Origin: Bacteroidales bacterium
Lineage (GTDB): Bacteria > Bacteroidota > Bacteroidia > Bacteroidales > F082
Assembly: GCA_017439405.1 (NCBI GenBank)
Contig: JAFSJF010000140.1
Span: 1 to 40,621 of the forward strand
Reading direction: 5' to 3'
DNA: 40,621 nucleotides
Shown: piece by piece, positions 1 through 40,621 of the stretch
Position numbering within the stretch: position 1 is the first letter of the stretch
Layout: each line of letters begins with the position of its first letter
Position numbers and translations under genes: made by a program
The notes under the pieces: model-generated
The model's input: only the letters and a program-made list of their open reading frames with translations
Database searches by the model: none
Told to the model about the DNA's origin: nothing

Positions 1-382
1 CCACGTGTCGTCCGAGGCCACGCTATGCACGGACGGCGACAGGTCGTACCGCCGCTTCGCCAAGGGCAACGGCAACGCCTTGGTGCAGATCAAGGGCGGC
101 AAGGGGACGGTCAAGGGCATCTACCACATACAGCACCTCAATGCCTACCACGCCAGACTGAAGGCGTTCCTCGCCAGGCTCAAGGGCGTGTCAACCAAGT
201 ACCTCAACAACTACCTGACGTGGGTCAATGCCTTGGAAGGTGTGCGCGGAGGGCTGGCGCAGAAGGCCATGACCCTGTTCGACCACGCCACATCGGCGCC
301 GTTTGCCGAGACCTCGGCCAACGTGTCCAACAGGCCACCCCTACCTGTTTTGGTGAAAAATCAGTCGAAATTTGAACTATAG
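1..382 (+). CDS. IS1595-family (ISXO2-like) transposase, C-terminal part, cut by window edge
   Basis: The reading frame is open from the left edge to a TAG at 380-382, so this is only the C-terminal part of a longer gene. It carries a TDGDRSY segment (the expected second catalytic Asp region) and HIQHLNAYHARLK followed by GVSTKYLNNYLTW, the typical end of the ISXO2-like DDE/N domain. The enzyme would move its own element by cut-and-paste or replicative transposition. The coding part is visibly richer in G+C than the DNA after position 340, in keeping with a mobile origin. I could not identify the terminal inverted repeat or a target duplication, so the element's right boundary is not set. Confidence 0.82.
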   Translation, partial: HVSSEATLCTDGDRSYRRFAKGNGNALVQIKGGKGTVKGIYHIQHLNAYHARLKAFLARLKGVSTKYLNNYLTWVNALEGVRGGLAQKAMTLFDHATSAPFAETSANVSNRPPLPVLVKNQSKFEL

Positions 383-410
383 CCTAAAGTTTTTGGACAT
401 AAGAAAACAG

Positions 411-452
411 AATCCACAACTTGCAGAATACGCTGCGGGTTGTGGATTTTTT
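411..452. terminator. Stem-loop terminator between transposase and 462-1619 gene
   Basis: A 10-bp stem AATCCACAAC (411-420) pairs with GTTGTGGATT (439-448), with an inner GCAG/CTGC pairing and a T-run directly after it on the + strand. It lies between two convergent genes and could end both. Confidence 0.7.
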
Positions 453-461
453 ATTTGGCAA

Positions 462-1619
462 TCATTGCTGCACTCTTGGAATAGTCACTACAAACTGCTC
501 GCCCGACACGTCATTGAAGAACTCCACGTTGGGCTGCTCCTTGATTGACCTGCGAATACCCGTCCCTGTCCCTCTGTATTTCATCAGTTTGGAAGCGAAG
601 GTATTAATCAAGTTGTTACGGACAACGGCATTACCCATCTTAATGGCTTCAACCGTCTGGCTGTTGGGCAAAGCACCTGGACTAATAATCTCAACACGGT
701 TGTCAAAAATGAAAATGCGGATAGGACTGTTTTTTGAAAAGTCGCGATGCGTCAAGGCGTTTTGCAGCAATTCCTCCAAAGCTATGGGCGAAATCTCGAG
801 GATGCCAACCGAATTGAATGATTGGCCCGCCTGAATATGATGCAAATTCCTCGTAAAGAAAGACATGGCCTTTTGGAACATTTTAGGAATTGTACCCTCA
901 ATATCCTCGCTGTCGCGGTAGGCCGTACCAGCCAAATCATTCCCAAAAAACGACACCGCCTTGATACAAAATGCCGGACGATAACGCTGGGGATTCTTGC
1001 CAAAAAACAGCAAACCTCCCAAAGTCAACGAGTCGTTTCTCAAGATGTTCAAGTTTTGGTACAGCGTTTCCGTTTGAACAGTCTCCTCGTCACCTATTTT
1101 GGCAAGATATGCCGAAACCTTTTCCTTGTCGATGTCGGCGATTGAAGTGTAAGGAACGATGATTTCGTCCACATACACATTGCCGTTCTGTTGAAACAGT
1201 CGGAAAAGTTCGTTATTGTCGGTCAGTTTGCGCTTGTCGCAACCTTGCTTCACCCAAATGGTTCCGTTATTGTCTTTGTAAGGTTTCGCGAAACCTTCAG
1301 CAATATGGACAACCAGGACATTTCTTTCGCCGACTTCGGTATGGATGGAAATCGCTTCCGTCGTCACAAAAATCTGAGGCTTAATAGCATCAGTTGCGAG
1401 GGTTGCAATCCTGTTGCCTATCTTTTGAAGTTGGGAATAATCGAGTCCTGTGATTTCGCCAGTCTTGTCCCTTACACCAAAAACGATGATGCCGCCTTTG
1501 GCATTTGACATGGCAATCATCTCGGCTGCTATGGCAGGTTCGCTGTCCAACAATTCCTTGAACTGAACCCTACTGGTCTCACCCAATGCAATAATCTTGG
1601 CTAATTCCAATCCATCCAT
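462..1619 (-). CDS. ATP-binding protein with AlbA_2 (Schlafen-like) domain
   Basis: This 385-residue protein has an N-terminal AlbA_2 domain: E..RVQFKE near the start, then SNAKGGIIVFGVRD and a WVKQGCDKRKL stretch. The C-terminal half looks like the GHKL-type ATPase domain of RecG-like regulators (NALTHRDFS, then a VEIISPG motif). Family members are usually annotated as putative transcriptional regulators or ATP-dependent DNA-binding proteins; the real substrate is unknown. I chose the ATG at 1619; a TTG two codons upstream would extend it by two residues. It is divergent from the fucosidase gene with a 94-bp gap. A role in stress or phage response is possible for this family but nothing here proves it. 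Confidence 0.85.
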   Translation of the reverse strand: MDGLELAKIIALGETSRVQFKELLDSEPAIAAEMIAMSNAKGGIIVFGVRDKTGEITGLDYSQLQKIGNRIATLATDAIKPQIFVTTEAISIHTEVGERNVLVVHIAEGFAKPYKDNNGTIWVKQGCDKRKLTDNNELFRLFQQNGNVYVDEIIVPYTSIADIDKEKVSAYLAKIGDEETVQTETLYQNLNILRNDSLTLGGLLFFGKNPQRYRPAFCIKAVSFFGNDLAGTAYRDSEDIEGTIPKMFQKAMSFFTRNLHHIQAGQSFNSVGILEISPIALEELLQNALTHRDFSKNSPIRIFIFDNRVEIISPGALPNSQTVEAIKMGNAVVRNNLINTFASKLMKYRGTGTGIRRSIKEQPNVEFFNDVSGEQFVVTIPRVQQ

Positions 1620-1686
1620 GGTCAATCATGTTTCAAAATTACCTGCAAAAATACGTCAAATTTATAAAAAATACCACCTTTTTCCA

Positions 1687-1694
1687 TATTTTTG
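1687..1694 (+). promoter_or_regulatory. Bacteroidota -7 promoter box for fucosidase gene
   Basis: TATTTTTG fits the TAnnTTTG consensus and lies 20 bp before the ATG at 1714. Confidence 0.6.
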
Positions 1695-1713
1695 CCCAAC
1701 AAAACGGATTTAT

Positions 1714-3180
1714 ATGAAAAAGCACTTATTCACCTTCGTCATGTGCCTTGCATCAGCATTGGCCTTTGCCCAAACCAACGACCAACTTCCCGAAACCGAC
1801 CCCATCATCACCAACCGCATCAGCCAGTGGCAAGATTTGAAATTCGGCTTCATGATGCACTGGGGCATCTATGCCCAATGGGAAGTGGTGGAGTCGTGGT
1901 CCATCTGCAACGAACCTTGGATCAACCGCAATGGGGCGGATTATTACAAGTACAAGACTGATTACCAAAACCTTAACAAAACCTTTAATCCCAAAAGCTT
2001 CGACCCGTCGAAATGGGCTGAGGCCGCCAAAAACGCAGGCATGAAGTACGTCGTCTTCACCACGAAACACCACGACGGCTTCTGCATGTTCGACACAAAA
2101 GAAACCACTTATTCCACCACAGACCCGAGTTGTCCGTTCTCAAAGAACCCGAAGGCCGACATCACCGGCGAGGTGGTGAAAGCCTTCCGCGAAAAAGGCC
2201 TCTGGACGGGCCTCTACTTCTCGAAGCCCGACTGGCACTGCGACGACTACTGGGCGCACGAATGGGCCACTCCTGATAGAAACGTCAACTACGACCCGAC
2301 AGCTATGCCCGATCGTTTTGAGAAATACAAGCAATTCACCCACAGACAGATACGCGAACTCACCCACAACTATGGCGACATCGACATCCTTTGGCTCGAC
2401 GGCGGCTGGGTGCGCCCCGAATGGAGCGTGAACGACGAAACGCGCCCGTGGCTCGGTTGCCAAGGCTACATCCAGGACATCGACATGCCCACAGTGGTCG
2501 AAATCGCCCGCGAGGACAATCCCGACCTCATCATCGTGGACCGCTCGGTGGGTGGCCGATACGAGAACTACCAAACCCCTGAGCAACAAGTGCCCGACTC
2601 GCTCCTGCCCTACCCTTGGGAGACCTGCATGTCGATGGGCAACTCGTGGTCGTATGTCTCGACCGACCAATACAAGAGTACCAACAAGTTAATCCATTTG
2701 CTCTGCGACGTGGTGGCCAAAGGCGGCAACTTCCTCCTCAACGTGGGTCCCGACGCCGACGGCAACCTGCCCGACACTGCCCTGCTCCGCATGAAGGAAA
2801 TCGGCGAGTGGATGCAGGTGAACGGCGAGGCCATCTACGGCACGCGCCCCGTTTATCCCTTCACCTACGGCAAGTTCCGCTTTACGCAAAAAGGCGACAA
2901 GGTGTATGCCATCTTCCTCTTGGACGAGCAGGAAAGCCCGGCACCCAATTTGTATTGGTTCGATTCCAAGGATATGCCCGAACTAAAGACAGGAAAAATC
3001 AAAATCTTAGGAAGCAACAAAACCGCCACTTTGAGCCTCAAAAAAGGTTCAAAAAGTCTTGATTATTACAGCCCAACCTATCAAATCGAAATCCCAAACG
3101 AATGCTTGATTGAGATGCCCCATGCGGTGGTGTTTGAGCTGCGCCGTGGAAAAGCGGTTACGACTTCTCAACGATATTGA
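1714..3180 (+). CDS. Secreted alpha-L-fucosidase, GH29
   Basis: The 488-residue product hydrolyses alpha-L-fucosides and probably works in the periplasm on fucosylated host or plant glycans. It starts with a signal peptide (MKKHLF...ALAFAQ, residues 1-20). GH29 landmarks follow: FGFMMHWG near residue 47, KHHDGF at 118-123, ILWLDGG at 225-231 with D229 as the probable nucleophile, and GGNFLLNVGPDADG near 335. The acid/base residue varies in the family and I do not assign it. I chose the ATG at 1714 because it opens the signal peptide; 39 in-frame codons upstream would read through the promoter. Its last 13 bp overlap the convergent tRNA-dihydrouridine synthase gene. Confidence 0.93.
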   Translation: MKKHLFTFVMCLASALAFAQTNDQLPETDPIITNRISQWQDLKFGFMMHWGIYAQWEVVESWSICNEPWINRNGADYYKYKTDYQNLNKTFNPKSFDPSKWAEAAKNAGMKYVVFTTKHHDGFCMFDTKETTYSTTDPSCPFSKNPKADITGEVVKAFREKGLWTGLYFSKPDWHCDDYWAHEWATPDRNVNYDPTAMPDRFEKYKQFTHRQIRELTHNYGDIDILWLDGGWVRPEWSVNDETRPWLGCQGYIQDIDMPTVVEIAREDNPDLIIVDRSVGGRYENYQTPEQQVPDSLLPYPWETCMSMGNSWSYVSTDQYKSTNKLIHLLCDVVAKGGNFLLNVGPDADGNLPDTALLRMKEIGEWMQVNGEAIYGTRPVYPFTYGKFRFTQKGDKVYAIFLLDEQESPAPNLYWFDSKDMPELKTGKIKILGSNKTATLSLKKGSKSLDYYSPTYQIEIPNECLIEMPHAVVFELRRGKAVTTSQRY

Positions 3181-4175
3181 CGGTCTTCTTCGGTAGAAGT
3201 GCCATAATAGTCAAGGATTTCGTCTAAAATGCCCAAGGCTTCTTTCGCCGAAACCGTCTCCATTAGCTTCATTTTGAGCGTTTTGAAATTCGGAAGACCC
3301 TTGAAATACGAAGCCCAGTGCTTGCGGATTTCCAATAGCGCAATGTGTTCGCCCTTCCATTCTATGGAACGTTGCAGATGTATCTTGCTCACACGCACGC
3401 GTTCCTTCACATCGGGCATGGGCGGTTCTTCTCCCGTTTCCAAGTAGTGCCTTATCTGGCTGAAAATCCAGGGGTTGCCGTAAGTGGCGCGGCCAATCAT
3501 CAGGCCGTCAATGCCGTACGTTTCCTTGAAATGCTTGGCCGATGGCCCGTCCACCACGTCGCCGTTGCCAATGATGGGGATGTGCATTCGCGGGTTGTTT
3601 TTCACCGCGCCGATGAGGGTCCAGTCGGCGGGCTCGCTGTATTTGGTGGTGCGCAGGCGTCCGTGGATGGTGAGGGCGGCAATGCCAACGTCTTGCAGAC
3701 GCTCGGCGATTTCCACGATGTCGCGGTGCTGGTCGTCGTAGCCAAGGCGGGTTTTCACAGTCACAGGCGTTTTCACGGCCTCCACCACGGCCTTGGTGAT
3801 GGTCACCATCTTGGGGATGTCGTTCATGATGCCCGAACCTGCGCCTTTCGAGGCCACCTTCTTCACCGGACAGCCGAAATTGATGTCGATGAGGTCAGGG
3901 TGGGCAGTCTCGGCATAACGCGCCGCCTCCATCATCGGCTCGACGGCATTGCCGAAAATCTGGATGCCTACAGGCCGTTCAAACTCCTCAAAGTCAAGTT
4001 TTTTGATGCTCTTCACCGAGTCGCGGATGAGGCCGTCGGCGGAGATGAATTCGGAATAGACCACATCGGCCCCGAACATTTTGCAAACAAAGCGGAAAGG
4101 CGGATCCGACACGTCCTCCATTGGGGCGAGAAGGAGTGGGTAATGCTCAAATTCCAAATGGGCGAGTTTGTACAT
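3168..4175 (-). CDS. dusB: tRNA-dihydrouridine synthase, DusB type
   Basis: This 335-residue flavoenzyme reduces uridine to dihydrouridine in the tRNA D-loop. The FMN-binding TIM barrel is clear: LLLAPMEDVSDPPFR at the start, DINFGCPVKKV with the catalytic Cys, GAGSGIMND, VKTRLGYDD, LTIHGRLR, PIIGNGDV and MIGRATYGNPWIF. Length and motifs match the bacterial DusB branch. The ATG at 4175 (MYKLAHLEF) is preferred over an in-frame ATG at 4229, which lies upstream of the -7 box at 4193-4200. Its 3' end overlaps the fucosidase gene by 13 bp. Confidence 0.93.
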   Translation of the reverse strand: MYKLAHLEFEHYPLLLAPMEDVSDPPFRFVCKMFGADVVYSEFISADGLIRDSVKSIKKLDFEEFERPVGIQIFGNAVEPMMEAARYAETAHPDLIDINFGCPVKKVASKGAGSGIMNDIPKMVTITKAVVEAVKTPVTVKTRLGYDDQHRDIVEIAERLQDVGIAALTIHGRLRTTKYSEPADWTLIGAVKNNPRMHIPIIGNGDVVDGPSAKHFKETYGIDGLMIGRATYGNPWIFSQIRHYLETGEEPPMPDVKERVRVSKIHLQRSIEWKGEHIALLEIRKHWASYFKGLPNFKTLKMKLMETVSAKEALGILDEILDYYGTSTEEDRQYR

Positions 4176-4192
4176 GGCTTGATTTTTCGCTG

Positions 4193-4200
4193 CAAAAGTA
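4193..4200 (-). promoter_or_regulatory. -7 box for dusB
   Basis: Reading leftward, TACTTTTG matches TAnnTTTG and lies 17 bp before the dusB ATG. It sits only 9 bp from the divergent box at 4210-4217. Confidence 0.6.
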
Positions 4201-4209
4201 CAAAAACCG

Positions 4210-4217
4210 TATCTTTG
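4210..4217 (+). promoter_or_regulatory. -7 box for CPBP protease gene
   Basis: TATCTTTG matches TAnnTTTG, 17 bp before the ATG at 4235. Confidence 0.6.
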
Positions 4218-4234
4218 CGGCAAATTCAAATCCC

Positions 4235-5122
4235 ATGAAAGACAGTTTATTCACAGAAAACCTCAAGCAATCTACGGGAATGCGGGTTTTTATGTATCTC
4301 GTCATCCTGTTGATTAGCAGTCTTGTAGGTGTTGCTTTCTCGATGCTTTTCATGCTTTCTGGCGACATGGGCCTAAAAATCGGGCAAGGCGTCAGCTCGG
4401 TCATGATGTTTGTCGTTCCGCCCGTGGTGTACTATTGCATCACGCGCAAAGGGCATCCGATGCAAGAGTTGGGTATCCGAAAGCTCAGCCCGCCGTGGTG
4501 GCTTATACTCATTGGCGTAGCCTTGATGTTCGTTTCGATACCCTTCACCACCAGCCTGACTACATGGAACGAAAGCATGAACTTGGGAGGCACTTTTGCC
4601 AAACTCGAAGATTATCTGAAAATGATGGAGGAAGCTGCCGGAGAGGTCTCTGAGCGAATGCTCAAAGTCGATTCCGTAGGCGGGCTTTTGCTCAACCTCC
4701 TGATTATCGCGCTGATACCTGCCGTCGGCGAGGAACTGACTTTCCGTGGTGTGTTGCAGCAGGCCTTGACACGGCGAATGAAAAACCCGCATGTTGCCAT
4801 TTTCCTCTCGGCGGCCATCTTCTCCTTCATCCACTTCCAGTTCTACGGCTTCCTGCCGCGCATGTTCCTCGGCATCTTGATGGGCTATATGCTTTACATC
4901 ACCAACTCGCTGTGGACCAGCATGTTGATGCACTTCGCCAACAACGGCACGGCAGTTCTCCTTTATTATCTGAACAATAAAGGCGTTATTGAGGATGCGG
5001 AGCATTTCGGGGAAACGGACAATGTTTGGATTGTCGTGGCGAGCGTGGCGGCTACGGTGTGCCTAATTGTTTTGAGTTGGCGGAAAGGGAAGCCAATCAG
5101 GGCCGATCGAAAGCCAATCTGA
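4235..5122 (+). CDS. CPBP-family intramembrane glutamic endopeptidase
   Basis: The 295-residue protein is a multi-pass membrane protein of the CPBP (Abi/CAAX-protease-like) family. The catalytic motifs are intact: EELTFRG (E166, E167, R171), FSFIHF (H200) and LMHFANN (H233, N236/N237). Hydrophobic helices occupy about residues 17-42, 50-70, 88-108, 150-165 and 190-230, with another near the C-terminus. The family includes protein-processing enzymes and bacteriocin self-immunity proteins; the substrate here is not known. An in-frame upstream extension would overlap dusB and its promoter, so the ATG at 4235 is used. Confidence 0.88.
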   Translation: MKDSLFTENLKQSTGMRVFMYLVILLISSLVGVAFSMLFMLSGDMGLKIGQGVSSVMMFVVPPVVYYCITRKGHPMQELGIRKLSPPWWLILIGVALMFVSIPFTTSLTTWNESMNLGGTFAKLEDYLKMMEEAAGEVSERMLKVDSVGGLLLNLLIIALIPAVGEELTFRGVLQQALTRRMKNPHVAIFLSAAIFSFIHFQFYGFLPRMFLGILMGYMLYITNSLWTSMLMHFANNGTAVLLYYLNNKGVIEDAEHFGETDNVWIVVASVAATVCLIVLSWRKGKPIRADRKPI

Positions 5123-5208
5123 CCTTGGCCTGCCCAGCGTTTTGCGCGATTGCGGGCGCAGGTGGGCAAGCCCCATTTGTTTCAGATTGGTTTCCCAATA
5201 CAATCGTT

Positions 5209-6558
5209 TCATTCCTTCACCCACTTGCCGCTCTCGGCCTTTGCGCCGTTGGCAAGCACCTTCCAGACATATACCCCCCAAGGCCAAGCCTCTGTGCTGA
5301 TTGGCGTGACGCTTCCCGTGAGGGCCTGGCTATGCACAAGCCGCCCGTTCATGTCATACACCTCCACGCGGGCATCCTTCAGGCCCGTGCGGAGGTTGAG
5401 CGTGTTGTCGCCCGGATTGGGGTAGGCGATGGCCGTCTTCAGGCCGTGGGTGTGAGCTTTCTCGATGCTCCAGAAAGACGGAGTGGGAAACTTGGTCGTA
5501 CAGCGTGGAAGAGACTTCGTAAGGTGTCTCATACCAGTTGGAATAGTTGGAGGCAGGATAGGTGGTGCCGTAAGTGCTCCTAATGGTTGAGATGAATTGG
5601 AATTTGGAATAATACGCAGCAATGGAATGGCATAATTCCTTGGTGTTCAACAGGTATAGTTTCGAGTTGAGGTAGGTTGCATTTGCTTTCGTATAGCCAT
5701 GAAGGGCTGTTTCCTTTGCAGGATTGAAGAGCTTGAATTCGTTGGAGCCTGCCATATAAAAGATGAAATGTCCGTTCTCGTCCTTCACTATTTGGTGCGG
5801 CCTCTCACAATTCTCACCATTATTGTATTCTTTACCTGAAGTGGCCATTTCGTAAGCTATGACATCGAGCATCTCGCCCTCGAGGCTCATTCTGAAAAAG
5901 AAGGTGGAGTCGTAGCCTCTCGGGTCTTCTCCCCAACCAACATTGCTGGCCACCTTGAGGAAGCCTCCCACAATGTTGTTTTCGTCATCAAGGAAAGAAA
6001 TAAGATAGGCATGTCCCGAGGATTCGTTAGGGTGATTATACCACGAGTTATTACGGCACTCGAAGGTGTCAACCAAGAACTCGAACTCATGGTTTTCGGC
6101 GATGGAGAGGTCGTCGTTCAGCTTGTAGAAGGCAATGATGGCATGGTCGGTCGGGTTTTCGAAACTCTTGAAATAGTTGGTGGACAGGTAGCAGAGGTCG
6201 GGGTTATAGGCTATAATGGCGAAAAGGTCGCCTTGTCCGTTTTCCACAACGACGGGGTTGTAGCTGAAATAACCGGGTTTGATGAATGTGGCCTGGGCCA
6301 ATAACGGACCGTCAGGGGCCAAGGTGATTAGGGAAGGTTGTGGAGACTCTTCCCTGAATTGCAAGTTGACATACATTTCGGTTCTTGCACTGGCGCACAC
6401 GGCAATCCTGCCGTCGGCCAGTTCATAGGCATCGTTATAGGTGTACATGACAACGCCCGTGTCGGCAGGGTGTTCATACATGTATTCCCATTCCTGCGCG
6501 AAGGCCTTGACGCCGCAAAGCAGAGCCAGGGCGATGACTCAAACGTATGGTTTTTCAT
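5209..6558 (-). pseudogene. T9SS-sorted secreted protein, broken by two frameshifts
   Basis: The start MKNHTF at 6558 is followed after about 18 bases by a change of frame; the signal peptide continues in another frame (VIALALLCGVKAFAQ) and the body (MYEHPADTGVV...) stays open to about 5475. There the C-terminal sorting domain moves to a third frame and reads IAYPNPGDNTLNL, then VEVYDMNGRLVHSQ and finally GKWVKE at a TGA at 5209-5211. The pieces together give about 450 residues with a type A T9SS tail. The second shift sits beside a run of three A (5474-5476) and one extra base would explain it. No function can be given for the body. Genuine decay and indel errors in the assembly are both possible; neighbouring genes are intact. 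Confidence 0.8.
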
Positions 6559-6593
6559 GGCAATTGTTTTTGGTCTTTATTTAGTGTTTTTTC

Positions 6594-6665
6594 TCAATCC
6601 GTCACCGTAAACCCGCCATAGTACTCGTCCCCGTTGGGGAGGGTGAAGGTGATGACGCTTGTCGC
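6594..6665 (-). pseudogene. Short C-terminal coding remnant
   Basis: Reading leftward, the frame VITFTLPNGDEYYGGFTV ends at a TGA at 6594-6596. It looks like the end of a secreted beta-rich protein whose body is missing. Upstream the sequence turns into A/T-rich DNA with no start. The case is weak because it is so short. 6666-6720 shows nothing recognisable. Confidence 0.3.
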
Positions 6666-6804
6666 TTGCAAAAATTTACATTTTTTCCGAATAACAGTAA
6701 AAATAAATTATTTTTTGGAATTATTGCCAATTAATTCCAAAACTATGGTCGGAATTGTTCTTGTAGAGCAGCTCGGCCAGTAGGAGGTGGGCGTAATGTT
6801 GGTC

Positions 6805-6829
6805 GTAGAGACGCATTGAATGCATCTCC
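6805..6829 (+). repeat. 25-bp imperfect palindromic repeat, copy A
   Basis: Starts GTAGAGACGC and ends GCATCTCC, so it is itself an imperfect palindrome. It matches the inverted copy at 6857-6881 at both ends (GTAGAGAC and TGC.TCTCC). It resembles small palindromic repeats with GTAGAGACGC ends that I recall from Bacteroidota genomes. Confidence 0.55.
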
Positions 6830-6856
6830 TATGCCGTGTCGCCTGCCTTGTTTGTG

Positions 6857-6881
6857 GGAGACGCAAGAATTACGTCTCTAC
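6857..6881 (-). repeat. 25-bp imperfect palindromic repeat, copy B (inverted)
   Basis: Starts GGAGACGCA and ends CGTCTCTAC; inverted with respect to copy A across a 27-bp spacer. On the minus strand it is translated as CRDVILASP within the lipoprotein fragment. Confidence 0.55.
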
Positions 6882-7134
6882 AGGTGTCGAACCAGGGCAG
6901 CAGCAGATCCAACGCGCTGTCGGGCTGCCGCCACGTCAGGCTGTCGATGGCAGCCAAGGCTGAATCTTGCGTTTCAGCCTCTTTGGCAGGTCCAAGAATC
7001 AATCCAAGGGCCTTCGCCTCGCGCCGAGGGCTGTGGCACGAGGCCAAGGCAAGCAACATCAGCAAACCTATGAAAACGGGGCGTTTCATGGGCGCAAATG
7101 CACAAAAAAGGCGGGTGTTGTCAATAGGTGAAAG

Positions 7135-7818
7135 TCATTTCACCACCAGCTTGAATCCTACGCCGTGCACGTTCAGGATTTCGATGTCGGGGTCGTCCTT
7201 GAAGTATTTGCGCAGCTTTGTGATATAGACGTCCATCGAGCGGGCGTTCAGGTAGGACTCTTCTTCCCAAATGTTCCTCAAGGCCTTTGAGCGTTCCAGC
7301 GTGTTGCCCATGTTCTCGCAGAGCATCAACAGCAGGTCGGATTCTTTTGAAGTCAGCTTTTGCGTCTTGTCTCCTTGAATGAGCAGATGACGCGGCGCAT
7401 CGAAGGTGAAGCTGCCCAATTGGAAAGATGAAGGCACGGAATGGGTGTTGGAGCAACGGCGATAGATGGCTTGGATACGCATCAGCAGCTCGTCCATGCT
7501 GAAGGGCTTGGTGACGTAGTCATCGGCACCGAGGCTGAAGCCTTCCAGGATGTCGGACTGCTCCTTCTTCGCCGAGAGGAACACCAACGGCATCGTCGGT
7601 TGCAGGGTTTTGAGTTGCTTGGCAAAGGCAAATCCGTCCATGACCGGCATCACAATGTCAGTGACACAAAGGTCGAAGGAATTGGTCTCCAATGCTGCCA
7701 AGGCTTCTTCCCCGTTGCCGCACAAGGTGGCCAAATGCCCCTTGGCGTCCAAAAAAGCTTTCAAAATCATGCCCAAGTTCTTATCGTCTTCGACTAACAA
7801 AATTCTAATTCTTGCCAT
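7135..7818 (-). CDS. rprY: OmpR-family response regulator, RprY-like
   Basis: The 227-residue protein has a receiver domain (D11, D12, phospho-acceptor D54 in VTDIVMPVMDG, K104 in YVTKPFS) and a C-terminal winged-helix DNA-binding domain (LTSKESDLLLMLCEN, then NARSMDVYITKLRKYF and GVGFKLVVK). The NARSMDVYITKLRK segment and overall length closely resemble RprY of Bacteroides fragilis as I recall it. It controls transcription after phosphorylation by a sensor kinase. No kinase gene is near, so the partner must lie elsewhere or be absent. It is divergent from pgi. Confidence 0.88.
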   Translation of the reverse strand: MARIRILLVEDDKNLGMILKAFLDAKGHLATLCGNGEEALAALETNSFDLCVTDIVMPVMDGFAFAKQLKTLQPTMPLVFLSAKKEQSDILEGFSLGADDYVTKPFSMDELLMRIQAIYRRCSNTHSVPSSFQLGSFTFDAPRHLLIQGDKTQKLTSKESDLLLMLCENMGNTLERSKALRNIWEEESYLNARSMDVYITKLRKYFKDDPDIEILNVHGVGFKLVVK

Positions 7819-7891
7819 AACGTTCTCAAAAATTGTGGTTTAAAAAATCAACGAACGGCCAAATTGTGGCGTTCCCTGTTGAAAAGTTGCG

Positions 7892-7899
7892 CAAAAATA
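7892..7899 (-). promoter_or_regulatory. -7 box for response regulator
   Basis: Reading leftward, TATTTTTG matches TAnnTTTG, 73 bp before the ATG at 7818, leaving a 5' leader of roughly 65-70 bases. Confidence 0.5.
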
Positions 7900-7966
7900 G
7901 GAAAAAAATGTGTATAATTATTCACCAAAAAAAATTTTTTGTTCGCAGAGGTGTCATTTTTTGTCT

Positions 7967-7974
7967 TATCTTCG
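7967..7974 (+). promoter_or_regulatory. Possible -7 box for pgi
   Basis: TATCTTCG differs from TAnnTTTG by one base and lies 25 bp before the ATG at 8000. The same variant occurs at 18196-18203. Confidence 0.4.
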
Positions 7975-7999
7975 CGCCATCAAACAAAATCTTATCACT

Positions 8000-9331
8000 A
8001 TGAAATTAGACCTTTCACACACCAAACCTTTCCTTGACGATGCGCTTGTCCGCAACATTGAATCAAGAATCTCAGATACTTACAAGACCGTTTTCGACAA
8101 GACCGGCGCGGGCAACGACTTCCTCGGCTGGGTCAACCTGCCATCGGAAACCGACGAAAACCTACTTGCCGACATCGAGCAGACGGCTGCCACGCTACGC
8201 AAGAAATCCGACGTTTTCGTCGTCGTGGGCATCGGCGGCTCCTATTTGGGCGCGCGTGCCGTCATCGAGGCCTTGCAGAACCACTTCGCCCCGCTCGTGG
8301 ACGAAAAGCCTTTGATTGTCTATGCCGGCCACAACATGAGCGAGGACTATCTCGTTGACTTACTGCAAGTTCTCGACAAGAAGGACTATTCCTTGGCCGT
8401 CATCTCCAAGTCGGGCACCACGACCGAGCCGGCCATCGCCTTCCGTATCTTGAAGAACCACCTTATTAATAAATATGGAGAACAGGAAGCCGCTTCGCGC
8501 ATCGTGGCCATCACCGACAAGGCCAAGGGCGCACTGAAACAATTGGCCAACGTGAAGGGCTACAAGACCTATATCGTCCCCGACGACGTGGGCGGTCGCT
8601 TCTCCGTTTTGACGCCCGTGGGGCTGTTGCCCATCGCCGTGGCGGGCATCGACATCCGCGCCTTGGTGAAGGGAGCCGTCGAGATGGAACGGTTGTGCAA
8701 GAAGCAGCCCACGATGGAAAACCCTGTCTCCCAATACGCTGTAGTGCGCCACGCCCTGTACGAAAAGGGCCTGACCAACGAAATCATGGTGAACTACGAG
8801 CCGCGTTTGGTGTTTTTCAGCGAATGGTGGAAGCAGCTTTACGGCGAGAGCCACGGCAAGCAGCACAAGGGCATCTTCCCAGCCTCGGTCACCTTCAGCA
8901 CCGACCTCCACTCGATGGGGCAATACATCCAGGACGGCCTGCGCAACCTCTTCGAGACGGTGATTTCGGTGGAAAACGCCGACCACGAGCTGCGCATCCC
9001 GACCGAGGCCGACGACCTCGACCAACTGAACTACATCGCCGGCAAGCGCATCTCGGAGGTGAACCACAAGGCCGAACTCGGCACCGTTTTGGCCCACGAG
9101 GACGGCGGCGTGCCCAACATCCGCATCGTCATTCCCGAAGTGTCAGCCCAAGTGCTCGGCGAGTTGATCTATTTCTTCGAGATGGCCTGTGCCCTCAGCG
9201 GCTACATGCTCGAAGTCAACCCCTTCGACCAGCCCGGCGTGGAAGCCTACAAGAAGAACATGTTCGCGCTGCTCGGAAAGAAAGGCTTCGAGGCTCAGAC
9301 GGCGGAACTGAACCGCAGATTGGGTTTGTAG
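8000..9331 (+). CDS. pgi: Glucose-6-phosphate isomerase
   Basis: The 443-residue enzyme interconverts glucose 6-phosphate and fructose 6-phosphate in the cytoplasm (glycolysis and gluconeogenesis). Diagnostic segments are VVGIGGSYLGARAV, VISKSGTTTEPAIAF (phosphate-binding SKSGTT), GGRFSVLTPVGLLP, GESHGKQHKGIFPAS and the C-terminal EVNPFDQPGVEAYK with the conserved Gln and Lys. The length is that of the short bacterial type. The ATG at 8000 (MKLDLSHTKPF) is used; 30 upstream in-frame codons read through the promoter region. A strong hairpin follows. Confidence 0.96.
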   Translation: MKLDLSHTKPFLDDALVRNIESRISDTYKTVFDKTGAGNDFLGWVNLPSETDENLLADIEQTAATLRKKSDVFVVVGIGGSYLGARAVIEALQNHFAPLVDEKPLIVYAGHNMSEDYLVDLLQVLDKKDYSLAVISKSGTTTEPAIAFRILKNHLINKYGEQEAASRIVAITDKAKGALKQLANVKGYKTYIVPDDVGGRFSVLTPVGLLPIAVAGIDIRALVKGAVEMERLCKKQPTMENPVSQYAVVRHALYEKGLTNEIMVNYEPRLVFFSEWWKQLYGESHGKQHKGIFPASVTFSTDLHSMGQYIQDGLRNLFETVISVENADHELRIPTEADDLDQLNYIAGKRISEVNHKAELGTVLAHEDGGVPNIRIVIPEVSAQVLGELIYFFEMACALSGYMLEVNPFDQPGVEAYKKNMFALLGKKGFEAQTAELNRRLGL

Positions 9332-9367
9332 GAAACAAATCTGAAACAAATCTTTCATAAATCTTTG

Positions 9368-9400
9368 GTTTGGGCGGATTGAAAATCCGCCCAAACTTTG
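9368..9400 (+). terminator. Terminator hairpin after pgi
   Basis: A perfect 13-bp stem (9368-9380 with 9384-9396, GTTTGGGCGGATT pairing) closes a 3-base GAA loop. Only a short T-run follows. Confidence 0.65.
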
Positions 9401-9571
9401 TATAAACCATGCTTACGGCAATTTTCTTGGTTCGGACGAATTTACAAATTCATCGGAACAAAGCCCTAAAAAAGTTGTAATCAAAAATCACAACTTGTTG
9501 ATTATCAACTTTGTTTATTTGGAAAAGTTTGTAATGGCCCTTTTGTTGCATTTTTCAAGCATTTTTTGTAA

Positions 9572-9579
9572 TACATTTG
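9572..9579 (+). promoter_or_regulatory. -7 box for 9602 operon
   Basis: TACATTTG matches TAnnTTTG, 22 bp before the ATG at 9602. It would drive the 9602-13258 gene run. Confidence 0.55.
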
Positions 9580-9601
9580 CAGCCGAAAAACGCAATGAGA
9601 A

Positions 9602-11197
9602 ATGTCAAAAAACAAGACCAAACGGATTGCAACGACACTTGGGCTGGTTTTCGGCCTGCTGCTGTTGGCCGCTTGCGGCAGCAAGGGCAAGACGGAGCGC
9701 ATGGCCGCCGTCATGGACGAGGTGCGTGCCAAGTACAAGGCCTACGACGACATCAGCAACGACGACCAAATCTTTGAGGCTTACGACTATTTCGTCAGGC
9801 AAAAAGACTTCGGGAACGCCGCGCCCGCCGCGCTCTACAGCGGCTGCGTGCGCCAGGCCAAGAAGGAATACGAGGCCGCCATGAACTGCTACAAGGAAGC
9901 CGACCGCTATGGCCGCATGGCCGGCGACTCGGTGAGTGCCGCCTTCGCGCAATATTATATAGGTGACCTGCTCAACGCGAGCGGCCACGAGGCCGATGCC
10001 ATCACGAACTACAAGGCCGCCGCCGCGCTGTGGGGCGACAGCCTCTCGCGCAAGGCACGCTGCCTCAACGCCGTGGCCATGATGGACCTTGTCATCGACG
10101 AATACGACAGCGCGTTTGTCTATCTCGAACAAGCCTTGGACTTGGCCCAAACCGCCAAAGACAAGGTTACCGAAGCCTCGGTGTGGAACAACTACTCCGT
10201 GGCCTATCAGTTGCTTGACGAAAACGATGCCGCCTTGGACTGCCTGCGAAAGACCCTGCCCTTGGTGGACGAAAAACGTCGCCCCGTCGCCCTGCTCAAC
10301 TTGGCAAAGGTGTATTTGGCCATGGATAATCGCGACTCTTTGGAATACTATAAGACATTGATGCTCAACGCAATAGAGAAAACGGACATTCAGCCTGAGA
10401 CCCAAGCCGCCGTCTATGGTTTCCTCATCAAGGATGCATTGGCCGTGGGCGACTACGAAGGTGCCTATCAGTTTGAACGGCAGCACGAAAAGGTGGCCTT
10501 GGACCTCCTCTCCGACCAAACGCAAAGCTCCGTCCTCGAGATCCAGAAGAAATACGACTTTGAGGCGCAGGCCAACCAACACAACCGCCAGATGCTCTCG
10601 CGGCAAAGGGTGATTATCCTGCTCACCGTTATTTTGCTGGCAGCTTTGGTTGCGGTAACGATATTGATTCTCAATGCCTTGAAAAAGAAACGCATTGAGG
10701 CGGAAATCAATGCGAACCTATTGGAACTGAAGAAACGCAATGCGCAACAGCAACAGACGCAAAGCGAGATGCAGGCGCAGTTTGATGCATTGCAACAACA
10801 AAGCGAGCAGCAATTGCAGCTGCAAAACGCCCTCCGAGAACAGACCGACGACCGCCTAAAAGACGAATACCTGCAAAAATGCCACATTATCCGCTGCTTC
10901 GAGGTGCTTTCGCGCGACCGCAGCAACCCGATGGCTTTCAAGGACTTGGAGAAGTCACTCTTTGAGGGCGAGGACCATTGGGCAGGCTTCGAGGTGGCCT
11001 TCGAGGGCGTGCATCCAGGCTTCATCGCCTCGGTCAGGGAGCGCTATCCCGACTTGTCGGAATCGGAGTTCCGCTACTGCTTGCTTTCGCATTTCAAGCT
11101 CTCGCGGCAGGAATACGCCGATGTGCTCGGTTGCAGCGTCTATAACGTCGACAAAGTTCGTGCAAGCCTCAACGCCAAAATGAAAGAAAATGAATAA
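9602..11197 (+). CDS. Membrane-anchored TPR lipoprotein with C-terminal HTH-like domain
   Basis: The 531-residue protein has a lipoprotein signal ending at Cys25 (LLLLAACGS), a helical TPR array to about residue 320, a transmembrane helix near 338-362 (VIILLTVILLAALVAVTILI), a Gln-rich coiled coil to about 430, and a C-terminal domain with YPDLSESEFRYCLLSHFKLSRQEYADVLG, a LuxR-like helix-turn-helix region. This layout is a known Bacteroidales family of one-component sensors in which the TPR part would face the periplasm and the HTH the cytoplasm; the signal is unknown. Its stop overlaps the next start by 8 bp, so it probably leads an operon of envelope proteins, which it may regulate. Confidence 0.8.
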   Translation: MSKNKTKRIATTLGLVFGLLLLAACGSKGKTERMAAVMDEVRAKYKAYDDISNDDQIFEAYDYFVRQKDFGNAAPAALYSGCVRQAKKEYEAAMNCYKEADRYGRMAGDSVSAAFAQYYIGDLLNASGHEADAITNYKAAAALWGDSLSRKARCLNAVAMMDLVIDEYDSAFVYLEQALDLAQTAKDKVTEASVWNNYSVAYQLLDENDAALDCLRKTLPLVDEKRRPVALLNLAKVYLAMDNRDSLEYYKTLMLNAIEKTDIQPETQAAVYGFLIKDALAVGDYEGAYQFERQHEKVALDLLSDQTQSSVLEIQKKYDFEAQANQHNRQMLSRQRVIILLTVILLAALVAVTILILNALKKKRIEAEINANLLELKKRNAQQQQTQSEMQAQFDALQQQSEQQLQLQNALREQTDDRLKDEYLQKCHIIRCFEVLSRDRSNPMAFKDLEKSLFEGEDHWAGFEVAFEGVHPGFIASVRERYPDLSESEFRYCLLSHFKLSRQEYADVLGCSVYNVDKVRASLNAKMKENE

Positions 11198-11672
11198 AAC
11201 CATGAAATACAGACCTTTATTAATCATTCTCGCCATCATCGCCCTAATGCCCGTTTCGTGCAAGAAGTTCAATCCCTTTGAAAGGTCCAAACCCACCATG
11301 AATTATGTCTCTGGCGACGATAAGGACAAAATCGACCTGAAAGGCTCTCTGCTGAAACCCGACATGAGGTTTGAAAACATCTATGCGGAGATAACAGGAA
11401 AGACCATTTACATCTACTTCAACGAACCCATGGAGCCGTGCTTGGTCACCCTTACCGCCGAAAACAACGACCTGCTGTATGCCCGAAAGGTGCAGAAACA
11501 GCATCCTGCCACACTGCGCATCTTCTTGGGAAGCGAACCCACGGGCAACTATCGGCTCTACATCAGCAACGGCACCGAAGAAGCCTCGGCCTGGTTCCAT
11601 TTCGAGAACAAGGAAGCGCCCAACCGCTGCCCCGTACCCATTGAAATCGATTCAACATCTATAATTCAATAA
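11190..11672 (+). CDS. DUF3244-like small lipoprotein, copy 1
   Basis: The 160-residue protein starts with a lipoprotein signal (ALMPVSCKKF). The body contains KIDLKGSLLKPDMR, a beta-rich middle and GNYRLYISNGTEEASAWFHF, which fits the DUF3244 beta-sandwich of small Bacteroidales envelope proteins. It overlaps the regulator gene upstream by 8 bp; an internal ATG at 11202 is a possible alternative start. It shares DKIDLKGS and LYISNGT with the protein at 12854-13258, so the two are paralogues in one operon. Role unknown. Confidence 0.7.
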   Translation: MNKTMKYRPLLIILAIIALMPVSCKKFNPFERSKPTMNYVSGDDKDKIDLKGSLLKPDMRFENIYAEITGKTIYIYFNEPMEPCLVTLTAENNDLLYARKVQKQHPATLRIFLGSEPTGNYRLYISNGTEEASAWFHFENKEAPNRCPVPIEIDSTSIIQ

Positions 11673-11675
11673 TTC

Positions 11676-12284
11676 ATGAAGAAAAACATCTTTTTTTCCA
11701 TTCTTCTGGCGGCCTTTGCCCTGCCTGCCTCCGCGCAATTTGACCTGACCAGAGACAACCGGCACGAAATCAGCATCGGCTACGGTCATCTCGCCGTAAG
11801 TGGCGCCGATTTCGACCTCGACTATCCTTATTATCGCCAAGTGGACAACATCGGGACATTTTATGGCGCCTACACCTGTATGCTTGATTCCATCGTAGGC
11901 TTGGGCCTCACCTATTGCTACGACCCGCGAATCATCAACTACTATGACAAGCCCTACCCTTATACGCAAGAACTCAACATCTGCACCTTGGACGAATCGA
12001 GCCACTCCATCATGGCGCACGCCAAGTTCAACTGCTTCAAGTACAAGTTCTTGATGATTTTCGCAAAATTCGATGCCGGCGTTTGCTTTTGGGACTATCG
12101 CCTACAAGAACACCACCCCGACAGCTACGAAATCCTACTACCAAAGGAACACGCCTGCTTTGCTTGGCAGACTGCCCTTGGCGCAGAAGTAGGCATCGGG
12201 AGTTGGGCCTTGTTCGCGCAAATCGGCGTCGGAATGGAAGGCAACGCTTGCGTAGGAATCAATTACAAATTCAAAAACAAATGA
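11676..12284 (+). CDS. Putative outer-membrane beta-barrel protein
   Basis: I do not recognise a named family. The 202-residue protein has a clear signal peptide (MKKNIFFSILLAAFALPASAQ). Alternating polar/hydrophobic strands rich in Tyr and Gly follow (ISIGYGHLAVSG, LGLTYCYDPRI, TALGAEVGIGSWALFAQIG), ending in GINYKFKNK. This is what a small outer-membrane barrel looks like. It lies 3 bp after the upstream lipoprotein gene and overlaps the next start by 4 bp (ATGA), so it is cotranscribed with them. Confidence 0.65.
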   Translation: MKKNIFFSILLAAFALPASAQFDLTRDNRHEISIGYGHLAVSGADFDLDYPYYRQVDNIGTFYGAYTCMLDSIVGLGLTYCYDPRIINYYDKPYPYTQELNICTLDESSHSIMAHAKFNCFKYKFLMIFAKFDAGVCFWDYRLQEHHPDSYEILLPKEHACFAWQTALGAEVGIGSWALFAQIGVGMEGNACVGINYKFKNK

Positions 12285-12844
12285 CCATGGAAAAGCTCTT
12301 ATCAATCTGCATGATGATCGTGATGGCTACTTCATGCGTGAAGCACCCCACCATCATTCTCAAGGTCTCGGACGAAGAATCAACCGCAATTCCCTACCAG
12401 ATGGGCCAAAACGTGAAATTCGTCGACCAAAACGGCGACACGCTGACCTACAAAGTGACCCGCGACATCACCTATCCCTACAGCGGCGAACAATCCTATT
12501 ATGCCATCCATGGCGAGGAACTGTTTCAACCTTCCTGCTATTCCTGCTATGCCCGAAGCGTGGTACTGACCTGCAACCGAGGCAATAAACTGCTGGCAAT
12601 CACGCTAATTCCAAGGAAAGAGTTCCTTTTCTCCATCGAAAACGAAGGCTCGTATTTCGATTTGGGCGGCCATTTTTCGTTCAACGGCAGCTGCACCATC
12701 AACGGCATCAACTATGAGAACGTCCAACACGAAATCCTTCGCGATCAAGAAACAGACGAGTTGCTTTACGACTGGTGCTACAACGAGGCGTTTGGCTTGC
12801 TCTATTTCAGGAAAGGCGACTTCGAGCTGACGAGAATACCATAA
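12281..12844 (+). CDS. Hypothetical lipoprotein
   Basis: No family recognised. The 187-residue product has a lipoprotein-type signal (LLSICMMIVMATSCVKHP, Cys near residue 19) and a beta-rich body with a Cys cluster (SCYSCYARS). The ATG at 12281 overlaps the preceding TGA (ATGA), which suggests translational coupling; a second ATG at 12287 is equally possible. Its place between a putative barrel and two DUF3244-like lipoproteins suggests a cell-surface assembly. Confidence 0.6.
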   Translation: MTMEKLLSICMMIVMATSCVKHPTIILKVSDEESTAIPYQMGQNVKFVDQNGDTLTYKVTRDITYPYSGEQSYYAIHGEELFQPSCYSCYARSVVLTCNRGNKLLAITLIPRKEFLFSIENEGSYFDLGGHFSFNGSCTINGINYENVQHEILRDQETDELLYDWCYNEAFGLLYFRKGDFELTRIP

Positions 12845-12853
12845 AAACACAAA

Positions 12854-13258
12854 ATGATGAGAAATAAGTATCTAGCTATCATTTTCAGCTTTGTCGTGCT
12901 GGCGGTTTTGGCTTGGTCTTGCAGCAAACAGGTCGTGCCTGACGACAAGAACAAAATCGACATCAAAGGCTCGCTGAGCAATGGCGACATGCGCAGCCCC
13001 AACCTCGTGGCGACTTTCGACGAGAAAGCCCTCTGCGTGACGTTTTATGACAACCTTGGCGACTGCACCATCAGCATCATCAACAACGACCATTCCGTTG
13101 CCATTTGCGACACGGTTGCGACCTATTACCATGCCTCATATTGGTACTATTTCCACGACCAACCCTTGAGCCGCTACCATCTCGTCATCAGCAACGGCAC
13201 CGACGAAGCCGAAGGCTGGTTCAACAATTTCAGGATTGTGGCGGTGAAGGTGCAGTAG
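12854..13258 (+). CDS. DUF3244-like small lipoprotein, copy 2
   Basis: The 134-residue protein has a lipoprotein signal with Cys near residue 23 (LAWSCSKQV), then KNKIDIKGSLSNGDMR, a strand-rich middle and YHLVISNGTDEAEGWF. These match copy 1 (11190-11672) at both ends, so the pair arose by duplication. It lies 9 bp after the upstream gene. Function unknown. Confidence 0.65.
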   Translation: MMRNKYLAIIFSFVVLAVLAWSCSKQVVPDDKNKIDIKGSLSNGDMRSPNLVATFDEKALCVTFYDNLGDCTISIINNDHSVAICDTVATYYHASYWYYFHDQPLSRYHLVISNGTDEAEGWFNNFRIVAVKVQ

Positions 13259-13260
13259 GG

Positions 13261-13318
13261 GATTCAAGATTTAAGGTTTAAAATTCAAGATTTAAAATTC
13301 AAAAATTTAAAATTCAAA
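13261..13318. repeat. A/T-rich short direct repeats
   Basis: Variants of TTTAAAATTCAA occur about four times in tandem between the lipoprotein gene and the T9SS-cargo gene. No terminator or clear promoter is visible in the stretch. Confidence 0.5.
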
Positions 13319-13323
13319 TAGTT

Positions 13324-14595
13324 ATGAAGAAATTAGCATTGTTTGCAGCCGCGTTGTGCTGCATGGTGTCGGCTTTGGCACAACACCCCAAGAACGAACC
13401 TATGGCCCAAAAGTCGCTGAAGGACAAGGTTCAACAAGCGGAAAAATGGAACCGCTACGAGAACACGTTCAGCGAGAAGCTGGACAGCATTTACACCGAC
13501 TACGAGAAAGGCATCCTCGCGTATGACGAGCGTTTCAACTGCACGAAAATCGACTACTACGCCAACTGGGGCGGCTGGCTGCATGAATACACCGAGGAGT
13601 ACACCTACGACGACAAAGACCGAGTCGTCATGGTCGTGAGGAAAGCGGGCGAATATGAAGAGTATGCCGACAAGTCGGAATACACCTACAACGCCGAGGG
13701 TTGGCTTTCGGAAGAGCTTGAATATGAGCTTGAAAGCGGAGAATGGATGCTCGTCAACAAGTACACCTACGAGTACGATGCCGATGGCCACATGGTGCTT
13801 GCGCAAGGCTATTCCTACGAAGACGGCTGGCTGGACGAAAGCAAGATGACCTTTGAATACGATGGCGGCCTGCTGCGCAACGATGTCTTCTACTATTACG
13901 ACGAAGAAGTCGACTGGATGCCCAACACGCGGAACGACTACACCTACAACGCCCAAAACCTTTGCACCGAAACGCTTGCCAGCAACTGGGAAGGCGAATG
14001 GGTGGAAAGCTACAAATACGAATACGAGTACGACGCAGCGGGCAATCGTCTTTCGTCAACAGAATCAACCCATTACGACATGGAGGACTGGAAGTTTACG
14101 ACCCGCATCGAGTATACCTACGACACCCACAACAACTGCACCGACAAAGCTACCTATTCCTATGTAGAAGAGGATTGGGTGCTTGAATACACGATGTTTT
14201 ACACTTACGACCGCTCCGTGCCCGTCGAAAATACCGCCGGCATCTTCATGGTTTGGGAGGACGAACTCCCGATTTACAACAAGGTGCTGAACTGGCAAGT
14301 CCAATACGACGATGTCACTGAATCGACAGTGCTGTATTATTCTGGTTGTGAAGGTGTTGGCGAAACTACGGAAAGCCTCTTGTCGGTTTGGCCCAATCCC
14401 GCCTCGGAAACCTTGAATTTCAATGCCGAAGGCTTGCAGCAAGTGGAGATCTTTACGCTGGAAGGAAGACTTGTCGCCACGGCAAACAACAGCTTTGGAA
14501 CCATCGCCATCGGTCATTTGGCCAAGGGTTGCTACCTGCTGAGAGCCACTTTCGAGGACGGCAGAGAAGCCATGCGAAAGTTTGTGAAGGAGTGA
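13324..14595 (+). CDS. Secreted YTYD-repeat protein with T9SS sorting domain
   Basis: The 423-residue protein has a signal peptide (MKKLALF...VSALAQ). About eight repeats of 30-40 residues built around YTYD/YEYD with acidic and Trp residues follow, a pattern that recalls RHS/YD-type beta repeats. The last 75 residues are a type A T9SS sorting domain: SVWPNPASETLNF, VEIFTLEGRLV, GCYLLRATFEDG and a final KFVKE. It should cross the outer membrane through T9SS and stay attached to, or be released from, the surface. The tail resembles that of the broken gene at 5209-6558. Ligand unknown. Confidence 0.8.
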   Translation: MKKLALFAAALCCMVSALAQHPKNEPMAQKSLKDKVQQAEKWNRYENTFSEKLDSIYTDYEKGILAYDERFNCTKIDYYANWGGWLHEYTEEYTYDDKDRVVMVVRKAGEYEEYADKSEYTYNAEGWLSEELEYELESGEWMLVNKYTYEYDADGHMVLAQGYSYEDGWLDESKMTFEYDGGLLRNDVFYYYDEEVDWMPNTRNDYTYNAQNLCTETLASNWEGEWVESYKYEYEYDAAGNRLSSTESTHYDMEDWKFTTRIEYTYDTHNNCTDKATYSYVEEDWVLEYTMFYTYDRSVPVENTAGIFMVWEDELPIYNKVLNWQVQYDDVTESTVLYYSGCEGVGETTESLLSVWPNPASETLNFNAEGLQQVEIFTLEGRLVATANNSFGTIAIGHLAKGCYLLRATFEDGREAMRKFVKE

Positions 14596-14636
14596 TTTTC
14601 ACACGCAGAGCACGCCAAGATTTATGAACGAAAAAG

Positions 14637-14668
14637 TCGGGAGAGCACAACGCTTTCCCGATTTTTTT
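14637..14668 (+). terminator. Rho-independent terminator
   Basis: The stem TCGGGAGAGC (14637-14646) pairs with GCTTTCCCGA (14652-14661), with one G-T pair and an ACAAC loop, and seven T follow. It ends the 13324 gene. Confidence 0.85.
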
Positions 14669-14677
14669 GTGGGCCAT

Positions 14678-14710
14678 TTTGTTTTTATGACGAAAAAATT
14701 ATTACTTTTG
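14678..14710 (+). promoter_or_regulatory. Promoter for ATPase gene at 14733
   Basis: TTTG at 14678-14681 and TACTTTTG at 14703-14710 are separated by 21 bp, a good fit to the -33/-7 Bacteroidota promoter, 22 bp before the ATG. Confidence 0.65.
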
Positions 14711-14732
14711 CATAATTATTTCTGCATAAACT

Positions 14733-15854
14733 ATGATAAACCCATTTGTAACCAAAGGTTATGTTTCGGCCAAGTACTTCTGCGACAGGGAGAAAGAGAG
14801 CCAACAACTGCTACGCGAACTCGAAAACGGCAACGATGTCGCCTTGATTGCGACGCGCAAAATCGGCAAATCGGGCCTGATACATCATTGCTTCGATGCC
14901 TTTGAATTGGCGAAAGACTATAATCTGTTTTTCATCGATTTCTATTCGGTGGGCACGTTGCGCGAGATGGTTTACATGATGAGCCGCGCCATCGTCAATG
15001 CCCTTGCACCGAAAGGAGCCGTGCGTCTGCAACAGTTCAGCACAGCGGTCAGGTCGATGTCATTCGTGATGACCACCGACTTGACGGGGCTTCCCAAGCT
15101 CAACATCCAATTGGGCGACATCCGCGAGCCGCAAGTTTCGTTGGAGGAAATCTTCCATTATCTCGAACACTCCGACCGACCAAACATCGTAGCCATCGAC
15201 GAGTTCCAGCAAATCGCCAAGTTCCCCGAAAAGAACGTGGAAGCCTTATTGCGCACCTACGTCCAGCAATGCCATCGAACCAAGTTCATCTTTGCGGGCA
15301 GCCAGCGCCACCTGATGGGCGACATCTTTACCAGCGCAGCGCATCCGTTCTACCAAAGCGCCTCGGTGATGCATCTCGGACCCATCGACAAGGAAAAATA
15401 TCGCGAGTTTGCATGCCATCATTTTTCAGAGGCAAACAAAACACTGGAAACCAATGTGATAGATGAACTCTACAACCGTTTTGAAGGCATCACTTGGTAT
15501 ATGCAGAAAACACTGAACACCCTGTTTTTGCTGCCCAACAAGACCCAACGCTATGGCCTTGACGAAATGGAAGAAGCCATCCAAAACATCATCGACACCA
15601 ACGACTTCACCTACGCCGAAAAGATGTTCCAACTGCCTGAAAAACAGAAGGAACTGCTATTGGCCATCTGTCAGGAAGGCAAAGCCACCAAAATCACTTC
15701 GGTCAATTTCGTGAAGCGGCATAAGATTTACTCGACCAGCACTGTACAATCAGCTTGCAACGGACTGTTGGACAAAGAGTTGATTACCGAGGAAGCTGGA
15801 CAATACTTCGTTTATGACAAATTTTTCGAGCTTTGGCTACGACAAAACTATTGA
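14733..15854 (+). CDS. ATPase_2-type (archaeal-style) ATP-binding protein
   Basis: The 373-residue protein has a variant Walker A (ATRKIGKSGLI), a Walker B with catalytic acidic pair (IVAIDEFQQI), a sensor-like FIFAGSQRHLM, and a C-terminal winged-helix-like region ending in YFVYDKFFELWLRQ. This is the ATPase_2 layout common in Bacteroidota as stand-alone genes. No PD-(D/E)XK motif is visible at the C-terminus, unlike the three other ATPases in this window. Substrate unknown. It is followed after 4 bp by the U32 peptidase gene, so the two may be cotranscribed. Confidence 0.85.
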   Translation: MINPFVTKGYVSAKYFCDREKESQQLLRELENGNDVALIATRKIGKSGLIHHCFDAFELAKDYNLFFIDFYSVGTLREMVYMMSRAIVNALAPKGAVRLQQFSTAVRSMSFVMTTDLTGLPKLNIQLGDIREPQVSLEEIFHYLEHSDRPNIVAIDEFQQIAKFPEKNVEALLRTYVQQCHRTKFIFAGSQRHLMGDIFTSAAHPFYQSASVMHLGPIDKEKYREFACHHFSEANKTLETNVIDELYNRFEGITWYMQKTLNTLFLLPNKTQRYGLDEMEEAIQNIIDTNDFTYAEKMFQLPEKQKELLLAICQEGKATKITSVNFVKRHKIYSTSTVQSACNGLLDKELITEEAGQYFVYDKFFELWLRQNY

Positions 15855-15858
15855 TAGT

Positions 15859-17097
15859 ATGAAACCAACCATCGAAATCATGGCTCCAGTGGGTTCCTAC
15901 GAGGCCCTGGCAGCCGCCATACAGGCCGGTGCCGGCAGCGTCTATTTCGGAATCGGCAAACTCAACATGCGCTCACGTTCGGCGAAGAACTTCACCCTCG
16001 ACGACCTGCGCCAATTGGCCGAAACCTGCAACGAGAACGGCGTAAAGAGTTATGTCACAGTGAATACCGTGATTTATGACGAGGAGATGGAAGAGATGCA
16101 CCAACTGCTCGACGCGATTAAGGCCAACGGCATCTCGGCCATCATCGCCTCTGACCAAAGCGTCATCCAATATGCGCGGAAAATCGGCATTGAAGTGCAC
16201 ATGTCCACGCAATGCAACATCACCAACCTCGAAGCCGTGCGCTACTATTCGCAGTTCGCCGACGTGATGGTGACTGCCCGCGAGCTGAACATCGACCAAG
16301 TGAAATACATCACCGAACAGATTGAAAAACAACAAATTCGCGGGCCTCATGGCGACTTGGTGCGCATTGAGGTGTTCTGTCATGGGGCCTTGTGCATGGC
16401 CATTTCGGGAAAGTGCAACCTCAGTCAAGACCTATTCAATTCTTCCTCCAACCGTGGCGCTTGCCTGCAACTATGCCGTCGTGGCTACGATGTGCGCGAG
16501 CGCGAGGAAGGCTATGAGTTGATGCTCGACAACGAATACATCATGTCGCCAAAGGACCTCTGCACGCTGCCTTTCCTCGACCGCGTGCTTGATGCTGGTG
16601 TCGAAGTGTTGAAAATCGAAGGGCGCGGTCGCTCGCCGGAATACACCAAAATGACAGTTTCGGTCTATAGCGAGGCGGTGAAGGCCATTCGCGAAGGCAC
16701 CTTCACGCAAGAGAAAATCGACGCTTGGATGGAGCAGTTGAAGAGTGTTTACAACCGTGGTTTCTGGGATGGCTATTATCTCGGTCGCCGCACTTTTGAA
16801 TGGTCGAAGCAATACGGCTCGCAAGCCACCCAAACCAAGGAATATATCGGCTTGATTACCAACTATTACAGCAAATTGGGCGTGGCCGAAATCCGAATGG
16901 ACAGCCACGAACTGAAACTTGGTGAACAAATCATGATCATCGGTCCGACAACCGGCGTTTACGAGGACACTTTGAGCGAAATCCGCGTGGATTTGGGTCA
17001 GGTGGAACAGACCGTGAAGGGCGAATATTGTTCTATCCTCGTGAAGTCGTTGGTGCGGCGCGGCGATAAGGTTTACAAGGTGGTTTCTACTTTGTAG
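15859..17097 (+). CDS. U32 peptidase-family protein, TrhP/RlhA-like RNA hydroxylation factor
   Basis: The 412-residue protein opens with IMAPVGSYEALAAAIQAGAGSVYFG and carries the U32 signature EVFCHGALCMAISGKCNLS, followed by the Cys-rich NRGACLQLCRRGY and the LKIEGRGRSPEY segment. Despite the name, characterised relatives (TrhP, RlhA) act in RNA hydroxylation and use the conserved Cys residues. The C-terminal 80 residues form a beta-barrel-like domain (LGEQIMIIGPTTG). The ATG at 15859 (MKPTIEIMAP) is chosen; the upstream in-frame codons lie inside the ATPase gene. Which RNA it acts on cannot be told. Confidence 0.85.
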   Translation: MKPTIEIMAPVGSYEALAAAIQAGAGSVYFGIGKLNMRSRSAKNFTLDDLRQLAETCNENGVKSYVTVNTVIYDEEMEEMHQLLDAIKANGISAIIASDQSVIQYARKIGIEVHMSTQCNITNLEAVRYYSQFADVMVTARELNIDQVKYITEQIEKQQIRGPHGDLVRIEVFCHGALCMAISGKCNLSQDLFNSSSNRGACLQLCRRGYDVREREEGYELMLDNEYIMSPKDLCTLPFLDRVLDAGVEVLKIEGRGRSPEYTKMTVSVYSEAVKAIREGTFTQEKIDAWMEQLKSVYNRGFWDGYYLGRRTFEWSKQYGSQATQTKEYIGLITNYYSKLGVAEIRMDSHELKLGEQIMIIGPTTGVYEDTLSEIRVDLGQVEQTVKGEYCSILVKSLVRRGDKVYKVVSTL

Positions 17098-17145
17098 GGC
17101 TGTCACAATTCCCCCTTCCTAAGGGGGCAGGGGGATTGGGCAGCC
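17098..17145. terminator. G/C-rich inverted repeat, terminator-like
   Basis: CCCCCTT (17111-17117) pairs with AAGGGGG (17121-17127) within an outer GGCTG/CAGCC pair. It directly follows the stop at 17097. The block resembles an interspersed repeat with CCCCCTT/AAGGGGGCAGGGGG that I recall from Bacteroidota genomes. Confidence 0.5.
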
Positions 17146-17177
17146 GCACATTGTGGCAATCGTTTTAGCAAATTCTT

Positions 17178-17208
17178 GACATTTTTTTCAGGAAACGAGA
17201 AAAATGTC
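17178..17208. promoter_or_regulatory. Inverted repeat, likely toxin-antitoxin operator
   Basis: GACATTTTT (17178-17186) and AAAAATGTC (17200-17208) form a perfect 9-bp inverted repeat with a 13-bp spacer, and it abuts the -7 box. The antitoxin or complex could bind here to repress its own operon. Confidence 0.5.
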
Positions 17209-17216
17209 TATATTTG
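17209..17216 (+). promoter_or_regulatory. -7 box for toxin-antitoxin operon
   Basis: TATATTTG matches TAnnTTTG, 18 bp before the ATG at 17235. Confidence 0.6.
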
Positions 17217-17234
17217 CAGTCAAATATATGTAGT

Positions 17235-17375
17235 ATGGAAGATGTTCTGACCAGAAAGAGAAAGAAACAAGTAAACTTGAACGTTGAGAACTTTGAGCCG
17301 ACTCCTTCTTCAAGGCTTCATTCTGTCGAAGAGTTTATGACAAAGTTGGAACAGGCTGTTCTTGAAAGGCTATGA
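17235..17375 (+). CDS. Small antitoxin-like protein (46 aa)
   Basis: A 46-residue ORF starting MEDVLTRKRKKQVNLNVENF and ending EQAVLERL. Its stop overlaps the toxin start by 4 bp (ATGA), and it lies directly behind a promoter and inverted repeat. The C-terminal part looks helical and could wrap the toxin. I do not recognise a DNA-binding fold, so the antitoxin role is inferred from position and length. Confidence 0.6.
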   Translation: MEDVLTRKRKKQVNLNVENFEPTPSSRLHSVEEFMTKLEQAVLERL

Positions 17376-17680
17376 AGGAATACAAAGTCAAAATCCTTGA
17401 CACAGTCTTTGCCGACATTGATGATGTTGCAGATTTCATTGTCAGTGTCAGCACTCCCGAACATGCGATTGAATACACAAGGCGATTAGGGGCAGAGATA
17501 ATGTCATTGAGCTACCTTGCTGATGTAATACCAGAGAGTCCTTGGCAAACGATAAAAAGATACCATCCTCATGCCAAGCAGTTACGAACTCGTAACAAAC
17601 GACTGACCATCATTTTCCATATTGAAAACGACTTGGTGATTGTGGATAAAATCATTGCCACTTCAAGAATTAGCCATTAA
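17372..17680 (+). CDS. RelE/ParE-superfamily toxin
   Basis: The 102-residue protein shows the RelE/ParE pattern: VKILDTVFADIDDVADFI at the start, a helix with EHAIEYTRRL, then IKRYHPHAKQLRTRNKRLTIIFHIEND and VIVDKIIATSR as the final strands. Relatives cut mRNA on the ribosome or poison gyrase; which applies here is unclear. It overlaps the small ORF upstream by 4 bp, the usual antitoxin-toxin arrangement. Confidence 0.8.
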   Translation: MKEYKVKILDTVFADIDDVADFIVSVSTPEHAIEYTRRLGAEIMSLSYLADVIPESPWQTIKRYHPHAKQLRTRNKRLTIIFHIENDLVIVDKIIATSRISH

Positions 17681-17690
17681 CACGGATGCT

Positions 17691-18176
17691 TCATTTCTCT
17701 CGGACTCGTTTTCCGCTCAAATGCTCAATTTGCAATTCGAGCACGAAAGCGCGTGGCCCGTTTTTCAGCATGTCGTCTTCCAAATCGTAGCCTTCGGGGA
17801 AGTATTTCGCGCCCAAAAGCCGCAGTTTGGCATCGGCCAAGGCAGGGTCGTCGACGATGCGGATGCGCCCGAAGCAGATGACGCTCTCGAAGTGGTACCA
17901 CCAGTCGCCGGGTTCTTTTCGGCCTTCGCTCAGCACGCAGAACGAAACCTTGTCGTGCCTCTGGATGGCATCGATCTTATGGCCTTCCTTAGCACAGTGG
18001 AAATAGATTTTGTCGCCATCGAGGACGAAATCCAAGGGTACGGCGTAAGGATAGTCATGGTCGCCGAGGAGGGCAAGCACGCCGCGAGGAGCGGATTTCA
18101 ACAATTCAAGGCATTCTGTTTCAGTCATTTGCTGCTTGAAGCGGCGCATGGGGCGAAAAGTGTTGTTGTCGTTCAT
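17691..18176 (-). CDS. PNPOx-like flavoprotein of the Nim (nitroimidazole reductase) type
   Basis: The 161-residue protein starts MNDNNTFRPMRRFKQQM and contains GVLALLGDHDYPYAVPLDFV, KIYFHCAKEGHKIDAI, VSFCVL and SVICFGRIRIVDD, then LEDDMLKNGPRAFVLELQIEHLSGK. This matches the FMN-binding split-barrel family that includes the Bacteroides Nim proteins. Nim proteins have been linked to reduction of nitroimidazole drugs, but many chromosomal homologues have no proven resistance role. It converges on the toxin gene with a 10-bp gap. Confidence 0.82.
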   Translation of the reverse strand: MNDNNTFRPMRRFKQQMTETECLELLKSAPRGVLALLGDHDYPYAVPLDFVLDGDKIYFHCAKEGHKIDAIQRHDKVSFCVLSEGRKEPGDWWYHFESVICFGRIRIVDDPALADAKLRLLGAKYFPEGYDLEDDMLKNGPRAFVLELQIEHLSGKRVREK

Positions 18177-18195
18177 CGTATGCTGTTTTGATGCG

Positions 18196-18203
18196 CGAAG
18201 ATA
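18196..18203 (-). promoter_or_regulatory. Possible -7 box for Nim-like gene
   Basis: Reading leftward, TATCTTCG is one base off TAnnTTTG, 19 bp before the ATG at 18176. Confidence 0.4.
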
Positions 18204-18214
18204 CGAAAAATGAC

Positions 18215-18222
18215 TACCTTTG
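18215..18222 (+). promoter_or_regulatory. -7 box for PHP phosphatase
   Basis: TACCTTTG matches TAnnTTTG, 31 bp before the ATG at 18254. Confidence 0.55.
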
Positions 18223-18253
18223 CACCCTAATTCGATATTGAATCAAAAATCTT

Positions 18254-19099
18254 ATGCAAAATTTCAATCTACATACCCACAGCGTTTACAGCGACGGCAA
18301 GTCGCAGCCCCGCGAAATCGTGGAAGAGGCTGTCCGTCAGGGCTTGACGACCTTGGGATTTTCGGAACACAGCCCTTTGCCGTTCGACAATAGTTTCTCC
18401 GTCAAGTCAGCCGATATGCCAGTATATGTGGCCGAAATCGCCCAATTGAAAACCGAATTCAAGGACAAAATCGACCTTTATTGCGGCTTGGAAGCCGACT
18501 ACATCACCGGCGTTTCCGAACCTTTTGCTGTGACCAAAGAAAAGTATCACCTTGATTATCTGATTGGTGGGGTGCATTTGGTGGGACAATCTTCCAATCC
18601 CGATGAAATCTGGTTCATCGACGGCCCGAAGTGGGAAATCTATGACGAAGGCCTGCAACGGTTCTTCGATGGCGACATCCGTCGTGCCGTGCGCAGGTTC
18701 TATGAACAGACCAACGAAATGATTGAACGTGAGCCGTTTGACATCATCGCCCACTTCGACAAAATCAAGATGCACAACCGCGAACGCTATTTCCACGAGG
18801 ACGAGCCGTGGTATCGCGCCTTGGCCTTCGAGACCTTAGACCTCATCCGCCAAAAAGGTTTGGTGATGGAAGTCAACGTGCGCGGCCTCTACAAGAAACG
18901 CTACAACGGCTTCTATCCCTCGCCCTGGCTGATGGAGGAGGCCTGCAAGATGGGCGTTCCCGCCATCATCTCCGCCGACGCGCACCACTTCAGCGAACTT
19001 ACCCTCGAATTTGCCGCAGCCGAGGAAGCCTTGAAGCGGGCTGGCTATCGCAGCGTGGTGAATTTCAGGGATGGACGTTGGGTTGAAGTGGCGATTTAG
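18254..19099 (+). CDS. PHP-domain histidinol-phosphatase
   Basis: The 281-residue protein is a PHP metal-dependent phosphatase of the HisK/HisJ type, expected to remove phosphate from histidinol phosphate in histidine synthesis. Metal-binding motifs are visible: NLHTHSVYSDG, GFSEHSPLP, GLEADYI, GGVHLVG, IIAHFDKIK and ISADAHHF. The last 23 residues (LKRAGYRSVVNFRDGRW and a short tail) are repeated in altered form at 19902-19976. Other his genes are not in the window, so PHP phosphatases with other substrates remain possible. Confidence 0.85.
   Translation: MQNFNLHTHSVYSDGKSQPREIVEEAVRQGLTTLGFSEHSPLPFDNSFSVKSADMPVYVAEIAQLKTEFKDKIDLYCGLEADYITGVSEPFAVTKEKYHLDYLIGGVHLVGQSSNPDEIWFIDGPKWEIYDEGLQRFFDGDIRRAVRRFYEQTNEMIEREPFDIIAHFDKIKMHNRERYFHEDEPWYRALAFETLDLIRQKGLVMEVNVRGLYKKRYNGFYPSPWLMEEACKMGVPAIISADAHHFSELTLEFAAAEEALKRAGYRSVVNFRDGRWVEVAI
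19040..19067 (+). repeat. 28-bp direct repeat, copy 1 (inside PHP phosphatase 3' end)
   Basis: Identical to 19911-19938, 871 bp downstream. The repeat encodes AGYRSVVNF. Confidence 0.85.
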
Positions 19100-19139
19100 G
19101 AAAAATGCAGTGAAAACAATCTGTATTTGAGATTTTTGC

Positions 19140-19147
19140 TAATTTTG
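19140..19147 (+). promoter_or_regulatory. -7 box for DUF4160 gene
   Basis: TAATTTTG matches TAnnTTTG, 29 bp before the ATG at 19177. Confidence 0.5.
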
Positions 19148-19176
19148 CGGATGGAAAACCCACAAATATAGTTGCC

Positions 19177-19476
19177 ATGCCTGATATTTATACCTATTTC
19201 GGATTCATTTTCTCGTTCTTTTCTCAAGAACATGAGCCTATCCATGTTCATGTTGAGCATCAAGACCGTATGACCATTTTCGATTTGATTATTGTGGATG
19301 GCGAATTGGTGGAAATCAAGAAAAGGGATAAGGGTAAGCCATTGGTAGGTAAGGATGAGAGGACCGCAATCGAATTTATTGAAAAGTATTGGAAAGAGAT
19401 TGTGGACAAATGGGTTTCGTTTTTCGTCTATAAGAAACGGGTTAGATGTACGGACATTAAAACCAAGTTGAAATGA
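19177..19476 (+). CDS. DUF4160 protein, first gene of a DUF4160-DUF2442 pair
   Basis: The 99-residue protein begins MPDIYTYFGFIFSFFSQEHEPIHVHVEH, the DUF4160 hallmark, with an HxHVEH motif and KDERTAIEFIEKYWKEIVDKW near the end. DUF4160 genes commonly stand beside DUF2442 genes in a toxin-antitoxin-like layout; which protein is the toxin is not settled to my knowledge. It overlaps the next gene by 4 bp (ATGA). Confidence 0.8.
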   Translation: MPDIYTYFGFIFSFFSQEHEPIHVHVEHQDRMTIFDLIIVDGELVEIKKRDKGKPLVGKDERTAIEFIEKYWKEIVDKWVSFFVYKKRVRCTDIKTKLK

Positions 19477-19754
19477 AGCAAATCAGCATTGATAGTGTAG
19501 AATACGTGGATGGCCTGATGTTGTCGCTGTTGTTTAGCGATGGCAGCAGCCAAACCATTGATTTCAGTGCTTTTTTCGAGAAGCACCCACATCCTCAGTA
19601 TAACAAGTACAAGAAAATATCAGAGTTCAAGAAGTTCTGGTTGCGAAACGGTAATCTTATTTGGGGTAAACACGCCGACTTGAGTTTTCCTCTAAACGCC
19701 TTGTATTTTGGAAACTTGGAATTGTGCTGTGATGACGAGTGGCCTGAAGCATAA
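19473..19754 (+). CDS. DUF2442 protein, second gene of the pair
   Basis: The 93-residue protein shows the DUF2442 pattern: SVEYVDGLMLSLLFSDGS, TIDFSAFF, and FWLRNGNLIWGKHADLSFPLNALY. It probably binds the DUF4160 partner, with which it overlaps by 4 bp. A 66-bp repeat (19806-19872), a small hairpin and an orphan tail of the PHP phosphatase follow it. Confidence 0.8.
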   Translation: MKQISIDSVEYVDGLMLSLLFSDGSSQTIDFSAFFEKHPHPQYNKYKKISEFKKFWLRNGNLIWGKHADLSFPLNALYFGNLELCCDDEWPEA

Positions 19755-19805
19755 TAAAAAAGGAATAATCAAATTACTTATTTATAAAACAAACAAAACG
19801 CAACA

Positions 19806-19872
19806 AATACAAACACATAATCATTTAGCATAAGCATTTCAAAAAACGAATTCTTGAACATCATTTTCCACA
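19806..19872 (+). repeat. 66-bp direct repeat, copy 1
   Basis: Matches 21579-21644 with two substitutions and one missing A by my alignment. The core includes ACGAATTCTTGAACATCA. It follows the DUF4160/DUF2442 pair and is itself followed at 19874-19887 by TTCTC-GAAA-GAGAA, a 5-bp hairpin with a GNRA-type loop. Confidence 0.85.
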
Positions 19873-19901
19873 TTTCTCGAAAGAGAATCTACCAAGAAAC
19901 C

Positions 19902-19976
19902 TTAAAACGCGCTGGCTATCGCAGCGTGGTGAATTTCAAGGACGGGCAATGGGAGGAAAAGACCTTGCAACCATAG
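19902..19976 (+). pseudogene. Orphan 3' tail of a PHP phosphatase gene
   Basis: The frame LKRAGYRSVVNFKDGQW continues to EEKTLQP and a TAG at 19974-19976. It matches the end of the intact gene at 18254-19099 but has its own final residues, so it is the end of a divergent allele rather than a simple copy. No upstream part of that allele is present. Confidence 0.75.
19911..19938 (+). repeat. 28-bp direct repeat, copy 2
   Basis: Identical to 19040-19067; together they bracket the DUF4160/DUF2442 pair. Confidence 0.85.
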
Positions 19977-20037
19977 TTGGCACAATTCTTGTAAATGAAT
20001 AGACAATCCAACGAATCATCACTAAAACGTTTCAACC

Positions 20038-20802
20038 ATGAAAAAGTCAATTCTTTACCTGTTTCTTTTGCTGGCCTTGCCTTCGATGGCCCAATATCGT
20101 GGTCACGGCGGCCACGGTCCGGGTGGCAGCCACGAAACGGCTTCCTCACTGACGATTGTCGCCCCCAAACATCAAGCCTTCTGGCTTTTTGTCGATGATG
20201 TGCTGCAAAACGAAAATGCAGTGCATTCTATCCGCATCAACAACCTTTGGCCCGATGAATTCTACATCCGCGTTGAGCTTGACAACCCAGAGCAAGAGTG
20301 CATCGGCCGTTTTGTTGACATGAGGTATCCACAAGGTTTCAGCATCGTGCAACACGGAAATCTTTTTGGTTTCGAACCCACCCAAGGCAACATTCGCCCC
20401 GAACTCACGATGAATGTGATGACCGAAATGCCATTACCGCCCATGCCAGCTACGCCATCAACGCCTCAAATAGAGATTGTACAACCTCCCGTTCCCGAAC
20501 CCGTACATATCGAGATGGGCATGAATCCGAGAGACTTTGACGAGGCAGTGAACCTGTTGTCAAAAGAATCCTTTGACGACACCCGCCTGACTACCGCCAA
20601 GCAAATCGTGGCCAACAATCCTATGACGGTGAACCAAATCGCACAAATCTGCCGATTGTTCACGTACGAGAACAACAAGCTCGAATGGGCCAAGTTTGCC
20701 TATCCCTATTGTGTCGAGAAGAACAAGTATTACATGCTGAACGATGTGTTCACTTACGACAGCTCGAAACAGGAGTTGAACGAATTTATCAAGGGGTTGT
20801 AA
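20038..20802 (+). CDS. Secreted DUF4476-domain protein
   Basis: The 254-residue protein has a signal peptide (MKKSILYLFLLLALPSMAQ), a Gly/His-rich linker (RGHGGHGPGGSH), a beta-rich domain to about residue 115, a Pro-rich hinge, and a C-terminal helical domain (GMNPRDFDEAVNLLSKESFDDTRL, ICRLFTYENNKLEWAKFAY) that fits DUF4476. It is likely periplasmic. The function of DUF4476 is not known. A strong terminator follows. Confidence 0.78.
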   Translation: MKKSILYLFLLLALPSMAQYRGHGGHGPGGSHETASSLTIVAPKHQAFWLFVDDVLQNENAVHSIRINNLWPDEFYIRVELDNPEQECIGRFVDMRYPQGFSIVQHGNLFGFEPTQGNIRPELTMNVMTEMPLPPMPATPSTPQIEIVQPPVPEPVHIEMGMNPRDFDEAVNLLSKESFDDTRLTTAKQIVANNPMTVNQIAQICRLFTYENNKLEWAKFAYPYCVEKNKYYMLNDVFTYDSSKQELNEFIKGL

Positions 20803-20821
20803 CGCACATTTGACAATGTCG

Positions 20822-20857
20822 CTCCCCAAAGCCCGTGATGGTTTTGGGGAGTTTTTT
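20822..20857 (+). terminator. Rho-independent terminator after DUF4476 gene
   Basis: CTCCCCAAA (20822-20830) pairs with TTTGGGGAG (20843-20851), followed by six T. Confidence 0.88.
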
Positions 20858-20900
20858 GTAAAAAAGAATAGCGAAATACACCTGTTCTCAAAATAATTGT

Positions 20901-20908
20901 TACTTTTG
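20901..20908 (+). promoter_or_regulatory. -7 box for second RelE module
   Basis: TACTTTTG matches TAnnTTTG. A purine-rich ribosome-binding site (AAGGAAGGAAC) follows just before the ATG at 20934. Confidence 0.6.
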
Positions 20909-20933
20909 CTCAAAAAAAAGGAAGGAACAAGCC

Positions 20934-21179
20934 ATGAGTACAATGGAATTGAATGCCGAATTGTTTCATCAATTAAGTTATCTTGCTGATGATGAAACCT
21001 ATATGCAAAAAGTGTTGAAGTTTATTTGTGACCTTGTTGCTCAAAAAGCCAAGTCGGAAAATGACGAGTACATCACAAAAGACGAGCTCCTCGCAGGCAT
21101 TGGGCAGGGTTTGAAAGAGATGAAAGAATGTGATTATGCCAACGCTAAAACCTTGCAGGATGTCATCGACGAGCTTTAA
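20934..21179 (+). CDS. Antitoxin-like protein of second RelE module
   Basis: The 81-residue acidic protein (LNAELFHQLSYLADDETYMQKVLKFI, then YITKDELLAGIGQGLKEMKE) looks like the small helical antitoxins paired with RelE-type toxins in Bacteroidota. A second ATG three codons in is possible. It overlaps the toxin gene by 20 bp in another frame. Confidence 0.72.
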   Translation: MSTMELNAELFHQLSYLADDETYMQKVLKFICDLVAQKAKSENDEYITKDELLAGIGQGLKEMKECDYANAKTLQDVIDEL

Positions 21180-21507
21180 AATCATTCCGCAACCCACTTT
21201 CATTAGAGAAGCGAAGCGCCTTGCCAAGAAGTATAAGTCGTTCAAGAACGACCTGAAGCAACTGAGCGATATGCTGACGGATAACCCTATCGAAGGGGAT
21301 GACCTTGGCGGTGGGCTGCGGAAGGTGCGTATGGCGATAAGCGACAAGAACAAAGGGAAAAGTCATGGCGCAAGGGTCATTACTTACACCTTTCTTGTTG
21401 ACGAGAGCAATGGCGTGGTGAATCTCATTTTCATTTACGACAAGCAAGAAAGAGACTCTATTAGCAAAAAGGAAATCAAGGCTCTGCTGAAAAGTGTGGG
21501 GCTGTAA
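21160..21507 (+). CDS. RelE-like toxin (mRNA interferase family)
   Basis: The 115-residue protein has the RelE-like pattern: IIPQPTFIREAKRLAKKYKSF, a helix KNDLKQLSDML, the glycine turn DDLGGGLRKVRMAI, and basic strands KGKSHGARVITYTFLVDE and LIFIYDKQERDSI. It would cut ribosome-bound mRNA if active. The start at 21160 gives a 20-bp overlap with the antitoxin ORF; upstream in-frame codons are less likely. A 66-bp repeat shared with the DUF4160/DUF2442 pair follows after 71 bp. Confidence 0.75.
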   Translation: MSSTSFKIIPQPTFIREAKRLAKKYKSFKNDLKQLSDMLTDNPIEGDDLGGGLRKVRMAISDKNKGKSHGARVITYTFLVDESNGVVNLIFIYDKQERDSISKKEIKALLKSVGL

Positions 21508-21578
21508 GAAAACCCATTTGAATTATTAAACAAATACAATATCAACAATTTACAAAACTGAATAAATAATAATAGAAG

Positions 21579-21644
21579 AATACAGACACATAATCATTTA
21601 GTATAAGCATTTCAAAAACGAATTCTTGAACATCATTTTCCACA
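21579..21644 (+). repeat. 66-bp direct repeat, copy 2
   Basis: Nearly identical to 19806-19872 and also behind a toxin-antitoxin-like pair. A 6-bp hairpin TGTCTC/GAGACA (21646-21662) follows directly. Confidence 0.85.
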
Positions 21645-21660
21645 CTGTCTCATTTTGAGA

Positions 21661-21722
21661 CAACACAACAAGAAGCCGTTATGAAACGCCATTTTTTTGG
21701 CGTGGAATAACTTGTTGTTGTG
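21661..21722. terminator. Nested stem-loop before XRE gene
   Basis: An inner perfect hairpin ACGCCA-TTTTTT-TGGCGT (21686-21703) sits within an outer imperfect stem of ACAACAAG with CTTGTTGT. It could stop readthrough into the XRE gene or act in its leader. Confidence 0.45.
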
Positions 21723-21773
21723 TGGGCGTGGAAACCCGATGTTCGGCAAGTTAAACAAATTCCACGCTTTTTC

Positions 21774-21983
21774 ATGCACATCGGGCAACATATCAAAGAG
21801 GTAATGCGGCAGCAAGGCGTAACGGCAACACAGTTGGCGAAGGACATTTGCTGCGCCCGTACGCATATCCACAGGATTTTCCTCAAGGACAACATCGACA
21901 TTGCCTTGCTTGAACGCATTTCCACAGCGTTGGATTATGATTTCTTCCGCGACCTTTCCGATGAATTCAAGGGAAAGGTGTGA
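21774..21983 (+). CDS. Small XRE-type DNA-binding protein
   Basis: The 69-residue product (MHIGQHIKEVMRQQGVTATQ, then LAKDICCARTHIHRIF and LLERISTALDYDFFRDLSDEF) is a minimal helix-turn-helix protein of the XRE/Cro type known from Bacteroidota. The ATG at 21774 starts exactly at the HTH domain; in-frame codons upstream fall in the stem-loop. A perfect palindrome lies 8 bp after its stop and a promoter for the next operon 64 bp after it, so it may control that operon. Confidence 0.75.
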   Translation: MHIGQHIKEVMRQQGVTATQLAKDICCARTHIHRIFLKDNIDIALLERISTALDYDFFRDLSDEFKGKV

Positions 21984-21990
21984 CTAATTT

Positions 21991-22003
21991 GGTAACTGTT
22001 ACC
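21991..22003. promoter_or_regulatory. 13-bp perfect palindrome, candidate operator
   Basis: GGTAAC-T-GTTACC lies between the XRE gene and the -7 box at 22047. A second inverted repeat CACTT-CAAA-AAGTG (22012-22025) follows. Both are of a size that a dimeric XRE protein could bind. Confidence 0.45.
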
Positions 22004-22046
22004 GAATAGGTCACTTCAAAAAGTGCCTTGAAACGGTTGAAGAAAG

Positions 22047-22054
22047 TATTTTTG
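22047..22054 (+). promoter_or_regulatory. -7 box for the 22114-25846 operon
   Basis: TATTTTTG matches TAnnTTTG, 59 bp before the ATG at 22114. No other good box was seen within the operon. Confidence 0.5.
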
Positions 22055-22113
22055 CTCCGAATCAATTAACAACTAAAACTACAGGTGACAGGATAAAGAC
22101 TGCCATAAATGAA

Positions 22114-22260
22114 ATGAAAAAAACATTGATGACAATGGCCGTGCTTGTCGTAATGTCGGCTGGCGCAATGATGCTGAGCTCGTTTGCTGCATCCAAGCAA
22201 GATGCAGAAACCGTGAGCTTTCTTTGTAGTAGCATAGGTATTGCAGAACCTCGGATATGA
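22114..22260 (+). CDS. Small signal-peptide-bearing ORF (48 aa)
   Basis: The ORF reads MKKTLMTMAVLVVMSAGAMM and continues LSSFAASKQDAETV, a good Sec signal peptide with cleavage near AASKQ, then only about 20 more residues. It overlaps the nuclease-like ORF by 4 bp (ATGA). It may be a real small exported protein, the truncated start of a larger one, or a translated leader for the operon. Confidence 0.5.
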   Translation: MKKTLMTMAVLVVMSAGAMMLSSFAASKQDAETVSFLCSSIGIAEPRI

Positions 22261-22967
22261 CAAAAGAAATGTTCGCGGTTCTTTTTTTATATCCACTGAA
22301 ACAAAAGATGAGACTAATAGATACGACAAAAAGAGACATTATGCAGTACCTTGCCCAAAGCAACGGAGAACTGCTCTTCAACGAGAGAGACTTGCAGCTG
22401 CATCTCGCACTGCATCTTATTCGCAGTGGTCATTATGACGATGTGGATGTTGAATACTTTGTGCCATATGAAGAGTTGGATAACTATGTTTGGAAGAGCG
22501 AACTGAAATTGGACATAGTGGTTTGCAAAAATGCCGAATACTTACCAGTTGAATTGAAATACAAGACTAAAAAGCATAGCAAACAACTGTTGCGTTTCGA
22601 TGAGAATCTTGAAAAGTCAATCGATGTGCTAAAAAACCAAGGTGCGCAAGACCTTGGAATGTACGATTTTTGGAAAGATGTACGCCGTGTGGAACTTGTA
22701 CGTCGCCGTTTCCATGCTGTTAAGAACGGATTGGCAGTGTTTGTCACCAGTGACAACCAATATCTAAATAAGGGGAAAAGCACGTCCAACAATTATAGAT
22801 TCAGTATGGAAGAAGGTTTGCATGACACAGTAAGACACTGGCAACTACCAAACAGCACCTGTGCCAAGACACACCCTAATTTTGAACTTGACAACAACTA
22901 TATCATCTCTTGGAATAAGAATGTATATGAGAACGTTGAGTTTTATTACTGTATTGTGGAAATTTAA
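22257..22967 (+). CDS. PD-(D/E)XK nuclease-like protein
   Basis: I do not know a named family for this 236-residue protein. The centre holds SELKLDIVVCKNAEYLPVEL followed by KYKTKK: D86, then E99-x-K101, the spacing of a PD-(D/E)XK catalytic core. A helix with FNERDLQLHLALHL precedes it, as in many restriction-type folds. The C-terminal half has a conserved-looking SWNKNVYENVEFYYCIVEI. If active it would cut or bind nucleic acid. The ATG at 22257 overlaps the small ORF; an ATG at 22308 (MRLIDTTKRD) is a plausible shorter start. It is followed by the OmpA-type gene after 17 bp. Confidence 0.65.
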   Translation: MTKEMFAVLFLYPLKQKMRLIDTTKRDIMQYLAQSNGELLFNERDLQLHLALHLIRSGHYDDVDVEYFVPYEELDNYVWKSELKLDIVVCKNAEYLPVELKYKTKKHSKQLLRFDENLEKSIDVLKNQGAQDLGMYDFWKDVRRVELVRRRFHAVKNGLAVFVTSDNQYLNKGKSTSNNYRFSMEEGLHDTVRHWQLPNSTCAKTHPNFELDNNYIISWNKNVYENVEFYYCIVEI

Positions 22968-22984
22968 TCTAAAACATAAAACAA

Positions 22985-23917
22985 ATGGCAAACAAAGTAA
23001 GAGTTTATGGCAAGGCACAGAACCGCACGGCTCTGGGCATAATGCACGCCTACATGGTGATGTATCCACAAGCCACTATGGATGACCTTAAAAAGGCATT
23101 TCCAGATGAATTAAATCCCGACAGCGGCGTTAAGAAAAACTTCGTCAAGGCTGGGGAAAAAGGCACCGATGCCAACTGGGATGGTTTCTTCCAAAAAGAA
23201 GATGAACTACTCACAATGGGCGATGGCTCAAAGGTTGCCGTTGTGAAAATGTGGACTAAACCAAGTTTTGAACGTTTGGTAAGTCATGCATTGCAGTATG
23301 GAATTGAAATTGCCCAATTTGAAGCCGCAGAAAAAGGAATTGGTCAAAAAGGGTCTTTCAGATTGGAGTATCTTAATGGATATGTGCCTCCTAAACGTGA
23401 AGTGAAAAAAAGCATTCCGTGGTGGATGTGGGCAATTATCGGTGTGGTTATTGTGGGGCTTATCATAGCATTGCTTTGCCGCCCGAAGCCTAATGAGAAA
23501 ATAGTTGAAGTGGAAAAGGTTGTCGAAGTCGAAAAAATCATCACAGTCACCGATACTGTTTATTTGCAGCAATTGGAGGCAATTGAGGAGAACTTCAACG
23601 CTGCACAATTCGAGCAAGGCAAGGCTGTATTAAATGAAGATGCTAAGTTTGTACTTCATGACCTCGCCAAATTGATGAACCGCTATCCTGAAATGCGCTT
23701 GCGTATTGAAGGCCATACAAGCGCTGAAGGCAATGCCGATTTGAATCAAAAACTTTCAGAAGCTCGCGCACAGGCTGCTGTTACATTCCTTATTGAGCAT
23801 GGTGGCATTGATGCCAGTCGTCTGGAGGCTGTCGGTTTCGGTAGCAGTAAACCTAAGAACGCCGATAATCCAATGTCACCAGAGAATCGCCGTACAGAGT
23901 TCGAAATCATTCAATAA
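22985..23917 (+). CDS. Inner-membrane protein with cytoplasmic domain and periplasmic OmpA-like domain
   Basis: The 310-residue protein has no signal peptide. Residues 1-140 form a soluble domain (TALGIMHAYMVMYPQATMDD, FERLVSHALQYGIEIAQFE) that I do not recognise. One transmembrane helix follows (WWMWAIIGVVIVGLIIALL, about 146-164), then a Val/Glu-rich linker (VEVEKVVEVEK), and an OmpA-like peptidoglycan-binding domain (RLRIEGHTSAEGNADLN, SEARAQAAVTFLIE, NRRTEFEI). By the positive-inside rule (KREVKK before the helix) the N-domain is cytoplasmic. The layout resembles MotB/ZorB anchors, but no MotA-like partner is present. Confidence 0.8.
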   Translation: MANKVRVYGKAQNRTALGIMHAYMVMYPQATMDDLKKAFPDELNPDSGVKKNFVKAGEKGTDANWDGFFQKEDELLTMGDGSKVAVVKMWTKPSFERLVSHALQYGIEIAQFEAAEKGIGQKGSFRLEYLNGYVPPKREVKKSIPWWMWAIIGVVIVGLIIALLCRPKPNEKIVEVEKVVEVEKIITVTDTVYLQQLEAIEENFNAAQFEQGKAVLNEDAKFVLHDLAKLMNRYPEMRLRIEGHTSAEGNADLNQKLSEARAQAAVTFLIEHGGIDASRLEAVGFGSSKPKNADNPMSPENRRTEFEIIQ

Positions 23918-23938
23918 TCTAAACAAACATACAATCTT

Positions 23939-24361
23939 ATGAAAACAGACCACAGAACATTTGCCGCATTTTTAGCCGCAGCGGTATGGGCGGACGGCGA
24001 ATACGACAAGTCCGAAAAGGCATATCTTTTTGACCTTGCAGAGGACATGGAGTTACCCACAATTCCAGTCGTAGTCGAAAAGGAAATTAAGGCTACGGAA
24101 AACATGACCGAGGAAGAAATCAACGAACATCTGGAAAAAGCCGCCAAACACGTCTTCAAAGGTGAAGAGGAAGGAGTATTGACACTCTGTCTGCACATGT
24201 TGTGCGCCAATGCCGTACTATCGCAAGACGAAGTTGATAACTTTATAGCCTTTGCCGAAATACTTGGCGTGGATGAAGAAAGAGCCAACACAATCCTCGA
24301 CGAGTTTGTAAACGAAGAGGAAGACCTAATTGTCGAAGGTGAAAACACTTCGGCTGAATAA
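23939..24361 (+). CDS. TerB-like protein
   Basis: The 140-residue acidic protein contains FAAFLAAAVWADGEYDKSEK, the ADGE-x(3)-E motif typical of TerB/DjlA-type helical domains. A second half (LHMLCANAVLSQDEVDNFIA) looks like the repeat of the same helix pair. TerB domains bind metal ions in known cases and appear in tellurite resistance and phage-defence contexts. No other Ter genes are here. It lies 21 bp after the OmpA-type gene. Confidence 0.7.
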   Translation: MKTDHRTFAAFLAAAVWADGEYDKSEKAYLFDLAEDMELPTIPVVVEKEIKATENMTEEEINEHLEKAAKHVFKGEEEGVLTLCLHMLCANAVLSQDEVDNFIAFAEILGVDEERANTILDEFVNEEEDLIVEGENTSAE

Positions 24362-24385
24362 TAACCCTCAAAAAAATAAATAGTT

Positions 24386-24652
24386 ATGGCAATACAGAGA
24401 ACAGCCTCTGGCAAGGTCGACAAGAGGACCAAGGAATACAAAGAGATGGTAGAGCGCGCCCGCAAGGCACGTGAAGCACAGAAAAAAGCATCCAAGAAAC
24501 CTACCATTAAAAAGAGTAGTGGAGCCAAACGCAGAGCCGACGGCAAGTTGGACAAACGAACCAAAGAAGGCAAGGAAGCTGCCGCCCGTATGGCAAAAGT
24601 CCGCAAGGCTAAAGGCAGTCTAAAAAACAAAATCAAAAGACTTTTCAAATAA
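24386..24652 (+). CDS. Very basic Lys-rich protein with two internal repeats
   Basis: The 88-residue protein consists of two related halves: ASGKVDKRTKEYKEMVERAR and ADGKLDKRTKEGKEAAARMA, joined by a KKASKKPTIKKSS linker. The strong positive charge suggests binding to DNA, RNA or an acidic partner such as the TerB-like neighbour. It is unlike HU or other known nucleoid proteins that I can recognise. Confidence 0.6.
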   Translation: MAIQRTASGKVDKRTKEYKEMVERARKAREAQKKASKKPTIKKSSGAKRRADGKLDKRTKEGKEAAARMAKVRKAKGSLKNKIKRLFK

Positions 24653-24671
24653 TCATTTAATATCAATTATT

Positions 24672-24872
24672 ATGGCTTACAAAAAATCAGCAATCAGTGG
24701 CGAGTATATGATTGGTGTACTCGAAAGTGGCGGTATAGAAGTTTACCGTGTTTACGACAATGTTAAAGGTGCTCTTCGTGAGGTGGCAGAGAAAGAGGGA
24801 TTCGAGGTTAATCCCGAATGGAATACAAGACAACTCGGAGCAAAACTTATTGATTTCATCAACAATAAATAG
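24672..24872 (+). CDS. Hypothetical small protein (66 aa)
   Basis: Not recognised. The protein reads MAYKKSAISGEYMIGVLESG and later GALREVAEKEGFEVNPEWNT, with a predicted short beta hairpin followed by helices. It is 19 bp after the basic protein gene and 7 bp before the next, so it belongs to the same operon. Confidence 0.55.
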   Translation: MAYKKSAISGEYMIGVLESGGIEVYRVYDNVKGALREVAEKEGFEVNPEWNTRQLGAKLIDFINNK

Positions 24873-24879
24873 CAATACA

Positions 24880-25227
24880 ATGGAAATCAAAGTTGACGGA
24901 CGCCTTTTGGTGTCAACCCTCTGTAAGAGGTTCAAAGATGAGTTCGGTGGTACTCTGCGTGTGTATCAAGGAAAGAAACGCCTTACTGGTGATGAGAAAG
25001 TAAGTGAGGTTGCAACAAAGACAGGCAGTTATGAATGCCGTGGAAGTAAGACGGTTGGCGGTTTCGAGAAGGACATGATGACCAACTTTGGATTGAAAGT
25101 TCAAGTTGCATCTTGCGATGACCATGTATTGGCTCTCGATGAAATGACCCTTGCCAAACTGCCCGACATTCCGAAAATGGCTCGAAAAGCCGATATGGAT
25201 GCCCTTAAATCCAAATATGCCAAATAA
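24880..25227 (+). CDS. Hypothetical protein with a possible internal duplication
   Basis: Not assigned to a family. In the 115-residue protein, VSTLCKRFKDEFGGTLRVY (about 11-29) and VGGFEKDMMTNFGLKVQVA (about 59-77) follow the same pattern of V, helix, F-G, strand. Each is followed by a stretch with D and L residues, suggesting a duplicated helix-strand unit. The ATG at 24880 is 7 bp after the preceding stop. A perfect 14-bp hairpin follows the gene. Confidence 0.55.
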   Translation: MEIKVDGRLLVSTLCKRFKDEFGGTLRVYQGKKRLTGDEKVSEVATKTGSYECRGSKTVGGFEKDMMTNFGLKVQVASCDDHVLALDEMTLAKLPDIPKMARKADMDALKSKYAK

Positions 25228-25240
25228 AACGGTATAAACC

Positions 25241-25272
25241 AATCTGGTGGCAGGTCTCCCTGCCACCAGATT
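25241..25272. terminator. Perfect 14-bp hairpin inside the operon
   Basis: 25241-25254 (AATCTGGTGGCAGG) pairs without mismatch with 25259-25272 around a TCTC loop. There is no T-run, so it may be an attenuator, an RNA-processing site or a partial terminator that lowers expression of the last two genes. Confidence 0.6.
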
Positions 25273-25288
25273 CCAATTAAACATTATT

Positions 25289-25549
25289 ATGTCTGTAGAA
25301 TATTACCGCAAACGTCTTATTGACTTACGTTCTCAAGTAACCAAGGAACGAGAAGCAAAAAAGAAGGACAATGAGCGATATGCTGCATATATAAAAAGTG
25401 CCAGTTCTCCAAGCAGTAAAGCCAGTTACCGCAAACAAAAGATTGACCATGCTGCCAGTCACGACCGCAATATCGAGAACCTTAAACGCCAAATAGAGAG
25501 CGCAAAGGAAAGTCTCAAACGAGAACGTGAAAGAGCAAAGAGAAAGTAG
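25289..25549 (+). CDS. Basic coiled-coil protein (86 aa)
   Basis: Starts MSVEYYRKRLIDLRSQVTKE. Two heptad-patterned, highly charged helices (about 3-30 and 55-85, ENLKRQIESAKESLKRERER) flank a Ser-rich link (SASSPSSKAS). No family recognised. The next gene begins 3 bp after its stop. Confidence 0.55.
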   Translation: MSVEYYRKRLIDLRSQVTKEREAKKKDNERYAAYIKSASSPSSKASYRKQKIDHAASHDRNIENLKRQIESAKESLKRERERAKRK

Positions 25550-25552
25550 TAT

Positions 25553-25846
25553 ATGGCTCTATTTCTTTGGATATTCCAATTCATTAGTCCAATAGCAATA
25601 ATACTTGGTGGACTATATCTACTGGAAGCCCCCTCTCCCGCATCACTTATCGTGGGTGCGTTGAGCGCAATCCTCGGTCTTGTGGTCGGCATTGTCGGTT
25701 GGGCAGACACGGTGCCGCCTCGTTGGTTTTGGATTAAGAGTAGCATGAATTTGGCTGGGAGCCGTTTTATGACTGCCATAGGCTATGCCATCCAATTCTT
25801 TTTCCTTGCCCTCGCCATCTTTGGCATTGCGGAATATTGGGGATAA
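25553..25846 (+). CDS. Small membrane protein (97 aa, three helices)
   Basis: Three hydrophobic segments are clear, at about residues 4-24, 29-50 and 70-94 (FFFLALAIFGIAEYW), with a short loop ADTVPPRWFWIKS between the second and third. It is the last gene of the run and may hold the small coiled-coil protein at the membrane. Function unknown. Confidence 0.55.
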   Translation: MALFLWIFQFISPIAIILGGLYLLEAPSPASLIVGALSAILGLVVGIVGWADTVPPRWFWIKSSMNLAGSRFMTAIGYAIQFFFLALAIFGIAEYWG

Positions 25847-25937
25847 CATCCGAATAAAATCACCATATATTTCCCCATAACCCATTTTTTATCGAGTTAC
25901 GGCGGACTATACGGTAATTCTGTCTAAAAAGTCACAT

Positions 25938-25964
25938 AAAACATGCAAAACTATCGTATGTTTT
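25938..25964. terminator. Hairpin beside orphan purC tail
   Basis: AAAACATGC pairs with GTATGTTTT. It is a diverged version of the hairpin at 28756-28784 and, like it, directly follows a purC stop codon on the minus strand. Confidence 0.55.
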
Positions 25965-26033
25965 TCATAGCCTCAAATAGTTCAGCACATTATTATCAAT
26001 CTGTTTGACAAGGTTCTCCGTATCGAAGGCCTT
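25965..26033 (-). pseudogene. Orphan 3' tail of a purC gene
   Basis: Reading leftward the frame is KAFDTENLVKQIDNNVLNYL and ends RL then TGA. The intact purC ends [20 protein letters not shown] then NL. I count about 49 of 69 matching bases. Just upstream, the frame runs into stops at the end of the ATPase gene at 26037, so only 22 codons survive. Confidence 0.8.
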
Positions 26034-26036
26034 TTA

Positions 26037-27158
26037 CTATAAAAGTATCGTAAAGAAATTATCTGGATTAACAGTCGTAATTTCGGTGTTGGGATAGGCA
26101 TTCAAGAAAGTTTGGCTTATTTTGGCCTTCTTTTTCGGATTCCACTTGAACTCGTATGCTGTGAAACGTCCATCGGCTTCCTCGATGTAGTCGATTTCTT
26201 GTTGTTGTGTGGTTCTCCAAAAATAACGGTTGACAAATTGGCGGTCGTAAGACCGTTTCTTGACCAACTCGCTAATCATCCAGTTTTCCCACAAAGCCCC
26301 AATGTCGTCACGAAGGGCAAGGTCGTTATAATTGCTGATGAGGGCGTTGCGGATACCATTGTCGTAGAAGTAGATTTTACGGGCCGTCTTTAATTCATTG
26401 CGGAGATTACGGCTTAATGAGCCAAGCCTGAAAATGACCTGGGCTTGTTCCAATAAGACGATGTATTTCTCCACCGTGTTTTTGTCCAAGCCGACTTGTT
26501 GTCCCAACTCGTTCAGCGACACTTCGCTTCCCACTTGAAAAGCCAACGACTGAAGCAATTTGACCAATTTATCGGATTTCTTGACGCGCTCCCATTCGAG
26601 GACATCCTTGTATAAGTAACTGTCAGTGACTTGCTTAAGAACTTCTTTTTCGTCGCCAGGGTGCATGACGACATCTGGGTAGTAACCATAGACCAAGCGA
26701 AGCGGCAAGTGCTTGATTTCCTCAAAAGGATTGGTGTGTTCGGCCATTTCGGCGAATGAGAGCGGAAACAGGGTATATTCCCATTTTCGGCCCGTCAAAG
26801 GCTCGTTGACACGATTGGCAAGTTCGAACGATGAACTTCCGGTAAGTATGAGTTGAACCTCTGGCAGATGGTCGGTTATCAGCTTCATTTTCAATCCAAT
26901 GTTCTCTATTCGTTGGGCTTCATCCACGACCATGATTTTTTTGGATCCTATCAGACTTCGGAATTTCTCCACCGACACTTCCTGCAACAAAGTCCTTGTG
27001 GAGAGTTCATCTCCATTGAGCCATAGAATATCATTTCTTCCATTCGTCAGTTCTTGCAGCAATGTGGTTTTTCCCACTTGTCGCGCACCTATAAGCACGA
27101 TGGCTTTCCCATTGAAAAAACGGTTTTCGATAACCTTGCGTAGTTTGCGTTCTATCAT
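26037..27158 (-). CDS. AAA ATPase with DUF4143 (nuclease-like C-terminus), copy 1
   Basis: The 373-residue protein has Walker A (LIGARQVGKTTLL), Walker B (KIMVVDEAQRI), an LTGSSSFEL sensor motif, a winged-helix middle (SLNELGQQVGLDKNTVEKYI) and a C-terminal PD-(D/E)XK-like core (QEIDYIEEADG then AYEFKW). Such genes are abundant in Bacteroidota and their role is unsettled. The stop codon is followed after 3 bp by the orphan purC tail. It is divergent from the ATPase at 27422. Confidence 0.87.
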   Translation of the reverse strand: MIERKLRKVIENRFFNGKAIVLIGARQVGKTTLLQELTNGRNDILWLNGDELSTRTLLQEVSVEKFRSLIGSKKIMVVDEAQRIENIGLKMKLITDHLPEVQLILTGSSSFELANRVNEPLTGRKWEYTLFPLSFAEMAEHTNPFEEIKHLPLRLVYGYYPDVVMHPGDEKEVLKQVTDSYLYKDVLEWERVKKSDKLVKLLQSLAFQVGSEVSLNELGQQVGLDKNTVEKYIVLLEQAQVIFRLGSLSRNLRNELKTARKIYFYDNGIRNALISNYNDLALRDDIGALWENWMISELVKKRSYDRQFVNRYFWRTTQQQEIDYIEEADGRFTAYEFKWNPKKKAKISQTFLNAYPNTEITTVNPDNFFTILL

Positions 27159-27177
27159 AATCTACCTTTTTACCCCG

Positions 27178-27185
27178 CAAAAATA
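27178..27185 (-). promoter_or_regulatory. -7 box for ATPase copy 1
   Basis: Reading leftward, TATTTTTG matches TAnnTTTG, 19 bp before the ATG at 27158. Confidence 0.55.
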
Positions 27186-27189
27186 CTAA

Positions 27190-27213
27190 ATTTGGTGATT
27201 CAATTCACCAAAT
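27190..27213. promoter_or_regulatory. Palindrome, candidate operator 1
   Basis: Half-sites ATTTGGTGA and TCACCAAAT flank a 6-bp spacer. It lies 4 bp upstream of the -7 box, where the -33 region is expected. Confidence 0.55.
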
Positions 27214-27221
27214 ATTATAAT

Positions 27222-27245
27222 TTTCGGTGATTTAATTCACCAAAA
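27222..27245. promoter_or_regulatory. Palindrome, candidate operator 2
   Basis: Half-sites TTTCGGTGA and TCACCAAAA repeat the motif of operator 1 with centres about 32 bp apart, close to three helical turns. Confidence 0.5.
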
Positions 27246-27259
27246 TTAAGTTTTTTGCT

Positions 27260-27328
27260 GTTGAGGGCAGAATCATTGAAGGCAAAAAAACAACATTGCC
27301 ACTGTTCATGACAATGTTTGTTTCGTGA
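27260..27328 (+). pseudogene. Orphan 3' tail of an ATPase gene
   Basis: The frame ends EGKKTTLPLFMTMFVS then TGA at 27326-27328. The intact gene at 27422-28723 ends EGKKTTLPLFMAMFVS. The rest of this copy is missing. Confidence 0.75.
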
Positions 27329-27390
27329 AAAATATGCAAATCCACCTCAAAAAAGTACCGAAAAATATGCAATTATTTTGCATATTTTTC
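27281..27390 (+). repeat. About 108-bp direct repeat, copy 1
   Basis: Contains the orphan ATPase tail, about 30 bp of shared 3' flank and the hairpin at 27360-27390 (13-bp stem). It matches 28676-28784 with only a handful of differences. Confidence 0.85.
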
Positions 27391-27398
27391 TAATTTTG
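27391..27398 (+). promoter_or_regulatory. -7 box for ATPase copy 2
   Basis: TAATTTTG matches TAnnTTTG, 23 bp before the ATG at 27422, directly after the repeat's hairpin. Confidence 0.5.
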
Positions 27399-27421
27399 CA
27401 GTTTCTCAATACTTTAAGAAG

Positions 27422-28723
27422 ATGCTGAAAAGAAAGATTACAGAACGGCTTTTGGAGTGGAAAAACACCAAGGACAAGGAATGTTTGCTCGTCAAAGGGA
27501 CGCGGCAAATCGGGAAAACCTTTATCATTGAGGACTTTGCGCGAAGGCATTATCCGCATTTCGTGGAAATCAATTTCGAGCAACATCCCGAAATGAGGGC
27601 CATTTTTGATGGTAGTCTTTCCGTCCCCGAACTAATCCAAAGAATCACCTTGTTTATGCCTGATGCCGAGTTTGTGTCGCACGAGACTTTGCTTTTCCTT
27701 GACGAGATACAATCCTGTCCCCAAGCACGTACTTCGTTGAAATTCTGGGCGATAGATAACCAATATGATGTGATTGCTACGGGGTCGCTTTTGGGTATTA
27801 ATTATAAAGAGGTGTCGTCTTACCCCGTTGGTTATGAGCGGCAGATGGATATGTTTTCCCTAGATTTTGAGGAGTTTTTGTGGGCATTGGGTGTTAAGGA
27901 GAGTCTGATAGAAGGTTTGCGTGGGCATTTCACTTCGGGTGAAGCCGTTGATTGGGTGATTCACGAAAAGATGATGTCGTATCTGCGTGAGTATATGACA
28001 GTTGGGGGGATGCCAGCGGTGGTCAACAAGTTTATTGAGACGCATAATTTCAACCTCGTCCACGCTGAACAAAGCAAGATTTTGGCGGATTATTTGAATG
28101 ACATTGCCAAATACGCCCCGACTGCCGACAAGCCCAAGGCGCGCAACTGCTACCTTTCCATTCCTTCACAATTGGCCAAGGAGAACACGAAGTTCCAGTA
28201 TTCAGTGGTGGAGAAGAAAGGCACGGCGCGGAAATTCGCCAACAGCCTCGACTGGCTGCGCGATGCCAACCTGATAGCCTTTTGCCACAATGTTTCGACG
28301 GTTGAGTTTCCTTTGGCGGCTTACGCCAAAGAAGACCAGTTCAGGATTTATGTCACTGATATTGGCTTGTTGGTCGCCATGTATGGTTTCGAGATGAAAC
28401 GCGCTGTCGTTGACGACACGCTCACCAGTTATGCCAAAGGCGGGATTTATGAGAACTTGATGGCTGATTTTCTGCTGAAAAAGGGCCTTCCGCTATATTA
28501 TTATTGCAAGGACAACAACTCGGTGGAGGTCGAGTTCCTCATCGAGCGCAATGCGAAACCCGTGCCCATCGAAGTGAAAGCCAAACGCGGGACAACCGCC
28601 TCGTTGGACACCATTTTGAACAAACCCAACATCGAAATCGGCTACAAATTCGGTGCAGGCAATGTGGGCGTTGAGGGCAAAAAAACAACATTGCCACTGT
28701 TCATGGCAATGTTTGTTTCGTGA
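27422..28723 (+). CDS. AAA ATPase with DUF4143 (nuclease-like C-terminus), copy 2
   Basis: The 433-residue protein has Walker A (VKGTRQIGKTFII), Walker B (LLFLDEIQSC), an ATGSLLGINY sensor motif, a DUF4143 region (GTARKFANSLDWLRDANLI, FRIYVTDIGLLVAMYG) and a PD-(D/E)XK-like end (NSVEVEFLIE then PVPIEVKAKRG). It is only distantly related to copy 1. The whole gene with its promoter lies between two copies of a 108-bp repeat that starts inside its own final codons. It converges on purC. Confidence 0.88.
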   Translation: MLKRKITERLLEWKNTKDKECLLVKGTRQIGKTFIIEDFARRHYPHFVEINFEQHPEMRAIFDGSLSVPELIQRITLFMPDAEFVSHETLLFLDEIQSCPQARTSLKFWAIDNQYDVIATGSLLGINYKEVSSYPVGYERQMDMFSLDFEEFLWALGVKESLIEGLRGHFTSGEAVDWVIHEKMMSYLREYMTVGGMPAVVNKFIETHNFNLVHAEQSKILADYLNDIAKYAPTADKPKARNCYLSIPSQLAKENTKFQYSVVEKKGTARKFANSLDWLRDANLIAFCHNVSTVEFPLAAYAKEDQFRIYVTDIGLLVAMYGFEMKRAVVDDTLTSYAKGGIYENLMADFLLKKGLPLYYYCKDNNSVEVEFLIERNAKPVPIEVKAKRGTTASLDTILNKPNIEIGYKFGAGNVGVEGKKTTLPLFMAMFVS

Positions 28724-28784
28724 AAAATATGCAAATCTACCTCAAAAAAGTGCCAAAAAATATGCAAAATTATTGCATATTTTT
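28676..28784 (+). repeat. About 108-bp direct repeat, copy 2
   Basis: Begins in the last 15 codons of ATPase copy 2 and ends in the hairpin shared with purC. Confidence 0.85.
28756..28784. terminator. Bidirectional terminator between ATPase and purC
   Basis: AAAAATATGCAA (28756-28767) pairs perfectly with TTGCATATTTTT (28773-28784). T-runs follow in both directions, and on the minus strand it starts at the purC stop codon. Confidence 0.75.
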
Positions 28785-29728
28785 CATAAATTCAAGTAGT
28801 TCAATACATTAGTTTCAATTCGTTTCAGAAGGTCTTCCGAGTCGGGAGCTTTCTCAAACTTGTGACCCGTGACCTTTTCGTAGAGTTCGATGTAACGCTC
28901 CGAAACGCTGTTGACGTATTCGGGCGTCATTTCGGGCACTTGCTGACCTTCCTTGCCTTGGAAGCCGTTGGCCATCAGCCACTCGCGGACGAACTCCTTC
29001 GAGAGTTGCACCTGCGGCTCGCCCTTGGCGAAACGTTCCTCGTATTGGTCGGCGATGAAGTAGCGCGACGAGTCGGGCGTGTGGATCTCGTCCATCAGCA
29101 CGATTTGGTCGCCAATCTTGCCGAACTCGTATTTCGTGTCGACAAGAATCAAGCCCTGCTTGGCGGCGATTTCGGTGCCACGTTGGAAGAGCTTCCGCGT
29201 AATGTCCTCAATCTGAGCATAATCGCTCTCGCTAATCAAGCCTTTGGCAATGATTTCCTCGCGCGAGATGTCCTCATCGTGGCCTTCCTCAGCCTTGGTG
29301 GTCGGGGTGATGATGGGCTCGGCGAAGCGTTGGTGCTCCTTCATGCCGTCGGGAATTTGCACGCCGCAGATGGTATGCTGTCCGCTCTTGTAGGTGCGCC
29401 ACGAGCTGCCCGTGAGGTAGCCGCGGATAATCATCTCAATCGGAAAAGGCTTGCAAAGGCGTCCCACGGTGACCATCGGGTCGGGCGTGGCGAGTTTCCA
29501 GTTGGGGACGATGTCGGCGGTGGCATCGAGGAACATGGCGGCTATCTGGTTGAGCACCTGACCTTTATACGGAATGCCCTTGGGCAGGATGACGTCGAAA
29601 GCCGAGATGCGGTCGGTGGCGACCATCACCATGTATTCGTCGTTGATGAAATAGCAGTCGCGGACCTTGCCGTGATAGACCTTGGTCTGGCCCGGGAATT
29701 GGAAATCTGTTCTGGTTAGAGCGTTCAT
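28784..29728 (-). CDS. purC: Phosphoribosylaminoimidazole-succinocarboxamide synthase
   Basis: The 314-residue enzyme joins aspartate to CAIR in purine synthesis, using ATP. Family segments are clear: [89 protein letters not shown] and TPDSSRY. The length is that of the longer PurC type. The final codons have a diverged orphan copy at 25965-26033, 2.8 kb away. It follows the MscS gene on the same strand after 74 bp, and the two may be cotranscribed. Confidence 0.96.
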
Positions 29729-29802
29729 TTGTTTATTCCTTTGTTGATTATGTTATGTTCATGTACTTCGTGACTCGAAATTCGACCAACGTCAAAGGAC
29801 AA

Positions 29803-30717
29803 TCAATGGCTTTTAACTACGTGGACATCCATTTGCGGGAAGGGGAAACACAAACCTTCTTGCGGGAAGGTCTTGTAAACCAGCTCGTTCATGCGGAAAT
29901 ACACGTCCCAATAGTCTTCAGGCTTCACCCTTGCCCTGACGGTGATATCGACCGAACTGTCGCTCATCTTAAGCAACTCTATGACAACCTTAGGCTCTTT
30001 CAAGATACGCGAGTCGGCATCGCAGAGATGCTGGAGTACGGCCTTGGCATGGTCGTAGTCGTCGCCGTAGGAGATGGAAAACACCCAATCGACGCGGCGG
30101 TTGGATTCTTTGTTGAAGTTGGTCACCACCCCCGTCGAGAGTGTCCCGTTGGGCAGGATAACCGTCTTGTTGTCCGTTGTAAGAATAATCGTGTTGAAGA
30201 TTTGTATCGCGCTGACCTTGCCTTCGTAGCCTTGCGATGAGATGTAGTCGCCCACCTTGAACGGGCGGAAAAGCATGATCATCACTCCGCCGGCGAAGTT
30301 CTGCAAAGTGCCGCTCAAGGCCATGCCCACCGCCAATCCCGCTGAGGCCAACAACGCGACCAACGAGCTTGTGTTGATACCTAAAATGCTGATAATCGAC
30401 ACGATAAGGACGAAATGCAGCAGCACTGAAATCACGCTGCTCAGGAACGATTTGAGTGATGGATCGGCACTTCGACGGAGCATTGCACGCTGGAAGGCTT
30501 TCTGTATCAGCTTGATAATCCAACGTCCCAAAAGCAAGACAACGATGGCCACCACCAATTTGATGCCAAACGGAACCAAATAGTCCCTCACCAAGTCGGG
30601 CAGCCAGTCGGAAACGGGTGTGGTGGTGATTCTTCGTATGCTTTCGGCCATGCCGTTAACGGCTGAGGTGTCTTGGATGGCATCCGTAACTTCGCTTACA
30701 ATGCTGTCGTTTTCCAT
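29803..30717 (-). CDS. MscS-family mechanosensitive channel
   Basis: The 304-residue protein has three membrane helices (about 47-70, 95-118, 120-140) with the pore helix LVALLASAGLAVGMALSGTLQNFAGGVMI typical of MscS, followed by the beta domain (FKVGDYISSQGYEGKVSAIQIF, DNKTVILPNGTLS) and an alpha-beta C-terminus (FPFPQMDVHV). It would release solutes on osmotic downshock in the inner membrane. The ATG at 30717 (MENDSIVSE) is used because an upstream in-frame start would lie before the -7 box. Confidence 0.92.
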   Translation of the reverse strand: MENDSIVSEVTDAIQDTSAVNGMAESIRRITTTPVSDWLPDLVRDYLVPFGIKLVVAIVVLLLGRWIIKLIQKAFQRAMLRRSADPSLKSFLSSVISVLLHFVLIVSIISILGINTSSLVALLASAGLAVGMALSGTLQNFAGGVMIMLFRPFKVGDYISSQGYEGKVSAIQIFNTIILTTDNKTVILPNGTLSTGVVTNFNKESNRRVDWVFSISYGDDYDHAKAVLQHLCDADSRILKEPKVVIELLKMSDSSVDITVRARVKPEDYWDVYFRMNELVYKTFPQEGLCFPFPQMDVHVVKSH

Positions 30718-30739
30718 GTCTTCAACATTTTTTGGGCTG

Positions 30740-30747
30740 CAAAGGTA
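30740..30747 (-). promoter_or_regulatory. -7 box for MscS gene
   Basis: Reading leftward, TACCTTTG matches TAnnTTTG, 22 bp before the ATG at 30717. Confidence 0.58.
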
Positions 30748-30792
30748 CGGATATTTCATTAATTCCGTAATTTAGCACCCCAAATTATTCTC

Positions 30793-31434
30793 ATGAAATT
30801 CGACGATTTCAAGACATATTGCAAAGATCCCAAAAACCAAAGTACAGTCAATGTGGGTTTGTTTATCTTGCTGATAATCAGTTTCCATTTTGTCTATTTA
30901 GGGTGGCAAGCCTTGGATTATTGGCCAGTCAAAAGGACGGTTGACAGGCTGATGGTTTGGTCGGTCAACATGGTTTTCGGCCAGTCTTGTTGGGTGCTCG
31001 ACCATGTTCTCCGCGTTGATATCACTGTCATCAGCGCCAAAAGGTTCGTCGCCGCACTCAACAGCGACGGCGGCTGGGCGCGTGTCATCATCGCACCCGA
31101 GTGCGCTAGCCTGAAGCAATGGCTGCACTGGCTGTTCCTCATGGTGCTGTTTCCCGGTCCATGGCGGCACAAGCTGTGGTACATTCCCGCCGGACTGGTA
31201 GTCATCGAGTGGACCAACGTCATCCGCATCTGCGGCGTGCTGATGATGCAAGTTTGGTGGCCCAACATCCACATCCGTCTTGGCGGCAGCGACATCAACA
31301 CCTTCCAATTGGCCCACGACTACATCTTCAAGGCTTTTTTCTACCTCGTCATCTTTCTCATGTGGGTGCTGTGGGTGGAGAAATTCAAGGACAAGCAAAA
31401 TTTTGTTAAGTCAAATAAAACCAATCTATTATGA
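30793..31434 (+). CDS. Exosortase/archaeosortase-family protein
   Basis: The 213-residue membrane protein shows the three conserved positions of exosortases: Cys in APECASLKQW (C104), Arg in TNVIRI (R145) and His in LAHDYIF (H175). Membrane helices lie at about 20-38, 110-120, 128-150 and 178-198. Exosortases cut C-terminal sorting signals and hand proteins on to the surface. I saw no PEP-CTERM-like protein nearby. It overlaps the ROK gene by 4 bp (ATGA). A weak TAATTTAG (30768-30775) is the only promoter-like box. Confidence 0.8.
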   Translation: MKFDDFKTYCKDPKNQSTVNVGLFILLIISFHFVYLGWQALDYWPVKRTVDRLMVWSVNMVFGQSCWVLDHVLRVDITVISAKRFVAALNSDGGWARVIIAPECASLKQWLHWLFLMVLFPGPWRHKLWYIPAGLVVIEWTNVIRICGVLMMQVWWPNIHIRLGGSDINTFQLAHDYIFKAFFYLVIFLMWVLWVEKFKDKQNFVKSNKTNLL

Positions 31435-32531
31435 ATACTTATCCAATCATCTTCATCCTCGATGCCGGTGGCACAGGATTCAAGTTCTCAGCCGTGCAAA
31501 ACGCACGCGAAATCATCGAGCCGTTCACCATCCCCTCGGCGGCACCGACCCTTGAGGAGGTGCTTCAAAAGCTCATCACTGGATTCCACGAATGCGAGAC
31601 CCGTTGCGGACAAAAGGCTGCGGCCATCAGTTTCTGCTTCCCGGGTCCCGCCGACTATCCCAACGGCATCATCGGCGACCTGGAGAACCTGCCCACTTTC
31701 CGAGGCGGCATCCCGCTGAAAGCGATGCTCGAAAACGAGTTCCAAGTGCCCGTCTATATCAACAACGACGGCGACCTCTTTGCCTACGGCGAAGCCCTCG
31801 GCGGCCTGTTGCCCGAGGTGAACAACCTGCTTGAGCAGCAGTGCAACCCGAAACGCTACAGGAACCTTCTCGGCGTGACCATCGGCACAGGTTTTGGCGG
31901 AGGCATTGTCATCAACAAGGTGCTGCTCAACGGCGACAACTCGGCTGGAGGCGAAATCAACCGCCACCGCAATCCGCTGTTGCCCAGCACCAGTGCCGAA
32001 GACAGCATCAGCATCCGTGCCGTGCGCCGCGTGTACGGCCGCGAAGCCGGCATCGCATTCGAGGAGACGCCACATCCTTACGACATTTATCGCATCGCCA
32101 TGGGGCAACTGCCCGGCAACAAGGAAGCTGCCCTGAAGTCGTGGAACGAACTGGCCACCGCCTTGGCCGACGTGTTGGCCAATGCCATCTCGCTCATCGA
32201 CGGCCTCATCGTCATCGGCGGCGGACTTTCTGGCGCCTGGCCTGTCTTCTTGCCCACCCTCATCAAAAAGATGAACGAACCCTTCACGGGACTTAACGGA
32301 AGCCCACTCAGCCGCATGGAGACCGTAGCCTACAACCTGATGGATCCCCAAGACATGATCCGCTTCACGGAGAAATCGGGAAAGATGGTGAAAGTGCCCT
32401 TCAGCGACCAAATGGTGTGGTACGACCCAACCAAGCGTGTCGGCGTGGGCATCACAAAGCTTGGCACTTCGTCGTCGGTGGCCATCGGAGCCTACGCTTA
32501 TGCCATGGAACAATTGAAATCGAATCAATAA
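31431..32531 (+). CDS. ROK-family protein (sugar kinase-like)
   Basis: The 366-residue protein has the ROK phosphate-binding start ILDAGGTGFKFSAV, CFPGPADYP, YINNDGDLFAYGEALGG, the glycine motif GVTIGTGFGGGIVINKVLL and IVIGGGLSGAWP. It probably phosphorylates a hexose or amino sugar in the cytoplasm. The usual zinc-binding CxCGxxGC motif of ROK proteins is not seen; GGEINRHRNPLL stands where it would begin. No HTH domain is present, so it is not a NagC/Mlc-type repressor. Confidence 0.87.
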   Translation: MNTYPIIFILDAGGTGFKFSAVQNAREIIEPFTIPSAAPTLEEVLQKLITGFHECETRCGQKAAAISFCFPGPADYPNGIIGDLENLPTFRGGIPLKAMLENEFQVPVYINNDGDLFAYGEALGGLLPEVNNLLEQQCNPKRYRNLLGVTIGTGFGGGIVINKVLLNGDNSAGGEINRHRNPLLPSTSAEDSISIRAVRRVYGREAGIAFEETPHPYDIYRIAMGQLPGNKEAALKSWNELATALADVLANAISLIDGLIVIGGGLSGAWPVFLPTLIKKMNEPFTGLNGSPLSRMETVAYNLMDPQDMIRFTEKSGKMVKVPFSDQMVWYDPTKRVGVGITKLGTSSSVAIGAYAYAMEQLKSNQ

Positions 32532-32548
32532 TCATAAAAACTAACACT

Positions 32549-34288
32549 ATGAAGAAAACCTTATCTGCAATCATGGCCTTGGTCCTCATCTTTGCCTTCG
32601 GCGAAGCCAACGCCTGCACCAATTTCCTCATCACCAAAGGCGCCTCCACCGACGGCTCCTGCATGATTAGCTACGCCGCCGACAGCCATGTGCTTTACGG
32701 CGAACTCTACCATTATCCCGCCAAAGACTGGCCCGCTGGCGCCATGCTCGATGTCTATGACTGGGACGGTGGCATGTATCGCGGCCAAATCCCGCAAGTC
32801 GCGCACACCTACAACGTGGTCGGCAACATGAACGAATGGCAGTTGGCCATCGGCGAAACCACTTACGGCGGCCTCGAAAGCCTCTGGGAAGGCGATGGTA
32901 TCATCGACTACGGCAGCCTGATTTACATCACCTTGCAACGCGCCAAGACCGCCCGCGAGGCTATCAAATGCATGGGCGAACTCGTGGCCAACTACGGCTA
33001 CGTCAGCGAGGGCGAGTCGTTCTCCATCTGCGACACCGAAGAGGTATGGATCCTCGAAATGATCGGCAAAGGCAAGGGCAACAAGGGCGCCGTGTGGGTA
33101 GCCCGCCGCATTCCCGACGGCTACGTGAGCGGTCACGCCAACCAAGCCCGCATCACCACCTTCCCCTTGGCCAAGAAAAACAAGACCAGCATCACCTTCA
33201 AGCAGATCGACAAGCTCTTCAAAGACAAGAACATCGACTGCGTCTATGCCGACGATGTCATCAGCTTCGCCAAGGAGATGAAGCTCTACAACGGTCCCGA
33301 CGAGAAGTTCTCGTTCTCCGATGTCTATAACCCCGTCGATTTCAGCGGCGCCCGCTTCTGCGACCTGCGCGTGTGGGCCATGTTCAACAAGGTGACCGAC
33401 AACATGAAGGACTATTGGGGCTATGCCACGGGCCGCGACATCCAGCGCGTGCAGCCTTACAAGGCCGGCATGTGCCAGACCCCCGACAACTTCCCCACCA
33501 ACCGCATGCCCCTCTGGGTGTTGCCCAACAAGAAGGTCAGCGTCCTCGACATGATGGACTTCATGCGCGACCACCTCGAAGGCACTGAGCTCGACATGTC
33601 GCAAGACGTGGGTGCAGGCCCGTTCCACTGCCCTTACCGCTGGCGCCCGATGGAGTTTGAAGTGAATGGCGCGACCTACGTTCACGAGCGCACCACTGCC
33701 ACGCAACAGACCGGTTTCAGCTTCGTCGCCCAAAGCCGTGGCCAATACGAATGGCCCATCGGCGGCATCATCTGGTTTGGCGTGGACGACACCGACAACA
33801 CCGTCTATTGCCCGATGTACACCTGCATGACCGAAATCCCCGAGTGCTTCCGCGAAGGCAACGGCTCGATGAGCGAGTGGTCGGAGACCTCCGCTTTCTG
33901 GACGTTCAACGAGATGAGTAACTGGGCCTACACCAAATACGACTACATCCACCCCGAAATACGCAAATCACAGCGCGAGATGGAAGAAAACTGGGTGAAC
34001 AAGGCTGTCCCAGAACTCGACAAACGTGTCGACGCCATCAAAGGCCGCGAGGCACAAGTGCGCGAACTGACCAAGTTCTCGTGCGACCAAGCGAACAAGA
34101 TGACGCAATCATGGAAGAAGCTTTATCATAACCTGTTCATGAAATACATGGACGGCAACGTGAACACCGTCCAACCCACCAAACCCGGCAGCAAATACAC
34201 GCCCATCAAGAGCGAACACCCGAAATACAGCGACGACTACTACCAAATCCTCATCGAAAAGACGGGCGACAAATATAAGGCATACTAA
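32549..34288 (+). CDS. C69-family dipeptidase, exported
   Basis: The 579-residue protein has a signal peptide ending at ANA, followed by C23 in ACTNFLITKGASTDGS, which becomes the N-terminal nucleophile after cleavage, as in the C69 (PepD) family. Further conserved stretches are NEWQLAIGETTYGG, SFSICDTEEVWILEMIGKG and ARRIPDGYVSGHANQARI. It should cut dipeptides in the periplasm. The ATG at 32549 is chosen since earlier in-frame codons lie inside the ROK gene, whose stop is 17 bp before it. A strong terminator follows. Confidence 0.92.
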   Translation: MKKTLSAIMALVLIFAFGEANACTNFLITKGASTDGSCMISYAADSHVLYGELYHYPAKDWPAGAMLDVYDWDGGMYRGQIPQVAHTYNVVGNMNEWQLAIGETTYGGLESLWEGDGIIDYGSLIYITLQRAKTAREAIKCMGELVANYGYVSEGESFSICDTEEVWILEMIGKGKGNKGAVWVARRIPDGYVSGHANQARITTFPLAKKNKTSITFKQIDKLFKDKNIDCVYADDVISFAKEMKLYNGPDEKFSFSDVYNPVDFSGARFCDLRVWAMFNKVTDNMKDYWGYATGRDIQRVQPYKAGMCQTPDNFPTNRMPLWVLPNKKVSVLDMMDFMRDHLEGTELDMSQDVGAGPFHCPYRWRPMEFEVNGATYVHERTTATQQTGFSFVAQSRGQYEWPIGGIIWFGVDDTDNTVYCPMYTCMTEIPECFREGNGSMSEWSETSAFWTFNEMSNWAYTKYDYIHPEIRKSQREMEENWVNKAVPELDKRVDAIKGREAQVRELTKFSCDQANKMTQSWKKLYHNLFMKYMDGNVNTVQPTKPGSKYTPIKSEHPKYSDDYYQILIEKTGDKYKAY

Positions 34289-34309
34289 ACATATGATTAA
34301 CGTAAGCAA

Positions 34310-34336
34310 CCCCTCGGCTCAGGCCGAGGGGTTTTT
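34310..34336 (+). terminator. Rho-independent terminator after C69 gene
   Basis: CCCCTCGGC (34310-34318) pairs with GCCGAGGGG (34323-34331) around TCAG, then five T. Confidence 0.92.
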
Positions 34337-34427
34337 GTAAGGATGTTATCGTTTGTTTTTCTGCCGGTAAAAACAAACATTTTCAGTTTACCCCAACACT
34401 TTCACAGACAATTTCAAAAGTTTTCCC

Positions 34428-34435
34428 TATTTTTG
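34428..34435 (+). promoter_or_regulatory. -7 box for rbfA operon
   Basis: TATTTTTG matches TAnnTTTG, 51 bp before the ATG at 34487. Confidence 0.52.
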
Positions 34436-34486
34436 CATTTCCCATGATTGATAACTGAACTACTTCAAACTTACAACTGAATAGAA

Positions 34487-34831
34487 ATGGAAGGCAAACG
34501 ATTAGAAAAAGTTAACAGGTTGATACAAAAGGAATTAGGTGATATTTTCCAAAAGGAGCTGAAACCGAAGGTGCCGATGCTGATGATTACGGTGACGCAT
34601 GTGAGGGTCACGTCAGATCTCGGTTACGCGAATGTTTATTTGAGTGTCTTCGGCGTCGATGACAAGAAAAAGGTGGTGGAGGAAGTGGCTCAAAACGGCA
34701 AGGCCATCCGTGGACTGCTCGGCAACCGCGTGCGCCATCAGATGCGCGTTGTGCCAGAATTGCGCTTCTTCGAGGACGACTCGCTCGACTACATCGAAAA
34801 CATCGACAATCTGCTGCATCCCGACAAGTGA
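34487..34831 (+). CDS. rbfA: Ribosome-binding factor A
   Basis: The 114-residue protein matures the 30S subunit by binding near helix 1 of 16S rRNA. The KH-like fold is visible: RLEKVNRLIQKELGDIFQKE, VTHVRVTSDLGYANVYLSVFG, GKAIRGLLGNRVRHQMRVVPELRFFEDDSL. The stop overlaps the GTG start of the permease gene (GTGA). Confidence 0.93.
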   Translation: MEGKRLEKVNRLIQKELGDIFQKELKPKVPMLMITVTHVRVTSDLGYANVYLSVFGVDDKKKVVEEVAQNGKAIRGLLGNRVRHQMRVVPELRFFEDDSLDYIENIDNLLHPDK

Positions 34832-36066
34832 GACTACCGCTATTCATAGCAAAGCGTTACCTCTTAGCCAAAAAGAGCCACAACCTCATCAATATCATCA
34901 CATGGATTTCCATTCTGGGTATTAGCGTTGGCTCTTTTGCGCTTATCGTGGTGCTGTCGGCCTTCAACGGGCTTGAACAGGTGATTTCGTTGATGAACAA
35001 CCGCCTCACGCCTGACCTGCAAATCGCGCCTGTGAAAGGCAAGACCATCGACTTGACGGCTTTCCCATTGGGACAACTCAAAGACATTCAAGGCGTGGAA
35101 TATGTGGTTCCCACGATTACCGAAGATGCGCTTTTTCGCGCCAACGACAAGCAGCACATCGGACAAGTGAAAGGCGTGGGCACTGAATACCAGCATATTG
35201 GTCGCTTGAACGAAATCATTTTTGGTAGTGATGGTCTGCAACTCGCCGACGAGGACGAGCACAGCTTTGCCGTGCCGGGTGCGGGCGTGGCATGGTATCT
35301 CGGCATCAATGCCTACAATCCCTATGCGATGATGCGCGTCTATGTGCCCAAGCGCGGCAACGCCTCGCTGATGAGCCTCGAAAACAGCTTCAATTCCGAC
35401 GTGCTGACCGTCCGCAGCGTGTTCTCCACCGAACAGGAACAAGACGAAAAACTCGTGCTCGTGCCTTTCGATTGGCTTTCGGAATTGCTTGAATATGAGA
35501 ACAAAGCGAACAATGTGGAGCTTTTCGTTGCGCCGAATGTTGACATAAATAAGGTGAAAAAAGCTGTGAAGGCCGTGATAGGGGAGGACTTCACCGTGAA
35601 GAACCAGCAAGAGCAGCAGGAAACGCTATACCGCATCATGCGCTCCGAGAAATGGGCGGTCTATGTCATCCTCACTTTCATCCTGATTTTGGCTACCTTC
35701 AACGTGGTCGGCTCGCTCTCCATGCTGATGATCGAGAAGCGCAAGGACACCGAAATCCTGAAGTCGATGGGAGCCGACAACAGCCTGATTCAGCGCATTT
35801 TCCTCAACGAAGGCCTGCTGATTTCCGTGGCGGGTGGCGTCATCGGCTTGCTGTTGGGCATTGTTTTGGTGCTGTTGCAGCAAAGGTTCGGTTTCGTGAA
35901 GTTCGGCACGGGCGGCAACTATGTCGTGGATGCTTATCCTGTCCTGTTGAAGTTCAAAGACGTGTTGCTGATTTTCGCCACGATTCTTTTGGTGGGATGC
36001 ACTTCGGCGTTTCTTACGGTGCGCCACGCGATGCGGAAAGAATCAAGCTCCATAGGGAAATCCTAA
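34828..36066 (+). CDS. LolC/LolE-type ABC transporter permease (FtsX family)
   Basis: The 412-residue protein has an N-terminal helix (IITWISILGISVGSFALIVVLS), a large periplasmic domain and three C-terminal helices with the FtsX-like core (VYVILTFILILATFNVVGSLSMLMIEKRKDTEIL, then SMGADNSLIQRIFLNEGLLIS). It is probably part of a lipoprotein-release system; the ATPase subunit is not here. It uses a GTG start at 34828 overlapping rbfA, because the first residues (RLPLFIAKRYLLAKKSHN) are the conserved family start. rbfA and this permease are often neighbours in Bacteroidales. Confidence 0.9.
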   Translation: MRLPLFIAKRYLLAKKSHNLINIITWISILGISVGSFALIVVLSAFNGLEQVISLMNNRLTPDLQIAPVKGKTIDLTAFPLGQLKDIQGVEYVVPTITEDALFRANDKQHIGQVKGVGTEYQHIGRLNEIIFGSDGLQLADEDEHSFAVPGAGVAWYLGINAYNPYAMMRVYVPKRGNASLMSLENSFNSDVLTVRSVFSTEQEQDEKLVLVPFDWLSELLEYENKANNVELFVAPNVDINKVKKAVKAVIGEDFTVKNQQEQQETLYRIMRSEKWAVYVILTFILILATFNVVGSLSMLMIEKRKDTEILKSMGADNSLIQRIFLNEGLLISVAGGVIGLLLGIVLVLLQQRFGFVKFGTGGNYVVDAYPVLLKFKDVLLIFATILLVGCTSAFLTVRHAMRKESSSIGKS

Positions 36067-36107
36067 CATACAATATAAGTTGGACGAAAAACGCCCTCAA
36101 ATCCATT

Positions 36108-36290
36108 CTTATTCGTCCCTGAAACGTGTTTTATACCAATTCAGGGACAAATAGTATAGTACTTATTTGTCCGTGAAATGTGTTTTATACCAATTCGGGG
36201 ACAAATAGCATAGTACTTATTCGTCCGTGAAAGCACTTTTTTATCATTCGAGGACAAATAAAGTAGTGTTTGTTCGTCCGTGAAAGAATG
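36108..36290 (+). repeat. 54-bp tandem repeat, 3 units plus a partial fourth
   Basis: Units start at 36108, 36162, 36216 and 36269 (54, 54, 53 bp and a partial). Unit 1 contains the inverted repeat TTCGTCCCTGAA and TTCAGGGACAAA around a TTTTATAC centre; units 2 and 3 keep it with changes. The fourth unit runs into the promoter of the ATPase gene at 36327. Confidence 0.88.
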
Positions 36291-36296
36291 TTTTTG

Positions 36297-36304
36297 TATC
36301 TTTG
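36297..36304 (+). promoter_or_regulatory. -7 box for ATPase-DUF234 gene
   Basis: TATCTTTG matches TAnnTTTG, 22 bp before the ATG at 36327 and just after the tandem repeats. Confidence 0.6.
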
Positions 36305-36326
36305 CAGAAAATTAAAGACACAAAAA

Positions 36327-37769
36327 ATGAGTGATATTATTGGCAGAAACACTGAAATTGAGGAACTTATGCGACTTTATCGTGGAAAAAGACCAGAATT
36401 TGTCGCAGTTTACGGTCGCCGTAGGGTGGGCAAGACCTATCTGATTAAGGAGTTGTTTAAAGACAAAATGACGTTTTACCACACAGGAATGTCGCCGATG
36501 GACATCGAAAGCTCCAACATCCTGCAAGACCAGTTGAAAAGTTTCTACAACTCGCTCGTACGCTACGGATGGGAATCTGAAGAACTTCCCAAAACTTGGC
36601 TTGATGCCTTCTTCATGCTGATGAAACTGCTTGAAAGCGTGGACGCTACGAAACGGCAGGTGGTTTTCATCGATGAGCTTCCGTGGATGGACACACCGCG
36701 TTCCAAGTTCCTCTCTGCATTGGAATATTTCTGGAACTCATGGGGCTCGGGGCGCGACAACCTGATGCTTATCGTATGCGGTAGCGCCACTTCGTGGATG
36801 GAAGACAACCTCATCAACAACTATGGCGGGCTTTATGGCCGCCTGACATACGAAATCAAGCTCTCGCCGTTCACATTGGGTGAATGTGAGGCTTTTTTCA
36901 AATCCAACGACCTGAAAATGACGCGATACGACATCATTCAGGCGTATATGGCCGTAGGTGGCATACCTTATTATTTGAGCTATTTCCGAAAGGGATTGAG
37001 CTTGGGCCAGAACATCGATTTGCTGTTTTTTGCCAAAAACGCCAAACTGAAGAACGAGTTTAACCGCTTGTTCGCCTCTTTGTTCTCGAAACCTGCGGAT
37101 TACATGAAAGTCATCAACTTGTTGGCTACGAGGCACAGCGGGTTCACGAGGGACGGAATCGCGGCTGCGACGGGCATACAGAAAGGAGGGAATTTTTCCA
37201 AAATGTTGGCCGCTCTCGAAGCCAGCGATTTCATCTTGCGCTATGTGCCTTTCGGCTGCTCGAAGCGCGAGGAACACTACAAATTGGTGGACAACTTCTG
37301 CCTGTTTTATGCCAAATTCATCGCTAACGGTGAAATCACCGACCAAGAGTTTTGGGAGAAAAACCAGAACTCGCAAAAACTCTCGGCATGGAAAGGCGTC
37401 GCTTTCGAGGAAGTGTGTTTGAGCCATATCCAGCAGATAAAGAACGCTTTAGGTATAGGTGCCGTCACTTCCACTGAATCCGCTTGGAGCTTGCGCGGCG
37501 ACGACGACACCGAAGGAACGCAAATCGACCTGCTCATCGACCGCGCCGACCGCGTTGTCAACCTTTGCGAGATGAAGTTCTACAAGGAAGATTTTGCCAT
37601 CAACAAGGCCTACGACGCGAAGCTGCGCCACAGGATACAGACATTGATTGACCGTCTGCCCAGGAACCGTAACGTGCATCTTACGTTGATAACCACCTAT
37701 GGCTTGACCTACAATGAATATTTCGGTCAAATCCAGAAATTGGTCACGATGGATGCGCTGTTTGGATAG
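36327..37769 (+). CDS. ATPase_2 protein with DUF234 nuclease-like C-terminus
   Basis: The 480-residue protein has Walker A (VYGRRRVGKTYLIKEL), Walker B (QVVFIDELPWMD), a LIVCGSATSWM sensor motif, a winged-helix middle and a DUF234 end with QIDLLIDRADRVVNLCEMKF, a PD-(D/E)XK-like core (D, then E-x-K). The ATG at 36327 (MSDIIGRNTEIEEL) begins the conserved domain; in-frame upstream codons lie in the repeat and promoter. The function of this family is not established. The palindromic repeat array in front suggests tight control. Confidence 0.88.
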   Translation: MSDIIGRNTEIEELMRLYRGKRPEFVAVYGRRRVGKTYLIKELFKDKMTFYHTGMSPMDIESSNILQDQLKSFYNSLVRYGWESEELPKTWLDAFFMLMKLLESVDATKRQVVFIDELPWMDTPRSKFLSALEYFWNSWGSGRDNLMLIVCGSATSWMEDNLINNYGGLYGRLTYEIKLSPFTLGECEAFFKSNDLKMTRYDIIQAYMAVGGIPYYLSYFRKGLSLGQNIDLLFFAKNAKLKNEFNRLFASLFSKPADYMKVINLLATRHSGFTRDGIAAATGIQKGGNFSKMLAALEASDFILRYVPFGCSKREEHYKLVDNFCLFYAKFIANGEITDQEFWEKNQNSQKLSAWKGVAFEEVCLSHIQQIKNALGIGAVTSTESAWSLRGDDDTEGTQIDLLIDRADRVVNLCEMKFYKEDFAINKAYDAKLRHRIQTLIDRLPRNRNVHLTLITTYGLTYNEYFGQIQKLVTMDALFG

Positions 37770-37888
37770 CTTGGTGGCTGTAACCCATCCTTCCAAAGTT
37801 TGTAAAGCGGTTTTTGCAACAGATTGATTATCAATCTTTCCAAAATCTTGTTTTAGAAAAATGATTGTAAAAACCGAAATGAAAACGA

Positions 37889-37956
37889 TATTTTTGGCAG
37901 CCTTGTTTCGGAACGCGGTAATTTTGCGGCACATCAACCACAATTTTGTAATTTTG
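37889..37956 (+). promoter_or_regulatory. Three -7-like boxes 30 bp apart
   Basis: TATTTTTG at 37889, TAATTTTG at 37919 and TAATTTTG at 37949 lie in front of the ATG at 37962. The last is only 5 bp from the ATG, so one of the first two is the likelier promoter. Confidence 0.45.
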
Positions 37957-37961
37957 CCGTT

Positions 37962-39671
37962 ATGAAAATACGCCATCTGTTTTTTGGAAGCCTGTTGCTG
38001 GCCTTGGTCGCCTGCAACCATCCTAACCGCGAAGCCCAGAAGTTGCTCCGTCAAGCCGAAGCCGTCGTGGAACCCCATCCCGACAGTGCCTTGCGCCTGA
38101 TTGACAGCGTGATGCACATGGAAGTTTATTTCAGCGAAGCCCAACGCATGGAGATGGCTCTCCTACAAGGCCGCGCCATTTACGGCGCCGACCGCGATGC
38201 CACTGATCCAACTCAATCAAACGGCAACTTCTTGTTAGATAAGGTAATGAACCATACCTATACCTCACCAGATCTTGACCACGCTCCTGCCTATTTTGCC
38301 AAAAAAGGCCAACCCCAGAAGGCGGCTTTGGCCGCGCTTTACAAAGGTTACGACTTGCAGACGATTTATGCCGATAGTTTGGCTTTGCAATCTTTCGAAA
38401 ACGCTGCAGATTTTGCGCTTCGGGCAGGCGATAGCCTCACTGCTGCCCGTGCCTTTTTCCAGAAGGGAAGGCATTTGCATTGGATGGACAGATATGTAGA
38501 GGCAGCTGCGGCCTTGGATTCCGCCGACCGTTATTTTGGCAACCGTTTGTTTGAGAGAGCCTTCGTGCAGAACATGATGGGTTTGAATTATCAGTTTTTG
38601 AACGACTTTGACAATGCCACACTCTGTTTGGCCCAAAGCATTGATTTTGCGACAGAAAGCGGCAACGACGATGCTCTGTGGCGGGCTTTGTTCAACCAAG
38701 GTGTGATGTTGGGCGGCGAGCATTTCGACAATAGGGATGCGGGCTTGGAAGTGTTGAGGCTATTGGAGGCTGAAAACACGGGGTTGAAATTGGCTACCAA
38801 GGCATACGGCATAAAAGAATTGTTTTTTGATCATAATGTCAGACACGATATTAAGCCGGTAAGCGACGATTCGACTGGTTATTATCTCCGAATTTGGGCG
38901 AGGGCAAAATCGCGCAGTCAAAAGTATAAATTTAGTGGTGATGACTTGTTTTCTTGTTATGGCCGACAACATGATCTTGTCCCTGTTTTTTTGTCGCATC
39001 GGATTATATCCGACGAAACATACTATGGTGCGAAATTTGGCGTGGTGCGAAATTATAGCCGTCAGCAACAACGAAACGATTATTTGAACTTGCGAAATGC
39101 GATGGCTGAAAAGCAACTTCAAAAACAACATAAAACACAGATTTTCTGTAGCGTGGCTTTGGCAGCACTCCTTTTAATAATAGCAGCCTTGCTGTTCTGG
39201 CTGAAACGCAAGCCGAAAACGGAAACCGTTGAAACCCAACCCGAGGAGCCGCAGCCGGAAATCCAAGCGCCAGGGCCGGAGCAACCCAAGGAGAATCCTT
39301 TTGTGAAACAAGAACTTACGAGCCGCCTCCGCCTTATCCTTTCCGCCGCCCGCATCGAGAAGAACGCCTACGACCCCAAAATGGAGTGGAGACCCTTGGT
39401 GCGGCAGGTGATGAACGGCAAGGAAACCGCCTATGAGAGTGCCGTGTCGGTCATCGAGGCGGCCTATCCGGGCTTGCAGGCCTTCATCGGCGAGCATTAC
39501 CCCGACCTGAACGAGACGGATTCCAAGGTGTGTCTGCTCTCGTGCAGCGGCCTCACCAACACGGAGATGGGCGACCTGCTCGGCCTGAGCGTCCATTCCA
39601 TCAACAAGAGCCGCAGCGAACTGCGCAAAAAACTGGGCTTTGAGCCGGATGAACTCAAAGACAAACTATAA
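37962..39671 (+). CDS. Membrane-anchored TPR lipoprotein with C-terminal LuxR-like HTH
   Basis: The 569-residue protein starts with a lipoprotein signal (LLLALVACNH, C18) and the family phrase HPDSALRLIDSV. A TPR array follows to about residue 300, then a membrane helix (VALAALLLIIAALLFWL, about 391-408), a Pro/Glu-rich linker (EEPQPEIQAPGPEQP) and a C-terminal domain with YPDLNETDSKVCLLSCSGLT, then EMGDLLGLSVHSINKSRSELRKKLG, a good LuxR-type HTH. The build matches 9602-11197 and the fragment at 6721-7089. Unlike the 9602 copy, no envelope operon follows; the next gene converges and overlaps it by 6 bp. Confidence 0.83.
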   Translation: MKIRHLFFGSLLLALVACNHPNREAQKLLRQAEAVVEPHPDSALRLIDSVMHMEVYFSEAQRMEMALLQGRAIYGADRDATDPTQSNGNFLLDKVMNHTYTSPDLDHAPAYFAKKGQPQKAALAALYKGYDLQTIYADSLALQSFENAADFALRAGDSLTAARAFFQKGRHLHWMDRYVEAAAALDSADRYFGNRLFERAFVQNMMGLNYQFLNDFDNATLCLAQSIDFATESGNDDALWRALFNQGVMLGGEHFDNRDAGLEVLRLLEAENTGLKLATKAYGIKELFFDHNVRHDIKPVSDDSTGYYLRIWARAKSRSQKYKFSGDDLFSCYGRQHDLVPVFLSHRIISDETYYGAKFGVVRNYSRQQQRNDYLNLRNAMAEKQLQKQHKTQIFCSVALAALLLIIAALLFWLKRKPKTETVETQPEEPQPEIQAPGPEQPKENPFVKQELTSRLRLILSAARIEKNAYDPKMEWRPLVRQVMNGKETAYESAVSVIEAAYPGLQAFIGEHYPDLNETDSKVCLLSCSGLTNTEMGDLLGLSVHSINKSRSELRKKLGFEPDELKDKL

Positions 39672-40172
39672 CTCCCTGATTTCCCATTCGGAAAGGCCTG
39701 TGATGTCTGCGATTTCTTCCAACGACATTCCTTTTGCCCTCATATTTCGAGCCATGCCCACAACGCTCTTATACACAATATCTTGCGCATCAACGAACAG
39801 GTCTTCTCCCTTCTCCCATTCAGCCCAATCGGTTTCCGAAAGGTAGGTCTCGACTTGCTTTCTAAATTCAGGAATGTCATTCGTGGCAGTGTCATACAAT
39901 GTTTCCATGATAACATGTGCATAGTCATGAACCAATATATGCCTCATGCTCTCAATCATCTTCCAAGGTGTTTTGGGATGTGCTGCTTTGAAGGCTTTTG
40001 TCAGCATGAAAGCCGCTTCGCCAACCACTTCAACATTCTTCATTACACCAAAATACAATAGCGTATTTGAGGAGAACGCCTCAAGGGTCACACCTTCCAT
40101 GAATTGCGTGACATGATTGGAATACTCGATGATGTCTTCCAACCTTCCTTTATCCCTCGCTCTTTCTCTCAT
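39666..40172 (-). CDS. HEPN-domain toxin (HepT-like) with extra C-terminal segment
   Basis: The 168-residue protein has the HEPN RNase motif R-x4-H-x-Y (RHILVHDY, R77, H82, Y84) after a helical part with VGEAAFMLTKAF. HepT toxins cleave RNA and are blocked by AMP addition from the MNT partner. It is longer than the usual 110-140 residues: the last 25 (MRAKGMSLEEIADITGLSEWEI) look like a small helix-turn-helix tail. It overlaps the MNT gene by 23 bp. Confidence 0.8.
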   Translation of the reverse strand: MRERARDKGRLEDIIEYSNHVTQFMEGVTLEAFSSNTLLYFGVMKNVEVVGEAAFMLTKAFKAAHPKTPWKMIESMRHILVHDYAHVIMETLYDTATNDIPEFRKQVETYLSETDWAEWEKGEDLFVDAQDIVYKSVVGMARNMRAKGMSLEEIADITGLSEWEIREL

Positions 40173-40464
40173 AGATTAATTGTTTATCGCGTTCGACACT
40201 TTCAACAGCGTATGGACGGAGCGATCCGTCCTCGACCAAATCCACTTCACGGCCAAGCAATTCCCTCAAATCCAAGTACATACCACCCATAGTCAACAAA
40301 GTAAACGGCTTTCCTGAACGGTCGGGAACAAAAAGGATGTCCACATCGCTCCAGGGTTTTTCCTCGCCTCGTGCGAAGGAACCGAAAAGCCACGCCTTCA
40401 AGACAGGTTGCGTCTCGAAATACTTGGCGATGGTTTGTATCATGGTCATGGTCTGCGTACTCAT
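40150..40464 (-). CDS. MNT-domain nucleotidyltransferase antitoxin (MntA-like)
   Basis: The 104-residue protein carries the minimal nucleotidyltransferase signature GSFARGEEKPWSDVDIL (G28, S29, D40, D42; GS-x10-D-x-D). In the HEPN/MNT system this enzyme adds AMP to the toxin's active-site Tyr. The first ATG at 40464 is used; ATGs six and eight codons in are alternatives. The antitoxin gene comes first and overlaps the toxin gene, so synthesis is coupled. Confidence 0.85.
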   Translation of the reverse strand: MSTQTMTMIQTIAKYFETQPVLKAWLFGSFARGEEKPWSDVDILFVPDRSGKPFTLLTMGGMYLDLRELLGREVDLVEDGSLRPYAVESVERDKQLIYERKSEG

Positions 40465-40484
40465 AATGAGTTGAATTGATGGTG

Positions 40485-40492
40485 CAAACTTA
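40485..40492 (-). promoter_or_regulatory. -7 box for HEPN/MNT operon
   Basis: Reading leftward, TAAGTTTG matches TAnnTTTG, 20 bp before the ATG at 40464. Confidence 0.55.
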
Positions 40493-40554
40493 CATAAAAA
40501 TCCCGAATTATAAGCCAGATGGATAAAAATCGTGGAAAAGTCAAGGCCACAGCG

Positions 40555-40562
40555 TAACTTTG
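40555..40562 (+). promoter_or_regulatory. -7-like box at the right edge
   Basis: TAACTTTG matches TAnnTTTG and could serve a gene beyond the window. No coding frame can be supported in the last 60 bases. Confidence 0.3.
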
Positions 40563-40621
40563 CAGCCGAACGGGTCGGGCTTCACAGCCACCCAAGTAAC
40601 TAGTTTAATGTATAACCGAGG

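What the first reader, a model, noticed from the sequence alone, without database searches (positions are those of the whole stretch)
22047..25846. Operon of nuclease-like, peptidoglycan-anchored and TerB-like proteins: candidate undescribed system
Seen: a single promoter-like box, then a 48-codon leader ORF and eight genes on one strand with gaps mostly of 3-24 bp. They encode a PD-(D/E)XK-like protein, a single-pass membrane protein with a cytoplasmic domain and a periplasmic OmpA-like domain, a TerB-like protein, a Lys-rich repeat protein, two unknown small proteins, a basic coiled coil and a three-helix membrane protein. Known: a nuclease plus a peptidoglycan anchor occurs in Zorya-type defence, and TerB domains occur in stress and defence clusters. 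Inferred: this may be a membrane-tethered nucleic-acid-sensing or phage-defence device. It sits in an accessory zone next to toxin-antitoxin genes. No named system that I know has this gene set.
Basis: partly seen in the sequence, partly recalled or inferred. Interest (0 to 1): 0.82.

Follow-up and report, generated by a model that had tools for sequence, protein, structure and literature searches.

The report
Shuffled peptidoglycan-anchored bacterial gene island
Eight adjacent genes in a gut-type bacterium turn out to be one copy of an unnamed gene set that related bacteria carry in different gene orders and with different nucleases or ion channels, apparently preceded by a structured switch-like RNA; it may be a defence or envelope-alarm device, but no function has been tested.

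Summary
The operon is real and not a chance cluster. Its families recur in 24 contigs found with OmpA as bait and 5 found with other baits. All labelled core genes share one strand (257 of 257), in 28 orders over 30 loci. The set is a hub (conserved cytoplasmic domain, membrane helix, OmpA domain), small partners (TerB/Lys-rich pair, s66, s115, basic coiled coil) and exchangeable parts: here a PD-(D/E)XK-like protein and a 3-helix membrane protein, elsewhere ion channels, KAP NTPases or GIY-YIG nucleases. Other copies lie beside a kinase/HTH6 pair; this one lies behind a small Xre gene. It is not Zorya: no ZorA-like gene, no Asp in the OmpA membrane helix. The "48-codon leader ORF" is better read as a copy of a ~150-nt structured leader RNA with an overlapping terminator: strong covariation, no Rfam 15 match where scanned, at least 24 matches in this genome, found in 67 of 198 Bacteroidales genomes. 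Best guess, 0.45: an envelope-tethered, phage-defence-like device. Defence is unproven: no clear defence-island context, and three genomes show only a lone OmpA-type gene.

The parts
21625..21772 (+). structured leader RNA copy 1 (closing stems, AA/CC internal loop, overlapping terminator), upstream of the Xre gene
   Evidence: CM R1 full-length match, 21.2 bits, E 0.0045 for the window alone, no non-standard pair marked; homologous DNA upstream of Xre in L014 and L018. No TAnnTTTG box within 250 nt upstream
21774..21983 (+). small Xre-type HTH regulator
   Evidence: Pfam HTH_3 E 4.5e-6; relative at the same place in L014, L016, L017, L018 (model of one sequence)
22047..22054 (+). promoter-like box TATTTTTG
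   Evidence: 34 of 40 RNA copies have TAnnTTTG within 250 nt upstream, 4.3 expected after shuffling
22103..22285 (+). structured leader RNA copy 2; 3' terminator half intact, 5' closing stems poorly paired; covers the supposed leader ORF 22114-22260
   Evidence: CM R1 29.7 bits, E 6.7e-5 for the window alone; homologous DNA in L012 and L022 at the same place
22308..22967 (+). nuc: PD-(D/E)XK-like protein, 219 aa
   Evidence: D86/E99/K101 (numbered from 22257) invariant in 13 of 13; PDDEXK_4 weak
22985..23917 (+). ompA: cytoplasmic domain (about 1-135), TM helix 147-165, linker, OmpA domain
   Evidence: Pfam OmpA 1.6e-18; hydropathy; AlphaFold2 mean pLDDT 78.5, pTM 0.44; 22-sequence alignment
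23939..24361 (+). terB: acidic TerB-like protein (pI 4.2)
   Evidence: Pfam TerB 4.8e-5, just below cut-off; lys is present in 20 of 20 loci that have terB
24386..24652 (+). lys: Lys-rich protein, two DKRTKE repeats (pI 11.2)
24672..24872 (+). s66: small domain, elsewhere tandem or fused to OmpA, LRR and KAP proteins
24880..25227 (+). s115: duplicated beta-alpha-beta-(beta)-alpha protein
   Evidence: AlphaFold2 mean pLDDT 86.5, pTM 0.76; paralogues in the islands
25289..25549 (+). cc: basic, coiled-coil-like protein
   Evidence: present in 26 of 30 loci
25553..25846 (+). mem: three-helix membrane protein
   Evidence: hydropathy; present in 12 of 30 loci

Best explanation
Shown: a recurrent, co-directional, order-shuffled gene set around a protein that joins a very conserved cytoplasmic domain to a membrane helix and an OmpA (peptidoglycan-binding type) domain, with variable nuclease-, channel- or membrane-type partners, and with a covarying RNA leader that carries an overlapping terminator in front of many copies. 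Inferred: the OmpA protein tethers the complex to the cell wall and reports damage or strain of the envelope, as during phage entry. The small proteins (terB+lys, s66, s115, cc) act as adaptors that couple the hub to effectors: here the PD-(D/E)XK protein, cutting nucleic acid, and the three-helix protein, perturbing the membrane; elsewhere ion channels or GIY-YIG nucleases. Expression would be held low by transcription attenuation in the leader RNA and by Xre, or in other genomes by the kinase/HTH6 pair. This is a defence-type device that works like Zorya in logic but is not Zorya.
For: Co-occurrence from three baits. OmpA: 24 of 33 loci hold other genes of the set; the other 9 (L033-L041) match only the OmpA domain. 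TerB: 5 of 295 genomes, all 5 loci with the OmpA N-domain close by. s115: 2 of 395 genomes, both with it close by. Same strand 257 of 257; 28 orders in 30 loci; gene distances correlate (r 0.44-0.92). Exchangeable parts: PDDEXK_4 2.3e-14, Ion_trans 4.2e-23 and 9.5e-35, KAP 5e-34, GIY-YIG 1.4e-24. Window against L022: 89.7% identical DNA from the ompA start codon to 13 bp past mem, yet the gene in front is a different one (no Pfam match; D...ExK motif by eye). Fusions of s66 to OmpA, LRR and KAP proteins. Patchy: N-domain in 10 of 295 sampled Bacteroidales genomes and in none of the 3 other sampled genomes of the genus. Purifying selection in the seven comparable genes, dN/dS 0-0.095. The OmpA domain has an invariant H-x-S, as the residue numbers H141/S143 imply for ZorB II.
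Against: No functional test. PADLOC gives only partial matches to the operon (ZorB models on the OmpA domain, PDC-S48 on TerB, ZorA2 at E 0.033 on the coiled coil). The surroundings show no clear defence island: of 80 proteins scanned (75 flank or unlabelled in-island, 5 labelled in-island), the top matches are PDC-S01 (5), mad8 (3), and UvrD-type GajB, RTasHel, DEDDh and PDC-M57A (2 each); only 25 of 167 matching families are shown and not which member matched. No match in plasmid, phage or viral collections with the queries used. Three genomes show only a lone OmpA-type gene in the stretch fetched (L067-L069), which suits an envelope role. The leader RNA also precedes secreted and lipoprotein-like genes, so it is not defence-specific.
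Confidence: 0.45

Rival explanations
1. Envelope-stress or turgor-homeostasis apparatus: the OmpA-anchored complex senses wall or membrane strain, and the channels, KAP and TerB-type membrane proteins adjust the membrane; the nuclease-like protein is structural or regulatory.
For: Ion channels (16 and 4 of 30 loci; Pfam), a TerB protein with a sub-cut-off EcsC match and lipoprotein-like genes recur; lone OmpA-type genes in three genomes; purifying selection; surroundings look like ordinary chromosomal genes by eye.
Against: Patchy presence (10 of 295), order shuffling and exchange of nuclease types are unusual for homeostasis genes.
Confidence: 0.3
2. Toxin or antagonism locus, or part of a surface apparatus, whose nuclease and membrane proteins act on other cells or on the host cell under contact.
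For: Membrane and nuclease-like products, a BspA-type LRR fusion, shuffled modules.
Against: The nuclease-like protein has no hydrophobic start or membrane segment; apart from the OmpA domain, whose models include some secretion-system OmpA proteins, none of the eight proteins matched a secretion family; I identified no immunity-like partner, but made no dedicated search for one.
Confidence: 0.1
3. Unrelated accessory genes that merely collect in the same permissive places, each with its own role.
For: Order is not conserved, and members come and go between loci.
Against: One strand in 257 of 257, convergence of three baits, correlated gene distances, domain fusions between members.
Confidence: 0.07

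Closest known systems
Zorya phage defence (ZorAB + nuclease modules; passages of PMC11890865 read)
   Same: Inner-membrane protein with a peptidoglycan-binding type domain plus a nuclease-type partner; H-x-S as implied by ZorB II residue numbers; PADLOC ZorB models match the OmpA part (best 3.3e-6).
   Different: No MotA/ZorA-type gene among the eight; no Asp in the OmpA membrane helix (ZorB D24 is crucial); a conserved cytoplasmic N-domain is added; different partners and gene shuffling.
iSTAND and related diversifying conflict systems (Kaur et al. 2020, PMC7159879; passages read)
   Same: Modular swapping of effectors, adaptor-type small domains, OmpA effector domains typically preceded by a membrane segment.
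   Different: No vWA, MoxR or STAND-type match among the eight proteins; the hub here is the OmpA protein itself.
TerB/Ter stress clusters (recalled)
   Same: A TerB-like protein and, in two loci, a TerB protein with a sub-cut-off EcsC match.
   Different: No TerC/TerD-type match among the eight; the Lys-rich partner is a constant companion here (20 of 20).
FopS sRNA family of Bacteroides (PMC11697453; passages read)
   Same: Multicopy RNA of Bacteroidota with a terminator.
   Different: FopS is described as a single-stranded 5' stretch plus terminator hairpin; the RNA here has a long closing hairpin overlapping the terminator and mostly stands in front of genes.

Membership tests
Zorya | ZorA (MotA/ExbB-type) motor protein encoded beside ZorB | tested here: not met
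   Pfam, PADLOC, NCBIfam and PHROGs scans of the eight proteins: only a ZorA2 match at E 0.033 to the coiled coil
Zorya | Asp in the ZorB membrane helix (D24) | tested here: not met
   window helix 147-165 has no Asp (sequence, helix); importance of D24 read in PMC11890865
Zorya | peptidoglycan-binding type periplasmic domain | tested here: met
   Pfam OmpA 1.6e-18; H244, S246, R261, R302 and R303 invariant in 22 of 22; binding itself not tested
PD-(D/E)XK nuclease superfamily (nuc) | conserved D-x(n)-(E/D)-x-K motif | tested here: met
   D86, E99, K101 invariant in 13 of 13
PD-(D/E)XK nuclease superfamily (nuc) | significant profile or fold match | tested here: inconclusive
   PDDEXK_4 in 3 of 13 members, best 5.9e-4, below cut-off for the window protein; hhalign to a PDDEXK_4 island protein aligns 30 columns over the motif, probability 0.6%; PDB profile search: best 0.047 to T4 lysozyme, Cas4 exonuclease 0.66; no fold predicted for nuc
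TerB family | Pfam TerB at the gathering score | tested here: inconclusive
   24.1 against 24.4 bits, E 4.8e-5
ubiquitin-like fold (s115; my own early idea) | beta-beta-alpha-beta-beta-alpha-beta order (recalled) | tested here: not met
   predicted order is a duplicated beta-alpha-beta-(beta)-alpha; no structural search was possible
known RNA families (Rfam 15) | covariance-model match | tested here: not met
   none for the leader RNA in window 21000-26600 up to E 1 or in 9 loci at gathering scores

The most novel reading that the evidence does not exclude
Bacteroidales carry an undescribed, adaptor-based immune module: a peptidoglycan-anchored hub with shuffled small adaptor proteins and interchangeable nuclease, channel or NTPase effectors.
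Probability: 0.3. Interest if true: 0.9.

Novelty: categorically new. Interest (0 to 1): 0.72.

Why it matters
If it is a defence or envelope-alarm device, it would be a new solution to sensing attack at the cell wall in an order common in gut and rumen samples, built from parts that evolution reshuffles freely, and it would offer several new small adaptor domains to study. Separately, the leader RNA looks like a widespread switch (67 of 198 sampled Bacteroidales genomes; at least 24 matches in this genome) with no match in the RNA-family library where I scanned; finding what it responds to would open the control of many accessory genes at once.

Tried and rejected
Ubiquitin-like reading of s115: dropped after the fold prediction. 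Zorya membership: dropped (see test). The leader ORF as a gene: dropped in favour of the RNA; L012 and L022 have the RNA, and I saw no such ORF there (by eye). Plasmid, phage and viral carriage: plasmids and phages searched with one s115 relative (L010) and with the window OmpA N-domain, viral contigs with alignment A9; no relative. Defence-island context: 80 proteins scanned, 75 of the 140 candidate flank or unlabelled in-island ORFs plus 5 labelled in-island ones; nothing clear. Homology of nuc to the PDDEXK_4 protein of other islands: only the motif aligns. Similarity of the KAP protein's C-terminus to the OmpA N-domain: an idea from reading the sequences, not tested and not used. An alignment for a fused protein (A6) was misaligned and not used. 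A13 (13 rows) was replaced by A14 (9 rows): three divergent copies (window 21625, L014, L018) and the near-duplicate L017 were left out before modelling; L032 had been left out of A13. Literature: the 8 paper searches that ran showed no title or abstract describing this gene set or this RNA. PMC8040213 reports thousands of candidate RNAs, 15 of them before HTH_XRE genes, whose tables I could not read, so this RNA may be among them. I saw search listings for all papers, and passages only of PMC11890865, PMC8040213, PMC7159879, PMC11697453 and PMC7366714.
Full report
OBSERVATION. The eight genes are present as described, on the + strand, 22308-25846, with gaps of 17, 21, 24, 19, 7, 61 and 3 bp. 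Library scans name only part of them: OmpA (1.6e-18), TerB (4.8e-5, marginal), PDDEXK_4 (0.027, weak). For lys, s66, s115, cc and mem nothing reached 1e-3 in Pfam, NCBIfam, PHROGs or PADLOC. The motif residues D86, E99 and K101 of nuc are invariant in all 13 aligned relatives.

RECURRENCE. One scan of the species-genome collection with OmpA gave 33 loci. In 24 (L009-L032) other operon genes lie alongside. The other 9 (L033-L041) match only the OmpA domain and were dropped. Other baits agree: TerB in 5 of 295 sampled genomes of the order, all 5 loci with the OmpA N-domain; s115 in 2 of 395 sampled genomes of the phylum, both with it; s66 in 1 of 395, the window's own. In the set of 30 loci (window, L009-L032, L045-L049), OmpA-N is in 29, the s115-type model in 27, cc in 26, lys in 21, terB in 20, s66 in 19, nuc in 15, mem in 12. 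TerB never occurs without lys (20 of 20). OmpA-N is near-universal by construction in the baited loci, and some loci are cut by contig ends.

ORDER AND FUSIONS. All 257 labelled core genes share OmpA's strand, and there are 28 different orders in 30 loci; cut loci inflate that number. Pairwise gene distances correlate (r 0.44 to 0.92; at most 5 of 500 permutations as high), so the genes largely travel together. S66 occurs alone, in tandem, and fused to the OmpA protein (L023, L024, L028), to a protein with BspA-type LRRs, a DUF533-type stretch and an s115-type part (L012; LRR_5 2.5e-58, DUF533 0.0012), and to a KAP-type protein (L032). Exchangeable neighbours include ion channels (Ion_trans 4.2e-23 and 9.5e-35), a KAP NTPase (5e-34), PDDEXK_4 (2.3e-14), GIY-YIG (1.4e-24 and 2.5e-15) and a TerB protein (7.4e-8) with a sub-cut-off EcsC match. 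The nearest relative, L022, is 89.7% identical from the ompA start codon to 13 bp past mem and then stops matching. The gene in front of ompA there is a different one, with no Pfam match; it shows a D...ExK motif by eye. Identity falls to 67-74% in the membrane-linker part of ompA, and dS varies from 0.13 to 0.77 between the seven comparable genes, which suggests a mosaic. Their dN/dS is 0 to 0.095.

DISTRIBUTION AND COUNTER-EVIDENCE. The OmpA N-domain is in 10 of 295 sampled Bacteroidales genomes, in 9 genera, and in none of the 3 other sampled genomes of the window's genus. Of the 10, six have the island, three show only a lone OmpA-type gene in the 12-19 kb fetched (L067-L069), and one has an N-domain protein beside HTH6 (L070). 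No relative was found in plasmid, phage or viral collections with the queries used. A PADLOC scan of 80 proteins (75 of 140 candidate flank or unlabelled in-island ORFs, and 5 labelled in-island ones) gave mostly ATPase- and helicase-type matches: PDC-S01 in 5, mad8 in 3, GajB models in 2 each (25 of 167 families shown). These points weigh against a simple defence-island story.

REGULATION. Fifteen of 30 loci have a protein kinase (Pkinase 1.7e-28 for one member) and fifteen an HTH6 protein (an uncharacterised family; the name is mine), both in 14; five, including the window, have the small Xre gene; none has both Xre and kinase (the Xre model rests on one sequence). A structured RNA precedes many islands. 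On the 9 sequences from which I read the structure (A14), 17 of 22 pairs change on both sides and 92.3% of cells pair, against 33.2-45.2% when slid. On 37 matches fitted to the model (A15), 93.8% pair against 33.5-41.3% slid and 54.1% shuffled, and 224 cells are changed on both sides against 60.7 shuffled; but pairs with a double change (14 of 15) exceed shuffles only modestly (6 of 500 as high), pair-type diversity does not exceed them (403 of 500 as high), and one pair fails in 14 of 37 rows. The 23 rows from this genome, none used for the model, give 93.8% against 31.9-42.6% slid and 53% shuffled. The terminator's 5' arm lies inside the hairpin: over the 28 rows not used for the model, pairing of hairpin interior with its own tail averages -25.8 against -18.2 kcal/mol with other copies' interiors, but the own one is the single best in only 10 of 28 (13 of 37 overall), so the switch is an inference. 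34 of 40 copies have a TAnnTTTG box within 250 nt upstream, 4.3 expected.

RNA DISTRIBUTION. Matches at E up to 0.005 lie in 17 of the 30 island loci. All five Xre loci have a copy just upstream of Xre, but L014 (E 0.98) and the window (0.067) are weak by the model. This genome has 24 matches at E up to 1, 22 below 6e-4; 150 of 257 candidates were scored, and the window's 21625 copy is not among them. I fetched all 24 but one, C89 (one is the window's own). 67 of 198 sampled genomes of the order have one at 1e-4 (stricter filters, at most 15 candidates scored per genome). Rfam 15 gave no match to it (window 21000-26600 up to E 1; nine loci at gathering). Downstream operons in this genome include a type III restriction pair, a GmrSD-type endonuclease and an Xre gene (Pfam), many secreted or lipoprotein-like ORFs, and a radical-SAM/JAB/E2-like operon beside a kinase/HTH6 pair (by eye); a few copies have no clear sense ORF after them. 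So the RNA is a general accessory-gene leader, not private to this island. The window has two copies: one well paired before Xre (21625-21772), and one before nuc (22103-22285) whose terminator half is intact but whose closing stems are poorly paired; a different 5' hairpin may replace them.

STRUCTURE. OmpA: AlphaFold2 mean pLDDT 78.5, pTM 0.44; in the N-domain the ten-residue means run from 71 to 91 except 52 at 111-120. S115: mean pLDDT 86.5, a duplicated beta-alpha-beta-(beta)-alpha unit. Comparison with solved folds was not possible, and sequence searches of the PDB gave no convincing hits for nuc, s115, s66 or the N-domain (best E 0.047, none, 0.042 and 0.69).

MECHANISM AND NOVELTY. My commitment is a wall-tethered hub with adaptors and swappable effectors, under attenuator control, acting as a conflict device (0.45). 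Shown: the parts, their linkage, exchange and RNA covariation. Inferred: wall sensing, adaptor function, nuclease activity, membrane effect, attenuation, phage as the trigger. Zorya is the nearest in logic, but two of its defining features were tested and not met. I call the set categorically new because the whole set matched no named system in the libraries and papers searched, although several single parts (OmpA, TerB, KAP, ion channel, PD-(D/E)XK) belong to known families.

Noticed in passing
24 matches in the window's genome, e.g. G000:C19:15154-15313, C121:147-286, C144:7597-7759: Multicopy structured leader RNA with overlapping terminator, no Rfam 15 match in the stretches scanned, mostly before accessory genes.
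   Followed up: partly
G000 contigs C150, C121, C116, C104, C94, C153: Six of the 24 RNA matches lie within 500 nt of a contig end (coordinates), so repeats may flank them.
   Followed up: no
L054:2399-9423: A kinase/HTH6 pair and an RNA copy beside an operon with a radical-SAM/SPASM-like, a JAB-like and an E2-like protein (names by eye).
   Followed up: no
window 20934-21507: RelE-type gene and a likely antitoxin gene just upstream (RelE 2.6e-7); similar pairs lie upstream of several RNA copies (by eye).
   Followed up: partly
L067:9059-10159, L068:9105-10265, L069:8622-9641: Lone OmpA-type genes with the same N-domain and no other island family in the stretch fetched.
   Followed up: partly
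window 26037-27158 and 27422-28723: Two ATPase genes next to the operon; the first is AAA_14/DUF4143, the second looks similar by eye.
   Followed up: partly
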